NCBI GenBank assembly: GCA_937876775.1
Contig: CALEFA010000009.1
Coordinates: forward strand, 1-62,327
From: an uncultured Rhodobiaceae bacterium
GTDB taxonomy: Bacteria; Pseudomonadota; Alphaproteobacteria; RS24
Direction of reading: 5' to 3'
Length of the DNA: 62,327 nt
The position numbers and the translations under genes were made by a program. Shown here piece by piece: positions 1 through 62,327 of this stretch; the stretch's first letter is position 1; the number at the start of each line of letters is the position of its first letter. The notes below the pieces were generated by a model. The model was not told the origin of the DNA. It did no database searches and saw nothing but the letters and a program-made list of their open reading frames with translations.

Positions 1-63
1 GATCAGTTAATTTATACGGCCGAAGATTTACGCGTCGGCCTATTCAAACCAGAGCAAATGTAA
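1..63 (+). CDS. fabA: 3-hydroxydecanoyl-ACP dehydratase/isomerase FabA, C-terminal end only
   Basis: Only the last 20 codons are inside the window; the gene begins upstream. The tail reads [13 protein letters not shown] and then stops at 61-63, which matches the conserved FabA C-terminus (LIYTA-DL-VGLF in E. coli). FabA dehydrates 3-hydroxydecanoyl-ACP and isomerises trans-2- to cis-3-decenoyl-ACP, the branch point to unsaturated fatty acids. Its stop lies 19 bp before fabB, which uses the cis-3 product, so the two are almost certainly one operon. Identification rests on a short tail plus the fabB context. Confidence 0.88.
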
Positions 64-82
64 GCAATTTTCGGAGAACGTT

Positions 83-1294
83 ATGCGGCGAGTCGCCATT
101 ACCGGTATCGGTATTATTTCGAGCATTGGCAATAATGCCGCTGAAGTGTCAGCCAGTTTGCGCGAGGGGCGCTCTGGCATTAGCCGCTCTGATGAACAGG
201 TTGATTTGGGTTTTCGCAGCCAAATAGCTGGCCGCCCAAGTTTCGACATTGACGCCAATATTGATAAGCGCAATCGCCGCTTTATGGGTGATGGCGCGGC
301 ATGGAATTTTGCCGCGATGGAACAAGCCATCGCCGATGCCGGCCTGTCGCCCGATGATGTGTCCAACCCAATGACCGGACTGATTATGGGCTCCGGCGGG
401 CCGTCGACCAAAGCCTTAATTGCCGCCGCTGATACAGCCCGCAACGCCAGCCCGAAACGGGTTGGCCCGTTCGCCGTGCCAAAGTGCATGTCGTCGACCA
501 ATTCAGCCACATTGGCGACCCCGTTCGCCATTAAAGGCCTTAATTATTCCATCTCATCAGCCTGCGCCACCTCCACCCATTGCATTGGCAATGCCTCGGA
601 GATGATCCAATGGGGCAAACAAGATGTGATGTTTGCTGGTGGCGGCGAAGAATTAGACTGGGCGCTATCGGTTCTGTTCGATGCCATGGGCGCCATGTCG
701 AGCAAGTATAATGACACGCCAGCTGTCGCCAGCCGCGCCTATGACGCCAATCGTGATGGCTTTGTCATCGCAGGCGGCGCCGGTGTTGTGGTGTTGGAAG
801 AAATGGAACGGGCGAAAAAACGCGGCGCCAAAATCTATGCCGAAGTGGTCGGTTATGGCGCCACCTCGGACGGCTATGACATGGTGCAACCTTCAGGCGA
901 GGGCGCCATTCGCTGTATGCAAATGGCTATGAAAGACCTTGATTGCCCGATTGACTATATCAACCCGCATGCCACATCGACGCCCGTTGGCGACATTAAG
1001 GAAATCGAAGCGCTACGCACATTGTTTGGCGCCGACTGCCCACCAATCAGCGCCACCAAATCTTTGACCGGCCACTCGCTGGGCGCGGCCGGTGTGCAAG
1101 AAGCGATTTATTCTTTGCTGATGATGCAAGATGATTTCATTGCCGCGTCAGCGCATATTGAAACACTGGATCCAGATTTTGCCGATATGCCAATCATCCG
1201 CGAACGCCGCGATGGTGCTGGGTTGAATTGTGTGATGTCGAATAGTTTCGGCTTTGGCGGCACCAATGGCACGCTGGTGATGAAAAAGGTCTAA
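83..1294 (+). CDS. fabB: beta-ketoacyl-ACP synthase I FabB
   Basis: Condensing enzyme of type II fatty acid synthesis; it elongates cis-3-decenoyl-ACP made by FabA with malonyl-ACP, in the cytoplasm. At 403 aa it has the family length (E. coli 406). The thiolase fold has the nucleophile Cys161 in SSACATSTH, His296 in NPHATSTP, and Lys326 and His331 in [12 protein letters not shown], the C-H-K-H pattern of KAS I/II. The pairing with fabA argues for FabB rather than FabF. The ATG is preceded by GGAG 7 nt upstream. In rhizobia fabI follows fabB; here it does not, and the next gene (pnp) is on the opposite strand. Confidence 0.96.
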
Positions 1295-1335
1295 CGCCAG
1301 ATTGGCTGCCGGTGCCTTTTCAAACTTGAGACAAT

Positions 1336-1368
1336 AAAAAACCGCCGCAGGCGAACCCGCGGCGGTTT
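1336..1368 (-). terminator. intrinsic terminator after pnp, weakly bidirectional
   Basis: A perfect 10-bp stem (1339-1348 with 1359-1368, containing CCGCCGC/GCGGCGG) surrounds a 10-nt loop. Read on the minus strand it is followed by a run of six T, 26 nt beyond the pnp stop, so it is a good terminator for the rpsO-pnp transcript. On the plus strand it is followed only by TTTAT, so it would serve fabB less efficiently. It is the only convergent gene junction in the window with a clear intrinsic terminator. Confidence 0.85.
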
Positions 1369-1393
1369 ATGCTCTCAGCTAAGAGAGGCGGGA

Positions 1394-3526
1394 CTATTCG
1401 TCTTCCGCTTCTTTCGCTTTCCCCTCAAGGTCTTCACCGGTTTCTTGATCGACAACTTTCATCGACAACCGCACTTTGCCGCGATCATCAAAGCCCATCA
1501 ATTTCACCTTCACTGTATCGCCTTCTTTGACGATATCATTGGTGTTCTCTACCCGACGATCCGCCAGTTGTGAAATATGCACAAGGCCATCGCGCTTGCC
1601 AAAGAAATTGACGAAAGCGCCAAAGTCCATGGTTTTCACAACAGTGCCTTCATAAATCATACCAACTTCAGGCTCGGCAACGATTGAATTAATCCAATCA
1701 AGAGCGGCACGGATGGCTTCGCCATCTGATGACGCGACTTTGATCAAACCGGTATCGCCAATATCAATTTTGGCGCCCGTTGCTTCAACGATTTCACGAA
1801 TGACTTTACCGCCTGTCCCGATGACTTCGCGGATTTTATCCTGAGGCACCTGAATGGTTTCAATCTTCGGCGCATATTCGCCCATCTCCGAACGCGCTTC
1901 GGTCAAAGACTTGGCCATTTCACCAAGAATATGAGCCCGACCGCCTTTGGCTTGGTCCAATGCAACCTGCATGATTTCTTCGGTAATACCGGTGATTTTA
2001 ATGTCCATTTGCAGCGAGGTAATGCCTGTGTCCGTACCCGCCACTTTGAAGTCCATATCACCAAGGTGATCTTCGTCGCCGAGAATGTCTGACAAGACAG
2101 CGAAACGGTCGCCTTCTTTGATCAGACCCATGGCGATACCAGCAACCGGTTTTTTCAACGGCACACCAGCATCCATCATCGCCAATGATGAACCACAAAC
2201 TGTGGCCATTGATGACGAACCATTGGACTCGGTAATTTCAGATACCAGACGCAACGTATAAGGGAACTCTTCTTTGCTCGGCAACATCGCTTTCAGCGAC
2301 CGCCAAGCCAATTTACCATGGCCGATTTCACGACGACCGGTAAAGCCAACACGACCCGTCTCACCGACTGAGTAAGGTGGGAAATTGTAATGCAGCATAA
2401 AGTTTTCGCGATAAGTGCCTTCCAAAGCGTCGACGAATTGCTCGTCATCACCAGTGCCCAATGTGGCAACCACCAAGGCCTGCGTTTCACCACGGGTGAA
2501 CAGGGCAGAACCATGGGTACGTGGCAATACGCCGGCTTCGGCAACAATCTGACGCACATCAGCAAGTCCACGACCATCGATACGTTTCGATGTGTCGAGA
2601 ATGCCACCGCGCACAATATTGCTTTCCACTGATTTAAAGGCAGATGACACCGCAATACGCTCATCAGGTGATGCGTCTTCGCTGACCAATTCTGCATTTA
2701 CTTTGTCGCGTAATTCAGCAATCGCCGCTTGGCGCGTTTGCTTGTCAGCTTGCTGATAAGCTTCTTGCAAACCAGCCTGAGCCAAATCAGCGACTTTTGC
2801 TTTCAGCTCTGAGTCATCAGATTCTGGCACCACGCGTGGCTCTTTGGCCGCTTGTTCAGCCATACGAATACACGCCTCAATCACTGGCTGGAAGCCTTTG
2901 TGGCCATGCATCACGGCACCCAACATCACATCTTCTGGCAGCTCATTAGCTTCTGACTCAACCATCAACACGGCATCATCAGTACCGGCAACCACCAGAT
3001 CCAAATCGCTTTCCGCCATTTGGTCGAGGGTTGGGTTCAGCACATATTCGCCATCGATAAAGCCGACACGTGCTGCACCAATTGGCCCTTGGAAAGGAAT
3101 GCCCGAAATCGTCAGAGCTGCTGAAACAGCAACCAAAGCAACAATATCGGCATCATTTTCAAGGTCATGGCTCATCACAGTGGCAATGACTTGGGTTTCA
3201 TTTTTGAAGCCTTTAACAAAAAGCGGGCGAATAGGACGGTCAATCAACCGTGAGACCAATGTCTCTTTTTCGCTCGGGCGCCCTTCGCGTTTGAAATAGC
3301 CGCCAGGTACTTTACCGGCTGCATAGGCTTTCTCTTGGTAATTTACTGTCAGGGGAAAGAAGTCCAACCCTGGTTTTGGACTGCGGTCAGCAACAACTGT
3401 TGCCAAAACGCTGGTTTCGCCATAGGTCGCCAAAACGGCGCCATCGGCTTGGCGTGCAATACGCCCAGTTTCTAAAACGAGCGGCCGTCCGCCCCAATCA
3501 ATTTCTTCTCGTGTAATCTTAAACAT
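1394..3526 (-). CDS. pnp: polyribonucleotide nucleotidyltransferase (PNPase)
   Basis: A phosphorolytic 3'-5' exoribonuclease that degrades mRNA and acts in the RNA degradosome. The 710-aa protein has two RNase PH-like cores with the helical linker between them, a KH domain near residues 560-600 ([11 protein letters not shown]) and a C-terminal S1 domain from about 622 ([13 protein letters not shown]). I place the start at 3526 ([13 protein letters not shown]), which matches the family N-terminus and has AGGAA 6 nt upstream; an in-frame ATG at 3565 would add 13 residues without a good ribosome site. It lies downstream of rpsO on the same strand, as in many bacteria, with a structured leader between the two. 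Confidence 0.97.
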
Positions 3527-3740
3527 ACGTTTTCCTATCAAGGTGCCCGCCGCCATAGTTTCCAAGCTTTGGGCACCATGCCAGAGCAGCCCAATTGCTG
3601 CCGACTGGCCATGCAGAGAATATGTCGAAAGACTAAGCCTATTCTCATAAGTTTCTGTCCCGACCCCATGCCGGTGCAGATCATATTGGGCTTAACAATA
3701 TTTGAGGGCTGGCCCCGCCAAGCGAAGCCAGCCCCAAATT
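3527..3740 (-). promoter_or_regulatory. structured rpsO-pnp intergenic leader
   Basis: On the minus strand this 214-nt gap first carries a hairpin right after rpsO (arms 3727-3734 and 3706-3713, GGGCTGGC/GCCAGCCC) without a good T-run, which looks like a 3'-end or processing hairpin. Then come three inverted repeats in the pnp leader: 3640-3646/3616-3622 (7 bp), a nested stem 3605-3609/3580-3584 with 3597-3601/3586-3590, and 3571-3577/3542-3548 (7 bp). In E. coli the pnp leader is a double-stranded RNase III target used for PNPase autoregulation; I infer a similar role here. No promoter could be called with confidence. Confidence 0.55.
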
Positions 3741-4010
3741 TTAACGCCGCAAACCAAGCCGTTTAATAATGCCTTGGTAGCGTTCCTCATCGCGTCCCTT
3801 GACATAGTCAAGCAAACGACGACGTTGGCTAACCATTTTCAAAAGACCGCGCCGCGAATGATTATCCTTGGCATGGGTTTTGAAGTGGTCGGTCAAATTG
3901 GCGATACGTTCTGTCAGAATGGCAATTTGCACTTCCGGTGAACCTGTGTCACCGGCCACAATTGCATGTTCTTTAATCAGCGCTTCTTTGCGCTCTGCTG
4001 TAATCGACAT
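3741..4010 (-). CDS. rpsO: 30S ribosomal protein S15
   Basis: Binds 16S rRNA at the three-way junction of the central domain, early in 30S assembly, and contributes to an intersubunit bridge. At 89 aa it equals E. coli S15 exactly. The family signature is clear: [36 protein letters not shown] and [23 protein letters not shown]. The start at 4010 ([11 protein letters not shown]) is 5 nt from AAGGAG; an adjacent upstream ATG is too close to that site. The gene follows truB by 28 bp and begins the rpsO-pnp unit. Confidence 0.98.
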
Positions 4011-4038
4011 CATAGCTCCTTCTTGGCCCGAGGCCAGA

Positions 4039-4974
4039 TTAGAGGTTGAAAACCCGCACAGGACGCAGCCCATGGGCATCGGCCTGACAAATGGCAATCG
4101 GTAAATCTGCGCAATGCACATAAACCATTTGCCCCTGATCCATCGTCTTCCCTTGCGGGTTGATGAGATGGTGCGGCGAAATCGCTTGCCCCTGCTTTAT
4201 GCGTGACGCTTGTGTGTCGTCAACGGCCAACGCCAAGATGTCGTCCAGCGCGGTCGTCAAAGGCAGCAGACAAGCGTCAAGAGCAGCCAAATCCGGCGCA
4301 CTATGGCCCAAAAGACGAAGTTTTTCCAGCCCTATTGCGTTTTTTTCGTTGAAGCCGCCAACTTGCGTCCGGCGCAGGCTGACAACATGGCCACAAGTGC
4401 CCAAAAACTGAGCCAAATCGCGGGCGAGAGAGCGTATATAGACACCTTTTCCGCATCCCACATCGAGCGTGGCATAGTCGCTCTGGCTGGCATCGACCAG
4501 CTTAATCTCGTCAATACGCACCTGACGAGCCGCCAAATCGACGGTTTCCCCAGCTCGCGCTAGGGCATAGGCGCGCTGACCATTTTTCAAAATCGCTGAG
4601 AATTGCGGCGGCACTTGCGCAATGACGCCGGTGAAATGAGCCAACGCATCGGCAATCTGCTGCGCAGTTGGCCGCTGGTCGCTGGTGGCAATCACTTGTC
4701 CTTCCAAGTCATCTGTATTGGTCGCCGCCCCCCAAGCAATGCGCACCTGATACCGCTTGGCGGCATCTTGCATAAAGCTCACCGTCTTGGTGGCTTCGCC
4801 CAAAGCAATTGGCAAAATGCCGGTCGCCAGCGGATCAAGCGTGCCGGCATGACCGGCTTTATTGGCATTAAAAAGCCGCCGGATAATGGCGACGGCAGGG
4901 GTTGAACCAAGCTCAAGCGGTTTGTCGAGATTGACCCAACCGCTAATCGCGCGACCGTTTTTGCGGCGCCCCAT
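4039..4974 (-). CDS. truB: tRNA pseudouridine-55 synthase TruB
   Basis: Makes the universal pseudouridine at position 55 in the T-loop of tRNAs. The 311-aa protein has the TruB catalytic motif [15 protein letters not shown] (the Asp is the nucleophile) near residue 45, [10 protein letters not shown], and the [11 protein letters not shown] motif in the second half. Its ATG overlaps the rbfA stop by one base (TAATG), which implies translational coupling. It is part of the nusA-infB-rbfA-truB-rpsO-pnp superoperon found in most bacteria. Confidence 0.96.
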
Positions 4975-5432
4975 TACGCACCATCTTCAACGTCGACGGG
5001 AGTATCAGCAGCCGCATCAGCGGCGGTATCGGCAGAGGTGTCGCGGGTAACTTTTTGCGACGCCAAAAGCGCGTCCATTTTAACCGCTTGGTCGAAACTC
5101 GCATCAGCGGCGAATTTAATATCAGGCGTGAATTTCAAGCGCATGCCGGTGAGAGCGTGCTTTTTCAAACGCGGCACTTCGAGGTTTAACAAATCAACAA
5201 TCTTGTCGAGATTGTCGCCCCCAAGCGGCATAATATAGGCCGTCGCATGACGCAAATCTGGACTGATGCGCACTTCGGTGACACTAATGACCGCGCGCTT
5301 CAATATTTTGGCTTCAAAATCGCCGCGATGCAAAACCTCGCTGAGGCGATGGCGTAGCACTTCGCCGACCCGCAGCTGTCGCTGGCTCGGCGGCTTGCCC
5401 GCAATATTTTTCTTGCCAGATCCGGCGACCAT
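4974..5432 (-). CDS. rbfA: 30S ribosome-binding factor RbfA
   Basis: Late 30S assembly factor that binds near the 5' helix of 16S rRNA and is needed in the cold. The 152-aa protein has the KH-like fold with the core RQLRVGEVLRHRLSEVLHRG and VSVTEVRISPDLRHATAYIMPLGG. A short Ala/Asp-rich tail (about 15 residues) follows the conserved domain and is probably disordered. The gene begins 5 bp after infB and overlaps truB by one base. Confidence 0.94.
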   Translation of the reverse strand: MVAGSGKKNIAGKPPSQRQLRVGEVLRHRLSEVLHRGDFEAKILKRAVISVTEVRISPDLRHATAYIMPLGGDNLDKIVDLLNLEVPRLKKHALTGMRLKFTPDIKFAADASFDQAVKMDALLASQKVTRDTSADTAADAAADTPVDVEDGA

Positions 5433-5437
5433 ATCGA

Positions 5438-7930
5438 CTAGCTATCTAATGTGCGGGCGACTTCTTCGACACTGTAACATTCAATGATGTCACCGGCTTT
5501 AAGGTCTGTGTATTTCTCAAAGGCCATACCGCATTCTTGTCCGGAAGCAACCTCTTTGACCTCATCCTTAAAGCGTCGCAGAGAACTCAACTCGCCTTCA
5601 TGAATAACAATGTCGTCGCGAATGAGACGGACTTTGGCGCCACGGCGCACCAGACCTTCCAAGACCCGACAACCCGCCGCTTTGTCGCCCTTGCCAACGG
5701 CAAAGATTTCCAAAACCTCGGCCTTGCCCAGAGCTGTTTCGCGCAAATCAGGTGACAACATACCAGCCATGGCGGCTTTCAGATCATCAACCAAATCATA
5801 AATCACATTGTAATAACGAATTTCGGTGCCGGTCGCTTCGGCGGCGGCCCGGGCTTGCGCATTGGCGCGCACATTAAAGCCAACAACCACAGCATTTGAG
5901 GCTGAGGCCAGCGTAACATCGCTTTCGGTAATCGCGCCAACGCCGGTATGAACAGCGCGGGCGATGACTTCATCCGTGCCAAGTTTTTCAGCCGCTTGTG
6001 CAATCGCTTCAACCGAACCTTGCACGTCGCCTTTGACGACGAGGGTCATTTCATGAATCTCGGAGTCTTTCAGCTGTGTCATCATCTGGTCGAGCGAGGC
6101 CGCACGTGGGCCTGCCGCACTGGCGACTTCGCGTTCTTTACGGCTGCGATATTCGGCAACTTCACGAGCCCGTGCTTCATTCTCAACAACTGAGAAAATC
6201 GTGCCCGCACCCGGCGCGCCACCGGCCCCTAAAACTTCAACCGGCACAGATGGGCCAGCTTCTTTGATTTGCTCACCACGGTCATTGATCAGGGCGCGTA
6301 CGCGGCCCGACTCACTGCCGACCACAAAAATATCGCCGACCCGCAATGTACCGCGTTGCACCAGAACCGTTGCCACCGGCCCACGGCCCTTATCGAGCTT
6401 GGCCTCAATCACCACGCCTTCGGCTTCGCGATTGGCATTGGCTTTCAGTTCCATCAACTCAGCTTGCAACGCCACCGCTTCCAATAGATCGTCGAGGCCA
6501 GCACCGCTGAGCGCCGAGACTTCAATCATTTGCGTGTCGCCGCCCATTTCCTCGGAAATGATTTCATGCTGCAGCATTTCATTTTTCACCCGATTAGGAT
6601 CAGCTTCTGGCTTGTCCATTTTATTGATCGCCACAATGATCGGCGCTTCGGCGGCTTTGGCGTGGTTAATCGCCTCAATGGTTTGCGGCATCACCCCATC
6701 ATCGGCGGCCACCACCAAAATCACAATATCAGTAACCCGCGCACCCCGTGCCCGCATGGCGGTAAAGGCGGCGTGACCTGGCGTGTCGATAAAGGCAATA
6801 ACATCGCCGTTTTTGGTCGTCGTTTGATAGGCGCCAATATGCTGGGTAATGCCACCGGCTTCACCATCGGCAACCTTGGCCTGACGCAGGGCGTCGAGCA
6901 AAGATGTTTTACCGTGGTCAACGTGACCCATAACCGTTACGACCGGAGGCCGTGGCGTTTTATTTGTTTCCGCATCATCGTCACCGACAACGCCGATTTC
7001 AACATCGCTTTCCGACACGCGGCGCACTGTATGGCCAAATTCTTCGGCCACAATCTGCGCCGTATCAGCGTCGATCACATCGTTGATTTTCAACATCATG
7101 CCTTGCTGCATCAATACTTTGATGACGCCAACGGCACGCTCTGCCATGCGGTTGGCCAGCTCCTGAATGGTAATGGTTTCTGGCAATTGCACGATACGCG
7201 ATACTTTTTCGCTCGAATCTTGAGACGACGACTGGCGCTTGTCGCGCTCACGACGCCGCTTGATAGACGCCAATGAGCGCATCCGCTCTTCGTCATTCAA
7301 AGCATCGTTAATGGTCAGCTTACCGGTGCGACGGCGGCGTTCGCCGGCCCGGCGATCGGGTGGGCGTTTGGCCGCTTCCGGACGCTCTTTAACTTCTTCG
7401 CGACGCGGCGCGACAGGGCTTGCCACAGGTGCCACATCGGCTGGATTGGCCTTGTCGGCCTTCTTTTTCTCGCGCGCGAGAGCTTCTGCGCGACGCGCTT
7501 CTTCGGCTTCTTGCAGAGCACGTTCTTCGGCCAGATGGGCATCTTCTTCGGCCCGCGCTTTGGCGTCAATCTCAGCCTGTTTGGCCTCTTCAACGGCACG
7601 CACTTTGGCGTCGGCAACCGCCGCCATACGTTTTTCATGTTCAGCTTTTGACAAGCCGTCTGGAATTTTCGTCTCAACCGGTGTGGCGGCTGGCGCCGCG
7701 CTTGGTGCGGCGGCGGGAGCGGCTGGCGCTTCTTCCATTGTCTCTTGTTCTTCAGGAGCAGCCCCTGGCTTGACCATCCGTTTGCGGCGTTTTTCAACCA
7801 GCACAGATTTACTACGGCCATGCGAAAAGCTCTGGCGGACTTGGCCAGATTCAACAGTCCGTTTCAGGCTCAGGGTCTTACCGCGTTGGCCAGCGCCTTC
7901 GCTATCATCGCCTTTATCTGTATCACTCAT
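5438..7930 (-). CDS. infB: translation initiation factor IF-2
   Basis: GTPase that brings initiator fMet-tRNA to the 30S subunit and promotes subunit joining. The 830-aa protein has an N-terminal charged, Ala/Glu/Lys-rich region (about residues 50-200), an IF2-N domain near 250-310, then the G domain with GHVDHGKT (about 337), DTPGHAAF (about 381) and NKMD (about 436), followed by domains II-IV. The first ATG overlaps the ylxR stop by 4 nt (ATGA). The repetitive N-terminus makes long spurious open frames on the other strand. Confidence 0.98.
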
Positions 7931-8496
7931 TCGCTCTCACTCCTGTTACCCCCATTTTGTGAACCCACATAGGCCACAAAACGGTTTGCCTGCTGTTGAA
8001 TGCGGCGCGCCCAATCTGCATCGGTAACCGCTGCGTGTATCACATTTGTGCCGCCAAAAGCCAAGCACAATTGTTCCACCGAAAATGCTTCTAGCACCAC
8101 CAAATGGCGGGCATCGGCGCGCGCAGCCATTTGCTTGCGCCCATTTTCAGCCCCGTCAGAAGCCGCCAACAGCATGGCCACCCGACGGTTTTTTAGTGCC
8201 GCATCCACTTTCGTGAACCCTAACACAATTCGTCCTGCCTTGCGGGCCAGTCCCAGAAGAGACAAAACCCGCTTCTCTAAAAGAACCGCCACTTGCGCTG
8301 CCAAATCATCGGGCACCGACAAATCGGCTTGTTCTTTTAATTGCGCCACCGCCTGATATTGGCTGATGACCCAAAACCCGTCGCCGGGTAGTTTCTCTGC
8401 CAAATCAGGTGTTACCACCCCATCTGGCGAAATAACAAAGCGCAGCATATCTGCCTCGTCGGCCTGTTGACCGGTAATCCGGCATTCCTGCTGCAT
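7927..8496 (-). CDS. YlxR/DUF448 protein fused to an L7Ae-like domain
   Basis: An RNA-binding protein of the nusA-infB operon, 189 aa. The N-terminal half is a YlxR (DUF448) domain: [33 protein letters not shown]. The second half (from about residue 75) is an L7Ae/L30e-like domain: [22 protein letters not shown] and [18 protein letters not shown]. This two-domain form is usual in Alphaproteobacteria. It ends with ATGA overlapping infB. The start at 8496 leaves a shorter N-terminus than many relatives and has only a weak ribosome site. The precise function is unknown; RNA binding linked to transcription or translation is inferred. Confidence 0.88.
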
Positions 8497-8510
8497 CGCT
8501 TCACGCTGCC

Positions 8511-10151
8511 CTAAACTGCGGGCACCTCAGCTTCGGCTTCGGCTTCTTCTTCAGCCAAAAGCGCTGCTTGTTGCTCGGCCGCTTGCGCGTCCAATTCTTC
8601 CTGCGTTACCCAGCCGACTTTTACCCGCGACTGCATAATAATCGCCTCGGCTTCATCGGCGGTTATATCAAAACCGTCGAGAATGCCATCTTGGCGCACG
8701 CGTTTACGATCGACTGTTTCAAACCAACCGGTCAAATCATCGGTGACGCAACCAGCGAAATCTTCCAATGTTTTAATATCATTTTCACCCAAACGCACCA
8801 ACATAGCTGGAGTCAGGCCCTCGATTTCAGCCAAATCATCGGCCACGCCCATTTCCTTGCGTTGAGCATCAAGCGCGGCATTTTCACGGTCCAAATGATC
8901 GCGCGCACGGTTTTGAATTTCATCCGCCGTGTCATCGTCAAAGCCTTCGATATAAGTGATTTCCTCAAGCGGCACATAGGCGACTTCTTCAACTGTCGCA
9001 AAACCTTCTGAGGCCAACAATTGGGCAATCATCTCATCAACATCCAACGCTTCCATAAACAATTGTGAACGCTCGCTAAATTCGGCCTGACGACGCTCGC
9101 TTTCTTGCGCCTCGGTCATGATATCAATGTCCCAACCAGTCAATTGTGACGCCAAGCGCACATTTTGACCACGACGGCCAATGGCTAAGCTCAATTGTTC
9201 GTCCGGCACCACAACTTCAATACGCTGCACGTCTTCGTCCAACACAACTTTTGAAACTTCGGCTGGCGCCAGTGCGTTGACGATAAAGGCGGCGGCATCT
9301 GGCGACCATGGAATAATGTCGACTTTTTCGCCTTGCAACTCATTGACCACGGCTTGCACACGGCTGCCGCGCATACCAACGCAGGCACCGACCGGATCAA
9401 TGCCCGGGTCGTTGGAAATCACACCGATTTTAGCACGACTGCCCGGGTCACGGGCGACAGACCGAATTTCAATCACGCCATCATAGACTTCCGGCACTTC
9501 TTGCATGAACAATTTGGCCATAAAGGCAGGATCTGTTCGCGACAGAATGATTTGCGGGCCGCGCTGCTCGCGACGCACGTCACGAATATAAGCGCGAATA
9601 CGATCGCCCGGACGGAAAACCTCGCGTGGGATGAGATTATCGCGACGCACAACGGCTTCCCCGCGACCCAAATCGAGAACCACATTGCCATATTCAACAC
9701 GCTTCACAACGCCATTGATGATTTCGCCAACGCGATCTTTGAATTCTTCATATTGCTGCTCGCGTTCGGCTTCCCGCACGCGTTGCACAATCACTTGTTT
9801 CGCGGCCTGAGTGGCGATGCGACCAAATTCGACCGGCGGCAGTTCGTCGATAATCTCGTCACCAATCTGCGCTTCAGGGTTTTCGCGCTGGGCGATAGCA
9901 AGCGATATTTCCGTATCATCATTCTCGACCAATTCGACCACTTGAACGGCGCGCAGCAAACGTGTTTCGCCGGTTTTCGGATTGATGTCGACGCGAATAT
10001 CATTTTCCGCACCATAGCGCGCTTTCGCGGCTTTCTGGATGGCGTCAGCCATTGCCGATAAAACAATCTCGACTTCAATGCCTTTTTCGCGTGCGACGGC
10101 ATCTGCGATTTGCAGCAACTCAAGTTTATTTGCACTAATACCTGTGGCCAT
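8511..10151 (-). CDS. nusA: transcription termination/antitermination protein NusA
   Basis: RNA-polymerase-associated factor that modulates pausing, termination and rRNA antitermination. The 546-aa protein has the N-terminal RNAP-binding domain, an S1 domain (GVVKRVEYGNVVLDLG, about residues 140-200), two KH domains (IGVISNDPGIDPVGACVGMRG; LSLAIGRRGQNVRLASQL) and two C-terminal acidic helix-hairpin-helix repeats (residues about 370-500), the long form seen in Proteobacteria. It ends in an Ala/Glu tail. The ATG is preceded by AGGAG at good spacing. It lies between rimP and ylxR as in the standard operon. Confidence 0.98.
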   Translation of the reverse strand: MATGISANKLELLQIADAVAREKGIEVEIVLSAMADAIQKAAKARYGAENDIRVDINPKTGETRLLRAVQVVELVENDDTEISLAIAQRENPEAQIGDEIIDELPPVEFGRIATQAAKQVIVQRVREAEREQQYEEFKDRVGEIINGVVKRVEYGNVVLDLGRGEAVVRRDNLIPREVFRPGDRIRAYIRDVRREQRGPQIILSRTDPAFMAKLFMQEVPEVYDGVIEIRSVARDPGSRAKIGVISNDPGIDPVGACVGMRGSRVQAVVNELQGEKVDIIPWSPDAAAFIVNALAPAEVSKVVLDEDVQRIEVVVPDEQLSLAIGRRGQNVRLASQLTGWDIDIMTEAQESERRQAEFSERSQLFMEALDVDEMIAQLLASEGFATVEEVAYVPLEEITYIEGFDDDTADEIQNRARDHLDRENAALDAQRKEMGVADDLAEIEGLTPAMLVRLGENDIKTLEDFAGCVTDDLTGWFETVDRKRVRQDGILDGFDITADEAEAIIMQSRVKVGWVTQEELDAQAAEQQAALLAEEEAEAEAEVPAV

Positions 10152-10220
10152 TATGATCTCCTGCCTATGGCTGCCCTGAGGGCGGGTTATATATGCCGAA
10201 TAGTTCGGCGGTCGTTAATT

Positions 10221-10778
10221 TTACTCTGACTTCGTCGATTTCTTGCCTTTACTGGCCTTCAAAGACGCTTCAAAAGCGGCATCATCCGGCACCAATCGGG
10301 CATCAGCAACATCGGTCAACTGAAACCCTAAAACCTGCGGCGTCTCAAACCCCTTGAGCGTTATCTCAAGGCGCGCTTCGCCGTCTTCAAAACCTTCAAT
10401 CACCCCGCGAAACCGACGTTGGCCTTCAATCGCGTGCAATAGTTCAATTTTCGCTTCCTGCCCGGCCCAGCGCTCGAAATCAATCGGACGGGTCAAAGGG
10501 CGACCGGCACCGGGTGACGAGACCTCCAATGAATAGGCGGCGGTAATTGGGTTTTCGACATCCAATACCGCTGACAGGCTGCGGCTGATGGCTTCGCAAT
10601 CTTCAATGCGCAGCTCACCTTGTTCATTATCGGCCATCACTTGCATGATCATCGTCGTGCCTTCGCCGGTCATGCGAATGCGCACCAAATGAAACCCTGC
10701 GTCTTCGACTACAGGCTGAATGATGTTCAGCAAAGGCCGTGCCGGCCCCGGCGCCAATAAATGCGCAAAATCGTCCAT
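10221..10778 (-). CDS. rimP: ribosome maturation factor RimP
   Basis: Needed for 30S subunit maturation; it helps S12 assemble onto 16S rRNA. The 185-aa protein has the N-terminal alpha/beta domain (LLNIIQPVVEDAGFHLVRIRM; DCEAISRSLSAVLDVENPI; YSLEVSSPGAGRPLT) and the C-terminal SH3-like domain, then a Lys/Ser-rich tail. The start at 10778 (MDDFAHLL) has GAGG 6 nt upstream; a longer frame reaching 10880 would run through the leader hairpin and is rejected. It is the first gene of the rimP-nusA-infB unit. Confidence 0.95.
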   Translation of the reverse strand: MDDFAHLLAPGPARPLLNIIQPVVEDAGFHLVRIRMTGEGTTMIMQVMADNEQGELRIEDCEAISRSLSAVLDVENPITAAYSLEVSSPGAGRPLTRPIDFERWAGQEAKIELLHAIEGQRRFRGVIEGFEDGEARLEITLKGFETPQVLGFQLTDVADARLVPDDAAFEASLKASKGKKSTKSE

Positions 10779-10830
10779 ATCAAACCTCGAAGGCCACCTT
10801 ACGGTTGGCCACCAATTACGTTTCGGCACT

Positions 10831-10859
10831 AAAAAAAGCGGGGCTCTTTCGAGCATCCC
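10831..10859 (-). terminator. terminator-like hairpin (possible attenuator) in the rimP-nusA leader
   Basis: On the minus strand a stem GCTC-gaaa-GAGC (10851-10854 with 10843-10846) is extended by three G-C pairs (10857-10859 with 10840-10842) past a 2-nt bulge. A run of seven T follows at 10837-10831. The loop is a stable GNRA tetraloop. It lies between a promoter (10889-10916) and the rimP start (10778), so any transcript of the operon must pass it. It may simply end the metK-trmB transcript, or attenuate rimP-nusA expression. Confidence 0.65.
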
Positions 10860-10888
10860 ACTTTGAAAAAGTAGCACCAATGCGATGC

Positions 10889-10916
10889 ACTATAACGTTT
10901 TTCGCACTTTCGGCAA
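10889..10916 (-). promoter_or_regulatory. sigma-70-type promoter for rimP-nusA-infB
   Basis: On the minus strand TTGCCG (10916-10911), a 16-nt spacer and TATAGT (10894-10889). Initiation would be near 10882, about 100 nt ahead of rimP and upstream of the terminator-like hairpin. It lies in the gap after trmB. The match is by eye; no start site is proven. Confidence 0.55.
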
Positions 10917-10932
10917 GTGTTGTTTGAGCGAC

Positions 10933-11640
10933 TTATAAATAACCGGCCTCAGGGGTGGCGCGGCGCTCAAACTGCAAATAGCCGGGTTGGCGACCGGCGG
11001 CGATAGCTTTGGCCTCATAGCGGGTGCCAGGCCAGGCCGGTGGCGCCTGAAGCCAATCATTGGCGTGGTTGGCTGTCCATGAAAATCCGCCATGGCGTTT
11101 AAGATGTGACAACGTCCAAGCGAGATAATCCGCAATGTCACTGGCCACCAAAAATTGCCCGCCGGGGCGCAAAACGCGGAAAATCTCTTGCACATTCTGC
11201 TGGCTGATAAACCGTCGTTTATTGTGGCGCAATTTATGCCAAGGGTCGGGGTATAATAAATATACGGTGTCGAGGCCGCCATCGGGCAGCGCATCGAGCA
11301 CATCGCGCGCGTCGTCGTCATGAATGCGGATATTGTCAATGCCGTCTTCGCTGATCGACAGCAGTAATTTGGCAACCCCATTGATGAAAGGCTCGCAGCC
11401 AATATAGCCGGTGTCGGGATTGGCTTGGGCACGGGCGGCTAAATGTTCGCCGCCGCCAAAACCAATCTCAAGCGCGTAGCTTTGCCGTGGGCGATCGAAA
11501 CATTTATCCAGCGTTTTGGCTTGCGCTAAATCCAAGCGCAGTGTCGGCAAAACATCGTCAACCAATCTGGCCTGACGCGGGTGCAACCGATGCCCTTGTC
11601 GACGGCCATAGATAAAACGCCGGCTTTCGGTTTGGCCCAT
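10933..11640 (-). CDS. trmB: tRNA (guanine-N7-)-methyltransferase
   Basis: SAM-dependent enzyme that makes m7G46 in the variable loop of tRNA. The 235-aa protein has the class I methyltransferase fold: SAM motif LEIGFGGGEHL (about residue 57), GCEPFINGVAKLL, and the family signature DTVYLLYPDPWHKLRHNKRRF. It starts 3 bp after the metK stop, so the enzyme that uses SAM is translated with the enzyme that makes it; the same pair is adjacent in many Alphaproteobacteria. Confidence 0.95.
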   Translation of the reverse strand: MGQTESRRFIYGRRQGHRLHPRQARLVDDVLPTLRLDLAQAKTLDKCFDRPRQSYALEIGFGGGEHLAARAQANPDTGYIGCEPFINGVAKLLLSISEDGIDNIRIHDDDARDVLDALPDGGLDTVYLLYPDPWHKLRHNKRRFISQQNVQEIFRVLRPGGQFLVASDIADYLAWTLSHLKRHGGFSWTANHANDWLQAPPAWPGTRYEAKAIAAGRQPGYLQFERRATPEAGYL

Positions 11641-11643
11641 GAC

Positions 11644-12813
11644 TTAAAGGGCGGCTTTAATCGCCTCAGCCAAATCTGTACGTTCCCATGAGAACCCACC
11701 ATCAGATTCAGGCGTGCGGCCGAAATGACCATAAGCGGCGGTGCGCGCATAGATTGGCTGGTTTAACTGCAAATGTTCGCGAATGCCACGCGGGCTGAGA
11801 TCCATCACTTGCCCAAGCACTTTTTCCAGCGCCGCCTCATCAGCCGATCCGGTGCCGTGGGTGTCGACCAAAATCGACAGCGGCTGGGACACGCCAATGG
11901 CATAAGATAATTGAATGGTGCAACGATCAGCAAGGCCTGCCGACACGACATTTTTTGCCAAATAGCGTGACGCATAGGCGGCTGAGCGGTCAACCTTGGT
12001 TGGGTCTTTGCCTGAGAAAGCGCCACCACCATGCGGCGCCGCGCCGCCATATGTATCAACAATAATTTTGCGGCCGGTGAGGCCCGCATCGCCATCTGGC
12101 CCGCCAATGACGAAAGTGCCTGTTGGGTTGACGTAAAATGCATCTTCCGGGCACATCCAACCTTGTGGCAAAACATTTTCAACAAACGGGCGCACCATTT
12201 CGCGAACATCCGATTGCGTCAGACCCTCGTCATGCTGGGTTGAGACAACAATCGAACTGGCGCCAACCGGCACACCATTTTCATAGCGCAAAGACACCTG
12301 GCTTTTGCTGTCCGGGCCAAACCCTTGCACCGCGCCACTGTGGCGGGCGGCAGCCATATCGGCCAAAATCTGGTGCGCGTAAGCAATCGGCGCCGGCATC
12401 AACTGCTCGGTCTCACGACAGGCATAGCCAAACATAATGCCTTGGTCGCCCGCCCCTTCATCTTTATTGCCGCCGTCGGCATCAACCCCTTGCGCAATAT
12501 GCGCCGATTGGGCATGCACACGGACTTGCACCTCGGCATTTTTCCAGTGGAAGCCATCTTGCTCATAGCCAATGTCTTTCACCGCAGCGCGGGCAATGGC
12601 TTCCATTTCGTCAGCCGATACCAAACCATCAGGCCGCACTTCGCCAGCCAAGACGATCAAATTTGTGGTGGTCAATGTTTCCACCGCCACACGGGCGTCA
12701 GATTGACGGGCTAAAAAAGCGTCAAGAACACTATCGGAAATGCGATCACAGACCTTATCCGGATGTCCTTCGGACACAGATTCACTGGTGAAAATATACG
12801 ATTGGCGCGGCAT
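11644..12813 (-). CDS. metK: S-adenosylmethionine synthetase MetK
   Basis: Makes SAM from methionine and ATP with release of phosphate and pyrophosphate; cytosolic tetramer. The 389-aa protein carries [19 protein letters not shown] at the N-terminus, the [12 protein letters not shown] motif, [21 protein letters not shown] with the phosphate-binding [16 protein letters not shown] loop, all typical. The ATG has GGAG 8 nt upstream. The 60-bp gap to the regulator gene upstream shows no recognisable SAM riboswitch. Confidence 0.98.
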
Positions 12814-12873
12814 GTCTCACACTCCACAATTAAAGATGGTGATGTTTTCGCAGGTGGGGCGGTTTTGGTCAAG

Positions 12874-13296
12874 TTAGGACTTATCTTCTCCTGCGACCCG
12901 GGCAATGTCTTCCACCATGGCAAGAAGTTTGCGCCGCGTTTCATTATCATCTATCTGCAAGTAAGCTTGGTTGAGCTGCACGCCTCCACCGCTCGAAACG
13001 AAATCAAGATAGGGGGCAATTGGGTTTTTTTCCTGCAAGGCGCCATATTCCGCCCCCGAGCCAGCCGTTTTCAGCCCATCATAGAAATAGCTCACCGGCA
13101 CTTTGAGCGCCGTGGCCAGCTCGAAAAGCCGACTGGCCGAAATCCGGTTAATGCCCCTTTCATATTTTTGTACTTGCTGGAATGTCAGGCCCAACTTATT
13201 GCCTAACATCTCCTGACTCATTTCCAGCATCAAGCGGCGCAAGCGCACGCGGGCGCCAATATAGGCATCAATCTCATGTTGTTTCTTCCTTGGCAT
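12874..13296 (-). CDS. XRE-family helix-turn-helix regulator upstream of metK
   Basis: A 140-aa DNA-binding protein. Residues about 10-65 form an HTH_3/Cro-CI domain: RVRLRRLMLEMSQEMLGNKL, FQQVQKYERGINRISASRLFELA. The rest (LQIDDNETRRKLLAMVEDIARV) looks like a helical oligomerisation tail. This regulator next to lnt and metK is conserved in Alphaproteobacteria, so it is not a phage or toxin-antitoxin remnant. Its target is unknown; control of metK, 60 bp downstream, is a guess. I chose 13296 because AGGGA is 8 nt away; an ATG at 13302 is only 2 nt from it. Confidence 0.85.
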   Translation of the reverse strand: MPRKKQHEIDAYIGARVRLRRLMLEMSQEMLGNKLGLTFQQVQKYERGINRISASRLFELATALKVPVSYFYDGLKTAGSGAEYGALQEKNPIAPYLDFVSSGGGVQLNQAYLQIDDNETRRKLLAMVEDIARVAGEDKS

Positions 13297-13371
13297 TGGC
13301 ATGTTCCCTTTTTATTATTTTTATCAAGAACAGGTAAATTACGCGTTAGCGGGGGATATACCGCAATGGAT

Positions 13372-14919
13372 TTATTTTATCCTGTGCCAGCGCGACAACA
13401 CCGCCATCAGGCTCATCAGCAGCAACCAAAGAGTGAAAAACCCTGCGTCACCAATCTGCGCATAAAGGCCTGCTGGCAGCGGCGGTGGCAGGGTTACGCT
13501 CAGCGTGCCAGCTTGACCCAAAGGCAGCGCCGCCAAAAGCTGACCGCGCGCATCAAAGGCCGCAGAAACACCGGTGTTGGCACTGCGTATCAATGGCAGG
13601 CCTTGTTCAATGGCGCGCAAGCGCACATGCGCTAAATGCTGGTGCGGGCCGAGGCTTTTGCCAAACCAACCATCATTGGTCAGATTAGCCAACCAAGCGG
13701 GGCGCTGGTGCTGTGCGCCCAACAATGGGAAAATCGCCTCATAGCAAATCAACGGCGCCAGCGTTGGCAAATCGTCTTGGCTGAAGCGCGCCGCTGCCGG
13801 CCCCGCCCGATATCCACCGCGCAATTTGGTGAATTGTTGCAAACCAATGGATTCGAGCCAGGCCTGCATTGGCAAATATTCGCCAAACGGCACCAAATGG
13901 TGTTTGTCGCCGCGCTGGATCAGGCGACCATCGCCGCGCCATAACATGGCTGAATTATAAAACTCTGTTTTTCCGCCTTGGAGCTGTCGGCGCTGAGCGC
14001 CGGTTAACAGATAGGTTGATTGGCTCTTTAGCTGGCGGCGCAACGCCTCGCCAAACCAATTGCCCTCATCAATCAAAGCCGGAATGGCGGTTTCCGGCCA
14101 TATGATGATACGAGTTTGCGGCGCCGCGTCGAGACCAGAGCGGGTGATTTTGAAAATCTTATCTATGTGCGCTTGGCGCTTGTCGAGCTGCCATTTTTCA
14201 CCTTGGTCGAGATTGGGCTGAACAATTAAAACCTGCATAGCCTCGCCATCCATAGGCGGGGCTTCACGGTTAAGAACCACAGCCGAATAGGCGAAGCTGG
14301 CGACCAGCAAAACAACACCGGAAACCCGCGCCCAATTTTGACGGCTGACCAAAACAGCGGCACTGATGAGCGCCAGCAAGCCAAGGCCGTGCACACCGAC
14401 GACATTGGCCGGTTGAGCAAGATATAGCCAACTCCCCCAAGCCATAGTTGGCAGGTTCCATGGCAGGCCGGTCAAAAGCACCGATCGGCAATATTCTGCC
14501 AAGGCCCAAAGCAGCGCCAGCCAAAGCAAGGACGGCAAGCGCGAGAACCGCGCATTGAGGGCGCGGAAGCTGAGGCCAAACAAGATAAAGGCGGCACCGG
14601 AAAACAGCGCCAAACCGGCGGGAAGCAACGTCACGGCGAAAGGAAGCAACCAAAGAAACGTCTCTGCGTCGACCAAAAACGCCTCGCCAAGCCAATAAAG
14701 CCCGGTGAAAAACTGGCCAAAGCCAAACAGCCAGCCAAGCAGAAACAACTGCTTGAGCGATTGACGATGGACAAAGGCCAGATAAAAGACCGTGGCGAAA
14801 CTGAGATAGAAGATTGGTAAAAGATTAACCGGCGCATAGGCCAGCGGCAGGATACACCCCAAGGCCAAAGCCATGAAATAAGGGTGCCGCAAGCTGAGCT
14901 GGCGCCAGCGTTGCATCAC
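13372..14919 (-). CDS. lnt: apolipoprotein N-acyltransferase
   Basis: Inner-membrane enzyme that adds the third acyl chain to the N-terminal cysteine of lipoproteins. The 515-aa protein has about seven hydrophobic segments in the first 200 residues, then a nitrilase-type domain with the catalytic Glu in IIWPETAIPAL (about 273) and Cys in PLICYEAIFPLL (about 391), and a final membrane segment. The start overlaps corC by 4 nt (ATGA). A probable substrate is the lipoprotein encoded at 37910-39391. Confidence 0.96.
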   Translation of the reverse strand: MMQRWRQLSLRHPYFMALALGCILPLAYAPVNLLPIFYLSFATVFYLAFVHRQSLKQLFLLGWLFGFGQFFTGLYWLGEAFLVDAETFLWLLPFAVTLLPAGLALFSGAAFILFGLSFRALNARFSRLPSLLWLALLWALAEYCRSVLLTGLPWNLPTMAWGSWLYLAQPANVVGVHGLGLLALISAAVLVSRQNWARVSGVVLLVASFAYSAVVLNREAPPMDGEAMQVLIVQPNLDQGEKWQLDKRQAHIDKIFKITRSGLDAAPQTRIIIWPETAIPALIDEGNWFGEALRRQLKSQSTYLLTGAQRRQLQGGKTEFYNSAMLWRGDGRLIQRGDKHHLVPFGEYLPMQAWLESIGLQQFTKLRGGYRAGPAAARFSQDDLPTLAPLICYEAIFPLLGAQHQRPAWLANLTNDGWFGKSLGPHQHLAHVRLRAIEQGLPLIRSANTGVSAAFDARGQLLAALPLGQAGTLSVTLPPPLPAGLYAQIGDAGFFTLWLLLMSLMAVLSRWHRIK

Positions 14920-15800
14920 TGCTCCGGCGCGGGGCGGCTTTTAATGTCGACGATTTTAATCCGCCGTGGGTCGCCGTCACGAATAACGAATTCAACCTCG
15001 CTCTCATCTTCAAACTGATAGCTGATCATTTCGCCGCGCTCGGGCACCCGTCCGGCAATGGCAAACACCAAACCGCCGAGCGTATCAATGTCTTCAAAAT
15101 CACTATCATCGGAGAACGGCAGAGCCAATTTCTCTTCCAGCTCGGCGATGGTTAGACGGGCTTGCGCGCGCCAATGGCCTGCGCTTTCTTGGCGCAATAA
15201 ATTGGCGCCATCTTCATCGTGTTCGTCTTCAATATCGCCGACGATTTCTTCAATCAAATCTTCAATCGTCACCAAGCCATCGGTGCCGCCATATTCATCA
15301 ATGACGAGAGCCATATGGCTGCGCGTCGATTGCATTTTCAGCAAAAGATCAAGCGCCGGCATGGAAGGCGGGACAAAAATCACCGGTCGAATAAGGCTTT
15401 TAATATCAATGTCGTTAATATCGGTTGTTTCATGCATGGCCGACATTAAATCTTTCACATGCACCATGCCCAGCGGCTGGTCCAATGTCTCGCGATAAAT
15501 CGGCATGCGCGAGTGACCGCAATCGGCAAACTGCGCCAGCACTTGTGGCGGCAGGTAATCAATTTCAGTGGCTTCAATGTCGGCGCGCGGCACCATGACA
15601 TCTTCAATGCGCACGTCACGAAAGCCCAATAAATTGCGCAACATATGCAATTCTTCGCGGGAAAATCCATCTTCACCATCGGCCGCGTTATCGCCCAAAA
15701 CATCTTCAATGCTCTCGCGCACGCCGCCTTCGCTGGAACCAAAAATCTGGCCCCACCAACGGGCCCAAAACGGGCTATTAGAAGAACTTGACGAACTCAT
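14916..15800 (-). CDS. corC: CorC/TlyC-family CBS-domain protein
   Basis: A soluble 294-aa protein with two CBS domains (VEDVMVPR-type IEDVMVPRADIEATEID; SHMALVIDEYGGTDGLVTIEDLIEEIVGDIEDEHD) and a C-terminal CorC_HlyC domain (FEDIDTLGGLVFAIAGRVPERGEMI). Relatives are linked to magnesium and cobalt efflux. The N-terminal membrane DUF21 domain of larger relatives is absent, as in other members found beside ybeY and lnt. It overlaps ybeY and lnt by 4 nt each, so the three are translated as a chain. Confidence 0.9.
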   Translation of the reverse strand: MSSSSSSNSPFWARWWGQIFGSSEGGVRESIEDVLGDNAADGEDGFSREELHMLRNLLGFRDVRIEDVMVPRADIEATEIDYLPPQVLAQFADCGHSRMPIYRETLDQPLGMVHVKDLMSAMHETTDINDIDIKSLIRPVIFVPPSMPALDLLLKMQSTRSHMALVIDEYGGTDGLVTIEDLIEEIVGDIEDEHDEDGANLLRQESAGHWRAQARLTIAELEEKLALPFSDDSDFEDIDTLGGLVFAIAGRVPERGEMISYQFEDESEVEFVIRDGDPRRIKIVDIKSRPAPEQ

Positions 15801-16366
15801 GAGAGGTCTCCCGTCGTCGAATTAAGATAAGGATTGGCAATGCCGCATTGGGCCAAAAGACGGACTTCTAATTGTTCCATATGGCTGGCTTGTTCGTCAT
15901 CTTGATGGTCATAGCCAAGCAAATGCAAAAGGCCGTGGGTCAATAAATGCCGCGCATGGTCCGTCAGGCTGATGGCGCCCTCGTCGGCTTCACGGGCAAG
16001 GGTTTCATAGGCCATAATAATGTCGCCGAGCAAAATCGGGGGCGACGGAAAATCATCACTCGTCGCGGGTTGGGCAAAGTCCAAAGCCGGAAAAGACAAA
16101 ACATTGGTCGGCTTATTTTTATCTCGATAGCTATGGTTCAACTGCTGCACGGCAGCGTCATTATCCAGCACAAGACTGAGCTCGCAAGCCGGCAACGCCA
16201 GCGCCTGCCAGACAAATTGGCCGTGCGCCTGCAACTCAGCAACCAAAGGTTGCCAACGCTTATCAACAATACTGGTGTCAATCGTCAGATCACCGGTCGG
16301 ACTGTCGGGCTCCGGTTCATCAACCAGCACAGCGGATTGTTGGTTATTATTTTTCATCATTTTCAA
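15797..16366 (-). CDS. ybeY: endoribonuclease YbeY
   Basis: Single-strand-specific metallo-endoribonuclease in 16S rRNA 3' maturation and ribosome quality control. The 189-aa protein has the zinc motif HGLLHLLGYDHQDDEQASHM (three His) near residue 140, plus LNHSYRDKNKPTNVLSFP and LLGDIIMAYE. The first ATG lies 20 nt inside the end of phoH; later in-frame ATGs at 16360 and 16357 would shorten this overlap only slightly. The N-terminal 25 residues are not conserved. Confidence 0.94.
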   Translation of the reverse strand: MKMMKNNNQQSAVLVDEPEPDSPTGDLTIDTSIVDKRWQPLVAELQAHGQFVWQALALPACELSLVLDNDAAVQQLNHSYRDKNKPTNVLSFPALDFAQPATSDDFPSPPILLGDIIMAYETLAREADEGAISLTDHARHLLTHGLLHLLGYDHQDDEQASHMEQLEVRLLAQCGIANPYLNSTTGDLS

Positions 16367-17522
16367 CTTCTTTTGAGGTCTCGGGTGGAGACTGCGGGGC
16401 GGCTGGTTTATGGCGGCGCTGATTATGTGCCGGCAAAACCGTGTCTCGTTTATTATAGGCTTTGACGATGCGTGTCACCATATCATGGCGCACCACATCT
16501 TCTTCGCCAAATTCGATAATTTCGACACCCTTCACTTTCGGCAAAATCTCAAGCGCGTCTTTGAGGCCGGATTTGGCACCAAACGGCAAGTCAATCTGGC
16601 TAGGGTCGCCGGTAATGACCATGCGCGAATTTTCACCCATACGGGTTAAGAACATTTTCATTTGCATCGGCGTCGCGTTTTGCGACTCGTCAAGGATGAC
16701 GAATGAATTGCTCAATGTACGACCACGCATGAAGGCCAATGGGGCTATCTCAATCTCGCCAGACTCCAAAGAGCGCACCACTTGCGGGCCCGGCAACATG
16801 TCATAAAGCGCGTCATAAAGCGGCCGCAAATAAGGGTCGACTTTGTCGCGCATATCGCCCGGCAAAAAGCCGAGGCTTTCGCCAGCTTCAACCGCAGGGC
16901 GCGAGAGAATAATGCGATCAACTTTGCCCTCGACCAACATGGCGGCGGCGGCGGCGACCGCCAAATAGGTTTTGCCCGTGCCCGCAGGGCCTGTGCCGAC
17001 GACCAGTTCGCGGTTCATCAGCGCGTTAATATAGGCGGCCTGCATTGGCGAACGCGGCAGCACTTCGCGTCGGTGTGTGCGGATGGCTGTCATATCGCCG
17101 AGGCGTTTGACATTTGCCTTTTCGCCGGATGAATCTCCAGATTGGCGGCTGGGTTTTGACGGCGTTTGGCTTTTGCTCATATTTTTTCCTACGGTTGGGG
17201 TCGGTGTTGCGACCAATGAATCAAGGCTGAGGCGCAAAGCCCCGTCAACATCGCCACGCGTGACTTCAACGCCGCGCTGCAAGTGATGGTAAAGTGTGTT
17301 CAACACCAATTCGGCGCGCACGCAGGATTGCGCTTCACCGCTCACGAAAACCTGATTGCCGCGATCGACCAAGCACACATCCAAGGCCTCTTCGATGCGC
17401 GTCAAATGCGCGCCATAAGCACCGTAAAGCTCTGGGAGCAGACGATTATTGTCAAATTCGAGAACCAATTTGGTGCCGGTATTATTTCCGGCCGTCACCG
17501 TTTGATCAATGGGGCGGCTCAA
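16347..17522 (-). CDS. phoH: PhoH-family ATPase (PhoL)
   Basis: A predicted P-loop ATPase linked to RNA metabolism. The 391-aa protein has a KH-like N-terminal region (about 1-100), then the PhoH domain with Walker A GPAGTGKTYLA (about 180), SRPAVEAGESLGFLPGD, and Walker B VILDESQNATPMQMKMFLTRMG. The start is TTG at 17522 with GAGG 7 nt upstream; a GTG at 17498 is a possible alternative. It sits between miaB and ybeY, as in most Proteobacteria, which suggests a shared role with YbeY. Confidence 0.92.
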   Translation of the reverse strand: MSRPIDQTVTAGNNTGTKLVLEFDNNRLLPELYGAYGAHLTRIEEALDVCLVDRGNQVFVSGEAQSCVRAELVLNTLYHHLQRGVEVTRGDVDGALRLSLDSLVATPTPTVGKNMSKSQTPSKPSRQSGDSSGEKANVKRLGDMTAIRTHRREVLPRSPMQAAYINALMNRELVVGTGPAGTGKTYLAVAAAAAMLVEGKVDRIILSRPAVEAGESLGFLPGDMRDKVDPYLRPLYDALYDMLPGPQVVRSLESGEIEIAPLAFMRGRTLSNSFVILDESQNATPMQMKMFLTRMGENSRMVITGDPSQIDLPFGAKSGLKDALEILPKVKGVEIIEFGEEDVVRHDMVTRIVKAYNKRDTVLPAHNQRRHKPAAPQSPPETSKEVENDEK

Positions 17523-17594
17523 GATGCCACCTCGCTATGTCCAAGAATAGATATCATCACCATCATCTAAGGAAACTATCGGCAAATTTGTCTC

Positions 17595-17640
17595 ATTAGG
17601 CAAGCCTTAAAAGCTGCAAATAATCGTCTTTATGCCTAAT
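17595..17640 (-). repeat. inverted repeat around the miaB stop codon
   Basis: ATTAGGCA at 17595-17602 and TGCCTAAT at 17633-17640 are perfect 8-bp inverted arms. On the minus strand the first arm contains the miaB stop codon, and the 30-nt loop can form an inner stem. No T-run follows, so it is not a standard terminator. It could protect the 3' end of miaB mRNA or act in the phoH leader. Confidence 0.45.
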
Positions 17641-19057
17641 CGCCATCGCTGAGATGGCCGCTCAAACTATTATTGTGGGCGGCGGTAATGGCGACCGGCA
17701 AAATGCGTCCTCGCACCGAGTCCATAATGGCCTCATCCATGGTGACGTGCACGGTTTGCAAATACGGGCTGCGCCCCGACATTTGACCGCTTTTCTTGCT
17801 CGGCTTGTCGAACAATACCGGCAACACATTGCCTATTTGCGCTTCATTAAAAGCGCGCTGCTGACCGTTTAGAAGCGCTTGCAGGCGATGCAGGCGTTCG
17901 GTTTTAACCGCCTCATCAACTTGCATCTCATGGTCTGCCGCAGGCGTGCCCGGGCGTGGCGAATATTTGAACGAATAGGCCTGCGCATAGGTGACTTGCT
18001 CAATCAGCGCCATGGTGGCGTCAAAATCTGCGTCGGTCTCGCCCGGAAAGCCGACAATAAAATCTGACGATAAAGCAATATCGGGGCGCACAGCGCGGAA
18101 GCGAGCGACCAGATCAATATATTCAGCGGCGCTGTGTTTGCGGTTCATCGCCGTAAGAATAGCGTCGGAGCCAGCCTGCACCGGCAGATGCAAATATGGC
18201 ATCAGCTTGAGGTTGTCGCCATGCGCCGCAATCAAGGCATCATCCATATCGCGCGGATGGCTGGTGGTGAAACGCAGACGTTCAATGCCATTAATAGCGC
18301 CCAATTGTGTCAGCAAACCATCCAGCCGCAAGCCGCTTTCGCGGTCCTGCCAGGCGTTGACATTTTGCCCCAAAAGCGTGACCTCGCAAACGCCTTGGTC
18401 GACCAAGGCCTGTGTCTCGGCGATAATATCACCCGTCGGCCGCGAAACTTCCTCGCCGCGCGTATAGGGCACGACGCAGAATGTGCAGAATTTATCGCAC
18501 CCCTCTTGTACGGTCACAAAAGCGCTGGGGCTGCGAGTGATGGGGGCACGGGTGACGGATTTCAGGGCGGTAAATTTTTCTGCTGCGGGAAATTCCGTGC
18601 GCACCAAACGTGATTTTTTGCCCTTGGCGCGCAGTGCCTGAACTTCGTCCAGCATGTCGGGCAATTGTTGGAAGGTTTGTGGGCCAAACACCATGTCGAC
18701 GACCGGCGCGCGGGCGATAATCTCGGCCCCCTCAGCTTGCGCCACACAGCCCGCGACGGCGATAATCATATCGGTTTTCTTCTTCTTTAAGGGCTTGATG
18801 CGGCCAATATCGGAATAGACTTTCTGCACCGCTTTTTCACGAATATGGCAGGTGTTTAAAATCACCATATCGGCATCATCGGCGGTTTCAACTTGCTGAT
18901 AACCAGACAGCACCAAAGCTTCCGCCATGCGCTCGCTGTCGTAGACGTTCATCTGGCAGCCGTAGGTTTTGATGTAACACGTTTTCGTGTTGCCCACCTT
19001 GGTCGCCGGCGTTTGTTGTTCCTCAGTCATCTTGCTTGGCTTAGCGGGTTTCCGCAT
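17636..19057 (-). CDS. miaB: tRNA-2-methylthio-N6-dimethylallyladenosine synthase MiaB
   Basis: Radical-SAM methylthiotransferase that converts i6A37 to ms2i6A37 in tRNAs reading UNN codons. The protein has the N-terminal UPF0004 domain with cluster cysteines in [13 protein letters not shown] and NTCHIREKA and GCVAQ, the radical-SAM motif [17 protein letters not shown] (about 187), and a C-terminal TRAM domain. It is 473 aa from 19057 or 464 aa from the ATG at 19030; the longer form overlaps plsC by 17 nt and neither has a strong ribosome site. Confidence 0.96.
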
Positions 19058-19832
19058 TCACGGCAAGACGTCGGCATAAAATATCGTCAAGGCCATTGCG
19101 CACCATTTGTTCGCTGGCCCGCGCCATGGATTTGCGATCAACCATATCGGCTTCAGCCAAGGGCGGGTGAAAGATGATGTCAACGGTCAGCGGTGAGGTG
19201 CCGAAAATCGATAATAAATGCGGTAAAAACGAGACATCGCCGACCCATGCATAGGACTGACGCTGGCGTCGCCCCATGGCGATATTGCACACATCGCTGA
19301 ACGCTAGGCTCATTGGCTGCACTTGCACAGGCGTGGCTTGCCGCTCAACCGAGGCGAATAAAGATGATTTAAAGGGTAAAACGCGCAAGCCATCAGTGCT
19401 GGTGCCTTCGGGAAATAACACCAATCTATCTTTGGCGGCCAAGCGGCGGGCCAGTTGATTGCTGGTTGCCACCGTATGGCGGCCGGGTCGTCGATTGACA
19501 AAAACCGTGCGCTGCAATTGCGCCAAAAGGCCAAACAATGGCCAGCTTTTGACTTCTTTTTTGGCTACAAACGACACCGGCACGATTGAGCCAATTAAAA
19601 CAATATCAAACCATGACAAATGATTGCACACCAGCAGTGCGCCCTTGACCGGTTCTGCGCCCCATACGCGCACTCTTACGCCGAGCAGTTTGAGCATTGC
19701 CCGATGGTAAAAAATCGGAATGACATCGCGCAGGCGCGGCACAAAGACGAACAAAATCTGCAATGGCACCAGTGCCAAAGTGAACGCGAAGAAAACAATA
19801 AAACGTAGGAAAACTTTTATAAAACGCAGCAT
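19041..19832 (-). CDS. plsC: 1-acyl-sn-glycerol-3-phosphate acyltransferase
   Basis: Adds the second acyl chain to lysophosphatidic acid in the inner membrane, giving phosphatidic acid. The 263-aa protein has an N-terminal membrane segment, the catalytic NHLSWFD (HX4D, about residue 70), VFVNRRPGR, and the substrate motif FPEGTSTDG (about 140). The gene is 8 bp after the Fur-family gene and overlaps miaB if the longer miaB start is used. The AGGTG in front of the ATG is further away than usual. Confidence 0.92.
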
Positions 19833-19840
19833 TTGGGTTG

Positions 19841-20260
19841 CTAGTCACCTTTGTCTAACGGCACGGCATATAGTTCAAGGCGATGGTCAACCAGCCGATA
19901 ACCGAGCTTGCGTGCCACTTCGGTTTGCAAACGTTCAATCTCTTCATTGGTAAACTCAATCACCCGACCTGACTGGATATCAATCAAATGGTCGTGGTGG
20001 TCTTCTGAGGCTGGCTCATAGCGCGAGCGACCATCGCCGAAATCATGGCGTTCCAAAATGCCGGCCTCCTCAAACATCCGCACAGTGCGATAAACGGTGG
20101 CAATGGAAATGGCTTCATCTTGCGCCGAGGCCCGGCGATAGACTTCCTCGACATCCGGATGGTCATCGGACGCCGATAAGACGCGGGCGATGACCCGACG
20201 CTGCTCGGTCATTCGCATGCCAGCGGCAACCGCCGCCGCTTCAATATCTGATTGGTTCAT
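19841..20260 (-). CDS. Fur-family metal-responsive regulator (Fur/Mur type)
   Basis: A 139-aa winged-helix repressor. It has the DNA-binding half (MTEQRRVIARVLSA, ISIATVYRTVRMFEEAGIL) and the metal site EDHHDHLIDIQSGRVIEF. The CxxC motifs that hold structural zinc in E. coli Fur are absent, as is common in alphaproteobacterial Fur/Mur proteins, which respond mainly to manganese; hence no symbol is given. I chose 20260 over an ATG at 20266 because AAGG is 7 nt from it. Its targets are not evident here. Confidence 0.9.
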   Translation of the reverse strand: MNQSDIEAAAVAAGMRMTEQRRVIARVLSASDDHPDVEEVYRRASAQDEAISIATVYRTVRMFEEAGILERHDFGDGRSRYEPASEDHHDHLIDIQSGRVIEFTNEEIERLQTEVARKLGYRLVDHRLELYAVPLDKGD

Positions 20261-20277
20261 TGTCATGCCTTAAACTA

Positions 20278-20727
20278 TCACAGCTGATTTGATAAATCAC
20301 GCTGCATAAGAACCGCGTCGACGTTTTCGTAATAGGCTGGACGGCGACCGGTTTCGACAAATCCGAAACGGCGATAAAGCGCCAAAGCCGGCTGATTGTT
20401 AGCCGCCACCTCTAAATGCCAGTGCTGCACGCCACGAGCCGCCAGCCACAGCGAGGCCGCAGATAGCAGGCGTGTGGCCAAGCCGGTGCGGCGCGCTTGA
20501 TGTGCCACGGCCAAAGTTAAAATTTCGGCCTCATCGGCGACATGCTGCACCATGATAAAGCCGTCCAATTCAGCTATGGCGCCATCAGCGCCACGCGCCG
20601 CCAAAGCGACACGCCAATCTGGCGCCAGAAGGGTGGCAAAACTCTCAGCCGCCCATGGACGATCAAAACAGCGGTGATGCAGAGCCGCCAAGGCCTCGGC
20701 ATTTTCGAAGGGCTGAATTTCTGTCAT
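20278..20727 (-). CDS. rimI: ribosomal-protein-S18-alanine N-acetyltransferase-like protein RimI
   Basis: A GNAT-family acetyltransferase of 149 aa with the acetyl-CoA site LAVAHQARRTGLATRLLSAA and YRRFGFVETGRRPAYYENVDAVLMQRDL. Position next to tsaB and the family ending support RimI, which acetylates the N-terminus of S18. GNAT specificity cannot be proven from sequence. The ATG at 20727 is preferred; a GTG at 20736 is possible. Confidence 0.85.
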   Translation of the reverse strand: MTEIQPFENAEALAALHHRCFDRPWAAESFATLLAPDWRVALAARGADGAIAELDGFIMVQHVADEAEILTLAVAHQARRTGLATRLLSAASLWLAARGVQHWHLEVAANNQPALALYRRFGFVETGRRPAYYENVDAVLMQRDLSNQL

Positions 20728-20751
20728 CAGGCTCACCGCGACTGACCCCGC

Positions 20752-21477
20752 TTAACCGTCGCTTAGACGGCGCAATTGTTTGTCGGGGTTGGGCAGGCTG
20801 GCATCGGGCGGGCGCAAATAAAGCGGCTCGTGATGCGGGCCGGTGGTGGCCCATATGTCGTCACTCAACGCCTCAGCCAAACGCAGCACATGGGCAGCGT
20901 GCGGATGGTCGGCGATATCCAAGGCGCTGAAACGCTGCGCATCGGTAGCGCATAAAGCACTGGCCCCGCTGCCGGCAACGCGGATGGCGGCGTCGGGCAA
21001 GAGGCTTTCAAGACCTGCCAAAGAACACGCTTGCGGGGCACTGAGGGGCTGGTTTTGGCCGTCAAAAACTTGCGTGTAATAGGTGTCGCGGCGGGCATCA
21101 ACGGCGACAATCAGCGGCTGGTCTGACACCGCCGCCGCCGCCGCCATAACGTGCAATGTGCCAATGGCGCATAGCGGCACATTAAGGGCCAGTGCCAAGC
21201 CGCGCATGGCTGACAGGCCAACACGAACGCCGGTAAAAGTGCCCGGCCCATGGGTGACCGCCAGTCGTTGAAGCTGCGACATCGGCACCTGTGCCTGCTC
21301 ACACACACGCTCAATCATCGGCAGCAAAGCCTCAGCATGGCCTCGGGTCATTTCTTGTAAGTCGGAGATAATCTCGCCATTTTTGCGCAGGGCCACAGAA
21401 CACGCACCTTGCGTTGTGTCGCAAGCCAGCAAAACTGGCTGGCCGGACGATTGATTAGACAATCTGACAAGCCTCAT
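20752..21477 (-). CDS. tsaB: tRNA threonylcarbamoyladenosine biosynthesis protein TsaB
   Basis: Partner of TsaD and TsaE in making t6A37 in tRNAs reading ANN codons. The 241-aa protein has the ASKHA-fold start LLACDTTQGACSVAL and the HGPGTFTGVRVGLSAMRGLAL motif. The ATG at 21477 lies 23 nt inside the end of the upstream reductase gene, so translation is probably coupled; a start further in, near the LLACDTT motif, would also fit the family. It is followed by rimI, a common pairing. Confidence 0.92.
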   Translation of the reverse strand: MRLVRLSNQSSGQPVLLACDTTQGACSVALRKNGEIISDLQEMTRGHAEALLPMIERVCEQAQVPMSQLQRLAVTHGPGTFTGVRVGLSAMRGLALALNVPLCAIGTLHVMAAAAAVSDQPLIVAVDARRDTYYTQVFDGQNQPLSAPQACSLAGLESLLPDAAIRVAGSGASALCATDAQRFSALDIADHPHAAHVLRLAEALSDDIWATTGPHHEPLYLRPPDASLPNPDKQLRRLSDG

Positions 21478-22048
21478 CAAAGGTCAGGCGCGGCGACCGG
21501 CCGAAGACGGCGTCCATATTGCCATGCCCGATGTTGCACAGGAAATTGCTTTTGAAACGGCCGTCAGGGAAGAACTCTTGGTCGACGCCTTGCGCATCGA
21601 AGCCTGACATGGGCCCGACATCAAGACCAAAAGCGCGGGCCGCCAACATTAAATAAGCGCCCTGTAGCGAGCCATTGCGCATGGCGGTTTGCGCGGCGAA
21701 TTCTTCGCTGCCGGTAAACCATTCACGAGCGCCGGGGTTATGCGGGAATAATTGCGGGATGAGATCGTAGAACTTTGTGTCATGCGCAATGATGACGCAA
21801 ACTGGTGCGGCTTGGGTTTTCGGCTGATTGCTCTCCATCAAAAACGGCAGCAGGCGTTTTTTGCCGGCATCGCTGGTGACAAAGACAAACCGAGCCGGCG
21901 AGCAATTGGCACTGGTTGGCGCCATTTTCATCAAATCGTAAAGCGCCGTAATTTGCTCTGGCGTCACAGCCTTATCATGGAAATCATTATGCGAGCGGGC
22001 CTCGACAAAAAGCTGATTGAGGCTGGCTTGGTCTAGCGGTGATGACAT
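21455..22048 (-). CDS. RutE-like nitroreductase-family oxidoreductase
   Basis: A 197-aa FMN-dependent enzyme of the HadB/RutE group: PTSANCSPARFVFV, AYLMLAARAFGLDVGPMSGFD, FKSNFLCNIGHG. It resembles E. coli RutE, which reduces malonic semialdehyde to 3-hydroxypropionate in pyrimidine breakdown, but no other rut genes are near, so the substrate is open. The ATG has AAGGA 6-7 nt upstream. It lies between nfuA (9 bp) and tsaB (overlapping), an unusual insertion into the otherwise standard set. Confidence 0.85.
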   Translation of the reverse strand: MSSPLDQASLNQLFVEARSHNDFHDKAVTPEQITALYDLMKMAPTSANCSPARFVFVTSDAGKKRLLPFLMESNQPKTQAAPVCVIIAHDTKFYDLIPQLFPHNPGAREWFTGSEEFAAQTAMRNGSLQGAYLMLAARAFGLDVGPMSGFDAQGVDQEFFPDGRFKSNFLCNIGHGNMDAVFGRSPRLTFDEACQIV

Positions 22049-22057
22049 CTGGCTTCC

Positions 22058-22615
22058 TTACATAACGGCGCGCACTTCAGTCACTGAAGGCACAAAATGT
22101 TTGAGCAGGTTTTCAATGCCATGTTTCAGCGTTGCTGTGGCGCTGGGGCAGCCAGCGCACGCGCCGCGCATATGTAAAGACACCACGCCATTTTCAAACC
22201 CATGGAAAACAATATCGCCGCCGTCTTGGGCAACCGCCGGACGCACGCGGGTTTCAAGAATCTCTTTAATCGCCGCGATGACCTCGGCATTTTCGCCGGT
22301 GTCTTCGCTGGCCGCTTGGGTTGTTGCGCCCGGGTGCATGATCGGGCGCTCAGAAACAAAATGCTCCATAATCGTGTTCAGCAATGACGGCTTCAAATGC
22401 TGCCACTCGCCACCAGATTTGGTCACGGCGATAAAATCACTGCCCAAAAATACCGCACCGACATGTTCGGTTTCAAACAAAGCGGCAGCCAAAGGCGACG
22501 CTTGGGCGGCATCGACATTTGGGAAATCAGCCGGCGGAGCCGTGTCCATAACGGCGCGGCCCGGCAAAAATTTCAATGTCGCCGGATTTGGCGTGTCTTC
22601 GGTTTGAATAAACAT
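22058..22615 (-). CDS. nfuA: NfuA-like iron-sulfur cluster carrier
   Basis: Carries and delivers Fe-S clusters to apoproteins such as MiaB. The 185-aa protein has the alphaproteobacterial Nfu N-terminal domain (MFIQTEDTPNPATLKFLPG, GVFLG-type motif) and a C-terminal NifU domain with RPAVAQDGGDIVFHGF and the cluster motif MRGACAGCPSA (CxxC, about 145). GAGGAG is 7 nt before the ATG. Clients in this window could include miaB, hemW and nth products. Confidence 0.93.
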   Translation of the reverse strand: MFIQTEDTPNPATLKFLPGRAVMDTAPPADFPNVDAAQASPLAAALFETEHVGAVFLGSDFIAVTKSGGEWQHLKPSLLNTIMEHFVSERPIMHPGATTQAASEDTGENAEVIAAIKEILETRVRPAVAQDGGDIVFHGFENGVVSLHMRGACAGCPSATATLKHGIENLLKHFVPSVTEVRAVM

Positions 22616-22701
22616 TGGCTATCTCCTCGTGTCACGACGCGGCGCGACATTGTTTGACGTGACCTTTATATAGATATGCCTAGGCTGAATTGCCAGCCCT
22701 A

Positions 22702-23187
22702 TTAGGTCAGTGCGTCAATCTCATCATCGGTCAAATGACCCGGAACAATGGTCACTGGAATACGAATGGCGGCTTTGCCACTGCCAATCGACGCGACCAG
22801 AGGCCCCGGGCCGGCTGGATCGGAACCAGCCGCCAGCACCAATGTCGATATGCTTTGGTCTTGCTCAATGAGCTTGGCAATTTCTTCACTGACATGTCCG
22901 TGACGAATATGCGTCACCGGCTTTTGGCCGCCGAGCAATTCGACCAGCCCCGAACATTCGGTCAAAATCCGCTCCGCCTCATCTTGCGCTTCTTCTTTCA
23001 TCAAGCTTTCAACGCCCAGCCAATGTTCAAATCCGGCGGCCTCAATGACCAGCAAAAGCGCCACCGAGCCGCCAGTGCCATGGGCGCGGCGGGCAGCAAA
23101 ACGCAAAGCCGCATGAGCCTCAGGCGTGCCGTCTACGACAACCAGAAATTTACGCTGTAAATGTTGGTTTATATCCATGGAAAGCAT
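22702..23187 (-). CDS. universal stress protein (UspA family)
   Basis: A 161-aa single-domain Usp protein: FLVVVDGTPEAHAALRFAARRA at the N-terminus and LVLAAGSDPAG..., with the C-terminal IPVTIVPGHL. The ATP-binding G-2x-G-9x-G(S/T) pattern is partly present. This gene between trpS and nfuA is conserved in Alphaproteobacteria. The start at 23187 or 23178 cannot be decided, as neither has a clear ribosome site. Role: probably stress-linked; details unknown. Confidence 0.88.
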   Translation of the reverse strand: MLSMDINQHLQRKFLVVVDGTPEAHAALRFAARRAHGTGGSVALLLVIEAAGFEHWLGVESLMKEEAQDEAERILTECSGLVELLGGQKPVTHIRHGHVSEEIAKLIEQDQSISTLVLAAGSDPAGPGPLVASIGSGKAAIRIPVTIVPGHLTDDEIDALT

Positions 23188-23219
23188 GCTGCCATGTTTG
23201 CCCTATGACAAACAAGTGT

Positions 23220-24233
23220 CTAATTGCCAAGAAAGCCAACGCGCTTGCGCACCTCAGCCATAATCGGTTCAGCAATGGCGCGGGCGCGGTCGGCGCCATC
23301 GGCCAAAATCGCGTCAATCGTCGCCGGATCATCGGTCAGGCGTTTCATCTCAGCGCCAATTGGGGCGATTTTTTCAATCGCCACCTCGGCCAATTGCTCT
23401 TTCAAAGACGAGAAGGGCGCACCGGCAAATTGGCCAATGACAGTGCTTAATGGCTGGTCGGTCAGGGCCGCGAACAAGCCGAGCAAATTGGCCGCCTCAG
23501 GCCGTCCCGATAAATCATCGGCGGTTTCGGGCAAGGCTTCCGGATCGGTTTTGGCCTTGCGAATCTTGCGCGCAATATCATCAGCCTGATCGGTCATGGT
23601 AATACGCGATAAATCTGACGGATCAGATTTCGACATTTTCTTGCTACCATCGCGCAATGACATGACCCGCGTCGCCGGCCCCTGAATAATTGGCTCAGGC
23701 AAGGGGAAAAACGCCGGCGCGTTAAAATCATTATTGAATTTTTGCGCAATGTCGCGAGCCAATTCCAAATGCTGTTTCTGGTCTTCACCAACCGGCACAT
23801 GAGTGGCTTTATAAAGCAGAATATCGGCGGCCATGAGATTGGGATAAACATAGAGGCCAACCGAGGCTTTTTCGCGATCCTTGCCGGCTTTTTCTTTGAA
23901 CTGAGTCATCCGATTGAGCCAACCCATGCGGGCCACGCAATTAAGCACCCAGGCCAACTCGGCGTGTTGCGACACTTGCGCTTGATTGAAAACAATATGA
24001 TTTTTCGGGTCAACACCGGCGGCAATGAAGGCGGCGGCGACTTCGCGCGTGTTCGAGGCCAGCTCAACCGGATCCTGAAAAACCGTAATGGCGTGCATGT
24101 CGACCACGCAATAAAGACAGTCATGGGTCTGTTGCAGACCAACGAAATTACGGATGGCGCCAAGATAATTGCCCAAATGCAAATTACCTGTTGGCTGCAC
24201 ACCTGATAAAACCCGAGCCTTTACCTGTGTCAT
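23220..24233 (-). CDS. trpS: tryptophan--tRNA ligase
   Basis: Class I aminoacyl-tRNA synthetase that charges tRNA-Trp. The 337-aa protein has the HIGH-type motif [12 protein letters not shown] (about 16-25), [15 protein letters not shown] and the KMSKSDPSD motif (about 198). Length equals the family norm (E. coli 334). The ATG has AGGAG 6 nt upstream. It is 36 bp downstream of murJ. Confidence 0.98.
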
Positions 24234-24269
24234 GTCTTACTCCTATTGCCGCTTTCTTATGGCCAATTA

Positions 24270-25832
24270 TCAGCGCCTGCGCAAGCGGTGCAAATGGTGT
24301 TTGTTAATGCCGCCCAGCAGCCATGCGGCAGCAAAGAAAACCGCGCCGCCGCCAATCACCATCGCCGCCACCCACAGCCCCAAACCAAGGCCGCTGACGG
24401 GCGGCGCCATCGCCTGACCGGCCCACATGAGGGCCGCCACCATTAAGGCGGTTGCGGCCAATTGCGCTGCCGCCATGCGGGCCACATCAAAGCCGATTGT
24501 CCAAATCGACTGACGCGCCATGCGCAGCAGCATTAAAAGCAAGGTCACCCAACCGGCAAGGCTGGTGGCATAGGCAATGGCGACGTGACCATAAATCGGG
24601 AATAGCGTGAGCGAGACGGCAATGTTAACGGCCACGCCAATGGCCCCATCAATCAATGGCGCACGTGTATTTTGACGGGCAAAGAATGACGGCTGCAGAG
24701 CTTTGACCAGAACAAAGGCCGGCAAGCCGAGGCAAAACGCTTGCGCCGCGCGCGCCGTCGCCACTGTATCGGCCGCCGAGAACGCGCCGCGCTCGAATAA
24801 AATGCCAACAATCGGCGCCGCCAAAACCCAAAGACCCGCGGCCGCCGGAAGGGTCAGACCCATGGCTGCCAAGACCGCTAAATTTTGGCTATCATGAGCG
24901 CCCTTGGTGTCGCCAGCCGCCAAACGGCGCGATAAATCTGGCAGCAAAGCCACTGATAGGGCGACGCCAACCACCCCCATTGGCAATTGATACAGACGGT
25001 CAGCATAATATAGCCAAGCCACAGCGCCAATTTGCGCCGTAGCAATGGACGTGCCGACCAAAAGATTGATCTGTCCAATACCAGCCGCCAACATGCCCGG
25101 CACGGCCAGCACAAACACGGCTTTCACATCCGCCGTCCAACGCGGCCACGTCAGGCGAAAGCCCAAGCCAGCGCGCCACACGGCAATCACCACAAAGGCC
25201 AGTTGCGCAAAGCCGGAAACCACAATGCCCCAGATGATATAGTCAATCGCCAGCCCCTGAAAAACCACCGCCATGGCCATCGCCAAAATCAGCAAAATAT
25301 TCAGCAATAGGGGGGCGAAAGCGGCGGCGAAAAACCGTCCGGTGGCGTTTAACATGGCAGCAAACAAAGCCATCAGCGACATGAAAATCAGATAGGGGAA
25401 ACTGATCCGCGCATAATAGACAGCGAGATCGAATTTCTCCGGCGCGCCGACCATGCCTTGGGCAATCGCCATCACCAGACCGGGCATGAAAATTTGCGCC
25501 AAGAGGGTGAAAGCGATCACGGCGGTTAATAAAACCGAACCTACACGGGCGGCGAATTGAATGGCGGCCGGCGTGCCGTTTTTTTCTATTTGCTGTGAAA
25601 ATAACGGAACAAAGGCGGCGCTAAAGGCACCCTCGGCGAACAGGCGACGAAACAAGTTGGGCAGCCGAAAGGCAATGACGAAAATCTCACTAAACGGCCC
25701 AGATCCCAAAAGCGCAGCCAGAAAAATGTCGCGCCCAAAGCCGGTAATGCGGCTGGCCATGGTTGATAGGCCAACAATCAAGGCGGTGGACAGTAATCGT
25801 GGCCGTGGCGCTGGCTTGTCTGATGCGCTCAT
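24270..25832 (-). CDS. murJ: lipid II flippase MurJ
   Basis: MOP-superfamily membrane protein that moves lipid II, the peptidoglycan precursor, to the periplasmic face. The 520-aa protein has about 14 hydrophobic segments and the family motifs SRITGFGRDIFLAALLG, FRLPNLFRRLFAEGAFSAAFVPLFS. The start lies 3 bp after the glnD stop. The murJ-glnD-mutS order is typical of rhizobia and relatives. Confidence 0.96.
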   Translation of the reverse strand: MSASDKPAPRPRLLSTALIVGLSTMASRITGFGRDIFLAALLGSGPFSEIFVIAFRLPNLFRRLFAEGAFSAAFVPLFSQQIEKNGTPAAIQFAARVGSVLLTAVIAFTLLAQIFMPGLVMAIAQGMVGAPEKFDLAVYYARISFPYLIFMSLMALFAAMLNATGRFFAAAFAPLLLNILLILAMAMAVVFQGLAIDYIIWGIVVSGFAQLAFVVIAVWRAGLGFRLTWPRWTADVKAVFVLAVPGMLAAGIGQINLLVGTSIATAQIGAVAWLYYADRLYQLPMGVVGVALSVALLPDLSRRLAAGDTKGAHDSQNLAVLAAMGLTLPAAAGLWVLAAPIVGILFERGAFSAADTVATARAAQAFCLGLPAFVLVKALQPSFFARQNTRAPLIDGAIGVAVNIAVSLTLFPIYGHVAIAYATSLAGWVTLLLMLLRMARQSIWTIGFDVARMAAAQLAATALMVAALMWAGQAMAPPVSGLGLGLWVAAMVIGGGAVFFAAAWLLGGINKHHLHRLRRR

Positions 25833-25835
25833 GAC

Positions 25836-28658
25836 CTAGCCCACTTTCCGCGCCGCATCCGACGATGAGCGACGCGGCTTGGCAGATTTCACCGGATCAC
25901 TAATGGTCAGCAAAAGCGCCTCTGTGACAGCCTCGCGCTTGGCCTTGCTGGCAATTTTGCTGCCGGTTAAATCATGAGCATAAAACGCATCGACGGCGCG
26001 CTCGCCAAAAGTTGCAATACGAGCGGCTGAAACCGAGACATTCTTTTCAACAAGGGTGCGGGCCAGCGCATACAAAAGGCCGGGCCGATCCAGACCGCTG
26101 ACTTCAATGACGGTGGCGTCGTCTGACAGGTCATTGCGCACATCAACCTCTGGCGCCAAGTCAAAGGCTTCAATCTGTTTGTTGCGGCGGCCTTGCGCCA
26201 AATGCTCCGGCGGTGCAATCGAGCCATCCATCACCCCGAGCAGGGTGTTTTTGAAACGCTCGACCTGCGCCGCTTCCAATGGCCCCGACCGGTCCGGCCT
26301 TTTGACATGCAGCGCATCAATCGCCAAGCCATCTTGCGTGGTGGAAATGCGAGCATCGAGAATACTCAGCTCAGCCACGGCACAGGCACCGGTGATGCGA
26401 GCAAACAGGCCGGGGTGATCTTGTGCGATAAATGTGACTTCCGAGCAATCGCGCATTGGGTCGGGCGAAACATCAAGCATGAAAGATTGTGTGCCCATAT
26501 CGTCAATCATGGCAGCGTGGCGCAATTGAGAGTCGACCGGAAAACTCGCCCAATAGGCTGGCAAGTGGCGCGCCACATAGGCGTCATATTTTTGCGCCGA
26601 CCAGCCGCCTGCATGGGCCATGACAAACGCCTGTTTGGCGGCATCGGCGCGTTCGGCCAATTGTGCGCCATACCCCATGCCATTGAGCGTCGCCTTGGCG
26701 CCATCATAAAGTTCGCGCAACAGCTGTGCTTTCCAACCGTTGAACACGCCGGGGCCGACAGCTTTAATGTCGACCTCGGTCAGAATGAACAAGTGTTCCA
26801 ACCGCTCCGTGGTGCCGACGCTGGCTGTGAAATCTTCGACTGTGCGCGGGTCAGATAAATCGCGCCTTTGGGCGACATCGCTCATCACCAAATGTTCGCG
26901 CACCAGCCATTCGGTGAGCCGCGTCTCCGCTTTGCTGAATCCCAACCGTGGGCCCAATGTGCGGGCAATGCGGGCACCCGCAACCGAATGGTCTTCTGGC
27001 CGCCCCTTGGCGATATCGTGTAACAAGGTCGCCAAATATAACACCCGCCGGTTGACCTTGCCGGTTTTCATCAGCTCATAGGCCAGCGGATGGGCGTCCG
27101 CTTGGGCGCCACTTTCAATTTCACGCAACAGGCCAATGGCCCGCAGCAAATGCTCATCAGCCGTATAATGGTGATACATATTAAATTGCATGAGCGCCAC
27201 AATGCGCCCGAAGTCAGGGATAAAACGCCCCAGAACGCCAGCTTCATTCATCCGCCGCAGTGTCCGCTCCGGATTTTTGCGCGAGGTGAGAATTTCCAAA
27301 AACAAATGATTGGCCTGTTCACTGGCGCGCAGATCTTTATTGACGAATTTCACCGCCCGGGTAATCGCACGCATGGTGTCGGGGTGAATGTTGAGATTAA
27401 ATTTATCGGCCAAATGGAAAACCCGAATAAGGTTCACCGGATCTTTCTCAAAACAATCTTCCTCTGTCATGGTCAAACGGCCACCACCAAATAAAAACCC
27501 TTCGACTTTTTTATTGCGTCGAAAAATCGCCGGTAGGCGCACACGGCTTGGCGGTTTTTTCTGCTGCTCTTCCAGAGAGGCGCAAAAAATCGCCGTCAAA
27601 TCGCCAACATTTTTGGCCACCAGAAAATACTGGCGCATGAATTTTTCCACTGACTTCATACCGGCACTGTCATCGGGTTCGAAATGTGCCGACAATGGCT
27701 TTTGAACATCAAAGCTCAAACGCTCTTCGGCGCGGCCCGTCATGAAATGCAAATGACAACGCACCTCCCAGAGAAAATGGTCGCAGCGGCGGAACAGCCG
27801 CAATTCGGCGGGCGTCAACACATCTAAGGCGACCAGTTCATTGAGCTCGTCAATCTGATAACTATAGCGCGCAATCCAAAACAACGTGTTCAAATCGCGC
27901 AGACCGCCCTTGCTTTCTTTCAAATTTGGCTCGACCAAATAGCGCGATTGGCCGGCTCGCAAATGCCGCGCGTCGCGCTCGGCCAGTTTAGCTGTGACGA
28001 ATTCAGGGGCGCTATTGGCGACAATTTTGTCGGCGAATTTTTCTTTGAACTCAAGATAAAGTGCGGCCGAGCCCCACAGGAAACGCTTTTCCAGCATTGC
28101 CGTTCGAATGGTGAAATCTTGCTCGGCCTGCGCCAGACAATCAGCGATGGTGCGCGTCGCGTGGCCAACTTTCAGCCCCAAATCCCAAAGCATATAAAGC
28201 ATCAGCTCGACAAAGCTCTCAGAGGCGGCGTTACGCTTATAGGGCAGCAGGAATAGCAAATCGATATCCGAACTGGGCGCTAAACGGCCACGGCCATAGC
28301 CGCCAACAGCCAAAACCGTGACCTTTTCAGCCTCGGTCGGATTGGACAAATATAAGACATCCATTTCAATATAGGCCGCCAGAGCGCGCAATAAATCGTC
28401 TTGCAAGGCTGACAAATATTTGGCGCATTGCGCGCCCTTGAGGGTTTTATTTTCAAGCCCTTCACGGGCTTCGGCGCGACCTTGGGCGAGAAATTTTTTC
28501 AACGCCTCCAGCACCGCCAATCGCTTTTGATTGTCATCGCCATCAGTCTGCGCAGAGGCTTGGCGCAGACAGGCCAGTAAATCGCCCTCACGCTGGGTCG
28601 CGGAACGGGACGAGAGCTTTTTTTCAAGCGCGGCGTGAGCGGATTTGGCGCGGGCCAT
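25836..28658 (-). CDS. glnD: bifunctional PII uridylyltransferase/uridylyl-removing enzyme GlnD
   Basis: Nitrogen sensor that uridylylates PII proteins when glutamine is low and deuridylylates them when it is high. The 940-aa protein has the nucleotidyltransferase motif GGYGRGRLAPSSDIDLL (about 118-135), the HD motif LLHDIAKGRPEDHS (about 547), and two C-terminal ACT domains (DHPGLFARITGACAV about 745; LDRPGLLYALARTLV about 855) that sense glutamine. GGAG is 7 nt before the ATG. Its PII targets are not in this window. Confidence 0.97.
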   Translation of the reverse strand: MARAKSAHAALEKKLSSRSATQREGDLLACLRQASAQTDGDDNQKRLAVLEALKKFLAQGRAEAREGLENKTLKGAQCAKYLSALQDDLLRALAAYIEMDVLYLSNPTEAEKVTVLAVGGYGRGRLAPSSDIDLLFLLPYKRNAASESFVELMLYMLWDLGLKVGHATRTIADCLAQAEQDFTIRTAMLEKRFLWGSAALYLEFKEKFADKIVANSAPEFVTAKLAERDARHLRAGQSRYLVEPNLKESKGGLRDLNTLFWIARYSYQIDELNELVALDVLTPAELRLFRRCDHFLWEVRCHLHFMTGRAEERLSFDVQKPLSAHFEPDDSAGMKSVEKFMRQYFLVAKNVGDLTAIFCASLEEQQKKPPSRVRLPAIFRRNKKVEGFLFGGGRLTMTEEDCFEKDPVNLIRVFHLADKFNLNIHPDTMRAITRAVKFVNKDLRASEQANHLFLEILTSRKNPERTLRRMNEAGVLGRFIPDFGRIVALMQFNMYHHYTADEHLLRAIGLLREIESGAQADAHPLAYELMKTGKVNRRVLYLATLLHDIAKGRPEDHSVAGARIARTLGPRLGFSKAETRLTEWLVREHLVMSDVAQRRDLSDPRTVEDFTASVGTTERLEHLFILTEVDIKAVGPGVFNGWKAQLLRELYDGAKATLNGMGYGAQLAERADAAKQAFVMAHAGGWSAQKYDAYVARHLPAYWASFPVDSQLRHAAMIDDMGTQSFMLDVSPDPMRDCSEVTFIAQDHPGLFARITGACAVAELSILDARISTTQDGLAIDALHVKRPDRSGPLEAAQVERFKNTLLGVMDGSIAPPEHLAQGRRNKQIEAFDLAPEVDVRNDLSDDATVIEVSGLDRPGLLYALARTLVEKNVSVSAARIATFGERAVDAFYAHDLTGSKIASKAKREAVTEALLLTISDPVKSAKPRRSSSDAARKVG

Positions 28659-28725
28659 AAATTAACTCCAAAACAGGATGTTGTAACTTATCTATATCAC
28701 AAACAAAGGCGAAAGTGCGACACAG

Positions 28726-31398
28726 CTAAACAAGATCTTTCAACCGGTAGAGCCAATCCAACGCCTCGCGCGGACTTAGCCTGTCTGGCTCGACCGTTGC
28801 CAAAGCCTCGCGCAAGTGATCACTGTCCGGTGCGCTGATAGCCTGAGAGGCAAATAATGGCAAACCGTCCAAGGCCGGCACCATATCATGCGCCGCCCGG
28901 CTTTCTTCCAGAACCGCCAGAACTGCACGGGCGCGCTCGATCACCACATCGGGAAGACCGGCCAATTGGGCCACGTGAATGCCATAAGAACGATCAGCCG
29001 CGCCGCGCCCGACTTCATGCAGAAACACCAATTGACCATCGTGCTCGCGCACCATCATCGAGGCATTGGACAGCCCGTCGAGACGCGCGGCGAGACCGGT
29101 CAACTCGTGATAATGGGTGGCAAAAAGCGTACGGCAGCCAGACCCATCATGCAGAAACTCAACCGCCGCCCAAGCAATCGACAAGCCGTCATAGGTCGCC
29201 GTGCCGCGACCAATCTCATCAAGAATAACCAGCGCCCGCGGGCCAGCCTGGTTCAAAATCGCGGCCGTCTCGACCATTTCGACCATAAAAGTTGAGCGCC
29301 CACGCGCCAAATCATCGGCTGCGCCGACGCGGCTGAACACGCGGTCGACCAAGCCAATATGCGCCTTTTGCGCCGGCACAAAACTGCCAATCTGCGCCAA
29401 AATCGTGATCAACGCATTCTGCCGCAAATAAGTCGACTTACCCGCCATATTGGGGCCGGTGAGCAAGGTCAGCCGCGCCGCCGTTTTGGCCGTGGCGTCT
29501 AGGCTGCAATCATTGGCGATAAAGCGTCCGCTGTGTTGGCTGAGCAATGCCGCTTCCACCACCGGATGGCGACCGGCCGTCACCTCAAAAACCAGACTAT
29601 CGTCAACCAGCGGCGCCACCCAATTGCGTTCTATCACCAACTCGGCCAGCCCAGCGGTGACATCCAGCGCCGCCAGCGCCGCCGCGCAGTCGTTAATCGT
29701 ATTGCTGGCCGCCGCGATTTGCTGACAGAGGGCGTCAAAAATTTCCAGCTCCAAGGCCAAAGCGGTTTCACCAGCGCGGCTAATTTCGCCAGCCAATTCT
29801 GACAATTCGGCCGTCGAAAACCGCACCGCACCGGCCAGCGTTTGGCGGTGAATAAACCGCTCTTGATGCGGCGGTGACATCAGCGTGTCGCCATGTTGGG
29901 CTGGCACATCAATGTGATAGCCAAGCACACCATTATATTTAATTTTCAGCGCTTTAACGCCTGTCTCGTCAGCATATTTCTGTTGTAACCCAGCAATCAC
30001 CCGACGGCTTTCATCGCGCATTTGCCGCGTCTGATCGAGGCCCGCATGATAGCCCTCGCGGACAAACCCGCCGTCGCGTGCCAGCATCGCCGGTTGCTCA
30101 ATCACCGCCGCTTGCAGGGTTTCAATCAAATGGTCAATGGCCGCCACATCATGCGCCAGTTGCACCATATAGTGAGCCAGCTCAGCCGGTATGTCGTCAA
30201 AGCCAAGCAGCAGGCCGTGCAGGCGACGCGCCGCTTCCAGCCCGCGCCCAATGGCCTGCACATCGCGCGGGCCGCCGCGCTGCATGGCCAGGCGCGATAA
30301 CGCCCGCACCATATCGGGAGCGGCTTTCAAACTGGCGCGTAAATCATGCCGCAGATTTGATTGGGCAACGAAAAATGCCACCGAGGCCAAACGCTGGGCA
30401 ATGGCCGTCACATCGGTCAGCGGAGCCGATAATCTTTGTCCCAAAAGCCGACCACCGGCCGCCGTCACCGTCAGGTCAATGGTGTGCAGCAGACTGCCTT
30501 TGGTGTCGCCAGCCAGCGTGCGGGTAAGTTCCAAATTGGCCCGCGTCGCTGCATCAATGCCCATAAAAGCGCTGGTGTTCTCAAGCAATGGCGGCGACAG
30601 GCGTGGCATATTTTCGAGCTGTGTGCACTGCATATAGGCCAACAAAATACCGCAGGCGAGAACTTCGGCACGCCCCAAATCGCCAAAACCATCGGCGCTT
30701 TGCACCTGATAATAATCGCGCAATAGCTGGCTGGCGGCGGGCGAGGACATGTCTTCCACCGGCGCAATCACCGCCGCGTTTTGCATGGATAATATCTCGT
30801 GAAAATGTGGCTCCATATGGCTTGGTTGCAAAATTTCGCGCGGCGCCAAACGCGCCATCAGAGCCGCAAGCCCCGCCGCATGAGTGGCAGTGACGCCAAA
30901 TTCTCCGGTCGACATATCGAGCCAAGCGGCAGCCATCTCATCGCCAACCATAGTGGCGGTGGCCAAATAATTATGCGCACGCGCATCAAGTAGCGCCTCT
31001 TCACTGAGCGTGCCCGGTGTCACCAAGCGCACCACTTCGCGCCGCACGACAGATTTCGAGCCGCGCTTTTTGGCTTCCGCCGGGTCTTCGGTCTGCTCAC
31101 AAATGGCGACGCGAAACCCTTTGCGAATAAGCTTTTCCAGATAGCCCTCAGAAGCATGATAGGGCACGCCGCACATCGGGATGTTTTCGCCCAAATGCTT
31201 GCCACGATGGGTCAGGGTGATGTCGAGAGCGGCGGCGGCGGCGACCGCGTCATCGAAGAATAATTCGTAAAAATCGCCCATGCGGTAGAATAAAAGAGCA
31301 TCCGGATAATGAGCTTTTATTTCCAAAAACTGCGCCATCATAGGCGTCGGTTTTGGCGCATCATTGGCATTGGGCGGGGCGGTGTTTGAGGGCTGCAT
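28726..31398 (-). CDS. mutS: DNA mismatch repair protein MutS
   Basis: Recognises mismatches and small loops and starts repair with MutL. The 890-aa protein has domain I with the mismatch-reading [15 protein letters not shown] (Phe-X-Glu, about 36-50), the lever and clamp, and the ABC ATPase with Walker [15 protein letters not shown] (about 650), [16 protein letters not shown] and [13 protein letters not shown]. The start may instead be an in-frame ATG at residue 20 or 21. It is transcribed away from maeB across a 240-bp gap. Confidence 0.98.
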
Positions 31399-31638
31399 GG
31401 TGCCATTGTAGCAGAGCGCTGGATGGAAAGAAGCCTTAAGACGCGCGAAATCATAAAAAGGTGTTGAATTTTCTTACGTTTTTGGCTTCGCTTGTTCTTG
31501 TTTTCCGGCCATGAAAGCCCTACAACATGAAACCAATCTGGGCGCGAGCCTAGAATGAGAAACAGGGCCTTCGTTTTGACCGGCCTGTGAACCAAAAGCT
31601 GTGAACCAAAACCGGCCCTCGGGCCACGAGGTAAGTCT
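31399..31638. promoter_or_regulatory. mutS/maeB divergent intergenic region
   Basis: A 240-bp gap that must hold promoters for both genes. Promoter hexamers cannot be assigned with confidence. Its clear feature is a tandem repeat next to maeB, listed separately. Short open frames run through it, but none looks like a gene. Confidence 0.5.
31579..31617 (+). repeat. tandem 13-bp repeat in the maeB leader, flanked by 7-bp repeats
   Basis: CTGTGAACCAAAA occurs at 31585-31597 and again at 31599-31611, one base apart. The pair is flanked by the direct repeat ACCGGCC at 31579-31585 and 31611-31617, 32 bp apart (about three helical turns). The block ends 21 bp ahead of the maeB ATG. It could be a regulator binding site or a leader RNA element; there is no direct evidence for either. 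Confidence 0.6.
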
Positions 31639-33906
31639 ATGAGCGACAAAGAGAAAAGCTTCACCGATCAGGAAGCCCTGCGATTCCATACGCGCGGAAA
31701 GCCCGGCAAGTTGGAAATTACCCCAACCAAGCCAATGGCCACCCAGCGCGACCTTTCGCTTGCCTATTCGCCGGGGGTTGCTGTGCCGGTGAAAGTCATC
31801 GCCGAAAACCCTGACGCCTCTTACGATTACACATCGCGTGGCAATATGGTCGCGGTTATCTCCAATGGCACAGCTATTCTTGGCCTAGGTAATTTGGGGG
31901 CGCTGGCCTCTAAGCCGGTTATGGAAGGCAAGGCGGTTTTGTTCAAACGCTTCGCCGACGTCGATTCAATCGACCTTGAGATTGATACCGAAGACCCAAC
32001 AGAGTTTATCAATGCGGTTAAATATTTAGGCCCCTCTTTTGGCGGCATTAATCTGGAAGATATTAAGGCGCCTGATTGTTTCATTATCGAGCAGCAATTG
32101 CGCGAGATGATGGATATTCCGGTTTTCCATGACGACCAGCACGGCACAGCGATTATTTGCGCCGCTGGCCTGATCAATGCCTTGCACCTGACGGGGCGCG
32201 ATATCAAAGATGTTAAAATTGCCGTCAATGGCGCCGGCTCAGCCGGTATTGCCTGTCTTGAGCTTATTAAAGCCATGGGCCTGCCAGCGGAAAACGCCGT
32301 TTTGTGCGACACCAAAGGCGTTATTTATCAGGGCCGCAAAGAAGGTATGAACCAATGGAAATCGGCCCATGCCGTCAAAACGGAGGCCCGCACATTGGCC
32401 GACGCGATGAATGGCGCCGACGTGTTTTTGGGGCTGTCCGTTAAAGGCGCGGTCGATGCCGATATGATTGCCAGCATGGCCGACAATCCAATTATTTTTG
32501 CCATGGCCAATCCAGATCCGGAAATCACGCCGGAAGAAGTGGCGGCCATTCGCGATGATGCGATTATGGCGACGGGTCGGTCGGATTATCCCAATCAGGT
32601 TAATAATGTTTTGGGCTTCCCGTATATTTTCCGTGGCGCCCTCGATGTGCGCGCCCGCACCATTAACGATGAAATGAAAATTGCCTGCGCCGAAGCGCTG
32701 GCCATGCTGGCGCGCGAAGACGTGCCCGATGAAGTGGCCGCCGCCTATCAGGGTGAGCGCCCACGCTTTGGCCCGCGCTATATTATTCCCGTGCCATTTG
32801 ACCCGCGTTTGATTTGCGATATTCCTGCCGCTGTGGCCCGCGCGGCGATGGATAGCGGCGTGGCGCGCGCACCGATTGTTGACATGGAAGCCTATCACCA
32901 GCGGCTGAAAGCACGCCTCGACCCAACCGCCAGCTCGCTGCAAATCATCATGAATAAGTCGAAGCAAAACGGCAAACGGATGATTTTTGCCGAAGGCGAG
33001 CAAGAGCAAGTTATTCGTGCCGCCATTGCCTATAAAGACCTCGGTCTGGGCGAGCCGATTCTGGTTGGCACGGAAGATATTGTGCGCGCCAATATGATTG
33101 AGCTTGGGCTGGAAGAGCGCACCGATATTGAAATTCGCGACACGCGCACCTCGCCACAAATCCAAGAATACTCAGAGTTTTTGTTTAAAAAACTGCAACG
33201 GCGCGGGCGCTTGCATCGTGATTGCGAACGTCTGGTCAGCAATGACCGCAATATTTTTGGCGCTTGTGCGATTGAACGCGGCGATGCCGATGCCATGGTC
33301 ACCGGCGTGACCCGCAGCTATTCCATCACCCTTGAAGAGGTCTCGCAGGTCATCAATCCGCTGCCCAATCATCGGGTCATGGGGCTTTCCATGCTGGTGG
33401 TGCGCGGCCGCACGGTTTTGGTAGCCGACACAAATGTCATCGACATGCCGAGCGCCGAGGAACTGGCTGATATTGCCTGCCAAAGCGCGGCGGCGGCACG
33501 GGCTTTGGGCCATGAGCCACGCGTCGCCATGCTGGCTTATTCGACCTTTGGTCATCCGGAGGGCGACCGCTCTGTGTTTGTGCGCGAGGCCGTTAAAATA
33601 CTCGACTCACGCGGTGTGGATTTTGAATATGAAGGCGAAATGGCGGCCGATGTGGCGCTCAATCGTGAAGCCATGAAGCGTTATCCGTTCTGTCGCCTGA
33701 CAGAGCCAGCCAATATTCTCATCATGCCGGCCATTCACTCGGCGTCAATCTCTACCAAAATGCTGGAAGAGTTGGGCGGTGCGACATTGATCGGGCCCAT
33801 TCTCATCGGCCTTGAAAAGCCGGTACAGATTGCCCGTATCGGCGCGACCGCCACTGAAGTGTTGAACATGGCCGCCATCGCCGCCTATGGCTTGGAAAAA
33901 ATCTAG
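31639..33906 (+). CDS. maeB: NADP-dependent malic enzyme with C-terminal phosphotransacetylase-like domain
   Basis: Converts malate to pyruvate and CO2 with reduction of NAD(P). The 755-aa protein has the malic N-terminal domain (LAYSPGVAVPVKVI), the NAD-binding domain with VNGAGSAGIACLELI, and from about residue 430 a PTA_PTB domain (RMIFAEGEQEQVIRAAIA). In relatives this domain is regulatory (acetyl-CoA) and has no transacetylase activity. GAGGT is 5 nt before the ATG. NADP preference is inferred from this architecture. Its stop abuts the comM stop with no gap. Confidence 0.95.
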   Translation: MSDKEKSFTDQEALRFHTRGKPGKLEITPTKPMATQRDLSLAYSPGVAVPVKVIAENPDASYDYTSRGNMVAVISNGTAILGLGNLGALASKPVMEGKAVLFKRFADVDSIDLEIDTEDPTEFINAVKYLGPSFGGINLEDIKAPDCFIIEQQLREMMDIPVFHDDQHGTAIICAAGLINALHLTGRDIKDVKIAVNGAGSAGIACLELIKAMGLPAENAVLCDTKGVIYQGRKEGMNQWKSAHAVKTEARTLADAMNGADVFLGLSVKGAVDADMIASMADNPIIFAMANPDPEITPEEVAAIRDDAIMATGRSDYPNQVNNVLGFPYIFRGALDVRARTINDEMKIACAEALAMLAREDVPDEVAAAYQGERPRFGPRYIIPVPFDPRLICDIPAAVARAAMDSGVARAPIVDMEAYHQRLKARLDPTASSLQIIMNKSKQNGKRMIFAEGEQEQVIRAAIAYKDLGLGEPILVGTEDIVRANMIELGLEERTDIEIRDTRTSPQIQEYSEFLFKKLQRRGRLHRDCERLVSNDRNIFGACAIERGDADAMVTGVTRSYSITLEEVSQVINPLPNHRVMGLSMLVVRGRTVLVADTNVIDMPSAEELADIACQSAAAARALGHEPRVAMLAYSTFGHPEGDRSVFVREAVKILDSRGVDFEYEGEMAADVALNREAMKRYPFCRLTEPANILIMPAIHSASISTKMLEELGGATLIGPILIGLEKPVQIARIGATATEVLNMAAIAAYGLEKI

Positions 33907-35430
33907 TCACGCAGTGGCCTGAACGCTGGCCAAACGGCGCCATATTGTGGCCGTGGCGATATCACTCTCGCCGGGCCCATGGCGGCCTGCCAAATCGGCC
34001 AAAGTCAGAGCAACGCGCAAAATCCGATTAAACCCGCGCGCCGTCATATGGCGGTCGTCAATTAAATGGTCGAGAATTTTCTGACCCGCCGCATCGGGCT
34101 TGGCCAGCGCCCGCAACCGATCACCATCGAGTTGCGCATTGAGGCAGTCTTGCCGCTCGATTTGCCGCTGTCGCGCGTCGAGCACGCGCGCGGCAATTGG
34201 CGCGCTGGCCTCACCAGCCTCACCGGTAATCATTTTGTCAAGCCGCACCGGTGGCACATTAATGCGAATGTCAAACCGGTCGAGCAGCGGCCCCGATAGG
34301 CGTGATAAATATTCCTTGCGGCACGTCGGCAGGCGATGACAGGCCAGCTCGGTGTCATCCGCATGACCACAGCGACACGGATTCATGGCCGCGATCAGTT
34401 GAAAGCGCGCCTGATAATGCACATGCGCCTCGGCCCGTGCCACTTCCACACGGCCGGTTTCAATCGGCTGGCGCAGCGCATCCAACGCCTGACGCGAAAA
34501 CTCAGGCAATTCATCGAGAAATAAAACCCCGCAATGGGCCAGCGAAATTTCACCCAGCTTGGCATTGCGCCCACCGCCGACCAAGGCGGCCATGCTGGCC
34601 GAATGATGGGGCGCGCGAAACGGGCGTTGATGCGCCATACGCACCCCGCCGCGTCGGCTCGACAGGCTTTCAATAATGCTGATCTCAAGCCGCTCTTCTG
34701 CCGTCAGCGGCGGCAACAGGCCGGGCAGGCGCGACGCCAACATAGATTTGCCAGCCCCCGGCGGGCCGTTCATCAAAAAATTATGGCCACCCGCCGCCGT
34801 CACCTCCAAGGCCAAACGCGATTGGTGCTGCCCGCGAATATCAGCCATGTCCGGATAGTCGGGCTGGTTTTGCGGTTGCTCGGTTTGCGGCGGGGGTAAA
34901 ATCTGCGTGCCGCGCAAATGATTGACCGCCTGCAAAATATGCGGCGCCGCCACAATGCCCGCTTGCCCGGGTTGGCACAGGCCCGACCACGCCGCCCCCG
35001 CCCCGCCACAAGCGGCCGGACAAAACAGCCCCATCTGTTTTTGCATGGCGGTCATCGCCGCCGGTAAAGCGCCGGGCACACCAATACAGGCGCCATCAAG
35101 CCCAAGCTCACCCATGACCACAAAGCCGTCGACTTCAGATTGCGCCAAGCCGCCCATGGCGACAATCAAACCAAGGGCAATTGGCAAATCATAGTGACTG
35201 CCCTCTTTGGGCATATCAGCCGGTGATAAATTAATGGTGATACGGTCATAGGGCAGGGCGAGGCCGATAGCGGCCAATGCCGCCCGCACGCGCTCGCGGC
35301 TTTCGGCGACCGATTTATCGGGCAGGCCAACAACATTGAAGGCGTTTTGCCCCGGCGCCAAATGCACTTGCACATCGACCGGCAGAGCATCGACACCGCT
35401 GAAAGCGATTGTTTGAATATGGGCAACCAT
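33907..35430 (-). CDS. comM: YifB/ComM-family Mg-chelatase-like AAA+ protein
   Basis: A 507-aa AAA+ ATPase. It has the N-terminal Lon-like domain (VHLAPGQNAFNVVGLPDKSVAESRERVR), Walker A GPPGAGKSMLASRLPGLL (about 224), Walker B LFLDELPEFSRQALDALRQP, and MNPCRCGH with later cysteines. In Vibrio and Haemophilus the homologue ComM is a branch-migration helicase in natural transformation. It is conserved in many non-competent bacteria, so competence should not be assumed. It is convergent with maeB. Confidence 0.93.
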   Translation of the reverse strand: MVAHIQTIAFSGVDALPVDVQVHLAPGQNAFNVVGLPDKSVAESRERVRAALAAIGLALPYDRITINLSPADMPKEGSHYDLPIALGLIVAMGGLAQSEVDGFVVMGELGLDGACIGVPGALPAAMTAMQKQMGLFCPAACGGAGAAWSGLCQPGQAGIVAAPHILQAVNHLRGTQILPPPQTEQPQNQPDYPDMADIRGQHQSRLALEVTAAGGHNFLMNGPPGAGKSMLASRLPGLLPPLTAEERLEISIIESLSSRRGGVRMAHQRPFRAPHHSASMAALVGGGRNAKLGEISLAHCGVLFLDELPEFSRQALDALRQPIETGRVEVARAEAHVHYQARFQLIAAMNPCRCGHADDTELACHRLPTCRKEYLSRLSGPLLDRFDIRINVPPVRLDKMITGEAGEASAPIAARVLDARQRQIERQDCLNAQLDGDRLRALAKPDAAGQKILDHLIDDRHMTARGFNRILRVALTLADLAGRHGPGESDIATATIWRRLASVQATA

Positions 35431-35508
35431 GGTGTTCTTTTCTTATTCTTGGTTTTCGTTTGGTCTTATTTCTAGCTTGGCGCGAAACCGGCGCGCCTGC
35501 AACCAAAA

Positions 35509-36459
35509 CTAGCCGACTAACGAGCGACGCGCCTCAATTGCGTCCCAAATCATCACCGCAATATCCGGCCCACCAAATTGTTTGATCTCGCGGATGCACG
35601 TCGGTGAGGTGACGTTAATCTCGGTCAAATGCGCGCCAATAATATCAATGCCGGCAAAAACAATGCCCAGCTCGCGCAGGCGCGGGCCAATGGTGGCGGC
35701 AATTTCAAGGTCGCGGTCGGTCAGGCCAATCGCCTCAGGGGTGCCGCCCACATGCACATTGGCGCGCGCATCACCAGCGGCCGGCACGCGGTTCAACGCA
35801 CCAACGGCCTCACCCTCGACCAAAATCACCCGCTTATCACCAGCCCGCACATCGGGCAAATATTGTTGTGCAATCACCGGCTCGCGACTGCTGGCCAGAA
35901 ACATATCAATCAGCGAACCAAAATTTTCGTCTTCCGCCCGCACCCTAAAAATACCAGCACCGCCATTGCCGAACACCGGTTTCAAAATGACATCACCAAA
36001 CTCGGCGCGAAACCCATTGAGGGCGGCGCGGTCGCGGGTCATCAGAGTTGGCGGCAACAGGCCGGCGAATTCCACCGGAAAGATTTTTTCCGGCGCATTG
36101 CGCACCGAAGCCGGATCATTGACCACCAAAGTGTGCGGATGAACGCGCTCGAGAAAATGCGTCGCGGAAATATAATTCATGTCAAACGGCGGGTCTTGGC
36201 GCATTAAAATCACGTCAACATCGCGCAAATTGGTCAGCTCGGCAGCGCCCAATTCATAGTGCGCGCCCACCACATCGGCCACTTGAAGCGGCTGAATGGC
36301 GGCGCTGACCTGACCGTCGCGCATGGCCAGCCGGTCGGGCTCATAATAAAACAGCTCATGGCCGCGTCTTTGCGCTTCCAGCGCCAGCGCAAAACTCGTG
36401 TCGCCACGAATATCAATGCCACCAATCGGATCCATTTGCAGGGCCACGCGCAAAACCAT
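35509..36459 (-). CDS. gshB: glutathione synthetase
   Basis: ATP-grasp ligase joining gamma-glutamylcysteine and glycine. The 316-aa protein (E. coli 316) has the N-terminal [27 protein letters not shown] and the ATP-grasp core [29 protein letters not shown] and [13 protein letters not shown] chose 36459 because AGGA is 6 nt away; the ATG at 36462 is too close to it. The gshA partner is not in the window. The rsmI-yraN-gshB order is typical of Alphaproteobacteria. Confidence 0.97.
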
Positions 36460-36536
36460 CATGCGTCCTTTCGACTTTCACTGGCGACACTTTCCCCGAT
36501 ATTGCACAATTGCTCAAGTGCTGAGATGTCGAAATG

Positions 36537-36908
36537 TTAGAAACGCCACACGGCTTTTTTATGGCGCGGCCAAACCCAGCGACCAAAGCCGATAAAATCA
36601 AACCGCCATGGCAAATTACGCGGCTCTTGGTGTCGCCCGACAAAGGCATTGGCCGCCGCCTCAATGCGCCGCCATTGCATCGGCGTTACCGCATCCAAGT
36701 CGGCCGCCGCGCCGGTTCTTTGCTTTACTTCGACAAACACCAGCAGCTGGGCCCGCATGGCAATAATGTCAATCTCGCCACGACGATGGCGAAAATTGCG
36801 GGCCAAAATGCGATAGCCTTTGAGACGTAAAAACATTGCGGCCAGCGCCTCTGAACGGCGTCCGGTTTTTTCTCGATAGCGGCGTTGTTTGTTATTTTTT
36901 GCGCCCAT
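36537..36908 (-). CDS. YraN/UPF0102-family putative endonuclease
   Basis: A 123-aa protein of the YraN family with the restriction-endonuclease-like motif RGEIDIIAMRAQLLVFVEVKQR (D-[EV]xK type catalytic residues) in the middle and basic ends. Members are predicted nucleases near rsmI with no settled function. The start (MGAKNNKQRR) is 15 bp after the rsmI stop, with AGGT upstream. Confidence 0.88.
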   Translation of the reverse strand: MGAKNNKQRRYREKTGRRSEALAAMFLRLKGYRILARNFRHRRGEIDIIAMRAQLLVFVEVKQRTGAAADLDAVTPMQWRRIEAAANAFVGRHQEPRNLPWRFDFIGFGRWVWPRHKKAVWRF

Positions 36909-36923
36909 TATTTGAGACCTGTC

Positions 36924-37793
36924 TTATTTTTCGCTAAGCCGTAAAGCCCGTTCATATACTTGTTTTCGTTTCAGCCCGGTTTCGGCGCAGACATGTTGCA
37001 CCGCGTCGCGCAGGCTCATTTGTGCCAGCGCACGGGTCAGAGCGGCGTCGATTTGCGCCGTATGATCCGCGCCATCAGCGGTTGGCGTCGACGGGCCGAT
37101 GAGAAAGACAATCTCACCGCGTGGCGGTTGCGCTTCGAATTGCGCCGCCAAGCTCGCCGCGTCACCAGTGATGATTTGCTCGAATTTCTTGGTCATCTCG
37201 CGGGCCACCACAATATCGCGCTGGCCCAATATGGTGGCGACATCGGCCAAGGTTTTGGCCAGACGTTTGGCGCTTTCAAAAAACACCAATGTGCCAGCCC
37301 GCTCGGCTAATTTTTGCAAGGCCTTTTGCCGCGCCGCTTGTTTCGGCGGCAAGAAACCATAGAAACTAAATTGATCGGTCGGCAGGCCAGCAATGCTCAA
37401 GGCGGCAATCGGCGCCGACGGGCCAGGAATAGCGAACACCTCATGGCCTGCTTCGCGGGCGGCGCGCACCAAGGGCATGCCGGGATCGGAAATCAGCGGC
37501 GTGCCAGCATCGCTAATCAGCGCAATGGCCTGCCCCTCGTCCAACTGCCGCAAAATCTTCGGCCGCATTTCCTGCGCATTATGCTCATGATAGGCGCGCC
37601 GCGGGGTGGTGATATTATGCAATGTCATCAACTTGCCGCTGGTTCGCGTGTCTTCGCAATATATCACCGCAACGCTCGACAGAATATCAAGCGCCCGCAA
37701 GGTAATGTCGCGCGCATTGCCCAAAGGCGTGGCAACAATATAAATGCCGGCGGGCAAGCCCTGTGATTGAACATCTGCTTTGCGCATAGCCAT
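36924..37793 (-). CDS. rsmI: 16S rRNA (cytidine-1402-2'-O)-methyltransferase
   Basis: SAM-dependent tetrapyrrole-methylase-fold enzyme that 2'-O-methylates C1402 in the decoding centre. The 289-aa protein has GIYIVATPLGNARDITLRALD, YCEDTRTSGKLM, ALISDAGTPLISDPGMPLVRAA and FFESAKRLAKTL, all family signatures. It is divergent from the lipoprotein gene across 116 bp and first in rsmI-yraN-gshB. Confidence 0.96.
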   Translation of the reverse strand: MAMRKADVQSQGLPAGIYIVATPLGNARDITLRALDILSSVAVIYCEDTRTSGKLMTLHNITTPRRAYHEHNAQEMRPKILRQLDEGQAIALISDAGTPLISDPGMPLVRAAREAGHEVFAIPGPSAPIAALSIAGLPTDQFSFYGFLPPKQAARQKALQKLAERAGTLVFFESAKRLAKTLADVATILGQRDIVVAREMTKKFEQIITGDAASLAAQFEAQPPRGEIVFLIGPSTPTADGADHTAQIDAALTRALAQMSLRDAVQHVCAETGLKRKQVYERALRLSEK

Positions 37794-37909
37794 AGAAAAC
37801 GGCTGTTTCTGCTTTTAGGCAAGCCCTAAGGCGCATTTCAGCCTTATTTTTCTGGCAGGTTTACTTATCCTCAAGGGAGAGATAATTTGGCGACAAATAG
37901 GAGTCTGAC

Positions 37910-39391
37910 GTGGCCTTGCACTTGCACCGTATTTTTCGCGCACTGGCGCTACTGACGCCATTGGTTTTGCTGTCATGCGGCGCCCCAATTGCATCGCAAA
38001 ATCAGGCGGCGCGGGCGCCCTTGGCCAGCCCCAGCGCGCCGCAAACCTATGTCGAACCAATGCCCGTCGACGTTAGCCAATTCCCCGCCCCGCCAGCGCG
38101 GCCCGCAGGAGCGGTGACAATCAGCCTGTTATTGCCGATGAGCGATGGCCGAGAAAATATTCGCGCACTGGCTGAAGACTTGTTCAATGCCGCGCAATTG
38201 GCCGTGTTCGACGCCGGACAAAGCAAAATTGTTTTGCGCCTGCACGACACACAAGGCACGCCAGAAGGCGCCGCCCGCGCCGCCAAGGAAGCGATTGCCG
38301 CCGAAGCCGATATTTTAATTGGCCCGCTTTTTTCCTCTTCGGCAAAAGCCGTCGCGCCGGTTCTGGCCGGCCGCACGGTGTCGGCCTTGGCATTTTCGAA
38401 TGACCGCTCGGTGCGGGCCGATAATATTTGGCTGCTAGGGTTTATGCCGGAGCAAAATATTGACCGCGTGGTCGTCGAAACGATTTCCCAAGGGCTTGTG
38501 CGGTTCGGCGTTTTGGTGCCTGAGGGAGCCTATGGCGATTTGCTGCTGCAACAAGTCCGCCAGCGCATTGAACGCTTTGGCGGCGAATTGGTGCAAGCCG
38601 AAGCCTATCCGGAAGATGCTAAGGGCATGTTTGATCCGGTGCGGCGGCTGGCGCAATTTGACCGCCGCAAACAAGCCCACACGGACGAGTTGGCGCGGCT
38701 GACAGCGGAGGCGCGGCGGCTGGCACCGGCTGACACGCCAGACGATAAATTATTTTCTGTCTTGCGTACCATCGCCCCCGAGCTGGTGTCGGCCTATGAA
38801 GGCCTGAAACGCTCTGAGACTTTGGGCGAAATTCCTTATGATGTGGTGTTTGTGCCCGAGGGTGGCTTGGCACTGCGCAAACTAGCGCCGCTTTTACCGT
38901 ATTTCGACATTGACCCGAAATTGGTGAAATTTATCGGCACCGGTCTGTGGGATGACCCAAGCCTGTCGCAAGAACCGCCACTGCACGGCGGCTGGTATGC
39001 CGCCCCCGATCGCACATTATGGGCCGGTTACCAAAAGCGTTACGAACAATTATTCGCGCGCCCGGCACCGCGCCTGACCAGCATCGCCTATGATAGTGTC
39101 AGCCTTGCCATTAAACTGGCGACCATTAACCAACAACAACCCTTTAGCTATGCCTTGTTGACCGACCCGAATGGCTTTGCCGGTCTTGATGGGATTGTGC
39201 GGTTGACCGCTGATGGCCTCAACGACCGTGGTCTAGCGGTGCAGGAAATCACCGCACGTGCGCCGCGTATTGTCAGTCCGGCGCCGCGCAGTTTCGTTGA
39301 ACATGACCGGCGTCTGCGCGCCGCTTTGGCGTTGGCCGACAGCCTGCAGGGAAACGCTGCCGCTCCATTGACCGATTTAGGACGGCAATAA
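37910..39391 (+). CDS. LpoA-like penicillin-binding protein activator lipoprotein
   Basis: A 493-aa predicted outer-membrane lipoprotein. The N-terminus has a hydrophobic signal with a lipobox ending LLSC (Cys23). Residues about 65-430 are a periplasmic-binding-protein (Peripla_BP_6/LppC) domain: VTISLLLPMSDGRENIRALAEDLFNAAQLAV, DILIGPLFSSSAKAVAPVLAGR. Relatives of this fold include LpoA, which activates PBP1a in E. coli. The start is GTG with AGGAG 6 nt upstream. The divergent position to rsmI is conserved. The PBP-activating role is inferred. Its end overlaps hemW by 15 nt, tail to tail. Confidence 0.9.
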   Translation: MALHLHRIFRALALLTPLVLLSCGAPIASQNQAARAPLASPSAPQTYVEPMPVDVSQFPAPPARPAGAVTISLLLPMSDGRENIRALAEDLFNAAQLAVFDAGQSKIVLRLHDTQGTPEGAARAAKEAIAAEADILIGPLFSSSAKAVAPVLAGRTVSALAFSNDRSVRADNIWLLGFMPEQNIDRVVVETISQGLVRFGVLVPEGAYGDLLLQQVRQRIERFGGELVQAEAYPEDAKGMFDPVRRLAQFDRRKQAHTDELARLTAEARRLAPADTPDDKLFSVLRTIAPELVSAYEGLKRSETLGEIPYDVVFVPEGGLALRKLAPLLPYFDIDPKLVKFIGTGLWDDPSLSQEPPLHGGWYAAPDRTLWAGYQKRYEQLFARPAPRLTSIAYDSVSLAIKLATINQQQPFSYALLTDPNGFAGLDGIVRLTADGLNDRGLAVQEITARAPRIVSPAPRSFVEHDRRLRAALALADSLQGNAAAPLTDLGRQ

Positions 39392-40555
39392 TTCTGCGAT
39401 AAGATTGTCGAGCACCAGACGGCCTTGCGGGCTGGCAATCAAATGGCTGTCGCTGGGCAATAAAATGCCGGCTTGTTGCAGCGCCAAATGCCTCTCGGGC
39501 GGCAATTGAATGCCGCCAATGGCCATGTCGGACAGGGCGACGCCCTCAACCAAACGCAGCCCCAGCAGAAGCATTTCGGTGCGCCGTTCTTCGTCGTCCA
39601 AAGCTTTATCTTCAGCCCAGCCGTGCCCCTGCGCCTCGACTTGCGCCAGCCACGCTTGCGGCGCTTTCAAGGCTATGGTCGCGCGCCGCGCTTGGCCATC
39701 GCTCAACCGCCCATGCGCGCCGGGGCCAATGCCAAGGTAATCACCGCCACGCCAGCTGGCTATATTATGGCGGCAAGCGTGGCCATCGCGGGCGTGATTT
39801 GACACTTCATAGGCGGGCAGACCTGCCGCCGCGCACATGTCTTGCGTCATCTCATAAAGGTCGGCGGCGCTGTCTTCATCGGGCACGGCAAACCGACCGG
39901 CCGCGTGCAGTCGGTGAAACGGCGTATCCGGCTCAATGGTTAATTGATAAAGCGAAACATGGTCAGGCGTTTCGGCCAGAACGCAGGCCAACTCATCGCG
40001 CCACATCGCCAAGCTCTGGCCGGGACGGGCATAAATCAAATCTAGCGAGACATGCGCGAACACCTCGCGGGCCAGCCGAAACGCCGCCAGCGCATCAGCC
40101 GCGCTATGCGTGCGGCCAAGGAATTTCAGCGCCGCATCATCCAAGGATTGCACGCCAAGCGATAAGCGGGTGATGCCCGCCGCCGATAAATCAGCCAAAT
40201 GGCCTTGCGGCGCACTGACGGGATTGGCTTCGAGGGTAATTTCGGCATCCGGCGCCAGCCCCCACAGGCGGTTTATCTCAGACAGAATATCGGCGACCAT
40301 ATCGGCCGGCATCAGCGATGGCGTGCCGCCACCAAAAAACACTGTTTGCACCGGCCCTTGTGGGCGTTGGCTGAACGCATATTGCAATTCGGCAAAATAG
40401 GCGGCGCGCCATTGTTGCGGCTGCATATCGCGCATCAAATGCACATTGAAATCGCAATAGGGGCAAATGGCGGCGCAAAACGGCCAATGCAGATAAATGC
40501 TCAGCGGTGGCAAATCAGGCTTCAAAACAATGCTCAACCAATTGTTGGAAAGCAT
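39377..40555 (-). CDS. hemW: radical SAM protein HemW (heme chaperone)
   Basis: Coproporphyrinogen-oxidase-like radical-SAM protein now regarded as a heme chaperone. It has the cluster motif [17 protein letters not shown], the [12 protein letters not shown] motif, and YEVSNHAR. The start is uncertain. The ATG at 40555 gives 392 aa and overlaps rdgB by 41 nt. A TTG at 40525 would give a more typical N-terminus ([16 protein letters not shown]) with an 11-nt overlap. A frame running to 40654 is too long for the family. Confidence 0.92.
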
Positions 40556-41132
40556 CCGCGCGATGCGATATCGCGTGTTTGGCGGCTGGATCCATTTCGC
40601 CGAAGGTCTGGTCACCGCCAAGCGGCAGAAACATTGGGTCATAACCAAAGCCATTGAGACCGCGCAATGGCCACACTAACGTGCCCGACACTTTGCCCTC
40701 AAAATTCTCGACGTGGCCGTCTGGCCAAGCCAAAGACAAAGCGCAGATAAAGGATGCAGTGCGCGGCGCATCTGGTTTTTGCGCCAGTGCCATATGCACT
40801 TTATGCATGGCGAATTGAAAATCGCGATCGCCGCTGGCCGTCTGCGCCCAACGCGCCGAGTAAATGCCCGGCGCGCCATCCAGCCCGTCAACCGCCAAGC
40901 CGCTGTCATCAGCCAGCGCCGGCAAGCCCGAGGCGGTGGCCGAGGCCAAGGCCTTGAGTTCAGCATTGGCGATAAAAGTGCTGCCGGTTTCTTCCGGTTC
41001 GGGCAAGCCAAGGGCGCCGGCCCCCACCGTCTCAACCTCAAAAGCCGTCAGCAAATCAGCAATCTCAACCAGCTTGCCTTTATTGTGCGAGGCAATCACC
41101 AATTTATGATCAGTGAATTTGCGCGCCGCCAT
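40515..41132 (-). CDS. rdgB: dITP/XTP pyrophosphatase RdgB
   Basis: Ham1-family NTPase that removes dITP, dXTP and ITP from nucleotide pools. The 205-aa protein has the family marks [60 protein letters not shown] and [11 protein letters not shown]. The ATG overlaps the rph stop by one base (TAATG), and the 3' end overlaps hemW, so rph-rdgB-hemW is a tight operon. Confidence 0.96.
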
Positions 41133-41857
41133 TAGGCACCAACCGCTTGTTTTTGGAGCGCGACAAGCTCGGCAATGCCGTCTTTGGCCAAACGCATCAA
41201 TGCGGCGAATTCATCTTCACCAAAAGCCGCGCCTTCTGCGGTGGCCTGAATTTCGACGATTGATCCGCTGCCAGTCATGACAAAATTGCCGTCGGTATCG
41301 GCGACACTATCTTCGTCATAATCAAGGTCGGCGACTGGCAGACCCTGATAAATGCCGCAAGACAGGGCGGCCACATGATCAGAAATAACGCCGGGGCCGA
41401 CTTTACCTTTTTCTTGCATCATGGCGACGCATTGATAAAGCGCCACCCAAGCGCCGGTAATGGAAGCGGTGCGGGTGCCGCCATCGGCCTGAATAACATC
41501 GCAATCGAGACTGATTTGGTTTTCGCCAAGTTTTTTCATATCAACAACGGCGCGCAGCGACCGACCGATGAGACGCTGGATTTCCTGCGTCCGGCCTGAC
41601 TGCTTGCCGGCATTGGCCTCGCGGCGCATACGGTCACCGGTTGAACGTGGCAACATGCCATATTCAGCCGTCACCCAGCCTTCGCCTTTGCCACGCAACC
41701 ACGGCGGGACGCGTTCTTCAAGACTGGCTGTGCACAACACATGCGTGTCGCCAAATTTAATCAGACACGACCCTTCCGCATGTTTAGAGACATTGGTTTC
41801 AATCGATATGGAGCGAAGCTGATTGGCCGAACGGCCTGAGGGGCGGGTGACAGTCAT
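41132..41857 (-). CDS. rph: ribonuclease PH
   Basis: Phosphorolytic exoribonuclease that trims tRNA 3' ends. The 241-aa protein (E. coli 238) has the RNase PH fold: [76 protein letters not shown] and [13 protein letters not shown]. The start at 41857 has AGGAA at good spacing; an upstream ATG at 41995 would run across the promoter region and is rejected. It is divergent from hrcA. Confidence 0.97.
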
Positions 41858-41883
41858 GAAGTTTCCTAACCTTGCGTCGGGGT

Positions 41884-41897
41884 GAAGTTGCAACTTC
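41884..41897. repeat. perfect 14-bp palindrome in the rph/hrcA gap
   Basis: GAAGTTGCAACTTC is a perfect inverted repeat. It directly abuts the putative rph -10 box (41898-41903), so it would sit on the rph start site. This is a typical operator position. It is not CIRCE (TTAGCACTC-N9-GAGTGCTAA). The binding protein is unknown; HrcA is one candidate because its gene is next door. Confidence 0.55.
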
Positions 41898-41926
41898 TGT
41901 GTAGCCAAATGCGGGCCGCCAAACAA
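41898..41926 (-). promoter_or_regulatory. putative rph promoter
   Basis: On the minus strand TTGTTT (41926-41921), a 17-nt spacer and TACACA (41903-41898); the spacing is ideal but the -10 box is a modest match. Initiation would be near 41891, the centre of the palindrome at 41884-41897. Confidence 0.4.
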
Positions 41927-42011
41927 GGCTAGGCTGACGTTAATCGGCAAAATCTGTATTTCTTTACTTTGGGGGCTGGGAAATGCCGCCACCAATGCCT
42001 AAATAGTCTGC

Positions 42012-43079
42012 ATGAGTGAACTGACACATTTAACCGAGCGGGCGCGGCATATTTTTCGTCATGTTGTCGAAAGCTATTTAGAGACCGGCGCGCCGATTGG
42101 GTCGCAAAGCCTATCGCAAAGCCTGCGTACGCATTTATCACCGGCCTCTATTCGCGCCACCATGGCTGAGCTGGAAGGGCATGGCCTGCTTTATGCGCCG
42201 CATGTTTCTGCTGGCCGCATGCCAACCCAGACCGGATTAAGAATTTTTATTGATGGCCTGCTGCAAGTCGGCGAATTAAACGATAAGGAGCGCGAGGCGA
42301 TTGCCCCGCAAATTGACGGCACGCGCAGCTTTGAAGATATTTTACATCAGGCGGTCGATGGCCTGTCGGGGCTCAGCCAATGCGCCAGTCTGGTTCTGGC
42401 ACCGAACAATGCTGGCGCCATTAAACATGTCGAATTTGTGCCCATTGCCGAAGATAAAATTCTGGTCATTCTGGTCGACCAATCCAACCATGTTGAAAAC
42501 CGGTTGATCGAACGCCCGCCGGGGCTGGTGGCCAGCGCCTTGACCGAGGCGAGCAATTATCTCAATGGGCAATTAAAGGGCCGGTCGTTGGGCGAATTGC
42601 GCCGCGACACGCAACGGCAAATGGCCACAGCGGAAAGTGAGCTGGGCAAGCTAACCGCGCAATTGGTTGAAACCGGTCTGGCACAATGGGGCGGCGATAG
42701 CCCATCATCAATGAGCCAAAGCAATGAAATACTTGGTAAAAACCTTCTTGTGCGCGGCCATAGCCATTTGCTCGAGAACCTCAGTGCCATAGAAGATTTG
42801 GAGCGCATTCGGCTTCTGTTCGAAGACCTTGACCGCAAAAAGGAAATGATCAGCCTGTTGTCGCAAGCCGAAGAAGGCGATGGCGTGAAGATTTTTATCG
42901 GTGCTGAAACCTCGCTGTTTTCGCTGTCCGGCTCCTCGGTAATTATCAGCCCCTATAAAGATAGCGACCAACAAGTGGTCGGCGTGCTCGGCGTGATTGC
43001 GCCAACCCGTACCAATTACGCCCGCCTCATTCCGATGGTCGACCATACAGCGCAAGTGGTTTCAAAATTGCTCGCTTGA
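42012..43079 (+). CDS. hrcA: heat-inducible transcription repressor HrcA
   Basis: Repressor that, in its family, binds CIRCE elements and depends on GroE for folding. The 355-aa protein has the N-terminal winged helix (LTERARHIFRHVVESYLETGAPIGSQSLSQ, SPASIRATMAELEGHGLLYAPHVSAGRMPT) and the GAF-like C-terminal domain ending VIAPTRTNYARLIPMVDHTA. It is 31 bp upstream of grpE. The ribosome site is weak. No CIRCE is visible in this window, so its regulon probably includes groESL elsewhere. Confidence 0.95.
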   Translation: MSELTHLTERARHIFRHVVESYLETGAPIGSQSLSQSLRTHLSPASIRATMAELEGHGLLYAPHVSAGRMPTQTGLRIFIDGLLQVGELNDKEREAIAPQIDGTRSFEDILHQAVDGLSGLSQCASLVLAPNNAGAIKHVEFVPIAEDKILVILVDQSNHVENRLIERPPGLVASALTEASNYLNGQLKGRSLGELRRDTQRQMATAESELGKLTAQLVETGLAQWGGDSPSSMSQSNEILGKNLLVRGHSHLLENLSAIEDLERIRLLFEDLDRKKEMISLLSQAEEGDGVKIFIGAETSLFSLSGSSVIISPYKDSDQQVVGVLGVIAPTRTNYARLIPMVDHTAQVVSKLLA

Positions 43080-43110
43080 CGCACCGCAAATTGATGATTA
43101 GGAAAACCTC

Positions 43111-43740
43111 ATGACCAAAGAAAATGAAAAATCTGCCGAAGCCGCTGAAACCGCTTCGGCCAATGAACCAAACAACCCCGAAACCCAAAACCCTGCCGCA
43201 GACGCGCCGACCGACAGCGGCTCTGAACCGGTTAACGAAGCTTCTGTTGATGAAGTTCCTGTGGATGAGGCGCCGGCTGAGCCGACAGCGGAAGAGCAAA
43301 TTGCTGCTCTGAATGATCAATTGCTCCGCACGCTTGCCGAATTGGAAAACACCCGCCGCCGCGCTGAACGCGACCGTGGCGATGCGCTGAAATTTGGCGC
43401 CATGAGTTTTGCCCGCGATATGCTGAGCGTGGCTGATAATATGCAGCGCGCGCTGAAAGCGGCGGCTGATCTGGGGGCCGATGATTTACCAGACGCCGCC
43501 AAAGCCATGCTTGAAGGGGTTGAGGCCACCGAGCGCGATCTGCAAGCCAGCTTGCAACGCCATAAAGTCATGCCAATTAATCCTATGGGCGAAAAATTTG
43601 ACCCCAACCAGCACGAAGCCATGTTTGAGGCCCCGGGCACGGGGCAAGCGGCCGGCACGATTATTGAGGTCATTGAAATCGGCTATGTCATGGCCGAGCG
43701 TCTGTTGCGCCCCGCCAAAGTTGGCATTGCCAAAGATTAA
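43111..43740 (+). CDS. grpE: nucleotide exchange factor GrpE
   Basis: Releases ADP from DnaK. The 209-aa protein has a long acidic, Glu/Pro-rich disordered N-terminus (about 1-65), then the coiled coil (LLRTLAELENTRRRAERDRGDALKFGAMSFARDML) and the C-terminal beta-wing (VMPINPMGEKFDPNQHEAMFEAPGTGQAAGTIIEVIEIGYVMAERLLRPAKVGI). AGGAA precedes the ATG. Its stop directly abuts the alkB stop on the other strand. Confidence 0.97.
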   Translation: MTKENEKSAEAAETASANEPNNPETQNPAADAPTDSGSEPVNEASVDEVPVDEAPAEPTAEEQIAALNDQLLRTLAELENTRRRAERDRGDALKFGAMSFARDMLSVADNMQRALKAAADLGADDLPDAAKAMLEGVEATERDLQASLQRHKVMPINPMGEKFDPNQHEAMFEAPGTGQAAGTIIEVIEIGYVMAERLLRPAKVGIAKD

Positions 43741-44379
43741 TTAAATCGGCGACACCCGCCGCAGGGTCAAATTGAGGCGGCCGCCGTCGGCGAACGCATC
43801 ATGCTGGGTTAAAAGCTGGCTGCTGCCGTGAAGCACACGGTCGAGGCCGTGAAAATTAAGTCGCGCGGCACCGCCAAAAACAAACACATCGCCACTATGC
43901 AGTTTCAAAGATTGTGTTGGCCCGCGCCGCTGCGCCCCGCCCATGCGAAAAACCGCGCTATCGCCCAAGGATACAGAAACCACTGGCGCCTCAAAGGCCG
44001 CCTCATCGCGGTCTTGGTGCAGCCCCATTTTTGAACGCGGCTTATCGTAATAATTGATCAGACAACATTCAGGCGGCGCCGCACAGCCGCTGACCTCGGC
44101 CCATAAATCATGCAGGCTTTGCGGTATCGCCGGCCATGGCGCCTTGGTTTCAGGGTGGTTCGGCTGATAGCGATAGCCGTTTTTATCCGACACCCAGCCA
44201 AGCGGCCCCATATTGCTCATACGGATCGACCATGGCTGATTGCTGCGCGGCATGCGCGGTTGAAACAGCGGCGCCACGACCAAGGCCTCGGTGATTTCCT
44301 GCAAAATCTGGTTTTGCGCCGCCGACCCCCAATATTCAGGGTAATAATGCGTTCCAGCCCCCAATATGTTGTGGCTCAT
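43741..44379 (-). CDS. alkB: AlkB-type 2-oxoglutarate/Fe(II) DNA dioxygenase
   Basis: Oxidatively removes methyl groups from 1-methyladenine and 3-methylcytosine in DNA. The 212-aa protein has INYYDKPRSKMGLHQDRDE (iron ligands H and D), NFHGLDRVLHG (second His) and RLNLTLRRV (2-oxoglutarate-binding Arg), close to E. coli AlkB (LHQDKDE, YHGI, RYNLTFR). The start at 44379 has AAGGA in its leader; a GTG at 44400 would add 7 Lys-rich residues. It separates grpE from dnaK and faces against both. Confidence 0.93.
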   Translation of the reverse strand: MSHNILGAGTHYYPEYWGSAAQNQILQEITEALVVAPLFQPRMPRSNQPWSIRMSNMGPLGWVSDKNGYRYQPNHPETKAPWPAIPQSLHDLWAEVSGCAAPPECCLINYYDKPRSKMGLHQDRDEAAFEAPVVSVSLGDSAVFRMGGAQRRGPTQSLKLHSGDVFVFGGAARLNFHGLDRVLHGSSQLLTQHDAFADGGRLNLTLRRVSPI

Positions 44380-44404
44380 TTTTTTCTCATCCTTTTGCAC
44401 TCAA

Positions 44405-44435
44405 CCCTTGTAGCACCGCGCCTAGCTACCTATAT
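44405..44435 (+). promoter_or_regulatory. RpoH (sigma-32)-type heat-shock promoter for dnaK
   Basis: CCCTTG at 44405-44410 and CCTATAT at 44429-44435 fit the alphaproteobacterial RpoH consensus (CTTG, then CYTATNT after about 17 nt; 18 here). Initiation would be near 44442, about 50 nt ahead of dnaK. The region is also the alkB leader, so both genes read from a 114-bp gap. Confidence 0.65.
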
Positions 44436-44493
44436 AAAGCCCAGACACGAATTGGCGACCTCGCCTGTAGATTAAACGAAAAGTGAGAAGAAA

Positions 44494-46413
44494 ATGGGAA
44501 AAGTAATTGGCATTGACTTGGGCACCACAAATAGTTGCGTCGCCGTTATGGACGGCAGCACGCCTAAGGTTATCGAAAACGCCGAGGGCGCGCGGACAAC
44601 ACCATCAATGGTGGCGTTCACAGCTGACGGAGAAAAACTGGTTGGGCAACCGGCCAAACGTCAGGCGGTGACCAATCCGGAAAACACACTCTTTGCCATT
44701 AAACGGCTGATTGGCCGTCGCTTTAGCGACCCCGCCACCAAAAAAGACATGGATATGGTGCCGTATAATATCGTTGCCTCAGAAGGTGGAGACGCGTGGG
44801 TGAAAGCCAATGACGAGACCTATTCGCCATCGCAAATCTCGGCCTTTATTCTGCAAAAAATGAAAGAAACCGCTGAAGATTACCTCGGCGAGAAAGTCAC
44901 CCAAGCGGTGATTACCGTGCCGGCCTATTTTAACGACGCCCAGCGCCAAGCCACAAAAGATGGCGGCAAAATTGCCGGCCTCGAAGTGCTGCGCATTATC
45001 AATGAGCCAACGGCGGCTTCTTTGGCCTATGGTCTGGATAAGAATGACGGCCAAACTATTGCGGTTTACGACTTGGGGGGCGGCACATTTGACGTTTCAA
45101 TTCTTGAGATTGGCGACGGTGTTTTCGAAGTGAAATCAACCAATGGTGATACTTTCCTCGGCGGTGAAGATTTTGACATGGCGCTGGTTGAGCATATGGC
45201 GGCCGAGTTCAAAAAAGAAAATGGCGTTGATCTGACTGGCGACAAGCTCGCCCTGCAACGTTTGAAAGAAGCGGCAGAGAAAGCCAAAATTGAGCTGTCA
45301 TCATCCAGCGCAACGGAAATTAACCTGCCATTCATCACGGCAGATGCGAGCGGCCCAAAACACATGAATATGAAGCTGACGCGCTCAGCTTTTGAAGCCC
45401 TGGTTGACAAGCTGGTGCAGCGCACCCGCAAGCCATGCGAAGACGCGCTGAAAGATGCCGGCATTAAATTGTCTGAAATTGACGAAGTGGTGCTGGTCGG
45501 CGGGCAAACCCGCATGCCGCGCATTCGCGAATTTGTGAAAGATGTGTTCGGCAAAGAACCAAATATGAGTGTGAACCCAGACGAAGTGGTGGCCATGGGC
45601 GCTGCCATTCAAGCTGGCGTGCTGCAAGGCGATGTAAAAGATGTGTTGCTGCTCGATGTGACCCCGCTGTCGCTGGGCATTGAAACATTGGGTGGCGTGT
45701 TTACCCGCCTGATTGACCGCAACACCACAATCCCAACCAAGAAGTCACAAGTCTTTTCAACCGCCGATGACAATCAATCTGCGGTGACGATTTCTGTGTG
45801 CCAGGGTGAACGCGAAATGGCCGCAGACAATAAAAACCTCGGCCAGTTCAACCTTGAGGGCATTCCACCAGCACCGCGCGGCGTGCCACAAATTGAAGTG
45901 ACTTTCGACATTGATGCCAATGGTCTGGTCAATGTGTCAGCCGCCGATAAGGCGACCGGCAAAGAGCAAGCCATTCGCATTGAAGCCTCTGGCGGTCTGT
46001 CTGATGACGACATTGAGCAAATGGTCAAAGACGCAGAAGCCAATGCGGAAGCCGATAAACAGCGCCGCGAAGCTGTGGAAATCCGCAATAATGCTGAAGG
46101 GCTTATTCACGGAACGGAGAAATCAATCGCTGACAATGAAGAGCTGATTGAGGGTGCCGACAAAGAAGCCGCTGAAGCCGCCATTGCCGAGTTGAAAACC
46201 GCCCTTGAGGGTGAAGACAATGACGCCATTAATGAGAAGGCACAGGCCTTGTCTCAGGCAGCGATGAAAATCGGTGAAGCAATTTACAAAGCCCAGCAAG
46301 CAGAAAGCGAAGCCGCAGCGGCCGCCGATGCCGGTGAAGGCGATGATAATATTGTCGACGCTGAATATGAAGAAGTTGTCGATGAGGACGCTGACGATCA
46401 AAAGGCCTCGTAA
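44494..46413 (+). CDS. dnaK: molecular chaperone DnaK (Hsp70)
   Basis: ATP-driven chaperone for nascent and misfolded proteins. The 639-aa protein has the Hsp70 signatures [35 protein letters not shown] and [15 protein letters not shown] in the ATPase domain, the [18 protein letters not shown] linker, the substrate domain and a disordered acidic tail ending in [10 protein letters not shown]. It heads dnaK-dnaJ behind an RpoH-type promoter. Confidence 0.99.
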
Positions 46414-46452
46414 GTCGACTGCCCACTGACCGTTTGAGACAGGAGCCGTCGC

Positions 46453-47568
46453 ATGGCGAAAACCGATTTTTATGAACAGCTCGGCGTTGACCGTTCGGCC
46501 AATGCGGCTGAGCTGAAATCGGCCTATCGTAAGCTTGCCAAAAAATATCACCCAGATGTGAATCCGGGTGATGCGGCGGCGGAACAAAAGTTCAAGGAAG
46601 TCTCAGAGGCCTATGAGGTGCTGAAAGACGACCAAAGCCGCGCCGCCTATGACCAATATGGCCATGCTGCCTTTGAAAATGGCCGAGGTGGCCAGCGCGG
46701 CGGTGGCGGCTTTAGCGGCGACTTCGGCGGTATGGGCGATATCTTCGAAGAATTCTTCGGCGGTCAGCGCCGGCAACAACGCCAGCAAGCGCGTCGTGGC
46801 GGTGATTTACGCATTGAAATTGAAATCACACTGGAAGACGCCTTCAATGCCACAGAAAAACAAATCAATCTAACGCGGGCCGGTTCTTGCGGCACCTGCA
46901 AGGGCTCGGGCGCGCGCGATGGCAGCGCCCCAACCACCTGCGGCGTGTGCAATGGCCACGGCAAGGTGCGTGCGCAGCAGGGTTTCTTCATGGTCGAGCG
47001 GGCCTGCCATAATTGCCAAGGGCGCGGCCAGGTTGCGCAAGACCCGTGCGGCGATTGCAATGGGCGCGGCACCACTCAGCAACAGCGCAATCTGACCGTA
47101 TCAGTGCCAGCCGGTGTTGAAGACGGCACGCGTATTCGCCTGACTGGCGAAGGCAATGCCGGCGGGCCGGGAGCAACGCCGGGCGATTTATATGTATTTG
47201 TTAACGTGCGTCCGCATGCGTATTTGCAACGCGACGGCGCCGATTTATTGTGCGCCATTCCGATTGCTTTTGACTTGGCCGCGCGCGGCGGCACATTGAA
47301 TGTACCGCTGCTCAATGGCAAGCGAGTAAAGCTGAGTATTCCAAGCGGCGCCCAATCAGGCCAGCAATTCCGCCTGCGCGGCAAAGGCATGCCGGTATTG
47401 CGCTCGCGTTCGCATGGCGATCTATATGTGCAGATTGACGTTGAAGTGCCCAGCGGCTTAAACAAAAAACAGCAAGCCTTGCTCGATGCCTTCACCGGAA
47501 GCCTCGACGACAATAATTATCCCGACGTCAAAGATTTCGACACAAGAAGCAATAAAGCCAATAGCTAA
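46453..47568 (+). CDS. dnaJ: chaperone protein DnaJ (Hsp40)
   Basis: Delivers substrates to DnaK and triggers its ATPase. The 371-aa protein has the J domain with YHPDVNPGD (HPD about 33-35), a Gly/Phe-rich region, four zinc-binding CxxCxGxG repeats ([32 protein letters not shown], about 144-206) and the C-terminal peptide-binding domains. The ATG is 7 nt from AGGAG and 39 bp after dnaK. Confidence 0.99.
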
Positions 47569-47597
47569 GCGGCCGGCGCCCTGCTATATTTAGCGCC

Positions 47598-48395
47598 ATG
47601 AGATTAGTAGTAAATGGATGTGCGGGTCGCATGGGGCAAAGCCTCATCAGACTCATTCAGGCCGATAACGGGTTAACCCTTGTCGGTGGTTTGGAGCAAG
47701 CCGGAAGCACCGCATTGGGTGCCGATTTGGGCGCGCTGGCAGGCATGGCGCCGCTTGGCATCAAGGCCAGCGACAATCATCTCGACTTATTAGCCAATGC
47801 CAATGCGGTGATTGATTTTACCGCACCGGAAGCCAGTGTGGAGCTGGCAGCGGCGGCGGCACAAGCGCGCATTGTGCATATTATTGGCACCACGGGTTTT
47901 GATGCGGCGCAAGAAGACGCCATTGCCGCAGCTGGCCGCCATGCGACGATTGTCAAATCCGGCAATATGAGCCTTGGCGTTAATCTTTTGTCGGTGCTGG
48001 TGACGCAAGCGGCCGCCGCACTCGGTGATGATTGGGACATTGAAATTTTCGACATGCACCACCGCCATAAAGTTGATGCACCCTCGGGCACGGCCTTGCT
48101 GTTGGGCGACGCCGCAGCGCGCGGGCGGAAAGTTGCCTTGAGCGACAAGATGCAATCTGGCCGCGACGGCATAACCGGCGCCCGCGAGGCCGGCGCAATT
48201 GGCTTTAGCGCCCTGCGCGGGGGCAGCGTGGTCGGCGACCATGAGGTTATTTTTGCCGGTGACGGCGAACAAATTCGGCTGACCCATCGCGCCGAAAACC
48301 GCGATATTTTTGCCCGTGGCGCGCTGAAGGCGGCGCAATGGGCGGCTGGGCAAAAGCCTGGCGTCTATTCAATGCAAGACGTGCTCGGCCTATAG
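47598..48395 (+). CDS. dapB: 4-hydroxy-tetrahydrodipicolinate reductase
   Basis: NAD(P)H-dependent step of lysine and diaminopimelate synthesis. The 265-aa protein has the Rossmann motif [14 protein letters not shown], the GTTGFD motif, and the catalytic [19 protein letters not shown]. It follows dnaJ by 29 bp, a linkage common in Alphaproteobacteria. No obvious ribosome site precedes the ATG, but a TATATT lies 7 nt upstream. Confidence 0.96.
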
Positions 48396-48422
48396 CCGCG
48401 CCATATTCAAGGGGAAATCAAA

Positions 48423-49040
48423 ATGAGCCAACTCGTTCTCGTGCGCCATGGGCAAAGTGAGTGGAATGAAAAAAACCTGTTCACTGGCTGGCGTGATCCG
48501 GATCTGACCGCCAAGGGCATTGAAGAAGCCCGCGCCGCCGGTCGTGCGCTGAAGGCGGCGCAGGCGAAATTTGACATTGGCTATACATCTAATTTGCAGC
48601 GGGCACAAAAAACCTGCGCATTGCTGTTGGAAGAATTGCAACGTAGCGACCTGCCGGTGACCCGCCATGAGGCATTAAACGAGCGCGATTATGGCGATTT
48701 ATCCGGCCTCAACAAAGATGATGCGCGCGAAAAATGGGGCGAGGGGCAAGTGCATATTTGGCGCCGCTCTTTCGATATTCCACCGCCCGGCGGCGAAAGC
48801 CTGAAGGATACAGCCGAACGTGTCTTGCCATATTTTGATGCGGAGATTATGCCGCAAATAAAAGCCGGACAGAATATTCTCATCGCCGCTCATGGCAATT
48901 CATTGCGCGCTTTGGTGATGCAGCTTGATGGTTTGACCCGCGAAGAGATTATTGACGTGAATATTGGCACAGGCGAGCCTTACTGCTATCAGCTCGACGC
49001 CAATGGCGCGGTCATCAGTAAAGAAATTCTCGCTACCTAA
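48423..49040 (+). CDS. gpmA: 2,3-bisphosphoglycerate-dependent phosphoglycerate mutase
   Basis: Interconverts 3- and 2-phosphoglycerate in glycolysis and gluconeogenesis. The 205-aa protein is the short alphaproteobacterial form. It has the phosphohistidine motif [33 protein letters not shown], and the second catalytic His in [21 protein letters not shown] precedes the ATG; it follows dapB by 27 bp, so it may belong to the same transcript. Confidence 0.95.
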
Positions 49041-49052
49041 TTGCCGCTGGGG

Positions 49053-49574
49053 CTAATGCACCATCTCTGGCGCTTTGTGGCTGGATAGCGCATTGCGTAA
49101 TTGGTTGGCCAAACCGGCGCGTTCGTCTGGCGACAAAAATCCGCCAATACAAACATATTTGCCGTGCGACGACAGAATCAGCGAACCAATTTCATCGGCC
49201 TCCGTGCCTTCATTCTCTAGCGTCAGGCGCACCCAATAAGGGTTGAAATGCCATGACCGCTCGCGACCATTGGCGCTGACTTGGGTGACCGTCAGGCGAT
49301 CATTGTTGAGTTCTATTTTTTCGTGTCGTCGCGCTTGGCGGTAATTCAGTTTGAAAAACACATAAAGCAAAATCACATCAAGGCCGAAAAAGCCAAACAC
49401 TGGCCATGCGCCAAGCGCCCAGAAAAAACCGCCAGCAACCAGACTGACGGCGGCGAAACAAATAATCAGAATTGAAAAGCCACGAGCGGACAAAGACACA
49501 TTCGGTCGCAGGACAAAAGAAAGCCCCGCCGATCGATCGGTCCGTCCCTCATCAATGTATATGTCAGTTATCAT
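49053..49574 (-). CDS. DUF2244 family membrane protein
   Basis: A 173-aa protein with two adjacent hydrophobic segments (about 33-75: FSILIICFAAVSLVAGGFFWALG, then PVFGFFGLDVILLYVFF) between soluble ends. The C-terminal half (RQARRHEKIELNNDRLTV..., WVRLTLENEG, GSLILSSHGKYVCIGGFLSPDER) is the DUF2244 pattern. Members commonly lie next to nth in Alphaproteobacteria, as here. Function is unknown. Confidence 0.88.
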   Translation of the reverse strand: MITDIYIDEGRTDRSAGLSFVLRPNVSLSARGFSILIICFAAVSLVAGGFFWALGAWPVFGFFGLDVILLYVFFKLNYRQARRHEKIELNNDRLTVTQVSANGRERSWHFNPYWVRLTLENEGTEADEIGSLILSSHGKYVCIGGFLSPDERAGLANQLRNALSSHKAPEMVH

Positions 49575-49666
49575 GAGTGAAAAATAGGCCTAAAAACAAA
49601 GAAAACAAGGCCGCCAAGACATATACGCTGAGTTGCCATTGGCGCCGGAGAGGCTTAGGATAGGGC

Positions 49667-50302
49667 ATGAAAAAGGCAGATATTCTCAAATTCTTTGAAC
49701 GGCTCTCCCAAACCGCCAGCGAACCCCAAACCGAACTCAATTTTATCAATGATTTCACATTGTTAGTGGCTGTCGTTCTGTCCGCGCAAGCGACCGATAA
49801 AGGGGTTAATAAGGCCACAGAGAACCTGTTCAAACGGGCTGACACGGCAAGCAAAATGGCGGCGCTTGGCGAAAGCCAAATCCGCGAGGAAATTAAATCC
49901 ATCGGCCTGTATCGCAATAAAGCGAAGAATGTTCTCGCCCTGTCGGAAATTCTGCGCGACCAATTTGACGGTGTGGTGCCGCGCGATCGCGAGTCCTTGA
50001 TGAGCCTGCCTGGTGTTGGCCGCAAGACCGCTAATGTGGTGATGAATGAGGCTTTTGGCGAGGCGACATTTGCTGTCGACACGCATGTTTTCCGGCTCGG
50101 CAATCGCACCGGTCTGGCGCCCGGCAAAACTGTTTTGGAGGTGGAGAAAAAACTCGACAAACGGGTGCCCGAGCCCTATCGCCTCCACGCCCATCATTGG
50201 CTGATTTTACATGGCCGATATATTTGTGTCGCGCGTAAACCAAAATGTTATGAATGCGCTGTCGCTGACTTATGCAGCTTCCGCGCCAAAACCAAAGTTT
50301 GA
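49667..50302 (+). CDS. nth: endonuclease III
   Basis: Base-excision repair glycosylase/AP lyase for oxidised pyrimidines. The 211-aa protein has the helix-hairpin-helix LPGVGRKTANVV with the catalytic Lys, the catalytic Asp in VDTHVFR, and a [4Fe-4S] motif near the C-terminus (Cys-X6-Cys-X2-Cys-X5-Cys within CVARKPKCYECAVADLC). It is divergent from DUF2244 across 92 bp and 18 bp ahead of the PfkB gene. Confidence 0.97.
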   Translation: MKKADILKFFERLSQTASEPQTELNFINDFTLLVAVVLSAQATDKGVNKATENLFKRADTASKMAALGESQIREEIKSIGLYRNKAKNVLALSEILRDQFDGVVPRDRESLMSLPGVGRKTANVVMNEAFGEATFAVDTHVFRLGNRTGLAPGKTVLEVEKKLDKRVPEPYRLHAHHWLILHGRYICVARKPKCYECAVADLCSFRAKTKV

Positions 50303-50320
50303 CCCCGAGAGGAAATCCCC

Positions 50321-51325
50321 ATGTCTGCCACACTGATAACCGGAATGGGCGCCGCCCTTGTCGATTTATTCGCCAATGTAAGCGACGCACAATTACAAGA
50401 ATTGGGCAGCGCCAAAGCGTCGATGTCGCTGATTGATGCGGCGCAGTCGATGCGCTTACAAGCCGAGGTCGAGGTGCACAGTCAACGCCCGGGTGGCTCG
50501 GCCGCCAATACGGTGGCCGGTATCGCGGCGCTTGGCCAACCCGCAGGGTTTCTCGGCAAGACCGGAGATGACGCGCTTGGCGGCGTGTTTAGCGAAGCCT
50601 TCGAAACCTTAAATGTCCGTTTTCCGGTAACCCCATGCGACGCCAGCCAGCATCCGACGGGGCATTGTCTGGTGCTCATCACCCCCGACGCCGAACGCAC
50701 CATGCATACGGTGCTGGGCGCGTCTGTGATGACGGCGCGCGATGATATGGACGGCGATTTGCTGGCCCAAACCGGACTATTGTTTTCTGAAGGCTATGTG
50801 TGGGACAGCCCATCAGCCCGCGACGGATTTTTGAGTGCGGCGCAAACCGTGCGCGCGCAAGGTGGCAAGGTAGCTTTTTCGCTGGCCGATGGGTTTTGCG
50901 TCGAACGTCACCATGCTGATTTTCTTGCCCTGCTTGACGGGCAGGTTGATGTTGTTCTGGCCAATAAGGTCGAGGCTGAGGCGCTGTTTGGCTGCAGCGA
51001 CCCTGCCGGTTTGGCGGCCAAAGTGCAGGGCACTGATGTGCTTTTGTCGGTAACGCTGGGGGCTGAGGGGGCGCTGATTGTTGATGCCAATGGCGCCCAG
51101 CTTGTTGCCGCCGAACGGATTTCCGATGTCGTCGATTTGACCGGCGCTGGCGATCAATATGCGGCCGGCTTTTTGGCCGCTTTGCACAATGGGGTCAGCC
51201 CGAAAGAAGCCGCACATATAGGCAATCTGGCGGCCAGTGAAGTGATCCGCCATATTGGCCCGCGGCCACAATCTGACGTGCGCGCGCTGCTGGCAGAGCA
51301 GGGTTTAGACTTTATTCGAGATTAG
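50321..51325 (+). CDS. PfkB-family sugar/nucleoside kinase (adenosine-kinase-like)
   Basis: A ribokinase-like kinase of 334 aa. It has the N-terminal [29 protein letters not shown], and the catalytic [17 protein letters not shown] with its Asp base. Relatives in Alphaproteobacteria are annotated adenosine kinase; the true substrate cannot be read from sequence. GAGAGGA precedes the ATG. The 3' end overlaps coaA by 4 nt, tail to tail. Confidence 0.88.
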
Positions 51326-52272
51326 ATTTTGCGCAATAAAACCTGATCGATTTGGTGGGTGCTGCTTTTGTGCAAAATCAAATCGGCGCGGCCGCGTGTC
51401 GGCAAAATATTTTCCATTAAATTGGTCATATTAATGCGCCGCCAAATGTCGTGCGCGGTGGCGCGCGCGGCCTCATCGTCAAGGTCGGCATAGCGACGGA
51501 AATACGCGCCCGGTTCGCGGAACGCGGTATGGCGCAAGGACATGAAACGTTCGATATACCATTCTTCAATGGTCTCGACCTCGGCATCAATATAAATTGA
51601 AAAGTCGAAATAATCAGAGACAAAGGGAATCTCATTGCCTTCTTTGGCCAATGAAGCTGGTTGCAAAACATTCAGCCCCTCAACGATCAGCACGTCGGGT
51701 TGGCTGACGACAATGTCTTCATCGGGGAGAATATCATAGGCTTCATGCGAGTAGACCGGCGCTCTGACTTCTGACTGGCCCGATTTCACCTCGGACAAAA
51801 ACCGCCGCATACTGCGCAAGTCAAAGCTTTCGGGAAAGCCCTTGCGTTGCATAAGCCCGCGTTCTTCAAGCGTCGCATTGGGAAAGAGAAAGCCATCCGT
51901 GGTGATCAGCTCGACCTTGGGGTGCGAAGGCCAGCGGGCCAACATGTCGCGCAAAATCCGCGATGTCGTGCTTTTGCCCACGGCCACTGAGCCGGCGACG
52001 CCAATAATAAAGGGCACTTTAATTTCGCGCCCCAGAAAGGCATCGGTCGCGCCATGAAGGTTTTGCGAGGCCTCCACATATAAATTGAGTAGGCGCGACA
52101 GCGGCAGATAAATTTCTTCAACCTCGTCGAGCGAGACCGTCTCGCCACGGCCACGCAATTTCTCTAGCTCGGATTCGGTGAGCGTTAATTCGGCGTCTTT
52201 GCGCAAACGGCCCCATTCCGCGGCCGTGAACGAGCGATAAGGCGAAATGTCTTTTGAGCTTCCCCCGAACAC
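51322..52272 (-). CDS. coaA: pantothenate kinase, type I
   Basis: First step of coenzyme A synthesis. The protein has the P-loop [15 protein letters not shown] (about 90), the [18 protein letters not shown] motif, [12 protein letters not shown] and [12 protein letters not shown] start it at GTG 52272, 4 bp after the hisE stop, which gives 316 aa, exactly the E. coli length. A longer frame to 52353 would overlap hisE by 77 nt and add a non-conserved extension. It ends the his operon, as in many Alphaproteobacteria. Confidence 0.94.
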
Positions 52273-52276
52273 GCGC

Positions 52277-52600
52277 TTATTCTTTTCCGCGCGCGGCTTT
52301 TTCAGCCAGGCCTGAGCGTCCGCGACGCGCCGCCAATTGATCCATGACAGCATCCAGCGTCACCTCGCGCGCGGCCAAGACAACCAGAAGGTGATACAGC
52401 ACATCGGCGGCCTCACCAATCAACGCGTCGTCATCTTCGGTCAGCGCCGCGGTGATGGTTTCGATTGCTTCCTCGCCTAATTTGCGCGTTGCGCGCGGCA
52501 AATCGGCCAGCAGTTGCGCCGAATAGCTCTCATCTGGCGAGGCGCCACGACGGGTTAGAATCTCTGCGAATAAGTCATCAAGTTGCGAGGTTTTGGTCAC
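52277..52600 (-). CDS. hisE: phosphoribosyl-ATP pyrophosphatase
   Basis: Second step of histidine synthesis. The 107-aa all-alpha MazG-like protein has the motif [15 protein letters not shown] and [16 protein letters not shown]. The start is GTG at 52600 with AAAGGA 7 nt upstream. It is 32 bp downstream of hisF. Confidence 0.95.
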
Positions 52601-52632
52601 GACGAATTCCTTTCAGCCCTAGCCGTATCCGC

Positions 52633-53391
52633 TTATTGGCGAACTGGCAAGCCTGCTTGTGCCATGGCCTGTTTGGCCTCGGCGATTGTATAAGTTCCAA
52701 AATGAAAAATAGACGCCGCCAAAACAGCGCTTGCGTGCCCCTGACGCACACCATTGACCAAATCTTCAAGACAGCCAACGCCGCCCGAGGCTATCACCGG
52801 TATCGGCACCGCATCGGCGACGCGTCGCGTCAGCTCCAAATCGAAACCTGACTTGGTGCCATCGCGATCCATTGAGGTCAATAAAATTTCACCGGCGCCG
52901 CGAGCCGCCATATCTTGGGCAAAACCAATGGCTTCGAGGCCGGTCGCCTCACGGCCACCATGGGTAAATATTTCCCAACGCCCCTCATCGGTTTGTTTGG
53001 CATCAATTGCCACGACGATACATTGCGAGCCAAATTTGGCGGCTGAAGCCGCGACGACATCGGGGTCGCGGACAGCGGTTGTGTTGAACGACACTTTATC
53101 GGCACCGGCCAGAAGTAGTTTACGGACATCGGCCTCACTGCGCACGCCGCCGCCGACCGTAACCGGCATGAAACAATGCTCAGCCGTTTCGCGAACCACG
53201 CCAATCAGCGTGTCGCGGTTCTCATGGCTGGCGCTGATGTCGAGAAAACACAGCTCATCGGCTCCGGCAGCATCATAAGCCCGCGCCGCCGCGACCGGAT
53301 CGCCAGCGTCGACCAAATCAACAAAATTCACGCCTTTGACGACGCGCCCATCATGCACGTCAAGGCAGGGAATGATGCGTACTTTTAACAT
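52633..53391 (-). CDS. hisF: imidazole glycerol phosphate synthase cyclase subunit HisF
   Basis: TIM-barrel half of the HisFH complex; it makes imidazole glycerol phosphate and AICAR using ammonia from HisH. The 252-aa protein begins [20 protein letters not shown] (catalytic Asp), with [25 protein letters not shown] and [10 protein letters not shown]. The ATG overlaps the hisA stop by one base. Confidence 0.98.
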
Positions 53392-54119
53392 TAGACAACA
53401 CCATCCATGGCCAAAGCTGCGGCCGCATCTAGCCGCCCGTCATACAGCGCGCGCCCCGAAATAGCGCCGACCACACCGTCGCTTTCAACTTTTTGCAAGC
53501 CGACCAAATCATCCAATCCGGCGAGTCCACCCGAGGCGATAATCGGTATTGACGTGCCGCGCGCCAGTGCCGCCGTGGCCTCAATGTTCACGCCCTTAAG
53601 GAGGCCATCGCGGTCAATGTCGGTGTAAATCACCGCGGCGACGCCAGCGTCTTCAAATTGACGGGTCAGCTCATCGGCTTTTATCTCTGTCGCTTCAGCC
53701 CAGCCCTCAACCGCGACGAAGCCTTTGCGGGCGTCGACGCCGACCGCAATATGGCCGGGAAACGCTTTGCAGGCGTCATAAACCAATTGCGGATTGCGCA
53801 AGGCGGCCGTGCCCAAAATCACCCGATCCACGCCAGCCGCCAACCAGCTTTCGATGGTCGCCATATCGCGAATGCCGCCGCCCAATTGAATGGTCAGCTT
53901 GCACCGCGCCAGAATGTCTTCAACGGCCGCGCGATTAACTGGCGCGCCAGCAAAGGCGCCGTCGAGATCAATAATGTGTAAATGCGAAAACCCTTGCGCC
54001 TCAAACTGTGCCGCTTGCGCCGCTGGCTGGTTGTTAAACACCGTCGCCCGATCCATGTCACCTTGTTCAAGGCGCACACATTGGCCGTCTTTGAGGTCAA
54101 TCGCAGGGTATAAAATCAT
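53391..54119 (-). CDS. hisA: ProFAR isomerase HisA
   Basis: Amadori isomerase of histidine synthesis, TIM barrel. The 242-aa protein begins [17 protein letters not shown], with [16 protein letters not shown] and [14 protein letters not shown]. The start at 54119 gives a 4-nt ATGA overlap with hisH and has GGAA just upstream; longer frames to 54209 run deep into hisH and are rejected. Confidence 0.97.
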
Positions 54120-54751
54120 GGTTTCCATTCCAGAAAATTGGCAATCAAACGCAGCCCCGTCTGTTGGCTTTTCTCGGGGTGGAATTGGGTGCCACAAATT
54201 GTGTCGCAAGCCAGACCGGCGACCACGGGCCCGCCATAATCAGTGGTTGCGGCAATGACATGTTGTGCGCTTGGCCGCGCCGCATAGCCATGCACGAAAT
54301 AGGCGTCTTGCCCATGCAGTCCGGCAAACACCGGATGGTCAGTGGTGATGTGTAAATCATTCCACCCCATATGCGGCACTTTCAGCGTGCTTGGCACGTC
54401 CAATGGCTCAACCGCGCCGTCGACCCAACCAAACCCGCGATGGGTGCCGCGCTCATGGCCGGTGGCGCAGATTAATTGCATGCCAACGCAAATGCCGAGA
54501 AACGGATAGGCTTGTTGGCGAACCCGTTGATTGAGCGCTTCTTCCATACCATCAATGGCGCGCAAGCCTTCGGCGCAATCGCCAAAAGCCCCGACCCCGG
54601 GTAGAACAATGTGGTCAGCCTTGAGCACTTGTTCTGGCGCGGCGGTGACGATGACTTTACGGTCGCCGGAAAGACCGGCAGCGACACGCGCGAAAGCCTT
54701 TTCCGCCGAACGCAAATTGCCCGACCCGTAATCAATAATTGCGATGCTCAC
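54116..54751 (-). CDS. hisH: imidazole glycerol phosphate synthase amidotransferase subunit HisH
   Basis: Class I glutaminase that feeds ammonia to HisF. The 211-aa protein has [30 protein letters not shown], the nucleophile Cys in [12 protein letters not shown] and the His/Glu pair in [15 protein letters not shown]. It follows hisB by 17 bp. Confidence 0.97.
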
Positions 54752-54768
54752 GATGGCACTCTCCGGGC

Positions 54769-55368
54769 TTAGCTGCCCAAAACACCTTTGGTTGATGGAA
54801 TGGCGTCTGCCTTGCGCGGGTCAATTTCAATGGCCTGACGCAAAGCCCGCGCCAAAGCCTTGAAACAGCTCTCGATAATATGGTGATTATTTTCGCCATA
54901 GAGATTTTCAACATGCAGAGTAATGCCAGCCGCTTGCGCAAAGGCTTGGAACCATTCTTTGAACAATTCCGTGTCCATGTCGCCCAATTTTGGCTTGCTG
55001 AAATTGACTTTCCAAATCAAATAAGGTCGCTGCGACACATCGAGCGATACGCGGGTGCAGGTTTCATCCATCGGAATCGTGGCGCTGCCATAGCGCGTCA
55101 GACCCTTGAAGTCACCGAGCGCTTCGCACACGGCTTCGCCCAGCACAATGCCTGTGTCTTCCGTTGTGTGGTGAAAATCAATGTGCAAGTCGCCCGAGGC
55201 TTTAACCGTTAAATCAATCAGCGAGTGGCGCGACAATTGCTCAAGCATATGGTCGAGAAAGCCGATGCCGGTGGAAATGTCATATTCGCCTGTGCCATCA
55301 AGATCAACGCTCACCGAAATTTGCGTTTCTTTTGTTTGGCGCGCCCGTGTTGCTATTCGCTTGGACAT
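54769..55368 (-). CDS. hisB: imidazoleglycerol-phosphate dehydratase
   Basis: Manganese-dependent dehydratase of histidine synthesis; the monofunctional 199-aa form without a phosphatase domain. It has [48 protein letters not shown] and [18 protein letters not shown] (metal-binding His clusters). AGGAGG lies 10 nt before the ATG. It is the first gene of hisB-H-A-F-E-coaA. Confidence 0.98.
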
Positions 55369-55411
55369 GGTGCCGGTTCCTCCTGTGGACGTGATACGCT
55401 TTACTTCACAC

Positions 55412-55439
55412 CTTCTATCAAATTCGGCGCCAATTTCAA
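55412..55439 (-). promoter_or_regulatory. putative his operon promoter
   Basis: On the minus strand TTGAAA (55439-55434), a 16-nt spacer and TAGAAG (55417-55412), in the gap ahead of hisB. The -35 box matches 5 of 6 and the -10 box 4 of 6 of consensus. No his-leader peptide or attenuator is evident in the 75-bp gap. Confidence 0.35.
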
Positions 55440-55443
55440 AGCA

Positions 55444-56004
55444 TTAGCGGCGCTGTTTGCGCAATCTCATATAAACCGCGCCATCGCCGCCATGGCTGGG
55501 GGCGGCGGGGCCGAAAGACACAATGCTTTGCGACAGTGGCGGCTGGGCGCACCACAGCGGCAATTCGCGGCGCAAAATCCCCTGACCAGCGACGCCCTTG
55601 CCGGTAATCACCAGCACCCAAGTCAGCCCTCGGCCAACGCTGTGATAAATAAATTGCGTTAAAACGGCCTTGGCTTGCGCCGCCGTCATGCCGTGCAAGT
55701 CAAGCCGAGCCTCAATTTCTAGGTGACCCCGGCTGAGGCGGCGGCGGGCTTTATGTTCTATCGTCACATCCGGCTGAAGAGTAGGGGCTGGCTTGGCCAT
55801 TGGTTTGGTCGCTTGATTGATCGGCGATGCGGCACCCCGCACAGGCTTTTCTGAATGGCCGTCCCGGTGTTTTTTAGCCGCCTTTGGCTTGGCCGCTTTA
55901 GCAATTTGGCGACTTTTATAACGCTTATCGAGCGGGGTCGTCTGACTGATTATTTTCTGCCAGAGCACGGCATCATCAGCATCTTCCCCCTTACCTCGTG
56001 ACAT
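55444..56004 (-). CDS. Smr-domain protein
   Basis: A 186-aa protein with a basic, low-complexity N-terminal half (about 1-95, Lys/Ala/Pro-rich) and a C-terminal Smr domain: EARLDLHGMTAAQAKAVLTQFI, WVLVITGKG and QSIVSFGPAAPSHGGDGAVYMRLR. Smr domains are nucleases or nucleic-acid binders. The start at 56004 has CAGGAG at ideal spacing inside the end of the tim44-like gene; a longer frame to 56109 is rejected. Confidence 0.9.
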   Translation of the reverse strand: MSRGKGEDADDAVLWQKIISQTTPLDKRYKSRQIAKAAKPKAAKKHRDGHSEKPVRGAASPINQATKPMAKPAPTLQPDVTIEHKARRRLSRGHLEIEARLDLHGMTAAQAKAVLTQFIYHSVGRGLTWVLVITGKGVAGQGILRRELPLWCAQPPLSQSIVSFGPAAPSHGGDGAVYMRLRKQRR

Positions 56005-56005
56005 T

Positions 56006-56725
56006 TTACGCTCCTGCTTGGGTCGCAACCAGTTGCCAATTCGGATTGGCACTCTTAAGAGGCCGCTCGAAAGTCCATAAATCAACGCTTGCCACCGGTT
56101 CGGCATCATCGCGGGTGGCGCCCGTGTGCAGATAAGAAATCAGCTCGGCCCGATAGCGGACATCAAGCTGAACAATGCCGTTTTCAATACGCGCGTCTTC
56201 CAACACCGGACGGTCGAGGCGGGTAATCTGCGTTTCCAACTGCTGGCCTTCGGCTTGGCGCGTGCTTATCGCACCGGCAAAGCCGGCATAGACGTCAGCG
56301 CCGAGAAAATCGCGCACATCGTCCAACCGCTCTGCAGCAAAGGCTGTCAAAATCATTTCATAGGCGCGCGTCGCGCCATCGACAAAGCGATCGGCGTCAA
56401 ACTCAGGGTCGGCCGCTTGAAAAAACGCGAGCCCGCGTCCCTCATTCAGGTCTTGCACCAAATCTTCGACTGGCTCGGTTTTGGCTGTCTCAGTTTCGAC
56501 CGGCTCAGTTTCAACGAGGCGCAAATCCGGTGCCGATTTTGCTTCCGACGACACAGCCGCTTTTTGTTTCTTGCCCAATGCCTCGCGATTCAGCCCATAG
56601 GCGCCACGGCGCGACTTGCCCGCGTCTTCGTCATTGCGCATGCCCAAGACGCTGCGCAATTTTATGCCGACAAAAATGACAATAATTAGCAAAATTAAAT
56701 TTAACGGATCGATGGTGCACCTCAC
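56006..56725 (-). CDS. Tim44/TimA-like domain protein
   Basis: A 239-aa protein with one N-terminal membrane segment (LILLIIVIFVGIKL, about 9-23), a charged linker, and a C-terminal Tim44-like domain (about 95-239: FVDGATRAYEMILTAFAAERLDDVRDFLGADVYAGFAGAI, VDLWTFERPLKSANPNWQLVAT). Bacterial members are inner-membrane proteins of uncertain role. The start is GTG at 56725 with only a weak ribosome site. The stop is 1 bp before the Smr gene. Confidence 0.88.
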   Translation of the reverse strand: MRCTIDPLNLILLIIVIFVGIKLRSVLGMRNDEDAGKSRRGAYGLNREALGKKQKAAVSSEAKSAPDLRLVETEPVETETAKTEPVEDLVQDLNEGRGLAFFQAADPEFDADRFVDGATRAYEMILTAFAAERLDDVRDFLGADVYAGFAGAISTRQAEGQQLETQITRLDRPVLEDARIENGIVQLDVRYRAELISYLHTGATRDDAEPVASVDLWTFERPLKSANPNWQLVATQAGA

Positions 56726-56829
56726 TTGTCTTTCGCTCTGCTTAGTCCGATACTATGACCAGTTTTAACAAAGATTGCAAAGCCTCGTCAGGCTACGCAG
56801 TGACGCAGGCACAATAGTGGAGCTGACTT

Positions 56830-57288
56830 ATGGGCGGCCTTTTTCTTCTCATCCTTATTCTTCTGCCGGTTATCGAGATTAGCCTGTTTATCTATGTCGG
56901 CGGCATGATTGGCCCCGGGCTGACAATTGTGCTGATTATTGCCAGCGCCATGCTCGGCCTATCGATCATGCGGCGGCAGGGCGTGACGGTGGTGGCCAGT
57001 GCTCAGCGGGCGCAAGCCGAGGGGCGCGCGCCCGTGGCTGAGGTTGGCAACGGTATCGTCATTTTATTGGCAGGTCTTTTGCTGCTCATCCCCGGGTTTT
57101 TAACAGATGCTCTAGGTCTGGTTTTATTGCTCCAGCCAATCCGCAGTCTTATTTTTGAAACGGTGCTGGTTTTGCTGCTTCCCGCGCTATTTGCCGGCTT
57201 CGGCATGACGGCCAATACAAGCCCCACGCCGCGCGAGCAGGACGACGGCATTATAGAGGGCGACTTCACCATTAATGATGACGATTGA
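56830..57288 (+). CDS. fxsA: FxsA-family membrane protein
   Basis: A 152-aa protein with about four hydrophobic segments in the first 110 residues (LFLLILILLPVIEISLFIYVG, LTIVLIIASAMLGLSIMRRQG, GIVILLAGLLLLIPGFLTDALGLVLLL) and an acidic cytoplasmic tail. The LIPGFLTDALGL motif is the FxsA signature. In E. coli excess FxsA limits F-exclusion of phage T7; the normal role is unclear. GGAG precedes the ATG. Confidence 0.92.
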   Translation: MGGLFLLILILLPVIEISLFIYVGGMIGPGLTIVLIIASAMLGLSIMRRQGVTVVASAQRAQAEGRAPVAEVGNGIVILLAGLLLLIPGFLTDALGLVLLLQPIRSLIFETVLVLLLPALFAGFGMTANTSPTPREQDDGIIEGDFTINDDD

Positions 57289-57391
57289 GCGCAACAATTA
57301 ACAGCGACGATGAATTGCACCCGCGTTCAACAAGTGTTAAGAGCTTGGCCTTAAGTTATCCATCACCATTACGCATCTATAGGAGCTAAAC

Positions 57392-57895
57392 ATGACGAAT
57401 AAAAAAACAGAAAATGTCGAAGCAGCAAACGAGAGCACCCAACAAACCGGTATGCAGATTTTGGCGCAATATGTGCGCGACCTGTCTTTTGAGAATCCCG
57501 GTGCACCAAATTTCGCAGCCGCCAATAGCCCAAGCGTTAATGTCAGCGCCAATGTTGGCGCCCGCAAATTTTCGGATACCGACTATGAGGTGAGCCTTAA
57601 ATTCAAAATCGAGGCCAAGGTCGAAGATGACAATGTGCAATTTATTGCTGAACTAGATTATTGCGGGGTTTTTCGCCTGATAAACACACCGGAAGATGAA
57701 GTGCGCTCGACGCTATTGGTTGAAGCGCCACGCCAACTTTTCCCCTTCGCCCGCCGCGTGCTGGCCGACGCAACGCGCGACGGCGGCTATCCACCGATTA
57801 TGCTCGATCCGATTGACTTCAAAGAATTATATGATCAAGGCGACAATCAGCCTGCGACGTCAGATAACAAAATGGACGACAAAGAGATTAATTAA
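57392..57895 (+). CDS. secB: protein-export chaperone SecB
   Basis: Tetrameric chaperone that holds preproteins unfolded and hands them to SecA. The 167-aa protein has [28 protein letters not shown], the YCGVFRL motif, [36 protein letters not shown], all conserved. AGGAG lies 6 nt before the ATG. Its 3' end overlaps dnaQ by 4 nt, tail to tail. Confidence 0.98.
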
Positions 57896-58620
57896 TCAAC
57901 CTCTTGGCCGTCTTCTTTTAGCCAAATCGCACGCTGCGGTAGGTCTTGCAAAAAAACCATGTGGGCGCGCTTTTCTTCCTCGCTTAAACGAGACGCGAGC
58001 GCCTGCGGACGCCGCCGCATCGGCTGGCGAGGTGATAACACATGGCTGGTCTCGGTTGTTTCAGCCTGACGGGACGCAGCGCCCGCGGATTGAAACACCA
58101 GACCGGATTGCCGACCGCCCGTCAGTTCTAAATAAACGCCAGCTAAAAGCTCGCTGTCAATCAGGGCGCCGTGCAAGTCGCGGCCAGAATTATCGACCCC
58201 AAACCGGCGGCACAACGCGTCAAGGCTCGCGGGCGCGCCTGGGTATTTATTGCGCGCCATGGTCAATGTATCAACGGCGCGGGCATCGGGCAGCACCGGC
58301 TTACCGATTTTGTCTAATTCGGCGTTGAGAAATTTCATGTCAAAATTAGCGTTGTGAATGACCAGCGGGTCATTGCCAATAAAGGCCAAGAAATCATCAG
58401 CAATATCGGCAAAACGCGGCTTATCGGCGAGAAATTTGGCGCTCAGCCCGTGGATTTTTTCTGCCGAAGCGGGCATGTCGCGGTCTGGATTGATATAAAC
58501 ATGAAAAGTGTTTTCAGTCGGCAGCCGGTTGATCAGTTCGATACAGCCAATTTCGACAATGCGGTCGCCGCTGGCCGGATCAAAACCGGTGGTTTCCGTA
58601 TCTAAAACAATCTCACGCAA
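57892..58620 (-). CDS. dnaQ: DNA polymerase III epsilon subunit
   Basis: The 3'-5' proofreading exonuclease of the replicative polymerase. The 242-aa protein has Exo[16 protein letters not shown], Exo[17 protein letters not shown] and Exo[20 protein letters not shown] (the DEDDh type). A C-terminal tail, which in relatives binds the alpha subunit, follows. I place the start at TTG 58620, one base after the coaE stop: it gives the exact family N-terminus and has AAGG 10 nt upstream. The ATG-initiated frame to 58812 lies inside coaE. Confidence 0.95.
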
Positions 58621-58621
58621 T

Positions 58622-59269
58622 TTATGATCCCTTCTTCCGCGCTTGATAGCGGGCTTTGCGCGCCTCATAAGCCTGTCCGGCTCTGCCCTGCACTTGTTGC
58701 ATAATATCGCGCACCTGCCGGCGGGCGTCTTCCGGCGATATCGAGCTGTCCACAATAAAGTCAGCGCGTTGGCGCTTTTCCGCGTCAGGGACTTGCTTGG
58801 CGAGAATGTCATAAAAACGCTCTTCGGTCATGCCGGGGCGCGCCAGAACCCGCGCCTTTTGCACATCAGCCGGCGCGCTAACGACAACCGTGCAATCCAC
58901 GAAACCCTCACCGCCCGTTTCAAATAAAAGCGGAATATCAAGCAAAACAAATGGCGTTTGTTTTTGTACCTCCGCTTCGAGAAACTGCATCTGCGACGCA
59001 CCAGCCAACGGGTGCACGATGGCTTCCAACTGTTTTAATTTTTCGGCATCTTTCAAGACCACTTGCCCTAGAATAGCCCGATCGACCGCACCATCAACAA
59101 TCGCCTTGGGGCACAGCGTGCCGATTGGCTCTACTGCTGCACCGTCTTTCTCATATAAGGCATGAACCGCCGCATCAGCGTCATAGCGGGGCACGCCTTC
59201 ATCTTCAAACAGGCTGGCGGTCAGTGTTTTGCCCATGCCAATTGATCCGGTTAAGCCAATTAAAAACAT
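58622..59269 (-). CDS. coaE: dephospho-CoA kinase
   Basis: Last step of coenzyme A synthesis. The 215-aa protein has the P-loop [26 protein letters not shown], and the HPLAGASQM and [18 protein letters not shown] motifs. The ATG at 59269 overlaps the aroE stop by one base (TAATG). The long N-terminal frame to 59341 is not used. Confidence 0.96.
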
Positions 59270-60129
59270 TATTCTTCTCCCAAATCGGCCATCAGGCGCG
59301 CCCGCAAAGCGTCGTCGACCGGCGGCCTGACACCAAACCATGTTTCAAACGACAAAGCGGCTTGGCGCATCAACATGCCCAAACCATCAACTGCAATATA
59401 TCCGCGCGCGCGCGCCATTTCCAGCAAGGGCGTGTGCAACGGCGTGTAAACAATGTCGCTGACCATGGCGCCAGAAGCCAATGTCTCAAGCGACAGGTCA
59501 AGCGGTGGGTGGCCGCCCATGCCTAGGCTGGTGGCATTAACCAAAAGCCCGCTATCGGCGAGCCCATCATGGCGCTGCGCCCAATCAACAATCGTGCATT
59601 GCGCCGGACTATCATCCAAAAGCGCCGCCAAAGGTTCGGCCCGCGCCCGCGTGCGATTGGCAAGGGTGATGTGCGGCGAGCCCGCTTCTGCCAAGGCAAC
59701 AACAATCGCACGGGTTGCACCGCCAGCCCCCAGAACCGTCGCCGGTTTCCCGCGCCAATTGTCGCCTGCGGCATCCAAGGCAGCGACAAAGCCCGCGCCA
59801 TCTGTGTTGCTGCCGATAATCTCGCCATTGTCGAATAAGAGTGTGTTCACTGCGCCCAATTTAGCCGCGGCGGCATCGCACCGGTCGACAGCGGCAAAAG
59901 CGGTTTCCTTGTGCGGAATGGTGACATTGGCGCCGACAAAACCAACCCGCGCCATGGCCTCAAGGGCGCCGCGAAAATCCGCTTCGGGTGATATTGGGCA
60001 GCGGTCATATTGCGCCGACAGGCCGAGTTGCTCTATCCAGCCATTATGAATAAGCGGCGAGCGCGAATGGGTTACCGGCCAACCAATAATGCCAGCCCTT
60101 TGGCGCTCTTGGGGGTCGGCTTGGCTCAT
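59269..60129 (-). CDS. aroE: shikimate dehydrogenase
   Basis: NADPH-dependent reduction of 3-dehydroshikimate in aromatic amino-acid synthesis. The 286-aa protein has [26 protein letters not shown] (catalytic Lys), [13 protein letters not shown] and the NADP-binding [10 protein letters not shown]. Its ATG overlaps the maf stop by 4 nt (ATGA). Confidence 0.97.
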
Positions 60130-60713
60130 TGGCTTAGACCACCATGCACACGCAAAGCGGCCAGTAGGGGCAGAAGCGGCAAGCCAAGGGTTGAGAAATA
60201 ATCGCCCTCAATCGCGTCAAACAAATGCGCCCCCAAGCCCTCAAGCTGATAGCAGCCGACCGAGGCAAGTATCGCGTCACCGGCCTCTTCTATGTATGTG
60301 TCAAGAAAGGCGTCGCTGAAATCGCGCACGCTAAGGGTTACGCTCTCGCTGTGCTGCCATAGGGTTTCGCCATTCTCCAAAACCACAACACCACCAATCA
60401 GCTGGTGTTTTTTGCCACGGAAAAACTGCAAATTGTGACGCGCCTCATCCAACGATGCTGGCTTGTCAAACAGCCGCCCCTCGCATAACAGCAACTGATC
60501 TGCGCCAATCACCAGCCCGTCGACGGTCACAGCGCGGGCCTTCGCTTCAGCCAAGCCAATGGCCAGCCCAGCCGGATCACCGGAATGTTTTTGCTTCAAC
60601 GCATCTTCATCCACCCCCGATGGCGCCACATCAAATTGCAAGCCAGCGCCCGTTAAAATCGTTGCGCGCACGGCGCTTTTAGACGCCAGCGTGAGGGGTT
60701 TTGAGAGCTTCAT
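60126..60713 (-). CDS. Maf-family nucleoside triphosphate pyrophosphatase
   Basis: House-cleaning NTP pyrophosphatase, 195 aa. It has LASKSAVRATILTGAGL (the SxxR motif), the GADQLLLCEG Asp motif, and KHQLIGGVVVLENGE, with EGLGAHLFDAIEGDYFSTLGLPL at the C-terminus. Substrate class (YhdE/dTTP or YceF/7-methyl-GTP type) is not decided. It is 6 bp after ppsR. Confidence 0.94.
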   Translation of the reverse strand: MKLSKPLTLASKSAVRATILTGAGLQFDVAPSGVDEDALKQKHSGDPAGLAIGLAEAKARAVTVDGLVIGADQLLLCEGRLFDKPASLDEARHNLQFFRGKKHQLIGGVVVLENGETLWQHSESVTLSVRDFSDAFLDTYIEEAGDAILASVGCYQLEGLGAHLFDAIEGDYFSTLGLPLLPLLAALRVHGGLSQ

Positions 60714-60719
60714 AATTGT

Positions 60720-61556
60720 CTACTTTTTACGCATTTCAGGGTTTGGTTCATGGTCATTGTAGAGGTTCAAAATGGCGCTGGCCACCTCCTCGATAGAACG
60801 CCGCGTCACGTCCAAAACCGGCCATTTTTGCCGCGCAAACAAGCGGCGCGCATCAGCGGTTTCGGTTTTGATAAGCTCTGGATCAACATATTCGGTTTCG
60901 GCGTCTTCGTTCAAACTCATCAAGCGGTTTTTACGCACTTGCATCAACCGCTCTGTGCTGGTGGTCAGGCCAACGATGAGCGGGCGCCGCGCATCGAGCA
61001 ATTCTTGCGGCGGCGCAACACCCGGCACCAGCGGCACATTCGCCGCCTTAATGCCGCGATTGGCCAAATACATACAAGTCGGGGTTTTCGAGGTGCGGCT
61101 GACGCCGGTTATAATAATGTCAGCGTCATCGAGATCGCCCTGGCTTTGGCCATCGTCGTGTTGAATGGTGTAATTGAGCGCGGCAATGCGGCGAAAATAA
61201 TCGGTGTCCAGAGCGTGCTGCCCGCCCGGTTTGCCGCTAATTTCAGCGTTCAAATAAGCCCCCAAAGACGCAACGAAAGGGTCGAGCACCGACATGCAAG
61301 GAATATTCAGCTGGTCGCAAGCCTGTTGCAGTTTTCTGCGTAAGTCGACATCCAAAATTGAATACATCACCGGCCCCGGATTCTCCGTGATCGAGTCAAT
61401 GGCGCGCGTCAGCGCCTTTTGACCGCGCACCAGACCGTAGGAATGTTCAACCGCTTGCGCGGCAACAAATTGTGCGCAGACCGCTTTTGCCAGAGCGTTA
61501 ACGGTTTCACCCGTGCTGTCAGAAATCATATGTAGGTGAAAAAAGGTGACGCTCAC
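60720..61556 (-). CDS. ppsR: pyruvate,phosphate dikinase / PEP synthase regulatory protein (DUF299, RP001 homologue)
   Basis: A bifunctional Ser/Thr kinase and Pi-dependent phosphorylase that switches PPDK or PEP synthase on and off. The 278-aa protein has HMISDSTGETVNALAKAV, the ADP-binding P-loop GVSRTSKTPTCMYLANRG, and DVTRRSIEEVAS. I set the start at GTG 61556, which has GGAG 5 nt upstream; a TTG at 61571 lacks a ribosome site. In Rickettsia this gene is RP001 and borders the replication origin, as proposed here. Confidence 0.93.
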   Translation of the reverse strand: MSVTFFHLHMISDSTGETVNALAKAVCAQFVAAQAVEHSYGLVRGQKALTRAIDSITENPGPVMYSILDVDLRRKLQQACDQLNIPCMSVLDPFVASLGAYLNAEISGKPGGQHALDTDYFRRIAALNYTIQHDDGQSQGDLDDADIIITGVSRTSKTPTCMYLANRGIKAANVPLVPGVAPPQELLDARRPLIVGLTTSTERLMQVRKNRLMSLNEDAETEYVDPELIKTETADARRLFARQKWPVLDVTRRSIEEVASAILNLYNDHEPNPEMRKK

Positions 61557-61667
61557 GTCGGCTCCAGACAAATGTGAATTATGTTAATAGCGAGGATAAG
61601 TCGCCCCCCACAGCAAGCCAAGCCCTTTTGTTCACAATCGGTGTTTTTCCATACGCTGGTTTGAGGC

Positions 61668-61680
61668 GAGTTATTAACTC
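61668..61680. repeat. 13-bp palindrome inside the candidate origin
   Basis: GAGTTATTAACTC is a perfect inverted repeat around a single central T. It lies about 30 bp from the first TTGTTCACA and 65 bp before the tandem DnaA-box pair. It is not the CtrA motif (TTAA-N7-TTAA). It may bind a replication-control protein; none can be named. Confidence 0.5.
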
Positions 61681-61928
61681 ATCACCACCACTTTAGAATA
61701 ACGGGGACAAAGCCGCCGACGATATAGTGAGGTAATTCATCCCCATTGTTCACATTATTCACATCTCTGCTTGCGTCAGTATGCGCAGCGATTTTCTGGC
61801 TGATTGTTTATAAGATGCGCATGATTTTGAGTTTTCCTCATTGTTCACAAGTAGCTGTCCACAGGCCACGATTGTGGGCAAAAGCAGGCCAAATGAATAA
61901 TCCCCAGAAAGCTTGCGACACAACAACA

Positions 61929-61960
61929 ACTACTATTATTTATCTATATAAATAGAATAG
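61929..61960. other. AT-rich stretch next to hemE, candidate DNA-unwinding element
   Basis: In 61931-61960 only 4 of 30 bases are G or C. It lies beside the DnaA-box cluster on its hemE side, the arrangement known from the Caulobacter origin. It also contains TA-rich hexamers that could form part of the hemE promoter, so the two functions may overlap. Confidence 0.55.
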
Positions 61961-61977
61961 TTCAGTGAAAGTTTAAT

Positions 61978-62327
61978 ATGTCTATGAAACCCCTGCTTCA
62001 GCTCTTTGCCCATCAAGCCGTACCAGACGTGCCACCGATTTGGTTGATGCGCCAAGCTGGTCGTTATCTTCCAGAGTATCGCGCAACACGCGAAACTGCC
62101 GGTGGGTTTCTCAATCTTTGTTACACGCCAGAGTTAGCAGAAGAAGTGACACTGCAACCTATTCGACGTTATGGCTTTGATGCCTCAATTTTATTCGCGG
62201 ATATTTTGTTGATCCCGCAAGCGCTGGGGCAGAAATTATGGTTTGAAACCGGAGAAGGCCCCCGACTTGAGCCGATCGTCAGTGCTGATGGCCTTGATGC
62301 GAGCGATGTTATGCGCACTTTGGCACC
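61978..62327 (+). CDS. hemE: uroporphyrinogen decarboxylase HemE, N-terminal part
   Basis: Decarboxylates uroporphyrinogen III to coproporphyrinogen III in heme synthesis. The first 116 codons are present; the gene runs off the window. The signature [17 protein letters not shown] near residue 20 includes the substrate-binding Arg, followed by [17 protein letters not shown]. The ATG at 61978 is preceded by a weak GAAAG; a second ATG lies at 61984. Confidence 0.96.

Follow-up and report, generated by a model that had tools for sequence, protein, structure and literature searches.

The locus analyzed here raises the question of where an uncultured Rhodobiaceae bacterium begins to replicate its chromosome. 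The stretch of 62,327 nucleotides (the window) is an entire contig, C9, of a 1.717-Mb assembly in 80 contigs, and near its end the divergent genes ppsR and hemE enclose a long intergenic gap. The preliminary description had offered this gap as a candidate chromosomal origin, a proposal that stood up on the evidence of a GC-skew switch, a unique DnaA-box cluster, nearby parS and parAB, and the conservation of the gene pair. On these sequence data, the gap is predicted with a probability of about 95% to be the only replication origin of the chromosome, belonging to the hemE/ppsR type that is common among Alphaproteobacteria, and its location is strongly supported by several independent computational lines. 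The origin of Caulobacter crescentus was located experimentally between the hemE and ppsR/RP001 genes and that of Rickettsia prowazekii has been placed there too (PMC1914354).

An alignment with relatives, whose start codons share its register, placed the ppsR start at the GTG codon at 61556, giving a gap of 421 bp (Table 1). It contains the longest non-coding stretch of the window, as had been claimed, with 385 bp compared to 105 bp for the next when non-coding is defined as free of any stop-free frame of at least 110 codons. The gap is more AT-rich than the genome, with a GC content of approximately 42% vs 51-60% over the window, and an Rfam search of the window for RNA elements gave no matches. 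Pfam matches bore out the proposed gene order ppsR-maf-aroE-coaE-dnaQ-secB-fxsA-tim44-smr. Among 80 named loci, ppsR was accompanied by maf, aroE, and coaE in 69-79 and adjoined hemE in 75, including Caulobacter, Phenylobacterium, Azospirillum, and Microvirga, and the divergent pair was kept in all family gaps with both genes present. The nearest named relatives by ppsR were "Rhodobiaceae bacterium" metagenome assemblies, namely isolate Ww409 (94% identity) and two others (78-79%). The last 55 bases of the window are identical to positions 1-55 of contig C33, on which hemE is completed, and C33 therefore follows the window; this join is based on the assembly overlap plus the completion of hemE across it, and the position of the predicted origin at a contig end thus stems from an assembly break inside hemE. 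Contig C33 carries a hemJ-like UPF0093 gene, rho, mnmE, mnmG, rsmG, parA, and parB.

Table 1. Predicted features of the ppsR-hemE gap and its boundary genes (window coordinates; arrays on the minus strand are written 5' to 3' on that strand).
Feature	Position	Strand	Evidence or remark
ppsR / RP001 / COG1806, left boundary gene	60720..61556	-	PF03618, E=1.6e-88
Predicted oriC, intergenic, divergent ppsR/hemE	61557..61977	.	gene calls, skew, conservation
Left array of three DnaA 9-mers, head to tail, TTATCCTCG/CTATTAACA/TAATTCACA	61573..61599	-	zero spacer
DnaA-box-like 9-mer TTGTTCACA	61628..61636	+	
13-bp palindrome GAGTTA-T-TAACTC	61668..61680	.	family form GATTTAWTAAATC
Central array of three DnaA 9-mers, head to tail, TCATCCCCA/TTGTTCACA/TTATTCACA	61737..61763	+	
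DnaA doublet TTTTCCTCA/TTGTTCACA	61832..61849	+	
Weaker DnaA-box-like 9-mer CTGTCCACA	61855..61863	+	
Weak DnaA-box-like 9-mer TAATCCCCA	61898..61906	+	2 mismatches; relatives TAATCCACA or TAATCAACA
AT-rich block, predicted DNA-unwinding element	61918..61971	.	window GC minimum
DnaA-trio-like run CTA-CTA-TTA-TTT-ATC (opposite 3'-GAT-GAT-AAT-AAA-TAG-5')	61930..61944	+	after CAA repeats
hemE, 5' part, cut by contig end	61978..62327	+	PF01208, E=1e-35

On the joined C9 and C33 contigs, the mean GC skew was -0.040 to the left of the gap and +0.050 to its right, with the cumulative minimum at the gap. Skew within the window was noisy, with positive values between about 45 and 52 kb; this stretch (45001-52500) inside an otherwise negative arm may represent a locally inverted segment or an effect of gene strand. 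Due to the fragmentation of the assembly into 80 contigs, genome-wide skew was taken from the near-complete relative G006 (three contigs), sampled in 20-kb stretches about every 50 kb. In its contig C3, the stretches sampled before the ppsR-hemE gap all had negative or near-zero skew; the sign changed at the gap at kilobase resolution, and positive values continued through the rest of C3 and into C2. The sole opposite switch was located near C2:630 kb, about half a chromosome from the gap; the arms would then measure ~0.90 and ~0.91 Mb, provided that C2 is joined behind C3 in line with the skew. Stretches C3:1-20000, C3:650001-670000, and C2:200001-220000 of G006 had a GC fraction of 0.45-0.48 compared to ~0.53 and are possible genomic islands.

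According to the preliminary description, a skew minimum at another site, such as next to dnaA, would count against the proposed location, and none was observed on C9 plus C33 or in the sampled stretches of G006. The dnaA gene of G006 lies at C3:701,599, 75 kb from the gap, with negative skew on both sides and no sign switch, and an origin at dnaA was rejected on these grounds. Perfect parS matches occurred in the genome only at C33:6806 and C33:8818, and parS and parAB lie 7-11 kb from the gap, similar to Caulobacter where parS is within ~8 kb of the origin (PMC4468827).

Several DnaA-box-like 9-mers had also been reported in the gap, and six were identified within one mismatch of TTATNCACA compared to 0.6 ± 0.8 in 1000 dinucleotide shuffles, none of which reached six. 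The gap was the densest ~400-bp stretch for TTATNCACA-like boxes in the 82 kb of joined sequence. TTRTTCACA occurred 17 times in the 1.717-Mb genome with 4 of the 17 inside 222 bp of the gap (Poisson P ~3e-13), and a search of the same genome for a second cluster of TTRTTCACA or TTATNCACA found none outside the gap. The boxes are variants TTGTTCACA or TTATTCACA, and the cluster is visible only with TTRTTCACA or TTATNCACA as the search pattern rather than the strict E. coli box TTATCCACA, which had no exact occurrence in the window and one-mismatch matches not above chance.

The arrangement of the boxes was conserved in the family. All 24 family gaps had at least two boxes within one mismatch (mean 6.4 vs 0.56 shuffled), and the minus-strand left array was found with equal spacing in most relatives. 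Same-strand box pairs at a distance of exactly 9 bp numbered 69 (0.6 in shuffles) and those at 18 bp numbered 31 (1.5 in shuffles), these counts coming from 24 related gaps and not being independent events; 73 other alphaproteobacterial gaps gave a 9-bp pair count of 10 without a special peak. The argument is drawn instead from distances that were kept while the intervening bases diverged, as measured in 18 aligned family gaps: 68-69 bp from left array to palindrome (segment identity 0.61), 55-57 bp from palindrome to central array (0.41), 55-100 bp from central array to doublet (0.33), 49-51 bp from doublet to TAATCCCCA (0.42), and always 32 bp, start to start, from TAATCCCCA to the trio-like run. 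This pattern would fit a pair of rigid nucleoprotein modules with a flexible linker between them. Boxes also abut outside the family: the outgroup gap L137 (Sneathiella sp. MAG) has a zero-spacer DnaA pair on each strand, TTATCCACA/TAATCCACA on the minus and TTATCCCCA/TAATCCACA on the plus strand, and the trait is thus not strictly confined to the family.

DnaA doubles as a transcription factor in Caulobacter, and the gap must hold the promoters of both ppsR and hemE. It might therefore be merely a long divergent promoter region with DnaA boxes for transcriptional control, a reading rendered very improbable by the skew switch at the gap in two genomes, the proximity of parS and parAB, a box density unique in the genome, the fixed inter-element geometry in the family, and the AT-rich trio-like block; a scan for sigma-70-like promoters, a weak instrument in alphaproteobacteria, found none. 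A true origin elsewhere, for example at dnaA, which oriC adjoins in many other bacteria, with the skew switch here left by an old origin or a rearrangement, gains some room from the fragmentation of the organism's own genome but is less probable still, given the negative skew on both sides of the distant dnaA in G006, the lack of another TTRTTCACA or TTATNCACA cluster in the organism's own genome, and a box geometry still conserved between genera, which argues for current selection on the gap element.

The AT-rich block noted in the preliminary description was confirmed and lies beside hemE, with 61922-61961 at 17.5% GC being, together with a region at 56670, the lowest 40-mer region of the window. 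The hemE side reads CAACAACAA-CTACTATTATTTATC followed by AT-rich DNA, and the 17-mer CAACAACTACTATTATT had one exact occurrence in the window. In the basal unwinding system (BUS) of Bacillus subtilis, a DnaA box, a spacer, 5'-CTA-CTA-TTA on the box strand, and AT-rich DNA are laid out in the same orientation as here. The BUS (DnaA box plus DnaA-trios) has been reported as widespread in bacteria, with a published search allowing at most 16 bp between box and trios (PMC8287927). The run here includes three or more DnaA-trios (3'-NAN-5') in succession, but unlike the BUS the nearest recognizable box, TAATCCCCA, ends 23 bp away, a distance fixed in the family, and the clear trio form CTACTATTA is limited to some family members, with others having ACATCCTTTATTT. 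YTAYTA was present in 11 of the 73 other alphaproteobacterial gaps vs 3.4 in shuffles, a modest enrichment. The block was consequently not assigned as a BUS member or DnaA-trio element because of the 23-bp spacer vs the 16 allowed, a trio form that is not family-wide, and the modest enrichment elsewhere, although its function may be similar to that of such an element.

The palindrome mentioned in the preliminary description was recovered as GAGTTA-T-TAACTC (GAGTTATTAACTC, 13 bp). It lay 77-78 bp from the conserved octamer GAGGATAA in all 19 family gaps holding that octamer, the value of 77-78 bp also being given for its distance from the left array in relatives, and it may be bound by some factor. 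A repeated genomic motif was rejected, as the pattern had a sole exact match in the organism's own assembly and G006 had 15 one-mismatch sites vs 12 for a reversed-pattern control.

Comparison with Caulobacter Cori also revealed differences in the candidate regulatory sites. The exact CtrA site TTAA-N7-TTAA was present in 17 of 21 Caulobacterales-type loci (the 21 grouped from record titles) and in none of the 24 family gaps, in which one-mismatch sites occurred at the shuffled rate, and the G-box TGATCCACA was absent from the window; family gaps have zero-spacer arrays and the palindrome instead. The genome encodes GcrA (E=2.9e-52), a CcrM-like methylase with CcrM as its best NCBIfam match over the part of the protein scanned, and a CtrA-like response regulator (L163:1480-2337; G000:C70). 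The best match of the latter was CtrA (E=2.9e-83), its 279 bits being well below the NCBIfam cut-off of 350, and it is possibly a divergent form. Direct Caulobacter-type CtrA control is unlikely here because TTAA-N7-TTAA is absent from the family gaps though a CtrA-like gene is present, and a changed CtrA specificity in this family is possible. The CcrM target GANTC occurred 44 times in the window vs ~194 in dinucleotide shuffles and not at all in the predicted origin, which fits an active CcrM. A distinct family architecture, with opposed arrays abutting at 9 bp, a fixed-distance palindrome bound by some factor, and no CtrA sites despite CtrA-like, CcrM-like, and GcrA proteins, is proposed tentatively, at somewhat below even odds. 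If correct, initiation would be under some control other than the binding of CtrA to oriC.

The layout of the gap points to a mechanism in which DnaA, encoded elsewhere on contig C61, would bind the 9-mers, fill the zero-spacer arrays, and build oligomers. The left array is oriented toward ppsR, with the opposite orientation, toward hemE, in the central array, in the doublet, and in the box on the hemE side. The hemE-proximal oligomer would extend along the single strand of the trio-like, AT-rich block, where it would open the helix, followed by helicase loading and bidirectional replication, and ParB at parS 7-9 kb away would segregate the new origins.

The Caulobacter crescentus Cori and the R. 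prowazekii oriC likewise have divergent hemE/RP001 flanks, a DnaA-box cluster, and an AT-rich block, and their size is similar to the gap, with origins of >400 bp (PMC1914354). The Escherichia coli oriC likewise has strong and weak DnaA boxes in opposed arrays and a DNA-unwinding element at one edge (PMC4285127) and differs in its flanking genes, whereas the present gap has zero-spacer tandem 9-mers and no exact TTATCCACA.

The origin site is already known for this class, and the layout with head-to-tail DnaA 9-mers, palindrome, and trio-like block is distinctive of the family. The assignment would fix the origin for alphaproteobacteria with small genomes, represented here chiefly by metagenome assemblies, a group that we infer to be marine. 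Its position helps in reading replication rates from metagenome coverage and in orienting contigs, and the family geometry provides a concrete comparison for lineage differences in the CtrA control of alphaproteobacterial origins.
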